Below are positions 1 to 40,351 of a stretch of DNA of 40,351 nucleotides, piece by piece. How positions within the stretch are numbered: the stretch's first letter is position 1; each line of letters starts with the position of its first letter. A model generated the notes under the pieces. The model was not told where the DNA came from. It searched no databases and saw nothing but the letters and a program-made list of their open reading frames with translations. This stretch comes from an uncultured Bacteroidota bacterium (lineage in GTDB: Bacteria > Bacteroidota > Bacteroidia > Flavobacteriales > Flavobacteriaceae). The position numbers were made by a program, and so were the translations under genes. Where the stretch lies: assembly GCA_903839195.1 (NCBI GenBank), contig CAIMBK010000061.1, forward strand, positions 1 through 40,351, in the 5' to 3' direction.

Positions 1-993
1 CACAGAGAATTTCATGATCCAAATGTCGTTCAAGTTTCCACTTTGCTTTCCATAAAAACAGGAGGTTGCCCAGAAGATTGTGGTTATTGTCCCCAAGCTG
101 CTCGTTATCACACCGATATTGAAGGTAATGATTTAATGTCGGTAAGTCAAGTAAAAGCACAAGCTTTACGCGCAAAATCAAGTGGTTCTTCGCGAGTTTG
201 TATGGGTGCCGCATGGCGAAATGTAAAAGACGGACCTGAATTTGATCAAGTTTTAGAAATGGTGCGCACCATTAATAAATTGGATATGGAAGTTTGTTGT
301 ACGCTAGGAATGATTACCGAAAACCAAGCCCATCGACTTGCAGAAGCTGGTTTATATGCCTATAATCACAATTTAGATACCTCTGAAGAATATTATAAAG
401 AAGTAATTTCTACTCGCGGATTTGAAGACCGTTTAGAAACCATCGAAAACGTTCGTAAAACCAATGTAACGGTTTGTAGCGGCGGCATTATCGGAATGGG
501 AGAAAGTATTGAAGACCGCGCCGGAATGCTAGTAGCGCTTTCTACATTAAATCCACAACCCGAATCGGTGCCAATAAACGCGCTAGTTGCCGTGGAAGGA
601 ACACCGATGGAAGAAGAAAAACCAGTCGAAATTTGGGAAATGATTCGTATGGTGGCAACCACCAGAATTATCATGCCCGAAACCCAAGTGCGACTTTCTG
701 CAGGAAGAACGAACATGAGTCGCGAAGGACAAGCCATGTGTTTCTTTGCAGGAGCCAATTCTATTTTTGCAGGTGATAAATTACTTACAACCCCAAATCC
801 CGATGTAAATGAAGACATGAAAATGTTCGAAACTTTGGGTTTAATAGCACAGAAACCTTTTATCAAAATAATGCAGCCCAAAACGGTTGAAGCTGCCGAT
901 TCGCAATTTCAATCTTTAGGTGAAAAACCAAAATGGACCCGACCGGAACACAAAATTGAAAGAAACTTAGAAGCTTCAGGAAAGAAAAAATAA
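1..993 (+). CDS. bioB: Biotin synthase, 5' end truncated by window edge
   Basis: The reading frame is open from base 1 (HREFHDPNVVQVSTLLSIKTGGCPEDCGYCPQ); radical SAM CxxxCxxC (CPEDCGYC) and GGIIGMGE typical of BioB. The ORF-track start at 43 is internal. Confidence 0.97.
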   Translation, partial: HREFHDPNVVQVSTLLSIKTGGCPEDCGYCPQAARYHTDIEGNDLMSVSQVKAQALRAKSSGSSRVCMGAAWRNVKDGPEFDQVLEMVRTINKLDMEVCCTLGMITENQAHRLAEAGLYAYNHNLDTSEEYYKEVISTRGFEDRLETIENVRKTNVTVCSGGIIGMGESIEDRAGMLVALSTLNPQPESVPINALVAVEGTPMEEEKPVEIWEMIRMVATTRIIMPETQVRLSAGRTNMSREGQAMCFFAGANSIFAGDKLLTTPNPDVNEDMKMFETLGLIAQKPFIKIMQPKTVEAADSQFQSLGEKPKWTRPEHKIERNLEASGKKK

Positions 994-1012
994 TTTCCTA
1001 TCGTATAAAAAC

Positions 1013-1040
1013 AAATCCCGAAACCAATCGGGATTTTTTT
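1013..1040 (+). terminator. Rho-independent terminator after bioB
   Basis: AATCCCGA (1014-1021) / TCGGGATT (1028-1035) perfect 8-bp stem, 6-nt loop, followed by a T run. Confidence 0.85.
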
Positions 1041-1073
1041 ATCTTTAGCTTTTAAAATATATGATTTTCTCAC

Positions 1074-1556
1074 ATGGATAAAAAGAAATCTACTTATTGT
1101 TCTTTGGAAGAAGCCACGCAAAAACTCGAATATTATTGCAGCTATCAAGACCGCTGCCATAAAGAAGTCGAGGAAAAATTGCGTTCTTTGAATATGATTT
1201 CGCAAGCATCCGAGCAAATAATTGGGCATTTGATCGAGCATAATTTTCTCAATGAAGAACGATTTGCTTGTAGTTTTGCGCGGGGAAAACACCGCATCAA
1301 GCATTGGGGAAAAATCAGAATTATCAACGAATTGAAGTTTCGAAAAATCTCGAAATACAACATCGATTCTGCCTTAAAAGAAATTAGTTTAGAAGAATAT
1401 TCAACAACATTTCACCAACTTTCCGAACGCCATTGGGAATCAATTAATGAAAGAAATTTGAACAAAAAGAAAAAGAAATTTTGCGATTTTTTACTCCGAA
1501 AAGGATTTGAAAGTCAATTAATTTATGAGAAAATGAACGATTTAATTAGAGAATAA
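1074..1556 (+). CDS. recX: Regulatory protein RecX family
   Basis: 160 aa, RecX-like helical repeats (LNEERFACSFARGKHRIKHWGKIRIINELKFRKIS). Confidence 0.85.
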   Translation: MDKKKSTYCSLEEATQKLEYYCSYQDRCHKEVEEKLRSLNMISQASEQIIGHLIEHNFLNEERFACSFARGKHRIKHWGKIRIINELKFRKISKYNIDSALKEISLEEYSTTFHQLSERHWESINERNLNKKKKKFCDFLLRKGFESQLIYEKMNDLIRE

Positions 1557-2714
1557 TTACGCTTTTGACAATAAAATACTCACGGCATTTCCGCCAAAAC
1601 CAACCGCATTAACCAATACTTTTCGGATCGATTTCACTTCCGATTTCACTTCCGTAAATGGAACTCCGACAAATTGATTGTGTTGCATCATAAGAATCGC
1701 CATTTCAATACTCAACATTCCTGAAGCGCCAAAAGTGTGTCCGATTTTCCATTTATTGGTCGTCAATAATGGAAGGTTTTCGCCAAACACTTTTTGGATG
1801 GCTTTCCATTCGGTTAAATCGCCCGTTTTGGTTCCTGGCGCGTGCATCACGATGACGTCAACGTCTTCCAAACGAGTATTTTGTAAAGCCATTTTCATCG
1901 ATTTTTGAAAACAATCGGCTTCGGCTGAAATCGAAATATTGTGTTCTAAAATTTCGGTGGCGAAACCAAAACCGTCAATGTAAGCAAGTGCCTTTTGCTT
2001 TTCTCCTTTTTCCAAACAACAAACGGCGGCGCCTTCTCCTAATATTAAGGTGTTTTTCTTTTTATCAAAATCCATTGCCCGACAAGGAAAAGCTTCGTTT
2101 TCATTGGCATAAATTTTTAAGGCTTTCATCTGCGCAACTGTAAAATCAGTGATTGGCGCCTCGCTACCGCCCACCAAAAACTTATCGGCCATTCCCGACC
2201 GAAGCCACGCAACGCCGTTTAAAACCGCATGCAACGCCGTTGAACAAGTAATAGAATGGGAAATTTCTGGCCCTTGACTTTGTAAATCATGAGCAACCCA
2301 AGAAGAAATATTTCCAAGAGTTGTGGTTGGAGAAGCTAAAGTTTGGGCTTTTCCTGTTTTTAAAAAAGTATCATAATGCTTTTCAAATAATTGGGTGGCG
2401 CCTCGAGAAGATCCAATATTAATTCCGAAGGAATCCTCCGATTTCCAGCCTGCCATTTCAATTGCTTTTCGAGAAGCCAAAATGGCAAATAACACAGAAT
2501 TATCTAGCGATTTGTATTTGGAATCCGATTTTTTTAGGGTTTCAATTTCTTGTTTTGAAATAGCGTCCAATGGCGCGCCAAATGCCGATTGGGAGTCAAA
2601 ATCAATTTCCTTAAAAAAATGCTGATCCGATTGGATGTTTTCCCAAATAGCGTTAGCATTGTTTCCTAAAGGCGAAATAGAAGCTATGGAAGTAATGGCG
2701 ATTTTTGAATTCAA
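1557..2714 (-). CDS. Beta-ketoacyl-ACP synthase family (KAS I/II-like) protein in biotin operon
   Basis: Thiolase-fold motifs: active-site Cys in SITCSTALHAV, His in VMHAPGTKTGD, His in KIGHTFGASG, C-terminal GFGGNA. Confidence 0.9.
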   Translation of the reverse strand: MNSKIAITSIASISPLGNNANAIWENIQSDQHFFKEIDFDSQSAFGAPLDAISKQEIETLKKSDSKYKSLDNSVLFAILASRKAIEMAGWKSEDSFGINIGSSRGATQLFEKHYDTFLKTGKAQTLASPTTTLGNISSWVAHDLQSQGPEISHSITCSTALHAVLNGVAWLRSGMADKFLVGGSEAPITDFTVAQMKALKIYANENEAFPCRAMDFDKKKNTLILGEGAAVCCLEKGEKQKALAYIDGFGFATEILEHNISISAEADCFQKSMKMALQNTRLEDVDVIVMHAPGTKTGDLTEWKAIQKVFGENLPLLTTNKWKIGHTFGASGMLSIEMAILMMQHNQFVGVPFTEVKSEVKSIRKVLVNAVGFGGNAVSILLSKA

Positions 2715-2822
2715 TTTCTTATTTGTTTTGGATTACAAAGGTCGCAAAGTTTTTAGTTAATTGGGAATTATAAATTGTGAAATATTGGAAACCGAATCAT
2801 TTTATTTATTCCAATTAAATGA

Positions 2823-4118
2823 TTAAATGATTTCAAATGCGTTTTCAATAACAGCATAAACTTTATTCAATTGTTCGTCAGAAATAATATAAGGCGGCAA
2901 AATGTAAACGATATTTCCAACTGGTCTTAAAACAATTCCATTTTCGATAAAAAAATCATAGAGTTGGTTGCGCAAATTTCCATAATACGCTTCTTGATTT
3001 TCGGATTTAATTTCTAAAGCAAAAATAACTCCGCGCACACGAGTGGTGGCGACTTTTGGATGGTTTTTTATATGATTTTGAAAAACTAAATGTTTTTGAT
3101 GGATTCTATTGATGTTGAGTTGCATTTCTGGTGTTTGCAATAATTCTAAACTTGCCAAAGCCGCTGCGCATCCAGTTGGATTTGCAGTAAAAGTGTGGCC
3201 ATGAAAAAGCGCTTTATTGATATCGTCATCATAAAATCCTTCAAAAATGGCATTAGTAAAAGTGGTAATTGCCATCGGAATTGTGCCACCCGTTAAGGCT
3301 TTTGACAAGCAAATCATGTCAGGTTGGGTTTTCAAATAATCGCAAGCAAAGGTTTTTCCCGTTTTTCCGAAACCAGTCATGACTTCATCGGCAATGGTTA
3401 GCACCTTATTTTCCTGACAAATTCGAATTAATTCATCCAAGGATTCCGGTTCGTACATGACCATTCCTGCGGCGCCTTGAACTAAGGGTTCGAAAATAAA
3501 TCCAGCACAATTGTTGTTATTTATCGCATTTCGCAAAGCCAAAAAACTCGCTTCTTCTTGTCCTTTTATTGGCACCGGAATCCGAACAACGTCAATAAAC
3601 ATGCCCTCAAAAGCTTGCGTATAAAACGAAATTCCACTGGCCGCCATGGCCGCAAAAGTATCGCCGTGAAACGCGTTTTCAAAAGCAATTAATGTTGTTT
3701 TTTGTTCGTTTTTATTATAAAAAAATTGAAAAGCTACTTTTATTGCCACTTCCACCGCGGTCGAACCATTGTCGGAAAAGAAAATCTTGTTTTGGTTTTT
3801 TGGTAAAATTTCGAGCAATTTTTCAGATAAAACTACAGCAGGTTCATGCGTAAATCCGCCAAACAAAACATGTTCTAATGTGGTTAATTGTTTGTAAATG
3901 GCATCGGCGATAAACCGATTGGAATGCCCGAACGGATTGACCCACCAAGACGCAATGGCATCAATATATTCTTTGCCGTTTTCATCCCAAAGTAACGCGC
4001 CTTCTCCTTTTACGATTGCAATCGGCGGTTTGGACGTTTTATGTTGCGTATAAGGATGCCAAATGTTTTGGCTGTCTCTTTCGGTTAAGTTCATATTATT
4101 GAAATTGATTTTTGCCAT
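2823..4118 (-). CDS. bioA: Adenosylmethionine-8-amino-7-oxononanoate aminotransferase
   Basis: IWHPYTQHKT N-terminus, class III aminotransferase motifs (FSDNGSTAVEVAIK, ADEVMTGFGKTG, LSKALTGGTIPMA). Confidence 0.96.
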   Translation of the reverse strand: MAKINFNNMNLTERDSQNIWHPYTQHKTSKPPIAIVKGEGALLWDENGKEYIDAIASWWVNPFGHSNRFIADAIYKQLTTLEHVLFGGFTHEPAVVLSEKLLEILPKNQNKIFFSDNGSTAVEVAIKVAFQFFYNKNEQKTTLIAFENAFHGDTFAAMAASGISFYTQAFEGMFIDVVRIPVPIKGQEEASFLALRNAINNNNCAGFIFEPLVQGAAGMVMYEPESLDELIRICQENKVLTIADEVMTGFGKTGKTFACDYLKTQPDMICLSKALTGGTIPMAITTFTNAIFEGFYDDDINKALFHGHTFTANPTGCAAALASLELLQTPEMQLNINRIHQKHLVFQNHIKNHPKVATTRVRGVIFALEIKSENQEAYYGNLRNQLYDFFIENGIVLRPVGNIVYILPPYIISDEQLNKVYAVIENAFEII

Positions 4119-4120
4119 TG

Positions 4121-4741
4121 CTATTGAAGTTCTAACAAATTCTCTCTAAACAAATCGGCGTATTCAGAAATTACATTTTGGTCAAAATACGGTTCGTTTT
4201 CGATTCTTCCAATGCATTTTAAACCTGTTTTATTTAAAATAATGGTTTCGGTAGCGGTGTTTTCATCACCATTAAAAATAATTCCAGCAATGTTAATTTT
4301 TCTATTTTTTAATGCTTCAATGGTCAATAAAGTGTGGTTAATACTGCCTAAATAATGACGCGAAACAATAATCACTTTATAATCAGGCTGAATTAAATCA
4401 ATAACCAAATCGGTATTGTTTAAAGGGACAAAAACGCCACCCGCTCCTTCAATTACAAGATGATTCGTTGTTTTTGGTTCAATTATGTTTTTTAAATCTA
4501 TTGTAATTCCATCCAATTCTGCAGCCAAATGCGGACTTGCAGGCGTATTAAATTGATACGAATTTGGAAAAATTATCGACTTTGGATTTGTGATTTTTGA
4601 CTTAATAAAATGACTATCGGAATTATCCAAATCTCCGGCTTGAATGGGTTTCCAATAATCGGCTTCCAGCGCTTCAGTTATTATGGCAGAAGCGATGGTT
4701 TTTCCCACATCGGTTGATATTCCTGTTATAAATAGTTTCAT
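4121..4741 (-). CDS. bioD: Dethiobiotin synthetase
   Basis: P-loop GISTDVGKT, WKPIQAGD, VIEGAGGVFVPL. Confidence 0.95.
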   Translation of the reverse strand: MKLFITGISTDVGKTIASAIITEALEADYWKPIQAGDLDNSDSHFIKSKITNPKSIIFPNSYQFNTPASPHLAAELDGITIDLKNIIEPKTTNHLVIEGAGGVFVPLNNTDLVIDLIQPDYKVIIVSRHYLGSINHTLLTIEALKNRKINIAGIIFNGDENTATETIILNKTGLKCIGRIENEPYFDQNVISEYADLFRENLLELQ

Positions 4742-4751
4742 TTTGATTATT

Positions 4752-4795
4752 TAACCGCAAAGTTCGGAAAGAATTTGCAAAGTTTGCAAGGTAAT
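4752..4795. repeat. Degenerate GCAAAGTT-type short repeat between bioF and bioD
   Basis: aaccGCAAAGTTcGGAAAGaatttGCAAAGTTtGCAAGGtaatt: four related units with roughly 9-nt spacing. Confidence 0.55.
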
Positions 4796-4810
4796 TGAAT
4801 TTAATATTGA

Positions 4811-5965
4811 TTAGAAAACCAAAGCGGAAAGTAGTTTCAATACTTCGGAGATTTCTTCCTTGGAATTAAAACTATGCAAACAAAATCGCAAACGTTCTTG
4901 GCCTTCGGGAACGGTGGGAGAAAGAATCGCTTTTACATCGAACCCTTTTTCTTGAAGCTGATTAGCAATGGTTTTTACGTTTTCATTTCCAGGAATAATA
5001 GCGCATTGAATTGCCGATTTACTTCTTACAAAAATAGGTTTTAATCCCAAAAGATTCTTTTCTTGGTTGAAATGAATAATGTTTTCTCGTAGGTTTTCAA
5101 GGGCTATTTTTTCGGTTTCCAAATGCTGATAGGCCACTAAAATTGTGGCAACCGAATGCGGTGAAAGTCCCGTTGTATAAATAAAACTTCGAGCAAAATT
5201 TACCAAATAATCCGATAATTTTTGATTGCCCAAAATGGCTGCTCCGTGACAACCCAATCCTTTTCCGAAAGTCACAATTCGAGCAAAAACGAAATCTTGT
5301 AAATGCAACATTTGAATAACTCCTTGTCCATTTTGGCCAAAAACGCCCAAAGCATGGGCTTCATCAACCACTAAATGGCAATGGTATTTTTCGGATATTT
5401 TTACTAATTCCTCTAAATTGGGGCAATCGCCATCCATTGAAAAAACACTTTCGGTTACGATAAAAATGGTTGTTGGTTGTTGGTTATCGGTTGATAGTTT
5501 AAGAAGTAATCGTTCTAAATCTTCGAAATCGTTGTGTTTGAATTTGTAGGATTTGGCGTTCGAAAGTTGAATTCCGTCCCGAATGGAAGCGTGTGATAAT
5601 TCATCAAACAAAATCAAATCGCCTTTTTGTGGCACGGTGCTAAAAAATCCAACATTGGCATCGTAGCCCGAATTGAAAATTAAGGCACTTTCTACTTGGT
5701 GGAATTTTGCAATATGATTCTCTGCTTCTTGGTATGTTTTATGATTACCAGACAATAATCTAGAGCCGGTGGCGCCGTTTTGAATAATTTTATTTTCAAT
5801 TAAATAGGAATGCGTTTCATGGAAAATAGCTTCCGATTTCGCAAAACCTATGTAATCATTGGAAGCAAAATCGATTCGATTATTGGGCAAAGCCAGTTTC
5901 CTCAAGGAATTGTTTTCAATTCGTTGTTCTAATTTAGAAGTTAGTGCTTTTGGAAATTGTTTCAT
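4811..5965 (-). CDS. bioF: 8-amino-7-oxononanoate synthase (pyridoxal phosphate-dependent)
   Basis: NDYIGFA, GATGSRLLSGNH, DELSHASIRDGI, VDEAHALGVFG, TFGKGLGCHGA. Confidence 0.95.
   Translation of the reverse strand: MKQFPKALTSKLEQRIENNSLRKLALPNNRIDFASNDYIGFAKSEAIFHETHSYLIENKIIQNGATGSRLLSGNHKTYQEAENHIAKFHQVESALIFNSGYDANVGFFSTVPQKGDLILFDELSHASIRDGIQLSNAKSYKFKHNDFEDLERLLLKLSTDNQQPTTIFIVTESVFSMDGDCPNLEELVKISEKYHCHLVVDEAHALGVFGQNGQGVIQMLHLQDFVFARIVTFGKGLGCHGAAILGNQKLSDYLVNFARSFIYTTGLSPHSVATILVAYQHLETEKIALENLRENIIHFNQEKNLLGLKPIFVRSKSAIQCAIIPGNENVKTIANQLQEKGFDVKAILSPTVPEGQERLRFCLHSFNSKEEISEVLKLLSALVF
5467..5494. repeat. Heptanucleotide tandem repeat inside bioF
   Basis: TGGTTGT TGGTTGT TGGTTAT CGGTTGA: four units with exact 7-nt period. 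Confidence 0.7.
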
Positions 5966-5971
5966 AGGCTA

Positions 5972-5979
5972 CAAAAGTA
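5972..5979 (-). promoter_or_regulatory. Candidate Bacteroidota -7 box (TActTTTG) for bioF operon
   Basis: CAAAAGTA on + strand = TACTTTTG on -; 6 nt upstream of the bioF ATG; no clear -33 TTG seen. Confidence 0.4.
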
Positions 5980-6032
5980 AGCAACTTTTATTTGTTGGTA
6001 TTTATTGATTTAACATTGTTTTATAGTAATTT

Positions 6033-6051
6033 ATTATTGTTTATCAATAAT
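6033..6051. promoter_or_regulatory. Perfect inverted repeat, candidate operator
   Basis: ATTATTG (6033-6039) TTTAT CAATAAT (6045-6051), overlapping the candidate -33 element and spacer of the DUF2975 operon promoter. Confidence 0.45.
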
Positions 6052-6064
6052 TTTTATATATTTG
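6037..6064 (+). promoter_or_regulatory. Candidate Bacteroidota sigma-type promoter of DUF2975 operon
   Basis: TTG (6037-6039), 17-nt spacer, TAtaTTTG (6057-6064); gene starts at 6090. Confidence 0.65.
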
Positions 6065-6089
6065 TACCAAACTTTAAAACATTATTGTT

Positions 6090-6611
6090 ATGAAAAAATT
6101 ACCAAAATTAAAAATGTCATGGGATATTTTACTTAGCGTTTATACAATGCTTACTATCATTTCAACAGCATTGCTTTTGGTTGCACTCTTTTTTAACGAT
6201 TTGCCAAATATAAACTCTTTAATCGGAGAAAATAAAATCAGTGCTATCGACAATTATATTAGAATCTTAGTTGTTCTAATGGCGGTTGGCAATGTAATGT
6301 ACATCATAGTCCTATTTAAACTTAAAAAATTAATTGATTTGTTTATGAACAATCATTTTTTTACAAACGGCTCTATTAACTTACTCAAACAAATTGGGAG
6401 TTATCTAAGTTATTCTACTTTGCTTATATATATGCCGAGTTACCTCTACAATACCTTTATTAGCTTTGGGAACACAAGTGGAGTTTTCGCACAAAGTCTT
6501 AGCAAAACTGCATTCCTATTTTTTATATTACTAGGGGTGTTTTTCCTAATTTTAAGCTATATTTTTGAGGAAGCAAAAACGATAAAGGAAGAAAATGATT
6601 TAACAGTATAA
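6090..6611 (+). CDS. DUF2975 family membrane protein (copy 1)
   Basis: Several hydrophobic segments, charged C-terminal tail IKEENDLTV, followed by YozG-type HTH gene. Confidence 0.75.
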   Translation: MKKLPKLKMSWDILLSVYTMLTIISTALLLVALFFNDLPNINSLIGENKISAIDNYIRILVVLMAVGNVMYIIVLFKLKKLIDLFMNNHFFTNGSINLLKQIGSYLSYSTLLIYMPSYLYNTFISFGNTSGVFAQSLSKTAFLFFILLGVFFLILSYIFEEAKTIKEENDLTV

Positions 6612-6614
6612 ATT

Positions 6615-7154
6615 ATGAAAAGTAAATCAACTTACATTTTAAAAATATTAAACGTTATCTCTTGGATAGTTTTTATAGGACTTTGTATAAAGGCAGGTGC
6701 GCTTTTGTATTCCTATTGGGTAAGTATGTATCTCAACGAGATTGCCGCTAAAAACCTATATTTGGGATTGAATTTATTTCAATTAAAAAGTTTTAGCGAA
6801 GGAGATTACTCGGCATTAGTTTTATGTATTATTGCTATTACAATAGCACAAGCCTTACTATTTTATACCGTAATTCAAATTTTCCAAAAAATCAATTTCA
6901 TTAGTCCATTTCACGAGACCATAAGTAAATTGATAAATAAAATGAGTTTAATTTCTTTAATAATAGGGCTTTTGAGCGAATTAACTGTGGCTTACTCTGA
7001 AAGATTTAGCGGCAGAGGAATGGACTTTCCTCATTTGACTGAGTATATCGGGCTCGGAAGTGCTTTTCTGTTTTTTGCAGGGATATTGTATTTTATTTCA
7101 CATCTTTTTTTAAGAGGGATTGAACTTCAACAAGAAAACGAATTAACAATATAA
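6615..7154 (+). CDS. DUF2975 family membrane protein (copy 2)
   Basis: Several hydrophobic segments, C-terminal tail QQENELTI matching that of copy 1; 3-nt gap to upstream gene. Confidence 0.7.
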   Translation: MKSKSTYILKILNVISWIVFIGLCIKAGALLYSYWVSMYLNEIAAKNLYLGLNLFQLKSFSEGDYSALVLCIIAITIAQALLFYTVIQIFQKINFISPFHETISKLINKMSLISLIIGLLSELTVAYSERFSGRGMDFPHLTEYIGLGSAFLFFAGILYFISHLFLRGIELQQENELTI

Positions 7155-7156
7155 CT

Positions 7157-7378
7157 ATGGCAATCATTGTAAACCTTGATGTCATGCTTGCCAAAAGGAA
7201 AATGCGATCCAATGAATTAGCAGATCGAATTGGAATTACTACTGCAAATCTATCGATATTAAAAACAGGGAAAGCAAAAGCCATTCGGTTTTCGACTTTA
7301 GAAATGATTTGTAAAGTCTTAGAATGTCAGCCAGGTGATATAATGGAATATGTAAATGAAAAAGAAAAACCCTTTTAG
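7157..7378 (+). CDS. Small Cro/C1 (YozG-like) helix-turn-helix regulator
   Basis: 73 aa; MLAKRKMRSNELADRIGITTANLSILKTGKAKAIRFSTLEMICKVLECQPGDIMEY. Confidence 0.92.
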   Translation: MAIIVNLDVMLAKRKMRSNELADRIGITTANLSILKTGKAKAIRFSTLEMICKVLECQPGDIMEYVNEKEKPF

Positions 7379-7397
7379 AGAAATTCTAAAAGGGTTT
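7367..7397. terminator. Bidirectional terminator hairpin between convergent HTH gene and atpC
   Basis: AAACCCTTTTAGA (7367-7379) / TCTAAAAGGGTTT (7385-7397), perfect 13-bp stem, 5-nt loop; left arm contains the HTH gene stop codon. Confidence 0.85.
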
Positions 7398-7418
7398 CAA
7401 TCTTATTTGTTAAATGTT

Positions 7419-7700
7419 TTAATCCACCAAAACAATCACTTTATTATCTTTCATTTCGATAGTTCCCGATTGGATTCCAAGGGTGAAATTTTGATCGTTT
7501 AGTTTGGTGAATTTATCGGCTACTTCTTTTCCGAAATCGAAAGTTGTTGCTGTAATTTTTACCAATCCAGCTCCTAAAGTTGAAACAATTGGGGCGTGAT
7601 TATTCAAAATTTGAAAACTTCCGCTAATTCCTGGCAAATGTACCGAAGTTACTTCGCCTGAAAATAATTTTGCTTCTGGAGATACTATTTCTAAAATCAT
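7419..7700 (-). CDS. atpC: F1F0 ATP synthase epsilon subunit
   Basis: MILEIVSPEAKLFSGEVTSVHLPGISGSFQILNNHAPIVSTL. Confidence 0.95.
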   Translation of the reverse strand: MILEIVSPEAKLFSGEVTSVHLPGISGSFQILNNHAPIVSTLGAGLVKITATTFDFGKEVADKFTKLNDQNFTLGIQSGTIEMKDNKVIVLVD

Positions 7701-7706
7701 AATTTT

Positions 7707-7772
7707 TGAGTTATGAATTATGAGTTATGAATTATGAATTTTTGGAAACTTATAACTTATAACTTATAATTT
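7707..7772. repeat. Two heptanucleotide-repeat arms forming an imperfect inverted repeat, atpD-atpC intergenic
   Basis: Left arm TTATGAA/TTATGAG x4 then spacer; right arm (ACTTATA)x3. The arms are partially complementary. Confidence 0.7.
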
Positions 7773-7774
7773 TA

Positions 7775-9289
<1,515 letters not shown>

Positions 9290-9319
9290 TTATGAATTTA
9301 AATATAGCTAATTCGATTT

Positions 9320-9337
9320 AAAAGAGTGGTCTCTTTT
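9320..9337 (-). other. Candidate 5'-UTR hairpin of atpD
   Basis: AAAAGAG (9320-9326) TGGT CTCTTTT (9331-9337), between the -7 box and the atpD start. Confidence 0.4.
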
Positions 9338-9345
9338 TCAGAGTG

Positions 9346-9375
9346 CAAAGATAAATTTTTATAATCAAAAATCAA
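9346..9375 (-). promoter_or_regulatory. Candidate Bacteroidota promoter of atpD-atpC
   Basis: Minus strand TTG (9373-9375), 19-nt spacer, TAtcTTTG (9346-9353). Confidence 0.65.
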
Positions 9376-9453
9376 TATTATTTTTTGAAAAAAGTATGAT
9401 TTTTTACGAATTCCGTCAGCGGTTGAAATTTGTACCAATAAAAGTGATTTAAA

Positions 9454-9486
9454 AACAAAAAACCATCCTGTTCAAAGGATGGTTTT
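9454..9486 (-). terminator. Terminator downstream of SGNH lipoprotein gene
   Basis: AAAACCATCC (9459-9468) / GGATGGTTTT (9477-9486), perfect 10-bp stem, T-rich tail on the minus strand. Confidence 0.8.
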
Positions 9487-9509
9487 GAAATATAAAATGT
9501 ATTGTTTTT

Positions 9510-11045
9510 TTATAATACTGGAGGAAACATAATTCTATAATCATAAAGGCTTACCCCTTTTAAATTAGAACCATATTTTGCATTAATTGCTTTAATAAAT
9601 TCATTAGCTATCAACGCATAACCTCTTGGGCTAGGGTGAACACCGTCTAATGAGAAGGCGCCGCCTGAAACATACTTAGAAGTTAGGGTGTAACCATTAG
9701 AATATATACCCTTTGTGCTTAATTGTGTCATTGTTTCTCTGGCGTCATAAATAGCTAAGTTATTATTAGCGGCAGCAGTTTCAATAGTTGTATTATAAGC
9801 ATCTGTAGCTGTTTTAATTTCAGCAACTTCTGTAGGAATTAAAATATATCTGTCTGGCATAGGAAAAGTAACCCCTAATTGATTTAACGAGGTAGACGGT
9901 GAAACGACCCCGTCAAGAGCTGTAGTTGGTGCTTTTCCAATTCTTGAACTTGCACTTAAACAAATTAAATCTGTAGATTTTGTTTGCCTCGCTTGACCAA
10001 AAATTGCGCCTAAAGCTGATGCCATTGGCTGACTTACGCCACCTCCCATTAATACTTGAGTTAATAGAGTTGATAAATCATCTAACGTTTCATCTTTCAT
10101 TAACATTGGATTGTTCCCAGTTGTTGAAAGTAAATTTATTCTATCTCCTTGCCCTAAATAAGCCAATGCATTATGTAGCGGTCCATATAATGACGCATTT
10201 AACGTACCTACCTGATTAACACCGTTTACAGTCAAATTATCTTGAGTCAACTGATTGTATTTTATTACATAAAAATACGGTAATGAAGTTGCGTATGGCA
10301 AATTAGCAATAACGCCTTTTCTTCCACCCGCAGTTAATTTAGATATTAGAGAATTGTATGCTCCATCAAAAGTAGCTGTAGGTGTTAATGGATTTACAGT
10401 TGCATCTCCACCGGCAGTTGCGTATCCCAATTCGTCATTACCCCCAATCCAAAGTGAAAAGAAAGTCGGGTTTTGAGCAACCGCATCGTCAACAATTGTT
10501 GCCATTGGATTAGACGCAAAACGAGCAAAGTATGGATTTCCCATTGAGCTTCCATAACCAGGATAATCCAAATGAATACATTTAGCACCCGGAATCCCCA
10601 TATTATTAAACGGACCCGTAAGAATAGTTGCCTGGTTTGTTGAAGCAAATTGGCTGTAAGGCGGTAATGCAACTGAAGATGGAGAAGGGGATCCGGTTGG
10701 AGTTGTTGGTGGGGCTAAATACAATCTTGGAGTATAGGTAGTGCTCCCTAAAAACCCTCCGACATTGTCAGACATTAAAGGTGTTGTAAAAGCTCCGCCG
10801 CCAACAAGTGAAAATTGTTGGGCTAAAATGTTAGGATATGCTCCGTTTTGGCCTTCGATAAATAATGCGTTATCACTAAATCCTGCTGCAAAAGAATCGC
10901 CTAATGCTACATATTTTGAAAAATCTGCAGTCCCTGCGGTTAACGGTGAACCATCCGATGATGATGGATCTACTGATTCATCATCCGTGCTACATGCTAC
11001 AAAAGTTAAAGAAACTAATAGTAGCCATTTGAAATTTTTTATCAT
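9510..11045 (-). CDS. SGNH/GDSL-family lipoprotein (secreted hydrolase)
   Basis: Lipobox LTFVACS; blocks YVALGDSFAAG, WIGGNDE and LDGVHPSPRGYALIANEF. Confidence 0.88.
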   Translation of the reverse strand: MIKNFKWLLLVSLTFVACSTDDESVDPSSSDGSPLTAGTADFSKYVALGDSFAAGFSDNALFIEGQNGAYPNILAQQFSLVGGGAFTTPLMSDNVGGFLGSTTYTPRLYLAPPTTPTGSPSPSSVALPPYSQFASTNQATILTGPFNNMGIPGAKCIHLDYPGYGSSMGNPYFARFASNPMATIVDDAVAQNPTFFSLWIGGNDELGYATAGGDATVNPLTPTATFDGAYNSLISKLTAGGRKGVIANLPYATSLPYFYVIKYNQLTQDNLTVNGVNQVGTLNASLYGPLHNALAYLGQGDRINLLSTTGNNPMLMKDETLDDLSTLLTQVLMGGGVSQPMASALGAIFGQARQTKSTDLICLSASSRIGKAPTTALDGVVSPSTSLNQLGVTFPMPDRYILIPTEVAEIKTATDAYNTTIETAAANNNLAIYDARETMTQLSTKGIYSNGYTLTSKYVSGGAFSLDGVHPSPRGYALIANEFIKAINAKYGSNLKGVSLYDYRIMFPPVL

Positions 11046-11070
11046 AATCTTATGTTTTTATATTAATTAA

Positions 11071-13878
11071 TTACGGGTTGATTGTCCAAGAAGCAAAAAT
11101 TTGTTTTCCGATTGCTCCGGCTCCCAATACTTGTACATATTCTTTTCCTCCTAAATTTGCAGCACCAACTTTTAATGTTGATTTCAATTTAGGGAAACTA
11201 TAATTTATTTGCGCATCAATTACAGTTGCTTCGTATATCGTGCCTTCAACCATTGTTGATTGCCATAAATACTCGCTATTCCATCTTCCACTTACATTGA
11301 AACCTAGGTTTTTGAATAATTTTTCATTTCCAAGAGACGCTTTCACCCTGTGTTTCGGAGTGTTAAACTGCGGATCAAAACTTGGGTCTTCTGTTTGATC
11401 GCATTTAAATTCAGCAAAGTTATAATTTACTCCAAATTCAAAATCTTTGTATACTTTTTTAGACAATCCGATTCCAAAACCAAGTGATTTTATGTCCATT
11501 TTGGTGTTGGTATACAATTGATACGCTCTGAAATCTCCACTTCCTAGTGCTGATAAAGATTGGTAATAAGTCGGGTCAGTTACTGGTGAGTTTACCGGAT
11601 CTGGATTGTTCATTGTTGTTCCGTAAAAAGGCGCAACTACATTTGAGTTTCCAATAAAATCTTTGTAAGCGTTGTAATATCCATTAATATCAACGGATAC
11701 ATCATTGAAAACTGAGCGATACCCTAATTCAATTGCTTGAACTTGTTCTGGTTTTACATAATTATAATCTGTTTTTTTCAAATCGGCAAAATTTCCGGTT
11801 GATTTAAATGTAGTTACAGAAGCTGCTGTGTAGGAATTGTTGTAGGCGTTTAGACCTGTCATCACAACATCTGTTCCAGATGAAGAAGGTAATGTTTCTG
11901 TATATCTTGTTAAATTATCTGGAGCAGAACCAAGAAGCACAGCGCTTCCTACATTGAACCCAATGTATTGGTCTTGTGTAGAAGGGTTTCTGAAACCAGT
12001 TTGGAAAGAGGCTCTAAAATTGTGTTTTTTAGCCGCGTCCGCAGAATAAACCATTGAAACTCTTGGAGAGAAACTTCCATCAAAATTTTGAGATTTATCA
12101 TAACGAACGGAACCCGAAAGTTTTAATCGATCTTCCATCAATTTTTTAGTTATTTGAGAATAAACTCCATATTCATTATAATAAATAGGGCCATTGGCAT
12201 CAGTATAAATTCGACCATGAGAATTCAATTGGTATTGTCTGAATGAACCCCCAACTTGAACCTCTGCCACTTTAATTACATCTTTAAGATTGTAATTCGC
12301 ATCCGAATGATAAATTCTAGAATTGTCAACCAATTTTGATCCCGACAACACGCTTGCTTCTGCGGTTACTTTATCAAAAGCAGCCTTAAATTCTGGCGAA
12401 CCTGCTTCATGTCTAACTCCATTGGGGCCACCAGTGTTTGCAGGGCTTAATCCCAAACCAATTGGTGAAATATTATTGTCTGCAAAATTTCTTGCTCCTG
12501 CATGTGCTTGTTCTGGTGTTTGTCCTAAATACAAAGTTGACCCCGCATACGCTGTTCCATAATCTGTAAACCAGTTTCTATCTGTTTTCCACTCTCTATT
12601 TATATTTATAGCCGTAAATGTCATGTCATAAGAACTTCCTCCGTCTTCCGTTGTGGTGTATCCTCTAACAAAGAAGTTTTTTCCTTTGAATTCCAATTTA
12701 TGTTGTTGCATAAAAAAGTTATTCAAATAATATCTGTTGGCGCCTTGATAAACGGCATTTCCAAAACCAAATTTACTTTGCCAAATCACTTCAAGATTTT
12801 CATTTCCAAAAGGTCGTGCATGAAATGAAAAATCAATTTTAGCATTTGTTGCTTTGTTATCAGTTAACTCCGTTTCTTTATAACCAGTTCTCGATACTTT
12901 ATCGCTTGGTAAAGTTGGAGCAGGTATAACTGATGCAGCCTCATCTCCATAAGTATTTATACCATCATATCCATAATGACTTCTGTCTCTTCCGGCAACC
13001 GTTTTGTCATTATAATTTGTAGCATACCAATCGGTTCCACTCATATAAGTAAAATTGGCTTTTGCTGCAAAATATTTACTGAAAGCATGAGCAACTCTGA
13101 ACCCATAATCTCTATAATCATTAGATCCAGCAGCTTCTTGGCTCGTTTGACCAAATTTTGCATAAGCGGTAACGCCTTGACTTGTGAATGGGCTTTTGCT
13201 ATTCATAAATAAAATTCCGTTGAACGCATTTGCTCCATACAAAGCAGAAGAAGCACCTGGCAATAACTCAACACTTTGAACATCAATTTCAGAAATCCCT
13301 ATCATGTTTCCTAAAACAAAGTTTAAAAGAGGCGAAGAGTTGTCCATTCCATCAACCAATTGCATGAAACGAACGTTTGCAACTGTTGCAAAACCACGCG
13401 TGTTGATTGATTTGAAAGACATGCTACTCGTGTTCATTTGAACTTCTTTTAAGTTTTCTAACCCATCATAAAAAGAAGGAGATGCCGTCTTTTTGATGTC
13501 TTGAATACTCATTCTTTCAATAGTTACTGGAGATTCCAAAACACGCTCTGGTGTTCTAGAGGCAGAAACTACAATTTCGTTCAATTTTGTTTCTTTGTCA
13601 GCAAGCACAATGCTCACTTTTTGCGTAGAAGTAACTTCTGTTTTTGAAGTTTCAAATGCTACACTTGAAACTTCAAGGGTAATTGGAAATTTTTTGGAAG
13701 TTGTTACTGAAAACTTCCCATCGGCATCCGAAACAGAACTGGCTGAATCTCCTGCAACTTTAATGTTGGCGCCGCTAATTGGTTTTTTGTTACTGTCTGT
13801 AACTGAACCTGTTATCTTGTTTTGTGCAAAAGAAATGCTGCAAAAAAACAATGACAAAATAAGTAAATACACTCTCAT
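11071..13878 (-). CDS. TonB-dependent receptor with carboxypeptidase-like regulatory N-domain
   Basis: Signal peptide MRVYLLILSLFFCSISFAQN (start likely 13878, not the ORF-track 13917), KITGSVTDSNKKPISGANI, plug and beta-barrel motifs. Confidence 0.92.
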   Translation of the reverse strand: MRVYLLILSLFFCSISFAQNKITGSVTDSNKKPISGANIKVAGDSASSVSDADGKFSVTTSKKFPITLEVSSVAFETSKTEVTSTQKVSIVLADKETKLNEIVVSASRTPERVLESPVTIERMSIQDIKKTASPSFYDGLENLKEVQMNTSSMSFKSINTRGFATVANVRFMQLVDGMDNSSPLLNFVLGNMIGISEIDVQSVELLPGASSALYGANAFNGILFMNSKSPFTSQGVTAYAKFGQTSQEAAGSNDYRDYGFRVAHAFSKYFAAKANFTYMSGTDWYATNYNDKTVAGRDRSHYGYDGINTYGDEAASVIPAPTLPSDKVSRTGYKETELTDNKATNAKIDFSFHARPFGNENLEVIWQSKFGFGNAVYQGANRYYLNNFFMQQHKLEFKGKNFFVRGYTTTEDGGSSYDMTFTAININREWKTDRNWFTDYGTAYAGSTLYLGQTPEQAHAGARNFADNNISPIGLGLSPANTGGPNGVRHEAGSPEFKAAFDKVTAEASVLSGSKLVDNSRIYHSDANYNLKDVIKVAEVQVGGSFRQYQLNSHGRIYTDANGPIYYNEYGVYSQITKKLMEDRLKLSGSVRYDKSQNFDGSFSPRVSMVYSADAAKKHNFRASFQTGFRNPSTQDQYIGFNVGSAVLLGSAPDNLTRYTETLPSSSGTDVVMTGLNAYNNSYTAASVTTFKSTGNFADLKKTDYNYVKPEQVQAIELGYRSVFNDVSVDINGYYNAYKDFIGNSNVVAPFYGTTMNNPDPVNSPVTDPTYYQSLSALGSGDFRAYQLYTNTKMDIKSLGFGIGLSKKVYKDFEFGVNYNFAEFKCDQTEDPSFDPQFNTPKHRVKASLGNEKLFKNLGFNVSGRWNSEYLWQSTMVEGTIYEATVIDAQINYSFPKLKSTLKVGAANLGGKEYVQVLGAGAIGKQIFASWTINP

Positions 13879-13936
13879 TTGTTTAAATTTAGTTGGTTTA
13901 ATAAAGCCAAAGTACAAATAATTTTAATATTAATAA

Positions 13937-13963
13937 TAAAAGCGAGAAAAAATCTCGCTTTTA
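13937..13963 (-). terminator. Terminator of glmS
   Basis: TAAAAGCGAGA (13937-13947) / TCTCGCTTTTA (13953-13963), perfect 11-bp stem, 5-A loop. Confidence 0.8.
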
Positions 13964-13987
13964 ATAAAAATATATAGGTGTATTTGA

Positions 13988-15835
13988 TTATTCTACGGTT
14001 ACCGATTTTGCTAAATTTCTTGGCTGATCGACATTGCAGTCACGCATAACCGCAATATGGTAAGAAAGCAATTGCAAAGGAATGGTAGTTAATAATGGCG
14101 AAAGCGCATCTGATGTTTCTGGAATTTCGATTACATAGTCCGCCAAATCCCGAACTTGCGTATCTCCTTTTGTAACCACCGCAATGATTTTTCCTTTTCT
14201 AGATTTTATTTCTTGAATATTACTCACTACTTTGTCATAATGACCTTGTTTTGGAGCAATTACAACAACCGGCATGTGTTCGTCAATTAAAGCAATTGGA
14301 CCGTGTTTCATTTCAGCAGCGGGGTATCCTTCGGCATGAATATAAGAGATTTCTTTCAATTTCAATGCGCCTTCCAAGGCTACAGGGAAATTATACCCTC
14401 GTCCTAAATAAAGACAATTGGGTGCGTCTTTGAATACGGCAGCAATTTCTTTAGCTTTATCGTTGGTTAGAAGTGCTTCTTCTACTTTTTCTGGAATGAC
14501 TTCCAATTCTTGTAAATACCTATGAAAATCAGAATTTGACAGCGTTCCTTTAGCTTTTGCCAATCGAAGGGCGATCATTGTCAAAACAGTAATTTGTGTC
14601 GTAAATGCTTTTGTAGACGCTACTCCAATTTCTGGCCCAGCGTGCGTATAGGCTCCTGCGTGGGTTTCTCGTGATATGGAAGAACCAACAACATTACAAA
14701 CTCCAAATACAAAGGCGCCTTTTTCTTTGGATAATTTTATGGCCGCTAGTGTATCGGCAGTTTCACCAGATTGTGAAATTGCAATTACGATATCGCCTTT
14801 ATTGATAATTGGATTTCTATATCGAAATTCGGAAGCGTATTCAACTTCAACAGGAATTCGGGTAAATTCTTCTATTACATATTCAGCCACCAAACCAGCG
14901 TGCCAAGAAGTTCCGCAAGCTACAATCAGGATTCTATTGGCATTCAAGAATTTTTCTAAATTGTCTTCAATTCCTGCCATTTGTATCAGGCCTAAATTTG
15001 CATGAAGTCGGCCTCTATAAGTGTCTTTGATAACATTTGGTTGCTCAAAAATTTCTTTAAGCATAAAGTGTTCGTAACCGCCTTTTTCAATTTGCTCCAA
15101 ATTTATTTTTAATTCTTGTATGTAAGGATCAACCAAAGAATCGTCTTTGATTTTTCTAATTTTTAATGGTTTGTGTAAACGAACAATGGCCATTTCTTCA
15201 TCTTCAAGATAAATAGCATTGGAGGTATATTCTATAAATGGGGACGCATCAGATGCGATGAAATATTCATTTTCACCAACGCCAATAGCTAACGGACTTC
15301 CAAGTCGGGCAACCACAATTTCGTCTGGAGTTTTTTTGTCAAAAACACAAATCGCATACGCGCCAACCACTTGATTTAGGGCAACTTGAACGGCTTTTCC
15401 GAGTTTTAGATTTTCTTTTTTCTGAACTTCTTCAATTAAATTTGCCAACACTTCTGTGTCGGTATCGGAATGAAAAACATAGCCTCTGTTCATTAATTCC
15501 TTTTTCAATGGCGCATAGTTTTCTATGATTCCATTATGAATGATGGCTAAATCTCCTGAATTTGATAAATGGGGATGCGAGTTTACGTCGTTTGGAACGC
15601 CATGAGTGGCCCATCTGGTGTGGCCAATTCCAATAGTTCCATTAGTAGAAATTTCTGTTAATGATTTTTGTTCTAATTCAGAAACTTTCCCTTTTGTTTT
15701 GGAAAGTTTTAAATCATTTCCATCATAAAGCATAATTCCCGCGCTGTCATACCCTCGGTATTCTAATCGTTTTAAACCTTTGATTATTATTGGGTAAGCT
15801 TCTCTGTAACCGATATATCCAACAATTCCACACAT
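13988..15835 (-). CDS. glmS: Glutamine--fructose-6-phosphate aminotransferase (isomerizing)
   Basis: MCGIVGYIGYREAYPIIIKGLKRLEYRGYDSAGI; SIS domains; C-terminal DQPRNLAKSVTVE. Confidence 0.98.
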   Translation of the reverse strand: MCGIVGYIGYREAYPIIIKGLKRLEYRGYDSAGIMLYDGNDLKLSKTKGKVSELEQKSLTEISTNGTIGIGHTRWATHGVPNDVNSHPHLSNSGDLAIIHNGIIENYAPLKKELMNRGYVFHSDTDTEVLANLIEEVQKKENLKLGKAVQVALNQVVGAYAICVFDKKTPDEIVVARLGSPLAIGVGENEYFIASDASPFIEYTSNAIYLEDEEMAIVRLHKPLKIRKIKDDSLVDPYIQELKINLEQIEKGGYEHFMLKEIFEQPNVIKDTYRGRLHANLGLIQMAGIEDNLEKFLNANRILIVACGTSWHAGLVAEYVIEEFTRIPVEVEYASEFRYRNPIINKGDIVIAISQSGETADTLAAIKLSKEKGAFVFGVCNVVGSSISRETHAGAYTHAGPEIGVASTKAFTTQITVLTMIALRLAKAKGTLSNSDFHRYLQELEVIPEKVEEALLTNDKAKEIAAVFKDAPNCLYLGRGYNFPVALEGALKLKEISYIHAEGYPAAEMKHGPIALIDEHMPVVVIAPKQGHYDKVVSNIQEIKSRKGKIIAVVTKGDTQVRDLADYVIEIPETSDALSPLLTTIPLQLLSYHIAVMRDCNVDQPRNLAKSVTVE

Positions 15836-15847
15836 AAATTTAAGTTT

Positions 15848-17518
15848 TTAATTAGGCTTGGTATAATAAATTTCTAGTTTTAATCTTTTGGCGTAATTTG
15901 GGTCTCCAACCGGAATGTTATTTCCAAACAAAACCGTTCCTAAAGGATTAATTACGGAAGATAATGGGGTCCGATCGACTGGAATTCCTGTCAAAGTTGG
16001 GGTTTTTAATTTGGCCGATGTTACGGTTGCTATGGCTTCTGTAACAACCAATCCCAATCTGATATTTGTAGAATCTTTGTTTATAAGATTTCTAATATGA
16101 TTGGTTAATCGTATTTTATATTGATACCCTCTTTTATTTCCAGTGGTTGCTTTTTCTATAATTCCTCCATGAATTGCTTTGTTAAATTTTGGAATTGAAT
16201 TTAATGAAATATCGGTATAATAGTCAATAATTGGGCGTTTGTTATTTAAATCATAAAGATAGATTCTATTAGGCTCTGAAGCTCCTGAAATGGCAGAAGA
16301 ATCAATTGAAAATATTAGATTGGCTTCGTTTACCAATAATTTTTGCCCGTTGGAAGGATTTCTCAAATCGTCTAATTCATCGGAAACGCCATTAGGTCCT
16401 GAGGTAGGATTTCCATCCGTATCAAATCCTCGAATATCTGTTTCTCCAAAAAGCGAAATAACCGCCATGGAGCCAGCGCCTCCTTTTAGAAACAACTTAG
16501 AATCGCCTTGAGCGGTATTAATTCCTGAAGTGATATTGGTAACATATTCATTGGAATAATCATTTTCAAAGACATTTACAGTATTTCCAGCAAGATTCAG
16601 AATTAATGTTTTTTCTTCTGTGGTAATCGTTCCATCGGTTGCTGTAATGGATACATTATAGGTAATTGTAATTTTCCCTTTTTTGAAATCAAGCATGGCT
16701 AAACTTCCTTGTTCGGGAGAATCCGAATTTGCTTCTGTTTTAAAATACAAACCTCTAAAATATTCTTTAAAGACATTGTTGTTTATTAATTTTCCTGCAG
16801 TTGATCCGTTGAAAATTTTGTCTTGAAAGAAACTTTTTCTAAGATTTAATCGCATTCCTGGAGCCGTTCTTGTGTCAACGGTTTGGGTTCCGTCAACCGT
16901 TTTGTAGGTTTTTAATTCTTCATTACTAAAGAAAAACGCATCGTTTTGACTTGGCGAATCGGCATCGTCATTCAATCGGTCTGGATTTTTATTAGCATCA
17001 AAATTGGGTCCGTCGCCAGAATAATATTTTTGAACGTCTTCAAAGCCTGTTGCGGCATCTAAATCTCTTAAATAATATTTCGATTCATAAACGCTCAACT
17101 TTATTTTTGAACTTCCGTAAATAGAATCCAATTCATAAGTATGGTCGCCCGTTGTTGCGTCTGTATTGGTCAATGTGCTATAATATGGTAGCGAAAGCTC
17201 TACTTTAGTAACAGTTGGATTGGTTCCAAAAGTTGGATTGGCTCCAATTAATTCTACTTGAGTAACGACGCTAGCTTTGGTTTTTCCAAAAAAGGGATTG
17301 TTATAATATCCTAAGGAATTTATTGGCAAATTATTTGATTGTACGGAGCCTAAATTTTGATTATAAGCAACTAAAGTATGGGTGTCATCTTTTATTAGTC
17401 CGTAATGATCGTCTCCAATAATGGAAGACCCAATTTCGTTAAAGTCTTTATCGCAGGAAGAAAAAATCACCACAAACATCACAAAAAGCATGTATTTCAA
17501 AAACGAATTATTTTGCAT
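15848..17518 (-). CDS. DUF4270 family lipoprotein
   Basis: Start probably MQNNSFLKYMLFVMFVVIFSSCDKDFNEIGSSIIGDD (17518) with lipobox FSSC; adjacency to a glycogen-synthase-like gene and glmS. Confidence 0.8.
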   Translation of the reverse strand: MQNNSFLKYMLFVMFVVIFSSCDKDFNEIGSSIIGDDHYGLIKDDTHTLVAYNQNLGSVQSNNLPINSLGYYNNPFFGKTKASVVTQVELIGANPTFGTNPTVTKVELSLPYYSTLTNTDATTGDHTYELDSIYGSSKIKLSVYESKYYLRDLDAATGFEDVQKYYSGDGPNFDANKNPDRLNDDADSPSQNDAFFFSNEELKTYKTVDGTQTVDTRTAPGMRLNLRKSFFQDKIFNGSTAGKLINNNVFKEYFRGLYFKTEANSDSPEQGSLAMLDFKKGKITITYNVSITATDGTITTEEKTLILNLAGNTVNVFENDYSNEYVTNITSGINTAQGDSKLFLKGGAGSMAVISLFGETDIRGFDTDGNPTSGPNGVSDELDDLRNPSNGQKLLVNEANLIFSIDSSAISGASEPNRIYLYDLNNKRPIIDYYTDISLNSIPKFNKAIHGGIIEKATTGNKRGYQYKIRLTNHIRNLINKDSTNIRLGLVVTEAIATVTSAKLKTPTLTGIPVDRTPLSSVINPLGTVLFGNNIPVGDPNYAKRLKLEIYYTKPN

Positions 17519-17537
17519 AATTAACTGTAAATAAATA

Positions 17538-18344
17538 TTATAGAACTGTTTCTTTATAGAAATTTGTATACGTTTCGGCAAATTTCTCTTTCGGTGTGAA
17601 AGGTAAAAAAGGTTTTTCCGAAGATTCTATAAATTTTGTTAAACTTGAAGAAACGTTTTCCGAAGCGATGATTACGGCATCCGAATGAAGAATCGAAGCT
17701 TTGATAATGCTTTCATAATCAGCTGTTTTCAATAATGAAACGGCCTGTTCTGGAATCCCGTCAAATGTCACTTTATTGATCATTTCTGGATTTAATTTTC
17801 CTTCAAAAGATTGACTATATACCGAAGTCACGATTTTTGTTTCAGAAAAAAGCGCTTCGTCTTTATAATAATGTTTCAAATAAATAGGCAATAATGCTGC
17901 CATCCAACCATGAACATGAATAATATCGGGAACCCAGTTGAGTTTTTTTACAGTTTCAACTACGCCTTTTGCAAAAAAGATAGCACGTTCGTCGTTGTCT
18001 GGAAACAAAATTCCTTCTTCGTCTGTAAAAGTTGCTTTCCTTTTGAAATACTCATCATTATCTATAAAATAAACTTGAATTCGTTCTTTTGGGATTGATG
18101 CTACCTTGATAATCAAAGGCATATCCAAATCGTTAACGACTAAATTCATCCCCGACAAACGAATTACTTCGTGCAATTGATGTCTTCGCTCATTTATATT
18201 GCCATATCTTGGCATGAAAATTCTAATTTGCCCTCCTTGATCATTGATCATCTTTGGCACGTCATATGACATTAGAGAAACCTCGTTTTCAGCTAAGTAG
18301 GGCACTACTTCAGATGACACATATAATATCCTCTTATCCTCCAT
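17538..18344 (-). CDS. Glycogen/starch synthase-like protein, N-terminal (GT5) domain only
   Basis: KRILYVSSEVVPYLAENEVSLMSYDVPKMI..GQIRIFMPRYGNINER..DIIHVHGWMAALLPIYLK resemble the GT5 N-domain; 268 aa, no C-terminal GT-B half. Confidence 0.8.
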   Translation of the reverse strand: MEDKRILYVSSEVVPYLAENEVSLMSYDVPKMINDQGGQIRIFMPRYGNINERRHQLHEVIRLSGMNLVVNDLDMPLIIKVASIPKERIQVYFIDNDEYFKRKATFTDEEGILFPDNDERAIFFAKGVVETVKKLNWVPDIIHVHGWMAALLPIYLKHYYKDEALFSETKIVTSVYSQSFEGKLNPEMINKVTFDGIPEQAVSLLKTADYESIIKASILHSDAVIIASENVSSSLTKFIESSEKPFLPFTPKEKFAETYTNFYKETVL

Positions 18345-18383
18345 AATCTAATTTAGTATTATATTTTATCAATAAAAAACACG

Positions 18384-18391
18384 CAAAATTA
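18384..18391 (-). promoter_or_regulatory. Candidate -7 box (TAatTTTG) for the GT5-like gene
   Basis: CAAAATTA on + strand; about 40 nt upstream of ATG at 18344; no clear -33 TTG. Confidence 0.45.
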
Positions 18392-18422
18392 CGAAATTTT
18401 ATGCAGTTAATAACTAATATCT

Positions 18423-18430
18423 TAAGTTTG
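18423..18430 (+). promoter_or_regulatory. Candidate -7 box (TAagTTTG) for panC
   Basis: TAAGTTTG, 24 nt before panC ATG at 18454; no clear -33 TTG. Confidence 0.5.
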
Positions 18431-18453
18431 CACCATATTTTAATAAAAAGTAC

Positions 18454-19302
18454 ATGCTCATTTTCGATACTCAGGAAGCAATTCGGGCGTATATAAAATC
18501 CATAACAACGGATAAAACCTCGATTGGTTTTGTGCCAACTATGGGGGCGCTTCATCTCGGGCATCTTTCGTTAATAAAGGAATCGTTACAACAAAACTCA
18601 TTCACAATTGTAAGTATTTTTGTTAATCCAACGCAATTTAACAATCCGGAGGATTTGGCAAAATACCCTCGAACTTTGGAAAGCGATATCGTTAAAATAA
18701 AAACCATTAACACGGAAATTGTTGTTTTCGCTCCAAGTGTTGCCAATATTTATGAAAATCAAATTCATTCCGAACGTTTTGATTTTGATGGTTTAGAAAA
18801 TCAAATGGAAGGAAAATTTAGACCCGGACATTTTGATGGCGTTGGAACCATTGTTCGAAGATTATTTGAAATAATAATGCCAACACGAGCTTATTTTGGC
18901 GAAAAAGATTTTCAACAATTACAGATTATTAGGAAAATGGTTCAAAAGAATAATCTTCCTGTACAAATAATTCAATGCCCTATTTATAGAGAATCCAATG
19001 GGCTTGCTATGAGTTCTAGAAACGAACGATTAAGCCCAAATGAGAGAGAAGAAGCGGCGGTAATTTTTCAAACATTAAAAAAAGTGAAAGCGGATTTTAA
19101 CCAAAAAACCCAAGCTGAAATTACTACATGGGTGCATCACGTTTTCGAAAAACATCCCTCAATTAACCTAGAATATTTTCAAATTGCGGACGAAGCCACT
19201 TTATTACCTTCTGAAAACGAACAAAACAATTATAAATATCGAGCATTTATTGCGGTTTTTATCAACAACATTCGATTGATTGATACTATTTCATTAAATT
19301 AA
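18454..19302 (+). CDS. panC: Pantothenate synthetase
   Basis: [50 protein letters not shown]. Confidence 0.97.
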
Positions 19303-19315
19303 TTACCTTTGTACC

Positions 19316-19666
19316 ATGCAAATTCAAGTAGTAAAATCTAAAATTCATCGCGTTACCGTTACGGGCGCCGATTTAAATTATATCGGAAGCATCACTATTG
19401 ACGAAGCTTTGATGGAAGCGTCAAATATTATTGAAGGCGAAAAAGTTTCAATTGTAAACATCAACAACGGCGAACGTCTTGAAACCTACGTCATCAAAGG
19501 AAATCGCAATAGTGGCGAAATTACTTTGAACGGTCCCGCTGCTAGAAAAGTTCAAAAAGGCGATATCATCATCATTATTTCCTACGGAATTTTGGATTTT
19601 GAAGAAGCCAAAACGTTCAAACCTTCTTTGGTTTTCCCAAATGAAAAAGACAATTCATTGACTTAG
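19316..19666 (+). CDS. panD: Aspartate 1-decarboxylase
   Basis: [29 protein letters not shown] (GS autocleavage site), [21 protein letters not shown]. Confidence 0.97.
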
Positions 19667-19683
19667 ATTTTGACTTTCCCTAA

Positions 19684-20664
19684 ATGAAAATATCCTCACA
19701 AAAAAATACACAAATCGGCAAATGGCTTTCCATTACAATTCCGTTACTTTTGGGTGTTTTTCTGGTACTTTATTCTTATTATTCTTTTACTCCCGAGCAA
19801 CTTTCAACCATCACAAAACATTTTGAAAACGCGAATTACAACTACATTGTAATCACGTTATTTATTGCCTTATTGGGTGGCGCTTCAAGAGCTTATCGTT
19901 GGAAATTTTCGTTGGAACACATGGGTTATAAAACCTCTTTTACGAATAATTTTATGGCCGTTTCTATTGGCTATTTAATAAACATGACCATTCCACGATC
20001 TGGGGAAATTTCGAGAGCATTAATTATAAAAAAATATGAAAACGTTCCATTTGACAAAGCATTTGGAACCATTGTTGCCGAAAGAATTATCGATTTAATC
20101 GTGCTTTTGTTTTTTATTATTCTTGCTTTTTTTCTTCAATTTGATGTCGTAAAAGCCTTTGTAATTGATAAAATTCCTTTTGAAAAAATAATAGCGCTAG
20201 TGGTTTTTGGAATAATTTCGCTTCTAATTGCCGTTTTGTTATTTCTTTATTCAAAATGGCCAATAATTGCCTCTATTAAACTTAAAATTTCGGGACTAAA
20301 AGAAGGTCTTTTGAGCATTTTTCACATGAAGAAAAAATGGCAATATTTATTTCATACTTCCTTTATTTGGTTTTCCTATATATTGATGTTTTATATTGGG
20401 ATTTTTGTCATTTCAGAAACAAGCAATATTGGTATTGGCGCCGTAGTTACATCCTTTGTTGTGGGAAGTATCGCCATCGCATTTACAAACAGCGGTTTTG
20501 GTTCTTACCCATTTCTGATTGCAAAAATTCTTTTATTTTATAATGTTTCCGAAACTGCCGGAAGTGCTTTTGGTTGGATTATTTGGACATCGCAACTCTT
20601 TTTGGTTTTGCTTTTGGGCACCCTGTCATTTTTACTACTTCCTATTATCAACAGAAAAAAATAA
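19684..20664 (+). CDS. Lysylphosphatidylglycerol synthase TM-region / UPF0104 flippase-like membrane protein
   Basis: Polytopic; GGASRAYRWKFSLEHMGYKTSFTNNFMAVSIGYLINMTIPRSGEISRALIIKKYENVPFDKAFGTIVAERIIDL. Confidence 0.88.
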   Translation: MKISSQKNTQIGKWLSITIPLLLGVFLVLYSYYSFTPEQLSTITKHFENANYNYIVITLFIALLGGASRAYRWKFSLEHMGYKTSFTNNFMAVSIGYLINMTIPRSGEISRALIIKKYENVPFDKAFGTIVAERIIDLIVLLFFIILAFFLQFDVVKAFVIDKIPFEKIIALVVFGIISLLIAVLLFLYSKWPIIASIKLKISGLKEGLLSIFHMKKKWQYLFHTSFIWFSYILMFYIGIFVISETSNIGIGAVVTSFVVGSIAIAFTNSGFGSYPFLIAKILLFYNVSETAGSAFGWIIWTSQLFLVLLLGTLSFLLLPIINRKK

Positions 20665-20724
20665 TTTAGTATCTTGCTTGACTATAATTTGGCAATGTCA
20701 TTTTATTAAATCAACGTACAAAAG

Positions 20725-21930
20725 ATGAAAAAACAATTATTATTTTTCTTTATGGCAATCCCGTTTTTGGGGTTTTCACAAAAAACAACCGATACCATTC
20801 ATTCGCAAAAACTTAATGAAGATCGAGAAATTACAATTTCGCTTCCTTTTTCTTATGCCCAAAATAAAACAAAAAAATACCCACTTCTTATCATTCTTGA
20901 CGGCGATTACTTATTAGATCCTTTTGAAGGCGCTTTAAAATATGGCGCTTATTGGGATGATATGCCCGAAGTTATTATTGTAGGAATTACCCAAAACCAA
21001 AAAAACGAACGCGAGTCGGATTGTACAATTGATCAAGAGACGGGACTTCCTGAAGAAAAAGGAGAGGCGTTTTTTGAATTTATTGGTTTGGAATTATTCC
21101 CCTACTTGCAAAAAAATTACCGAACGGCGCCTTTCAAAATTATTGCGGGTCATGATGTAACTGCAGGATTTCTGAATTTTTATTTATACAAAGACAACCC
21201 TTTGTTTAATGGCTATATTTCTTTAAGTCCAGATCTTGCAACTGGAATGGAAGAAAACATTCCAGCCCGATTAGCATTAGCCAAACAACCGCTTTTTTAT
21301 TACCATTCCACGGCTGATGGCGATTTGAAAAGTACTCAAAAACAAATCATTCGGATGGATAGTATTGCCAAAGAAATAAAAAATTCAAACGTAAATTACC
21401 GGTTTGATAATTTTATTGGCGATTCGCATTATTCACTTGTAATTCAGTCAATCCCAAAGGTTTTGTATCAATTTTTCAGTGTGTATCAACCGATTTCAAT
21501 TCCGGAATATAATGATAAAATTGCCGTTCTTCCTTCTGGATATGTTGATTATTTAATAAAGAAATATGAGGTTGTTGAAAAAGTATTAGGTCTAAAAGCC
21601 ACAATCCGAATCAATGATTTTCAGGCCATTGAAGCCGCAATTTTACAAAACAAAGCGTATGATGAATTGAAAGATTTGTCTGCATTAGCCAATAAAAATT
21701 ATCCAAAAAGCATGTTGGCCGATTATGAATTAGCGCTTATGTTTGAAAAGAAAGAAGACTTTAAAAGCGCTTTAAAATCGTATCAAGTGGCTTATCAAAA
21801 ACAAGAAATTGGCGTTTTGACCAAAAAAATGATGCTCGAAAAAATGGAATATTTTAAAAAATTCGTTGCAACGAAAAAAAATAAAGTAGAAGAAGAACAA
21901 CCAATTCCCGAAACAACAAAAACAAACTAA
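20725..21930 (+). CDS. Secreted esterase-family (alpha/beta hydrolase) protein with atypical nucleophile elbow
   Basis: Signal peptide MKKQLLFFFMAIPFLGFSQ; esterase-D-like YPLLIILDGDYLLDPFEGALKY, IAGHDVTAGF, GDSHYSLV; C-terminal TPR-like region. Confidence 0.8.
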   Translation: MKKQLLFFFMAIPFLGFSQKTTDTIHSQKLNEDREITISLPFSYAQNKTKKYPLLIILDGDYLLDPFEGALKYGAYWDDMPEVIIVGITQNQKNERESDCTIDQETGLPEEKGEAFFEFIGLELFPYLQKNYRTAPFKIIAGHDVTAGFLNFYLYKDNPLFNGYISLSPDLATGMEENIPARLALAKQPLFYYHSTADGDLKSTQKQIIRMDSIAKEIKNSNVNYRFDNFIGDSHYSLVIQSIPKVLYQFFSVYQPISIPEYNDKIAVLPSGYVDYLIKKYEVVEKVLGLKATIRINDFQAIEAAILQNKAYDELKDLSALANKNYPKSMLADYELALMFEKKEDFKSALKSYQVAYQKQEIGVLTKKMMLEKMEYFKKFVATKKNKVEEEQPIPETTKTN

Positions 21931-23291
21931 TGGCCAAACTAAAAACATCTTTTTTCTGTCAAAGTTGTGGCACGCAATATGCCAAATGGCAAGGACAATG
22001 TAATGCGTGCAAAGAATGGAATACGATCGTAGAAGAAATTATCCAAAAAGAAGAAAAAGCGGCTTGGAAATCGAACACTTCAGAAGTTAAAAAAGCGTCA
22101 AAACCTTTGAAAATTAAAGAAATTGATTCCACGCAAGAAATTCGTTTGGACACTTGCGACGGGGAATTAAATCGAGTGCTTGGTGGCGGAATCGTTCCGG
22201 GTTCCTTGATTTTATTAGGCGGCGAACCTGGAATCGGAAAAAGCACTTTGCTGCTCCAAATTTCTTTAAAATTACCCTACAAAACGCTTTACGTTTCGGG
22301 CGAAGAAAGTCAAAAACAAATAAAAATGCGGGCCGAAAGAATTACGCCAAATGGCGATAATTGCTATATTTTAACCGAAACAAAAACGCAAAATATTTTC
22401 CGACAAATCGAAGAAATCGAACCCGAAATTGTCATCATCGATTCCATTCAAACTTTGCATACGGACTATATCGAATCGGCGGCGGGAAGTATTTCGCAAA
22501 TTCGTGAAACAACTGCCGAACTTATAAAATTTGCCAAAGAAACCAATGTACCTGTAATTTTAATTGGCCACATTACCAAAGACGGAAATATCGCTGGCCC
22601 AAAAATATTGGAACACATGGTCGACACCGTTTTGCAATTTGAAGGCGATCGAAATCATGTTTATAGAATCTTGCGCTCGTTAAAAAACCGCTTTGGTTCC
22701 ACCGCAGAAATTGGCATCTACGAAATGCAAGGAAGCGGTTTGCGAGAAGTCGCCAATCCTTCGGAAATCTTAATTTCTCATACCGATTCGGTGCTTTCAG
22801 GAACTGCAATTGCTACAACTTTAGAAGGAATGCGTCCCTTAATGATTGAAATTCAAGCGCTCGTGAGTTCAGCGGTATACGGAACGCCCCAACGAAGCAC
22901 GACGGGTTATAACGCAAAAAGATTGAACATGATTTTGGCGGTTTTAGAAAAAAGAGCTGGTTTTCATTTGGGTTCAAAAGATGTATTTCTAAATGTGACA
23001 GGGGGAATTTCTGTTGATGACCCCGCAATAGATTTGGCCGTTGTTGCTGCTATTTTATCCTCAAATGAAGACATTCCTGTTGGAAAAGATTGCTGTTTTG
23101 CCGGCGAAGTTGGGCTTTCGGGCGAAATTCGTCCCGTGAACCGAATTGAACAACGCATTCAAGAAGCCGAAAAATTAGGTTTTTCGACTATTTATGTGTC
23201 CAAATACAATAAAATAGCCTTAAAAAATACCGTAATCAAAATTCAACTTGTTGGAAAAATTGAAGATGTGGTCAACCAATTGTTTGGATGA
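21930..23291 (+). CDS. radA: DNA repair protein RadA
   Basis: Zinc finger CQSCGTQYAKWQGQCNAC, Walker A GGEPGIGKST, KNRFG motif, C-terminal Lon-like domain. Confidence 0.97.
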   Translation: MAKLKTSFFCQSCGTQYAKWQGQCNACKEWNTIVEEIIQKEEKAAWKSNTSEVKKASKPLKIKEIDSTQEIRLDTCDGELNRVLGGGIVPGSLILLGGEPGIGKSTLLLQISLKLPYKTLYVSGEESQKQIKMRAERITPNGDNCYILTETKTQNIFRQIEEIEPEIVIIDSIQTLHTDYIESAAGSISQIRETTAELIKFAKETNVPVILIGHITKDGNIAGPKILEHMVDTVLQFEGDRNHVYRILRSLKNRFGSTAEIGIYEMQGSGLREVANPSEILISHTDSVLSGTAIATTLEGMRPLMIEIQALVSSAVYGTPQRSTTGYNAKRLNMILAVLEKRAGFHLGSKDVFLNVTGGISVDDPAIDLAVVAAILSSNEDIPVGKDCCFAGEVGLSGEIRPVNRIEQRIQEAEKLGFSTIYVSKYNKIALKNTVIKIQLVGKIEDVVNQLFG

Positions 23292-25252
23292 TGAAAAATT
23301 GGAAACAAAAAACGCTTCGTTTTCTAAAGTATTTTGGCTTGTTTTTGGTGCTAACAATTGGTGCTGCTTTTGTCTTTCGTGATGCGCTACTTCAAAAAGC
23401 AATTGCTAAAATTCAAAATAAATTAGAAGTTGATTATGACTGTCAATTAACCCTAAAAAAAGCAAGTTTTGTAGGAATTTCCGAAATCGATTTTGAAACT
23501 ATTTCTTTGGTTCCAAAAAACGCTGACACTCTTTTTTCAATCGAAAAAATCAAAACAAAAATAGCCATTTTTCCTCTTTTAGCGGCTAATATTCAATTGA
23601 ATAGTTTGGTTGTGGAAAACGGATTTATTCAGTTGATTAAAAACAAAAAAGGACGAAATTATGATGCGTTCCTCCAAAATAATTCAGAAGAAAAAACGAC
23701 CAACGAAAAACGAAATTACGCCAAATCCACCTATCGATTACTTTCGAAAATCCTTAATTTAATTCCGCCGGACATGCATTTGCAAAATTTAGATTTACGA
23801 ATAAATGATAAAGGCCGAAAAGTTAGCTTGCAAATGACGAGATTGGAACTAGAAAAAGAGCAATTACAAACCGAAATTTTCATAAAAACAAACACTTTCG
23901 AACAAAATTGGAACATCAATGGATTTGCCAATCCGAGAGAGAAAAAAGCCAATTTAACATTTTCTAATTCCGATAAATCGCAAATAAAAGTTCCTTATTT
24001 GGACGAGCGTTTCAATCTAATTTCCAGTTTTGACAACATTCGAATTGCTATTTCAAAAATAGAATTAGAAAGTGGCGAACTGCATATTGACGGCTTTACT
24101 TCTATTTCGAATTTTAAAGTAAATAATCCAAAAATTGCTCGAAAAGACGTTGTTTTCAATAAGGCAAAATTCGATTATCGGTTTGTTTTTGGCTCCGATT
24201 TTATGGCGATAGACAGCAGTTCGACTATTCAAATAAATGATATCGCGATTCATCCGTTTGCCGAATACAATACCGAGGAAGACACTATTTATAAATTGCA
24301 ATTTCGTATTCCGAAAATGAAAGCACAACTTTTTATAAATTCGCTTCCAGGCGGCTTGTTTTCTCATTTTGAAGGGATGAAAGCCACAGGAAATTTCGAT
24401 TATAAATTGATTTATAAATACAATAAAAACAAACCCATTACGCTTGTTTTTGACAGCAAACTCCAAAAAGAAAACCTTAAAATTACTCAATATGGCGAAG
24501 CCAATTTGGGGAAATTAAACGAAGATTTTACGTATCGCGCGATCGAAAATGGGGTTTCACAAAGACCCATTCTTGTTGGGACAGAAAATCCTGATTTCAC
24601 GCCTTTAAACGCCATTTCTCCTTATTTGCAAAAATGCGTTTTGACTTCAGAAGACCCTTCTTTTTTCTCGCATCACGGATTTATAAATGAAGCGTTCAAG
24701 CAATCTATTTTGAAAAATATTCGTACCAAAAAATTCTCCCGAGGCGCAAGTACCATAAGTATGCAATTGATTAAAAATGTATTTCTAACACGTGAAAAAA
24801 CAATTTCTCGAAAATTAGAAGAGATTTTATTAGTCTATTTACTCGAAAACAACCGAATTGCGAGCAAAGAACGCATGCTTGAAGTCTATTTTAATATTAT
24901 CGAATGGGGGCCAAATGTGTATGGAATTGGCGAGGCTTCGCGTTTTTATTTCAACAAAACTCCTGCTAATTTGAATTTGAAAGAATGTCTTTTTCTGGCT
25001 TCAATTGTGCCAAAACCGAAAAAATTCATGTGGCAATTTGACGCCGACGGACTTCAAAAAGCATTCGCTAATAAGCATCAAGATTTTATTCGAAATTTGA
25101 TGTTTCGACGGGGGCTTTTAACTTCAGAAGATACCATTGGGCAAAAAATACCGATGCAAATTTCGGGACTAGCGCGTTCATTCTTGAAGAAAAATCCACA
25201 AGATTCTATCGCCATTGATTCGCTTTTTATAGCGGAGCCAGAAGGTTTTTAA
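23291..25252 (+). CDS. GT51 peptidoglycan glycosyltransferase with AsmA-like N-terminal region
   Basis: N-term TM plus AsmA-like segment; C-term SEDPSFFSHHGF, RGASTISMQLIKNVFL, RKLEEILLVYLLE, YFNIIEWGPNVYGIGEASRFYF. No transpeptidase domain. Start could also be 23288 (MM). Confidence 0.85.
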   Translation: MKNWKQKTLRFLKYFGLFLVLTIGAAFVFRDALLQKAIAKIQNKLEVDYDCQLTLKKASFVGISEIDFETISLVPKNADTLFSIEKIKTKIAIFPLLAANIQLNSLVVENGFIQLIKNKKGRNYDAFLQNNSEEKTTNEKRNYAKSTYRLLSKILNLIPPDMHLQNLDLRINDKGRKVSLQMTRLELEKEQLQTEIFIKTNTFEQNWNINGFANPREKKANLTFSNSDKSQIKVPYLDERFNLISSFDNIRIAISKIELESGELHIDGFTSISNFKVNNPKIARKDVVFNKAKFDYRFVFGSDFMAIDSSSTIQINDIAIHPFAEYNTEEDTIYKLQFRIPKMKAQLFINSLPGGLFSHFEGMKATGNFDYKLIYKYNKNKPITLVFDSKLQKENLKITQYGEANLGKLNEDFTYRAIENGVSQRPILVGTENPDFTPLNAISPYLQKCVLTSEDPSFFSHHGFINEAFKQSILKNIRTKKFSRGASTISMQLIKNVFLTREKTISRKLEEILLVYLLENNRIASKERMLEVYFNIIEWGPNVYGIGEASRFYFNKTPANLNLKECLFLASIVPKPKKFMWQFDADGLQKAFANKHQDFIRNLMFRRGLLTSEDTIGQKIPMQISGLARSFLKKNPQDSIAIDSLFIAEPEGF

Positions 25253-26286
25253 GGCGCTGGGTTTGGAAAAGCATTCTGAACTTTTTCAACTTCAACCATG
25301 ATTTCTTCGGAAAGTGAAACGTTGATTGTATTGATGTTTTGTTCCAATTGTTGTAAGTTGGTTGCGCCAATTATTGTGCTAGTTACAAAAGGTTGTTTTT
25401 CGATAAATGCCAAAGCCAATTCGGTTAATGTCAATCCAAAATCTTTAGCAATTTCGTTATATAATCTTGTTGCTTCTCTGGTATTTTCGCTGTTATAACG
25501 CGCAAATTGTGGAAACAAATTGATTCGGGCGTTTGGATGCGATTCTCCCGTCAAGAATTTTCCCGAAAGTACCCCAAAAGCCATTGGAGAATATGCTAAA
25601 AGACCCACATTTTCTCGATAACAAATTTCGGACATTCCCACTTCAAAGCTTCTGTTTACGACGGAATACGGATTTTGAATGGTTGAAATTCGAGGTAAAT
25701 TATGTTTTTTACTTTCTTCCAAAAACCGCATCATTCCCCACGGCGTTTCATTGGAAACCCCAATGTTTTTTATTTTTCCTTCTTGAATAAATCCTTGCAA
25801 GGTTTCTAAAACTTGTTGAATATTATCTTCCCAACCCTCCTCAATAATTTTGAAACCGCGTTGTCCAAAAGTGTTTGTTTTTCGTTCTGGCCAATGCAAT
25901 TGATACAAATCGATATAATCCGTCTGCAATCGCTTCAAACTTTGATCCAAAGCAAATTTGATACTGGCTGGCGAAAAATCATTTTTGTCGCGCATATAAG
26001 TAAACAAAGGGTTTGGGCCTGCAATTTTGGATGCCAAAACCACTTCGTCTCTTTTTCCCGATTTTTTGAACCACGTTCCAATGATTTCCTCCGTAGAACC
26101 ATAGGTTTCCTGCCTTGCTGGCACCGAATACATTTCGGCCGTATCAATAAAATTAATGCCTTTTTCGAAAGAAAAATCCAATTGAGAATGGCCTTCGGCT
26201 TCGGTGTTTTGTTGTCCAAAAGTCATCGTACCGAGACAAATTTTACTAACTTTTACATCAGTATTTGGTAGTGTGGTGTATTTCAT
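25249..26286 (-). CDS. Aldo/keto reductase (Tas-like)
   Basis: MKYTTLPNTDVKVSKICLGTMTFGQQNTEAEGHSQLDFSFEKGINFIDTAEMY. Confidence 0.93.
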   Translation of the reverse strand: MKYTTLPNTDVKVSKICLGTMTFGQQNTEAEGHSQLDFSFEKGINFIDTAEMYSVPARQETYGSTEEIIGTWFKKSGKRDEVVLASKIAGPNPLFTYMRDKNDFSPASIKFALDQSLKRLQTDYIDLYQLHWPERKTNTFGQRGFKIIEEGWEDNIQQVLETLQGFIQEGKIKNIGVSNETPWGMMRFLEESKKHNLPRISTIQNPYSVVNRSFEVGMSEICYRENVGLLAYSPMAFGVLSGKFLTGESHPNARINLFPQFARYNSENTREATRLYNEIAKDFGLTLTELALAFIEKQPFVTSTIIGATNLQQLEQNINTINVSLSEEIMVEVEKVQNAFPNPAP

Positions 26287-26303
26287 TTTGTTTTTTAGTA
26301 TAA

Positions 26304-26334
26304 AAAAGGCTCAAAGAAAAACTTTGAACCTTTT
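26304..26334 (-). terminator. Terminator of OmpA-family gene
   Basis: AAAAGG-c-TCAAAG (26304-26316) / CTTTGA-a-CCTTTT (26322-26334), one mismatch, A5 loop. Confidence 0.7.
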
Positions 26335-26354
26335 AATAGTGCTTTTAATTTGTA

Positions 26355-27317
26355 TTACAATTCGTTCAACATTTTTGAAATTTCGTCTAACTTAGGCGTT
26401 AAAATAATTTCTATACGTCTGTTTTTTGCTTTTCCTTCTTGAGTGTCATTACTCATTAATGGAGCGTATTCGCCTCTTCCGGCGGCAGTTAAATTGTCTT
26501 TTTTAACCGCTTTGTTTTCGGCTAAAATATTGACAATAGCCGTAGCTCTTTTAGTCGATAAATCCCAGTTATTTTCTATTTGTCCAACGGCTCCTCCGAA
26601 TTTATCGTTATCCGTATGCCCTTCAATTAAAATAGAAATATCAGGATTGTCGCCCAAAACTTTTCCTACGGCAACAACCGCTTTTTTTCCTTCGGGTCCA
26701 ACGGCCCAACTTCCAGATTCAAAAAGCAATTTGTTTTCAACAGAAACATATACTTTTCCATCTTTTTGATGAACGGTAAGTCCTTTTCCTTCAAACGCTT
26801 TTAGCGATTTTGACAAGGTTTCTTTTAGTTTTTTCATTGCGGCTTCTTTAGCAGCAATCAAGCTTTCCAATTCATTCACACGGTCGGAACGGTCTTTTAA
26901 ATCGGCGCTCAATTTGTTTAGGTTTGCTTTTTCGGCGGCCAATGCTTTTTCTTTGGCTTCTAATTGCGCTAATAATTCACGGTTTTTAGCCATGTTTACT
27001 TTCAAAGATTCGTCGCTGTTTTTTTCTAGAGCGGAATACGACGCTTGTAATGTTTTTAGGCTTTTGTCTGAGGCTTCAAAATCCGTGGCTAATTTATCGC
27101 GTTCGGCTTTGGTTTTTTCATAATTAGATTTTAAAGATGCAAAATCAACATCCAATTGATTTTTTGTTTTGGTAATACTATCATTTTGATCAATTAAATG
27201 ACGGTTTTCTTTTTTCAAATCGGCAAACTTAGTTTCTAAGTCGGTAAATACTTTTTTTGACACACACGAAACAGTCATTGAAAGTACAATTAGGGCAAGG
27301 GCGGTTTTCTTTATCAT
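26355..27317 (-). CDS. OmpA-family lipoprotein with coiled-coil
   Basis: Start likely MIKKTALALIVLSMTVSCVSKK (27317) with lipobox; OmpA domain ILIEGHTDND...NWDLSTKRATAIVNIL...NRRIEIILTP. Confidence 0.9.
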   Translation of the reverse strand: MIKKTALALIVLSMTVSCVSKKVFTDLETKFADLKKENRHLIDQNDSITKTKNQLDVDFASLKSNYEKTKAERDKLATDFEASDKSLKTLQASYSALEKNSDESLKVNMAKNRELLAQLEAKEKALAAEKANLNKLSADLKDRSDRVNELESLIAAKEAAMKKLKETLSKSLKAFEGKGLTVHQKDGKVYVSVENKLLFESGSWAVGPEGKKAVVAVGKVLGDNPDISILIEGHTDNDKFGGAVGQIENNWDLSTKRATAIVNILAENKAVKKDNLTAAGRGEYAPLMSNDTQEGKAKNRRIEIILTPKLDEISKMLNEL

Positions 27318-27334
27318 GTTGTTTTTATTTTTAA

Positions 27335-28096
27335 TTATTCTATTTCTACTAAAATTGGGCAATGGTCCGAATGTTTTGCTTCGGGTAAAATTACGGCTCT
27401 TTTTATATTATCGCGCAAAGGTTCGCTAACTAAATTATAATCAATACGCCATCCTTTGTTGTTATTGCGAGCGCCGGCACGATAACTCCACCAGCTATAA
27501 TGATGAGGTTCCTTGTTAAAATGGCGGAAACTATCAATAAATCCGCTTTTCATAAATCCGTCTAACCACGCTCGTTCTTCGGGAAGAAAACCAGAAACAG
27601 TTTTGTTTCGAACCGGATCGTGAATGTCAATTGATTCGTGGCAAATATTATAATCCCCACAAATAATTAAATTTGGATTGGTGTTTTTTAATGTATTTAC
27701 ATAATTCTGAAAATCATCCATATACATGAATTTATGATCCAATCGGTCCAAATTCGTTCCCGAAGGAAGATACAAACTCATTACAGAAAACGCATCAAAA
27801 TCTGCACGGATGTTTCGTCCTTCAAAATCCATGTGTTCAATTCCAGTGCCAAAAGTGATTTCGTTGGGTTTTATTTTAGATAAAATAGCCACGCCGCTAT
27901 ATCCTTTTTTGGTAGCCGAAAAATAATATTGATACGGATAACCCGCTTTTTCAATATCCGCGATTGGAATTTGGTCTTCGGTCGCTTTTATTTCTTGCAG
28001 GCAAATGACGTCGGGATTGGCTATTTGAAGCCATTCGATAAATCCTTTGGAGATAGCTGCCCGAATTCCGTTGACATTATAAGATATAATTCGCAT
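27335..28096 (-). CDS. xth: Exodeoxyribonuclease III
   Basis: MRIISYNVNGIRAAISKGF, CLQEIKATEDQIP, GDYNICHESIDIHDP, HSDHCPI. Confidence 0.95.
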   Translation of the reverse strand: MRIISYNVNGIRAAISKGFIEWLQIANPDVICLQEIKATEDQIPIADIEKAGYPYQYYFSATKKGYSGVAILSKIKPNEITFGTGIEHMDFEGRNIRADFDAFSVMSLYLPSGTNLDRLDHKFMYMDDFQNYVNTLKNTNPNLIICGDYNICHESIDIHDPVRNKTVSGFLPEERAWLDGFMKSGFIDSFRHFNKEPHHYSWWSYRAGARNNNKGWRIDYNLVSEPLRDNIKRAVILPEAKHSDHCPILVEIE

Positions 28097-28117
28097 TAAT
28101 TATTTTATTTTCTGTTT

Positions 28118-28125
28118 CAAAAGTA
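28118..28125 (-). promoter_or_regulatory. Candidate -7 box (TActTTTG) for xth
   Basis: CAAAAGTA on + strand, 22 nt upstream of the xth ATG; no clear -33. Confidence 0.4.
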
Positions 28126-28185
28126 ATAAAAAAAGTAGAAAGTAAAACCTTAACAAACAAAGAAAATCAATTGTAAGGAATAGTC

Positions 28186-28212
28186 TTGTGAATTAGTTTT
28201 TATTTATCTTTG
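28186..28212 (+). promoter_or_regulatory. Candidate promoter of OlsF-like gene
   Basis: TTG (28186-28188), 16-nt spacer, TAtcTTTG (28205-28212); ATG at 28239. Confidence 0.5.
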
Positions 28213-28238
28213 TTTCTTATATTAATACAAAAAATCAA

Positions 28239-30047
28239 ATGGGTTTAGTTACTGCCAAAGAAGTTGCAAAAACAATAAATGCCGATAAATATGGAGTTTT
28301 AGGAACTTTTTTTGGGTGGATACTTATGAAAATTCTCAGGATTTCCACCTTAAACAAAGTCTATGATCGAAATCGACATTTAAAAGATGTTGGATTTTTG
28401 AATGGTATTTTGGATGATTTGCAAATTAAATTCGAAATCCCAGAAAAAGACTTTAAACGAATCCCAAAAGAAGGCGCTTACATAACAATTTCGAATCATC
28501 CTCTTGGCGGAATTGACGGCGTTTTGTTGTTGAAATTAATGCTCGAAAGAGAACCGAATTTTAAAATTATTGCGAATTTTCTTCTTCATCGAATTAGACC
28601 AGTCAAAAAATACATCATGCCGGTAAATCCTTTTGAAAATCATAAAGGAGCCCAATCCAGCGTGGTCGGAATTAAGGAAACTTTTCGGCATTTAAGTGAC
28701 GGAAAACCGCTGGGAATATTCCCTGCGGGAGAAGTTTCAACCTATAAAGACGGAAAATTAATGGTTGACAAACCATGGGAAGAAGGCGCAATTAAAGTCA
28801 TTCGGAAAGCCCAAGTTCCGGTAGTTCCTATTTATTTTCATGCCAAAAACAGTCGTTTGTTTTATTTGTTATCGAAAATTAGCGGCACATTACGAACCGC
28901 CAAATTGCCATCGGAAGTTTTTAGTCAAAAAAATCGTATAATTAAGGTCCGAATTGGAAAAGCAATTTCTGTCGAAGAGCAAAATGAACATAAATCGTTG
29001 GCGGACTATTCCGACTTTTTAAGACGAAAAACCTATATGTTGGCAAATCCTTATGAAAAGGAAAGTAAAAAACTAATAAACACAACCAATATCATCCCGC
29101 CAAAAAGTCCTAAAACAATTGTAATCGCTGCGAATCAGGAAAAGATGAATGAAGAAATCCTTGCGTTGCGGAATTCAGATTGTCGTTTGTTGCAAAGTAA
29201 AAACTATGAAGTGTTTTTTGCTAATGCGAGTAAAATTCCAAATTTATTGCATGAAATTGGTCGCTTGCGGGAAATTACGTTTCGGGAAGTGGGCGAAGGA
29301 ACGAATGAATCGATTGATTTAGATACATTTGATAGCTATTACCATCATTTATTTTTATGGGACGAGGACGCAAAAAAAGTGGCTGGCGCTTATCGAATGG
29401 GATTGGGCGCAGAAATTTTTCCTAAGTATGGGATGAATGGTTTTTATTTGAATGATTTGTTTCGATTTGAACCCGAACTAAACGATATGATGTCCAAATC
29501 GATCGAAATGGGTCGCGCGTTTATCATTAAAGAATACCAACAAAAACCGATGCCTTTATTTTTGCTTTGGAAAGGAATTATTCACACGACGCTTCGACAT
29601 CCAGAACATAAATTTCTTTTTGGCGGCGTGAGTATTAGCAATCAATTTTCGGGGTTTTCAAAATCGTTAATGATTGAATTTATGAAGTCTAATTTTTACG
29701 ACCCTTATATTGCGCAATATGTTCATCCGAAAAAAGCGTATAAAGTAAAGCTGAAAGATGCCGATAAAGATTTTATTTTTGATGAAGCTGAATCCGATTT
29801 GAATAAATTCGACAAAATCATCGATGAACTGGAGCCTGGCGATTTGCGTTTGCCGGTTTTAATTAAAAAATATATCAAACAAAATGCTCGTGTAGTGGCA
29901 TTTAATGTGGATCCTTTATTTAATAATTCGGTGGATGGATTGATGTATATTCGGATTGCAGATATTCCCGAAAGCACCATGAAACCCGTAATGGAAGAAT
30001 TTCAGGCAGAATTGGAACGCAAACTAACCGAAAAAGGGGAAGTTTAA
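28239..30047 (+). CDS. Two-domain acyltransferase: PlsC-like N-domain plus GNAT-like C-domain (OlsF-like)
   Basis: N-term ITISNHPLGGIDG..FPAGEVSTYKDGK acyltransferase motifs; C-term IGRLREITFREVGEGTNESIDLDTFDSYYHHLFLWDEDAKKVAGAYRMGLG OlsB-like. Confidence 0.85.
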   Translation: MGLVTAKEVAKTINADKYGVLGTFFGWILMKILRISTLNKVYDRNRHLKDVGFLNGILDDLQIKFEIPEKDFKRIPKEGAYITISNHPLGGIDGVLLLKLMLEREPNFKIIANFLLHRIRPVKKYIMPVNPFENHKGAQSSVVGIKETFRHLSDGKPLGIFPAGEVSTYKDGKLMVDKPWEEGAIKVIRKAQVPVVPIYFHAKNSRLFYLLSKISGTLRTAKLPSEVFSQKNRIIKVRIGKAISVEEQNEHKSLADYSDFLRRKTYMLANPYEKESKKLINTTNIIPPKSPKTIVIAANQEKMNEEILALRNSDCRLLQSKNYEVFFANASKIPNLLHEIGRLREITFREVGEGTNESIDLDTFDSYYHHLFLWDEDAKKVAGAYRMGLGAEIFPKYGMNGFYLNDLFRFEPELNDMMSKSIEMGRAFIIKEYQQKPMPLFLLWKGIIHTTLRHPEHKFLFGGVSISNQFSGFSKSLMIEFMKSNFYDPYIAQYVHPKKAYKVKLKDADKDFIFDEAESDLNKFDKIIDELEPGDLRLPVLIKKYIKQNARVVAFNVDPLFNNSVDGLMYIRIADIPESTMKPVMEEFQAELERKLTEKGEV

Positions 30048-30053
30048 TTGAAC

Positions 30054-31010
30054 TTACAATTTTAAATTCAACTTTTTGATTTTATCAACGATAACTTGTG
30101 CCAATTTTTGATGACTTTCAAATGTCCATCCAGCAATATGAGGCGTCAACAAAACGTTATTTGCTTTTGCTAAATATTGAAAAGCGGCTGGTAAATTATT
30201 TTCTTGGAAAAGGGTTTCGAAAGAAGCTTTTTCGTATTCCAAAACATCCAAGCCAGCTCCTAAAATTTTTCCAGATTGTAATGCTTCGACCAAATCTTGA
30301 GTAACTACGGAATTTCCTCGGGCGGTATTTAGAAACCAAAAAGGTTTTGAAAAAGCGTTTATAAAATCGGTATTCACCATTTTGTTCGTTTCGGTTGTCA
30401 AAGGCGTATGCAAACTTAAAACATCGCTTTTTTGTTGCAATTCTTGAAGCGAAACTTGTTTGACATTTTCATCGGAAACATTGGCAAGAATATCATAGCA
30501 AATAACCTCAACATCAAAACCGCGTAGTTTTCTGGCAAACGATTTTCCCATATTTCCGTAACCAATAATTCCTATAGTTTTTCCTTCAAGTTCGTGGCCG
30601 CGATTCCCTTCGCGATTCCAAATTCCTTGTTTTACTCCAGAATTGGCTTGGTTTAAATTATTCAATAAGGATAATAACATTCCAAGCGCATGTTCGCCTA
30701 CGGCATTTTGATTGCCTTCAGGCGCCGCAATAAGTTCGATGTTTTTGCTTTTGGCATATTCGCAGTCAATGCTTTCCAATCCTGCGCCAACTCGGGCAAT
30801 AAATTGTAAATTGGTTGCTTTGTCGATAAATGTCTTATCAATTTTGAATCGACTTCGAATTACAATTCCGTGATATTCGTGAATTTTCGCTTCAATTTCT
30901 TCTTTGGAGGAAACAAAATCTTCTTGGTTATCAAATCCAGATTCTTGCAATTGTTGCCAAAGCAAAGGATGATTGCTGTCGATGTGAAGGATTTTTATTG
31001 TTTTAGGCAT
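30054..31010 (-). CDS. D-2-hydroxyacid dehydrogenase (phosphoglycerate dehydrogenase-like)
   Basis: GKTIGIIGYGNMGKSFARKL NAD-binding, LLTPHIAGWT. Confidence 0.9.
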   Translation of the reverse strand: MPKTIKILHIDSNHPLLWQQLQESGFDNQEDFVSSKEEIEAKIHEYHGIVIRSRFKIDKTFIDKATNLQFIARVGAGLESIDCEYAKSKNIELIAAPEGNQNAVGEHALGMLLSLLNNLNQANSGVKQGIWNREGNRGHELEGKTIGIIGYGNMGKSFARKLRGFDVEVICYDILANVSDENVKQVSLQELQQKSDVLSLHTPLTTETNKMVNTDFINAFSKPFWFLNTARGNSVVTQDLVEALQSGKILGAGLDVLEYEKASFETLFQENNLPAAFQYLAKANNVLLTPHIAGWTFESHQKLAQVIVDKIKKLNLKL

Positions 31011-31017
31011 GGTGGGT

Positions 31018-32370
31018 TTAGAATCCTAAAATAATTTTGGCAATAGAAAAATAGATAAGAATTCCGAAAATATCGTTACTTGTAGTGATAAACGGACCTG
31101 TTGCTAAAGCGGGATCTATTTTAAATTTATTTAACAATAGCGGAATAAATGTTCCAATTAGTGAGGCTATTATAATTACAGAAATCAATGCCGTAGTAAC
31201 AATTATGCCAATAATAATTTCAACGTTTAGAAGGAAATGGCTTCCTAAAAATAAAATGGATGCTAGAATTATTCCGTTCAATAAACTCAAAGAAACTTCT
31301 TTTATTAATCTGTTAAATAGAGTGCCACTTAAGGAGTCGTTTGCCAAACCTTGTACGATAATTGCCGAAGATTGTACCCCAACATTTCCAGCCATAGCGG
31401 CAATTAAAGGTGTGAAAAAGAATAAATTACCATGTTCCAACATCGCTCCTTCAAACAATCCTAAAACTTTCACAGAGACAAATCCGCCTAAAAGTGCTAA
31501 AACTAACCATGGTAATCGCGCTTTTGTATGTTCGATAATACTATCATCGGCTTCAATATCTTGAGAAATACCTGCTGCCATTTGGTAATCTTGATCGGCT
31601 TCATCTTTGATTACATCCACGATATCATCAATGGTAATTCGACCTACTAATCTTCCCAATTCGTCAATTACAGGAATAGCTTCTAAATCGTATTTTTGCA
31701 TGATTCGAGCCACTTCAACGTCTTCGGTGTTGACTTTTACAAAATTTAATTTACGAATATATACTTCGCTAATAGGTGTTTTAGCCGATGTGGTTAATAA
31801 GTCCTTTAAAGAAAGGCGACCCAATAATTTATCTTGTTCATCAACAACATAAATAGAATGCACGCGGGAAATATTTTCGGCTTGAATTCGCATTTCTTTT
31901 ATGCAGGTAAGTACATTCCAATTTTCGTAAACTTTTACCAATTCTTTGTGCATAATTCCACCTGCCGTATCTTCTTTGTAACGCAATAAATCGACAATGT
32001 CTTTGGCATGTTCAACATCTTGCAATTCCGAAATTACTTCCTCTTTTTTACTTTGAGAAAGTTCGGCAATAATGTCGGCAGCATCATTCGTGTCCAATTC
32101 GTCTAATTCTTCCGCAATTTCTTTTGGAGACAATCGACTCAAAATGTTTTCCCGCAAATCTTCGTCCAATTCCAAAAGGATTTCGGCGGTTTTATCACTA
32201 TCTAAAACCTTGAAAATGTAGGTTGCTTCGTTAAAATCTAACTCTTCAAAAATTTCGGCAATATCAGCATGGTGCATGTCATTCAATAAAACTTCCAATT
32301 GTTGGTCGTCTCTTGATTGAATGAGTTGTTCAATTTGAACAATGAGCTCTTTGCTGATTTTAAACTCCAT
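31018..32370 (-). CDS. mgtE: Magnesium transporter MgtE
   Basis: MgtE N-domain, CBS pair, TM region with [12 protein letters not shown]. Confidence 0.95.
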
Positions 32371-33139
32371 CGGCTTCTATTTTTTGGGTAAGTGCAATAA
32401 ATTGTTGCACGTTTAATTGTTCGGGGCGAAGGTCAAAGATACTATCTTCTCGCAAATTATCCGACAAATTTAGTGTTTTTAAACTATTACGCAAAGTTTT
32501 ACGACGTTGTTGAAAGGCCGTTTTTACAACCGTAAAAAACAACTTTTCGCTACAAGGCAACGAAAAATCGTCTTTTCTTCGCAAACGCAATACGCCCGAT
32601 TTTACTTTTGGTGGCGGAATAAAAACATGTTCGTCAACGGTAAACAAGTATTCCGCATCGTAAAAAGCTTGTACAAGAACCGATAAAATTCCATACGCTT
32701 TTGTGCCTTTTTTTTCACAAATTCTTTCGGCTACTTCCTTTTGAAACATGCCCGCAAATTCTGGAATTTGATTCCGATATTCTAATGCTCGAAAAACTAT
32801 TTGGGTGGAAATATTGTAAGGAAAATTGCCAATTATTGCAAATTGTTTGCCTTCAAAAACCTCATTTATATTGTATTTTAAAAAATCCTTAGCGATAATT
32901 TTTCCGTGTAATTTCGGGTAGTTTTCTTCTAAATAAATTACCGATTCCGTATCGATTTCAACAACGTAAGTATTGGTTGGTTTTTCTAATAAATACTTGG
33001 TCAAAACACCCATTCCAGGGCCAATTTCAAGCACATCGCTATATCCTTCAAGGTTTAAAGTATCGGCAATTGCGGCGGCAATACTTTCGTCTTTTAGGAA
33101 ATGCTGTCCGAGGTGTTTTTTTGCTTTTACTTTTTCCAT
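32360..33139 (-). CDS. rsmA: 16S rRNA (adenine1518/1519-N6)-dimethyltransferase (KsgA)
   Basis: [33 protein letters not shown]. Overlaps mgtE by 11 bp. Confidence 0.97.
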
Positions 33140-33181
33140 AATTGGGATTCTTATTTCAGATTTTTGCTGAAAAACTACTAA

Positions 33182-33493
33182 TTAATATTCCGAAATCAAT
33201 TCTAATTCGGTTCTGAATGCCAACATTTTATCCCCGAATAATGCTAATCCTTCGTCGCGTAATCTTGGCGCGTCTTCCAAATAATATTGTTCAAGAGTTG
33301 CTTTATTTTCGGTGGTGTATTGGATCGAATAAGTGGTTCCGCCCATTTCTTCTTCAATTAGCACTTTGACCATTCGTGCCGACGAGAATTTTCCTGTAGC
33401 CAAAACATCTTTTATATGTTTGTCTTGCATCCACGCGAGCCATTGGTCGTGAACGCTTTCATGAATGTTGATTGTAACGTTATAAATTATCAT
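33182..33493 (-). CDS. DUF4286 family protein
   Basis: MIIYNVTINIHESVHDQWLAWMQDKHIKDVLATGKF; 103 aa. Confidence 0.8.
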   Translation of the reverse strand: MIIYNVTINIHESVHDQWLAWMQDKHIKDVLATGKFSSARMVKVLIEEEMGGTTYSIQYTTENKATLEQYYLEDAPRLRDEGLALFGDKMLAFRTELELISEY

Positions 33494-33502
33494 GGTGAAT
33501 TT

Positions 33503-35281
33503 TTATAAATTAGTGTCGCCGCGCAATTGACGGAATTTTTTTCTGGAATCAATAAAATAAATACTGTCTTCGTGGTGAAAAACGATTTGTTCATAAAGCG
33601 CCTTCGCTTTTTCGACGTCAATGAGTTTCTTGTTATAAATTTCGGCCGAAAAATACAAAGCTTCATCAATATAAATTCCGTCCTCATGCTGATCGATAAT
33701 CGTTTTGTATTGGCTTAAAGCCGATTGATAATCGCCCAGTTTTTCGAAGGTTTTTCCTAATCGATAACAAGTGATGCTTTCTATTTCGTTTCCTTTATAA
33801 TTCGTCAGGATTTTTTGAAATTGGGTTAATGCTTCTTGGTTTTTATTTTGATAAAGTAAATAATCTGCGCGTGAAAAATCTTTTAATGCCGTTAAAGTTG
33901 AATCGGCGGCGGTATTGTCATTAATTAATAAAAAATATTCCAACGCATCATTCGCAATTAATTGTGTTGAGGCCGATTTGAGTTCTTTAAATTGTTTTTG
34001 TGCCCAAACAAAATCGGCTTTAAAATAGCTGGTTTTGGCGGCTTTCAAACTCGCTTCGTGGCCAATAACATCGTTTTTTATGTCTTCTTCAATTTGAGAA
34101 TAATACAACAACGCTTGGTTGAATTTCTCTTCAAAAAGAAAAATATCCGCGAGTTCCATTTTTGCATCGGCCGCTTGATATTGGTTCAATGGCAATTCCA
34201 ACGCTTTCTTTAAAATCGTTTTTCCTGCCTCGGGATTGTTTCGTTTGAAAGTGAGAAAATGGGCTTGAAGAATTTGAATTTCTATGGTGTTTGGCCCAAT
34301 TCCATATTGTTTAATCAATTGATCCAACTCGGTTTCAATCGCTGGAAAAGTGGCTTCCAAACCGGAATTTATTTTCATTTCCATCAAATAAAAACGCGCC
34401 TGAATTTGCAAATTCATGTCTTGGGTGTTTTCCAAAACGAAGGTCAAAATTTCCGAAGCGGCATCTTGAATGTCTTCGTCAATGGCCATTTTTCCGAGAT
34501 TGACAATGTTAGAAAATGTTTCGGGATTTCGTTTGTAGATGGCTTTTTCTTGCACAAAAGCTTTTCCGTATTCTTTTTGTTGGACATAAAACCAGCTCAA
34601 AAATTGGTTCCAAAAAATATCTTGGTTTTTTTGCGATTGCAAAACCAATGCTTTTCGCAGCGATTCATTGAACGCCAAATTATTATCTTCGGAAAGAAAT
34701 CGGGAAAGTTGATTTTGGATGATGTATAAGTTTTGTTTATTCGTAAATGATTCTTCAAGAAATTTTTCAATCATTTTATCGGTATTTCCTTTTTGTCCAT
34801 AAAGTATGGCCATTTGGAAATTGAAATTAAATTTTGGGTCAATCGCATTGGCCATTTCATAGGCTTGAAGGGCTAAATCGACCAGCACTTTCTTTTCAAA
34901 AGCGGCGGCAACTCCGTAAACTTCACTTGTGTTTTTCTTGATTCGGTCTAATGCTTGTTCGTAGTATTTATTTGCTTTAGCGTCGTCTTTTTGCAATTGA
35001 AAATTATATCCTAATTCTACTAAAGAAGATGCTTGTCGGTATTTGTTTAATTGTTCTTGAATGGCGTTTTCTGCTTTGTCAAACTGTTTCAATTGTTGGT
35101 AACATTCAACTGTTTTTTGAAGAAAAACCCAATTATTTGGTTGCGATTTAACCAATTCTTGATAGGAAATTAATGCCTTTTCAAAATCACCTTTATCAAA
35201 ATAATGCTGCGCCAATTGTTCGTTTTGTGCACAAACAAGTAGCGAGAAAAATAAGGTTATATATAGAAAAAACTTTTTCAT
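33503..35281 (-). CDS. Secreted tetratricopeptide repeat protein
   Basis: Signal peptide MKKFFLYITLFFSLLVCAQN and many TPR-like repeats (AQHYFDKGDFEKALISYQELVKSQPN). Confidence 0.88.
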   Translation of the reverse strand: MKKFFLYITLFFSLLVCAQNEQLAQHYFDKGDFEKALISYQELVKSQPNNWVFLQKTVECYQQLKQFDKAENAIQEQLNKYRQASSLVELGYNFQLQKDDAKANKYYEQALDRIKKNTSEVYGVAAAFEKKVLVDLALQAYEMANAIDPKFNFNFQMAILYGQKGNTDKMIEKFLEESFTNKQNLYIIQNQLSRFLSEDNNLAFNESLRKALVLQSQKNQDIFWNQFLSWFYVQQKEYGKAFVQEKAIYKRNPETFSNIVNLGKMAIDEDIQDAASEILTFVLENTQDMNLQIQARFYLMEMKINSGLEATFPAIETELDQLIKQYGIGPNTIEIQILQAHFLTFKRNNPEAGKTILKKALELPLNQYQAADAKMELADIFLFEEKFNQALLYYSQIEEDIKNDVIGHEASLKAAKTSYFKADFVWAQKQFKELKSASTQLIANDALEYFLLINDNTAADSTLTALKDFSRADYLLYQNKNQEALTQFQKILTNYKGNEIESITCYRLGKTFEKLGDYQSALSQYKTIIDQHEDGIYIDEALYFSAEIYNKKLIDVEKAKALYEQIVFHHEDSIYFIDSRKKFRQLRGDTNL

Positions 35282-35321
35282 TTCGATTGTTTGTTACTTC
35301 AAAACGGTATTACAACAACTA

Positions 35322-36593
35322 TTAATTGATGATGTCAAAACCACAATATGGTCGCAAAACTTCCGGGATTACGATTCCTTCGGGCGTTTGATAATTTTCT
35401 AAAATTCCAGCCAAAACTCTTGGCAAAGCCAATGAACTTCCGTTTAAAGTGTGCGCCAATTGGTTTTTTCCATCTTTATCTTTAAAACGTAATTTCAAAC
35501 GATTGGCCTGAAAAGTCTCAAAATTAGAAACCGATGAAATTTCCAACCAACGGTCTTGCGCTGTAGAAAACACTTCAAAATCATAGGTTAAAGCAGAAGT
35601 AAAACCCATGTCGCCGCCACAAAGACGCAAAATTCGGTACGGTAATTTCAATTCTTGAAGGATTGATTTAACGTGTTCCACCATTCCGTCAAGGGCTTTG
35701 TACGATTTTTCTGGATGTTCGATTCGTACAATTTCGACTTTATCAAATTGGTGCAAACGATTTAAGCCACGCACATGCGCACCATAAGAACCCGCTTCCC
35801 GACGGAAACAAGGCGTGTAGGCGGTGCATAAAACGGGCAATTCATTTTCGTTGAGAATCACATCGCGAAACAAATTCGTAACCGGAACCTCAGCGGTTGG
35901 GATCAAATACAAATCGTCGATCGTGGAATGATACATTTGACCTTCTTTGTCGGGCAATTGTCCCGTTCCGTAGCCCGATGCTTCGTTTACTAAGTGCGGC
36001 ACTTGCACCTCGTTGTAACCTGCAGCGGTATTTTTGTCTAAAAAATAATTGATTAAAGCGCGTTGCAACTTGGCTCCTTTTCCTTTATAAACCGGAAAAC
36101 CAGCGCCCGTAATTTTTACGCCCAATTCAAAATCGATAATATCATATTTTTTTACTAATTCCCAATGCGGTTGGGCTCCTTCGTGCAAAACGGGAATTTC
36201 GCCTTCTTCAAAAACGTTCAGATTTTCTTCAGGTGTTTTTCCTTCTGGAACAATATCGGCAGGAAGATTGGGTAATGTATATAATTTTTGAGTCAATTCA
36301 TGAGCCAAAGCATCTGCTTTTTCAGCCAAGTCTTTGCTTTTTTCTTTTAACAAAACTGTTTTTTCTTTCAAAATAGCCGCTTTCGATTTTTCGCCGCTTT
36401 TCATTAAATCGCCAATAGAGGCCGCCAATTTATTCGCTTCAGACAAAATTGCGTCTAATTCTACTTGTGTAGCACGGCGTTTTTCGTCCAATAGAACTAC
36501 TTCTTGTATGGTAGATTTGGCATCGATGTTTCGTTTTGCCAATGCTTTGATTACCTTTTCTTGATTTTCTCTAATAAATGAAATTTGTAACAT
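35322..36593 (-). CDS. serS: Seryl-tRNA synthetase
   Basis: MLQISFIRENQEKVIKALAKRNI, class II motifs (TPCFRREAGSYG, NGSSLALPR). Confidence 0.97.
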   Translation of the reverse strand: MLQISFIRENQEKVIKALAKRNIDAKSTIQEVVLLDEKRRATQVELDAILSEANKLAASIGDLMKSGEKSKAAILKEKTVLLKEKSKDLAEKADALAHELTQKLYTLPNLPADIVPEGKTPEENLNVFEEGEIPVLHEGAQPHWELVKKYDIIDFELGVKITGAGFPVYKGKGAKLQRALINYFLDKNTAAGYNEVQVPHLVNEASGYGTGQLPDKEGQMYHSTIDDLYLIPTAEVPVTNLFRDVILNENELPVLCTAYTPCFRREAGSYGAHVRGLNRLHQFDKVEIVRIEHPEKSYKALDGMVEHVKSILQELKLPYRILRLCGGDMGFTSALTYDFEVFSTAQDRWLEISSVSNFETFQANRLKLRFKDKDGKNQLAHTLNGSSLALPRVLAGILENYQTPEGIVIPEVLRPYCGFDIIN

Positions 36594-36614
36594 ATCTGGA
36601 ATGAATTAAGACCG

Positions 36615-36622
36615 CAAATTTA
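36615..36622 (-). promoter_or_regulatory. Candidate -7 box (TAaaTTTG) for serS
   Basis: CAAATTTA on + strand, 22 nt upstream of serS ATG; no clear -33. Confidence 0.4.
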
Positions 36623-36768
36623 AGGAAATGTTTTGTATAAAATGGGCCAAAATGAAAAACTTCAAATGGCAAGTTTTTAGGTAATTAATGGCTGTAAATT
36701 TGAGGATAAACGCAACCCGTATTGTATTTATAATTTGATTTCTTATATTCGCTAAAAAAATATTACCC

Positions 36769-38694
36769 TTGAAAAAAATTATTTGCACTTTGCTGATTTT
36801 GGTTCGATTTTCTTCATTTTCGCAAGAAACACATCAAAACAACTTTGGAATTGCTGAAACAGAAAAAATTTCAGCCGCCAAAACCATGAATTTGGCTGTA
36901 AATCCAAATACATTAAACTATGATGTTACCTACCATAAATTGGAATTCACCGTTGATCCTGCGGTTTATTTTATAACTGGAAAAGTAACCACAACTTATA
37001 CTGCAATTTCAAACATGACTTCGTTGACCTTTGATTTAAGCAATACTTTAATTGTTAGTTCGGTTAAAATAAACAATTCGGCTTTGGTTTTTTCTCAAAA
37101 TACAAATGAATTGGTAATTACTTTGCCCACAACACAAACTGCGGGAACGCAAGCCACTGTTGAGATAATTTATGCTGGTGCGCCGCCACAAAACGGGTTT
37201 TTTGCCTTTACAAGTTCGACACATGGAACGCCTCCAACTCCTGTAATGTATACCTTATCCGAACCTTTTGGCGGACGCGATTGGTGGCCATGCAAACAAG
37301 ATTTGAACGATAAAATTGACGCAATTGATGTTTATATCACGGCGCCATCGCAATATGTAAGTGTTTCTAATGGCATTGAACCAGAAGCTCCAATTGTAAT
37401 TGGGGGGAATAAAACCACTCATTTTCATCATGGTTATCCGATTCCGGCCTATTTGATTGCGATTGCCGTTACCAATTATAGCGTTTATAATCAGACTGCG
37501 GGAACCGCTCCAAATACTTTTCCAATAATCAATTATATATATCCGGAAACTTTAGCTTCCGTTGAGACGCAATTGGCTCAAACGCCATTGATTATGGATT
37601 TATTCGAATCATTATTTGAAATTTATCCTTTTCATAACGAAAAATACGGTCATGCTCAATTTGGTTGGGGCGGCGGAATGGAACACACGACGGTTTCATT
37701 TATGCAAAATTTTAGTAGAGGTCTTATTGCTCATGAAATGGCGCACCAATGGTTTGGCGATAAAATTACGTGTGGCACTTGGAAAGACATTTGGCTTAAT
37801 GAAGGATTCGCAACCTATGTAGCCGCTTTGGTAATTGAAAATTTTGATGGCGCGAGTGCCTTTATTACCGAAAAAGGAAGTATGATTAATAATATTACTT
37901 CGTCTCCAAACGGAGCAGTTTATTTAACTGATACACAGGCATTAGATGTAAATCGGATTTTCAGTGGCAGATTGACCTATAATAAAGGCGCTATGGTTTT
38001 GAACATGCTACGTTTCAAAATGGGCGATGCGTTGTTTTTTCAAGGAGTAAAAAATTATTTGGCCGATACTAATTTGGCTTATAAATATGCCATTACATCC
38101 AACTTGCAATCGCATTTGGAAGCCATTTATGGAAGTAGTTTAACGGAGTTTTTCAGCGATTGGATTTACAATCAAGGTTATCCGATTTATAACATTACGG
38201 CACAAAATTTAACGGGAGGTCAGGTGAAATTTGTGGTCAATCAAACGCAATCCAACGCATCGGTTTCGTATTTTGAAATGCCCGTTCCGGTGCGTGTTTT
38301 TGGTGCCGGCGGAGAAGAAATGGATTTGGTATTAAACAACACCGCAAATGGCCAAATTTTTATAGAAAACGTTCCGTTTGCAATTACTAGTTTGACTTTT
38401 GACCCAGAAAAAAACATCATTTCAAAAAACAGCGTGGTGACTTTGGGCGGCAATGATTTTGAATTTGATACGTCGGTGATGCTTTATCCAAATCCGGTTT
38501 CAAATGTGGTTTCTATTGATTTTTCGAATAATGAATTTGTTGCCAATGCGACTTTTTTTAATTCCATTGGACAAAAAATAAAAGAAACTACCACTCAAAA
38601 AACCTGGGATGTTTCCAGTTTTGAATCGGGTATTTATTTCATTCGGGTGGCAACATTGGAAGGAACAAAACAATTTAAGTTTATTAAAAAATAA
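36769..38694 (+). CDS. M1-family metallopeptidase with T9SS C-terminal sorting tail (TTG start)
   Basis: HEMAHQWFGDKITCGTWKDIWLNEGFATY (HExxH-x18-E), GGMEHTTVSF; tail MLYPNPVSNVVSIDF...GIYFIRVATLEGTKQFKFIKK. Start codon at 36769 is TTG. Confidence 0.92.
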   Translation: MKKIICTLLILVRFSSFSQETHQNNFGIAETEKISAAKTMNLAVNPNTLNYDVTYHKLEFTVDPAVYFITGKVTTTYTAISNMTSLTFDLSNTLIVSSVKINNSALVFSQNTNELVITLPTTQTAGTQATVEIIYAGAPPQNGFFAFTSSTHGTPPTPVMYTLSEPFGGRDWWPCKQDLNDKIDAIDVYITAPSQYVSVSNGIEPEAPIVIGGNKTTHFHHGYPIPAYLIAIAVTNYSVYNQTAGTAPNTFPIINYIYPETLASVETQLAQTPLIMDLFESLFEIYPFHNEKYGHAQFGWGGGMEHTTVSFMQNFSRGLIAHEMAHQWFGDKITCGTWKDIWLNEGFATYVAALVIENFDGASAFITEKGSMINNITSSPNGAVYLTDTQALDVNRIFSGRLTYNKGAMVLNMLRFKMGDALFFQGVKNYLADTNLAYKYAITSNLQSHLEAIYGSSLTEFFSDWIYNQGYPIYNITAQNLTGGQVKFVVNQTQSNASVSYFEMPVPVRVFGAGGEEMDLVLNNTANGQIFIENVPFAITSLTFDPEKNIISKNSVVTLGGNDFEFDTSVMLYPNPVSNVVSIDFSNNEFVANATFFNSIGQKIKETTTQKTWDVSSFESGIYFIRVATLEGTKQFKFIKK

Positions 38695-38833
38695 TTTATT
38701 GGTCGCCATTAAGAATAATTCGTTAAATTTTAATTAATAAACGTCTTAATTCAGATGGAACGCAATACTATTGTAGGATATATAAAATAGAAAACGCTAC
38801 TTTTGTGCGTTATAAAAAAATCGAAATTAAAAA

Positions 38834-40177
38834 ATGGAAATCGCAATCAAATTAGGTCAATTTTTATTGAGTTTGTCTTTATTAATCGTTTTGCACGAAT
38901 TGGGACATTTTATACCTGCCAAATTATTTAAAACCCGAGTGGAGAAATTCTACTTATTTTTTGATATCAAATATTCTTTATTCAAAAAGAAAATCGGCGG
39001 AACCGAATACGGAATTGGTTGGTTGCCTCTTGGGGGCTATGTGAAAATTTCGGGGATGATTGACGAAAGCATGGACAAAGAACAAATGGCTTTGCCCCCT
39101 CAACCTTGGGAATTTCGTTCAAAACCAGCTTGGCAACGATTAATAATTATGTTGGGCGGCGTTACGGTAAATTTCCTTTTGGCATTTGTAATTTATATTG
39201 GAATGGCATTTGCTTATGGCGATATTTTTATTGCCAATGCCGATTTGAAAGATGGTTTGGCCATCGAAAATCCCGCGATGCAAAAGGCCGGATTTAAAAC
39301 GGGCGACAAAATTTTGTCTATAGACGGCGCAACAATTGAGAAGTTTGACAATGAAATCAATGCCAAAGTGGCGATGGCGAAAGACGTTTTGATTGAGCGA
39401 AATGGCGCCCAACAATCGATAAAAATGCCTCATGATTTTATTGATCAATTGACAAAATCGGAGAAAATTCCTTTGGTTTCGTTGCGAATTCCTTTTGTGG
39501 TTTCTAGTGCTTCCTCAGAATCTTTTAATAAAAATTTGATCGCAAAAGACCAATTTGTTTCGTTAAATGGTCAGCCGACAAAATATTTAGACGAGGCTAA
39601 TTTGGTTTTACAAAATAATAAAAACAAAACCATTACGGCTGTGGTGTTGCGAAACGGACAAGAAGTTTCTTTGCCTGTTGTGGTTACTAATGATGGAAAA
39701 CTGGGAATTCGTTTGGGACGATTAACGATTCCTGAGTTGGATAAAATGGGTTATTATAAAGTTAGCCAAGTCGAATATGGGTTTTTTGAATCTTTTCCAA
39801 AAGGAATAGAACGCGGAAAAGACCAACTTGTCGGTTATGGCAAACAATTGAAAATGATTTTCAGTCCGAGTACGGGTGCTTATAAAGGAGTTGGTGGGTT
39901 TAAAGCCATTTTTGACGTGTTTCCATCGTCTTGGAGTTGGGAAGTTTTTTGGAGTATTACGGCATTATTGTCGATAATGTTGGGGGTTATGAATTTGTTG
40001 CCAATTCCAGCGTTGGATGGTGGTCATGTGATGTTCTTATTATTTGAAATTATTACGCGTCGAAAACCGAGCGATAAATTCATGGAATATGCTCAAATGA
40101 CTGGTTTTATATTACTTATAACGTTGGTTTTGTTTGCCAACGGGAACGATATTTATAAGGCGATTGTTGGGAAATAA
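38834..40177 (+). CDS. rseP: RIP metalloprotease RseP (site-2 protease)
   Basis: VLHELGHFIPAKLF, central PDZ, NLLPIPALDGGHV. Confidence 0.94.
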   Translation: MEIAIKLGQFLLSLSLLIVLHELGHFIPAKLFKTRVEKFYLFFDIKYSLFKKKIGGTEYGIGWLPLGGYVKISGMIDESMDKEQMALPPQPWEFRSKPAWQRLIIMLGGVTVNFLLAFVIYIGMAFAYGDIFIANADLKDGLAIENPAMQKAGFKTGDKILSIDGATIEKFDNEINAKVAMAKDVLIERNGAQQSIKMPHDFIDQLTKSEKIPLVSLRIPFVVSSASSESFNKNLIAKDQFVSLNGQPTKYLDEANLVLQNNKNKTITAVVLRNGQEVSLPVVVTNDGKLGIRLGRLTIPELDKMGYYKVSQVEYGFFESFPKGIERGKDQLVGYGKQLKMIFSPSTGAYKGVGGFKAIFDVFPSSWSWEVFWSITALLSIMLGVMNLLPIPALDGGHVMFLLFEIITRRKPSDKFMEYAQMTGFILLITLVLFANGNDIYKAIVGK

Positions 40178-40204
40178 GTTTTTTTGAAATTTTATTGCAA
40201 TTTG

Positions 40205-40235
40205 TTTGCGAAAATTAAATTTCGGCTTATATTTG
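40205..40235 (+). promoter_or_regulatory. Candidate promoter of tRNA-Asn
   Basis: TTTG (40205-40208), 19-nt spacer, TAtaTTTG (40228-40235); matches the Bacteroidota consensus closely. Confidence 0.75.
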
Positions 40236-40261
40236 CAACCGCTTTAAAAGGCAACACGCCT

Positions 40262-40335
40262 TCCTCCTTAGCTCAGTTGGTTAGAGCATCTGACTGTTAA
40301 TCAGAGGGTCCTTGGTTCGAGCCCAAGAGGGGGAG
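40262..40335 (+). tRNA. tRNA-Asn (anticodon GTT)
   Basis: Acceptor TCCTCCT/AGGGGGA, anticodon stem TCTGA-CTGTTAA-TCAGA, T arm CTTGG-TTCGAGC-CCAAG, discriminator G; CCA not encoded. Confidence 0.96.
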
Positions 40336-40351
40336 CTAATTGAAAAAAGAG

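Follow-up and report, generated by a model that had tools for sequence, protein, structure and literature searches.

In Flavobacterium johnsoniae the BAM complex consists of BamA and five further proteins, BamD, BamG, BamH, BamM and BamP, and BamH (Fjoh_0823), a surface lipoprotein of this complex, is essential (PMC12611786). The same work built an inducible promoter on the 100 bp that precede fjoh_0824, and its description of the complex does not name the GT5-like protein that is the subject of this study, of which Fjoh_0824 is the probable F. johnsoniae orthologue. For glycogen synthase, the roles of the residues that contact donor and acceptor have been tabulated for E. coli GlgA (PMC6210743). 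A 2024 review states in one sentence that Bacteroidetes keep a GlgA-GT5 fragment, which is very probably the gene described here; that mention covers neither residues nor gene context nor function. The literature searched held no account of operon ancestry, of the residue pattern or of retention in symbionts. In the open literature we found no functional study of the half-size protein, and no functional data under Fjoh_0823/0824, under guessed locus tags of B. theta and P. gingivalis or on symbiont glgA; the main text of a P. gingivalis essential-gene paper names nothing relevant. The gene is easily mistaken for a glycogen synthase and, because it also occurs in genomes that have no other glgA, metabolic reconstructions can be misled.

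Identity and fold

In this study we focus on a window of 40,351 nucleotides, the whole stretch of DNA analysed, from a metagenome-type assembly (2.03 Mb, 93.6% complete, 130 contigs) nearest to Flavobacterium. The feature of interest is:

17538..18344, minus strand: half-size GT5-like putative pseudo-glycogen synthase, 268 aa (ORF, profile, AF2 model, residues and tree)

The ORF starts with ATG and runs without interruption. In the Pfam search it matches Glyco_transf_5 with E 2.2e-51 over positions 1-222 of the 239 of the profile, and its score of 175.3 bits against a gathering threshold of 22.7 makes it a member of the N-domain family. Active GT5 enzymes are two-domain GT-B proteins of about 470-500 aa; here the N-domain stands alone, and the same search found no Glycos_transf_1 half, the second GT-B domain, in the ORF. 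The best NCBIfam match reached 167 bits, far from the GlgA equivalog cut-off of 754. The segment HVHGWMAALLPIYLK is retained, while AENEVSL is read where GlgA has KTGGLAD. The sequence-only reading had described a half-size glycogen synthase-like protein that keeps this segment and lacks both KTGGL and the C-terminal half, a description that the ORF, Pfam, NCBIfam and AF2 analyses bear out. A profile search of the source genome gave no further PF08323 protein above the cut-off.

The AF2 model (pLDDT 93.4, pTM 0.92) resembles only the N-domains of starch and glycogen synthases, namely plant starch synthase IV (6gne, TMq 0.74), A. tumefaciens GlgA (1rzu, 0.66-0.69) and E. coli GlgA (2qzs, 0.64), in the structural comparison that had been proposed for it. 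With these enzymes the protein has the N-terminal GT-B Rossmann fold in common, at 15-19% identity in the structural alignments, but it has neither the donor domain nor the catalytic residues. It starts at beta strand 1 with no signal peptide apparent by eye, and is thus presumably cytosolic. Exactly 268 aa were found at 67 of the 78 Flavobacterium-group loci checked and 267 aa at nine more, so that this length is not due to chance.

Residue pattern and selection

Residues were counted in 35 half-size proteins and 13 full-length relatives, in E. coli GlgA numbering. Among the donor contacts, K15 and G18 occur in none of the 35 half-size proteins and H161 in three; G17 is likewise absent from all, and R300, K305 and E377 of the donor site are missing with the C-domain in 35/35. 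The acceptor contact D137 is retained in 6/35; elsewhere on the acceptor side, E9 is present in 32/35 and the residues equivalent to Tyr95 and Tyr165 are aromatic in 27/35 and 23/35, respectively. All 13 full-length relatives retain all of these residues, with positions 95 and 165 aromatic. This pattern speaks against sugar-nucleotide sensing, which had been offered as one possible role: most donor contacts belong to the domain that is absent, K15, G18 and H161 have gone from almost every member, and the acceptor side, with most of its aromatics, is better kept. Nucleotide-sugar sensing was dropped as a candidate on these grounds.

An alignment of 25 half-size sequences has R41, R53, L57, H58, V60, R62, L63, K80, V81 and A82 invariant, as well as Q90, Y92, D95, R102, D116, N117, R120 and H143. 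Many of these residues are common to full-length FCB GlgA, which points to an inherited surface that is still under selection; since part of this conservation is inherited, it does not on its own demonstrate a new function. Among close relatives, dN/dS is 0.02-0.07 for the GT5-like gene, 0.02-0.04 for glmS, 0.09-0.17 for panC and 0.10-0.24 for bamH, values for which synonymous sites are close to saturation in several pairs. Descent from an active-type GT5 (see below), loss of the catalytic residues and purifying selection are, at the sequence level, the marks of a GT5-derived pseudoenzyme. The half-size protein is therefore very likely a conserved non-catalytic pseudoenzyme, and the earlier suggestion of a conserved non-catalytic role gains support from residue pattern, tree and dN/dS alike.

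Gene neighbourhood

The neighbouring features of the window are:

13988..15835, minus strand: glmS, glucosamine-6-phosphate synthase, next in the presumed operon
15848..17518, minus strand: bamH, DUF4270 surface lipoprotein, BAM subunit (NF053686, E 1.8e-188; PF14092, E 4.6e-75)
18384..18391, minus strand: -7 element TAnnTTTG (taattttg), just 5' of the half-size gene
18423..18430, plus strand: -7 element TAnnTTTG (taagtttg) of the divergent panC
18454..19302, plus strand: panC, divergent neighbour (TIGR00018)
19316..19666, plus strand: panD, 3' of panC (TIGR00223)

The divergent panC and the downstream DUF4270 and glmS genes, already recognised from the sequence, agree with the profile matches. 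The bamH ATG (17516-17518) follows the stop codon of the half-size gene by 19 nt, and 12 nt separate bamH from glmS; given these gaps the three genes likely form an operon. This ATG, opening the protein MQNNSFLKYMLF...SSC, is the likely start of bamH, rather than the TTG at 17581, which is too early; the 577-aa ORF that starts at this TTG overlaps the GT5-like gene by extension only. The Bacteroidota -7 promoter element TAnnTTTG begins 44-47 nt 5' of the GT5-like ATG in 78/78 related loci (2/78 in the in-gene control), and a second TAnnTTTG is found on the panC strand in all 78. A flippase-like LPG_synthase_TM protein (19684-20664, plus strand) follows panC-panD in the window, and does so in many, not all, relatives.

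Origin of the half-size gene

Families of Bacteroidota outside Bacteroidia also carry the half-size form, where the gene is followed by genes for a BamH-like lipoprotein, BamG and a TPR protein. The BamH-like lipoproteins give weak DUF4270 matches (E 1e-6 to 0.02; none at locus L122), and the BamG proteins match NF053685 with E about 1e-70, slightly below the cut-off. With distances taken from listed coordinates and the Chlorobium-like family f16 left out of the count, bamG lies 1.3-2.0 kb 3' of the half-size match on the same strand in 47 of 48 non-Bacteroidia genomes, and 2.2-2.8 kb 3' of the full-length N-domain match in 26 of the 34 genomes that have a full-length gene as best match. Read directly, the loci L185 and L188 encode a full-length GlgA with KTGGL, then a HAD phosphatase, a lipoprotein at the place of BamH and a BamG-type barrel, followed in L188 by a TPR protein. 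At L185, L186 and L188, glgA, the gene of a glycogen enzyme, unexpectedly leads an operon that includes bamH-like and bamG genes. At locus L213 the lipoprotein encoded in the bamH position, between the half-size gene and bamG (8003-9163, plus strand), has no Pfam match and is probably a highly diverged BamH.

In the N-domain tree the half-size proteins form one clade (100/99), nested within a clade of BamG-linked FCB-type full-length GlgAs (98/99). Outside this FCB-type clade, together with E. coli GlgA, are the true GlgAs from Bacteroidia. Along with the shared operon position, the tree indicates a single loss of the C-terminal half, during which the gene kept its site. What the half-size protein retains is the N-terminal GT-B domain, and its ancestor was a Bacteroidota GlgA encoded at the head of a glgA-bamH-bamG operon.

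The full-length GlgAs of non-Bacteroidia (L185-L189) have a homologous N-domain, including RxxxxLHxVxRL, and occupy the same place upstream of bamH-like and bamG genes. They differ from the half-size protein in being about 490-510 aa long, with KTGGL, D137, H161, R300, K305 and E377, and are presumably active. The Chlorobium-like full-length GlgAs (L140, L153), probably of the PRK14098/NF010698 type, form the sister group of the half-size clade, modestly supported (89/90), and have lost KTGGL too (VRISALADF), but unlike the half-size proteins they retain the C-terminal domain and E377, with R300 and K305 changed. Their changes (L140, L153; genomes G149, G193) read K15R, G17S, G18A/S, R300G/N and K305Q. 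Judged by sequence, they may represent a second pseudoenzyme state, of independent or earlier origin, in organisms where no other match was found; being sister and without KTGGL, they hint that catalysis decayed before truncation.

Distribution and minimal genomes

A profile of the half-size protein, run on Bacteroidia genomes with a requested completeness of 95% or more, matched 393 of 396 genomes and 193 of 195 genera, with listed ORFs of about 268-321 aa; the other three assemblies, in which it had no match, are fragmented into 300-410 contigs. The absence of KTGGL and of the C-terminal half is a fixed trait in Bacteroidia and outside the class as well, and the panC/DUF4270/glmS arrangement is widely conserved, which answers both checks that the sequence-only reading had called for. 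The divergent panC is retained at most Bacteroidia loci, and bamH followed by glmS is common 3' of the half-size gene, with bamH lost at some (L132, L115). In one family metK (SAM synthetase, by eye) replaces glmS on the 3' side, both at a locus without bamH (L115) and at one with it (L119). In many genomes the half-size gene is the only match; a partner role in glycogen metabolism was rejected, as the gene is present independently of true GlgA.

Furthermore, all 38 sampled 0.6-Mb symbiont-like genomes of one genus, which belongs to the same order as the source genome, carry the half-size gene, as does a 345-kb genome (G211), in a 264-aa copy. DUF4270 was undetected in the ten 0.6-Mb genomes tested, by models that are weak on diverged BamH, so that its absence is not proven; at the six 0.6-Mb loci read (L190-L194, L197) bamH is missing and glmS directly follows the half-size gene. 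No panC, glmS, bamH, bamG or GlgA was detectable in G211, where BamA- and Skp-like genes adjoin the half-size gene and murC-G, mraY and ddl are present. One highly complete genome of the order is without the half-size gene (G414, 334 kb read, 432 bp unread); it has BamA and Skp, and mur genes were not detectable in it. The contrast between G211 and G414 hints at a peptidoglycan-related task and does no more than that, as these genomes differ in 130 of 299 ORFs. The half-size gene is thus among the most persistent of a major gut and environmental phylum. Retention in minimal genomes that lack its usual neighbours, the identity of DUF4270 as BamH and the ancestral glgA-bamH-bamG operon are points that the sequence-only reading had missed.

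Discussion

Our preferred reading, which we hold to be somewhat more probable than all others together, is that the half-size protein is a cytosolic pseudo-glycosyltransferase, probably essential, with a non-catalytic role in cell-envelope biogenesis, the biochemical part of this role being inferred. An ancestral operon-linked GlgA lost its donor residues and whole C-domain once, and with them, by inference, glucose transfer, and it remained in place under strong purifying selection. The protein might bind a saccharide in the old acceptor groove, where the equivalents of Glu9, Tyr95 and Tyr165 are mostly Glu or aromatic, which from the sequences is conceivable though the less probable outcome; or it might bind a protein partner through the near-invariant R-x4-L-H-[EQ]-V-[IV]-R-L and K-V-A segments. 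Its task would lie in peptidoglycan and amino-sugar synthesis or in outer-membrane assembly, independently of BamH, GlmS and glycogen. Near-universality in Bacteroidota and retention in tiny symbiont genomes suggest an important non-enzymatic envelope job, and from this retention the protein is probably essential; that its task concerns the envelope, a link drawn from neighbours that vary by lineage and from a two-genome contrast, is about an even call. Tentatively, the protein could act as a near-universal, probably essential cytosolic regulator that binds a saccharide or a protein and ties envelope production (peptidoglycan and amino sugars, together with BAM) to carbohydrate status.

One alternative is a BAM-specific factor that aids production or assembly of BamH or BamG. 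It would account for the conserved linkage, as at most of the Bacteroidia loci examined the gene stands directly upstream of bamH, and in non-Bacteroidia upstream of a bamH-like gene and bamG, and in F. johnsoniae BamH is Fjoh_0823, with the promoter taken upstream of fjoh_0824 (PMC12611786). However, the half-size protein shows no export signal by eye, in contrast to the outer-membrane location of BamH and BamG; moreover, the gene is retained in 38/38 0.6-Mb genomes, ten of which, like the 345-kb genome, have no detectable DUF4270, and in the 345-kb genome bamG is undetectable too. BAM as the sole role was dropped after these genomes, and we consider a BAM-specific factor rather unlikely. A GlmR-like protein that senses an amino sugar and tunes GlmS and UDP-GlcNAc supply is to our mind similarly improbable: glmS comes just after bamH at most Bacteroidia loci examined, or directly after the half-size gene at the six 0.6-Mb loci, and peptidoglycan synthesis differs as expected between G211 and G414, but G211 has the protein without detectable glmS, glmS is not beside the gene at the non-Bacteroidia loci read, and the nucleotide-binding residues are lost.

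With the gene placed before bamH, and before bamG in other lineages, a link between carbohydrate metabolism and envelope assembly can be put to the test in F. johnsoniae, for which bamH depletion tools exist.

A split GT-B enzyme of the Alg13/Alg14 type, with the C-half encoded elsewhere, would suit an N-half that alone gives a confident predicted fold, but it is very improbable. The N-side catalytic residues are lost as well, the Glycos_transf_1 matches of the source genome all fall in frames of 311-381 aa, which exceeds the size of a lone C-half, and the 345-kb genome gives no such match at E<=1, nor do four 0.6-Mb genomes above the cut-off; no separate C-terminal half of the PF00534 type was thus found in the source or minimal genomes. 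Of the refuting conditions that the sequence-only reading had named, a C-terminal half elsewhere and a frameshift were looked for, and neither turned up. Both this role and a BAM-only role misfit the 345-kb genome, in which bamH, bamG, glmS, panC and a GT-B C-half were not detectable. Still less credit is due to a functionless remnant kept as promoter carrier of the operon, in spite of the conserved -7 element just upstream and the missing catalytic residues; purifying selection on the protein sequence (dN/dS 0.02-0.07), a length of 267-268 aa at 76/78 Flavobacterium-group loci and persistence in minimal genomes after operon break-up effectively refute it. Finally, truncation of a normal glgA by assembly error or frameshift, for which one could invoke a metagenome-type assembly of 130 contigs, deserves practically no weight, as the ORF is intact, the same length recurs in many isolate genomes and the next gene begins 19 nt downstream.
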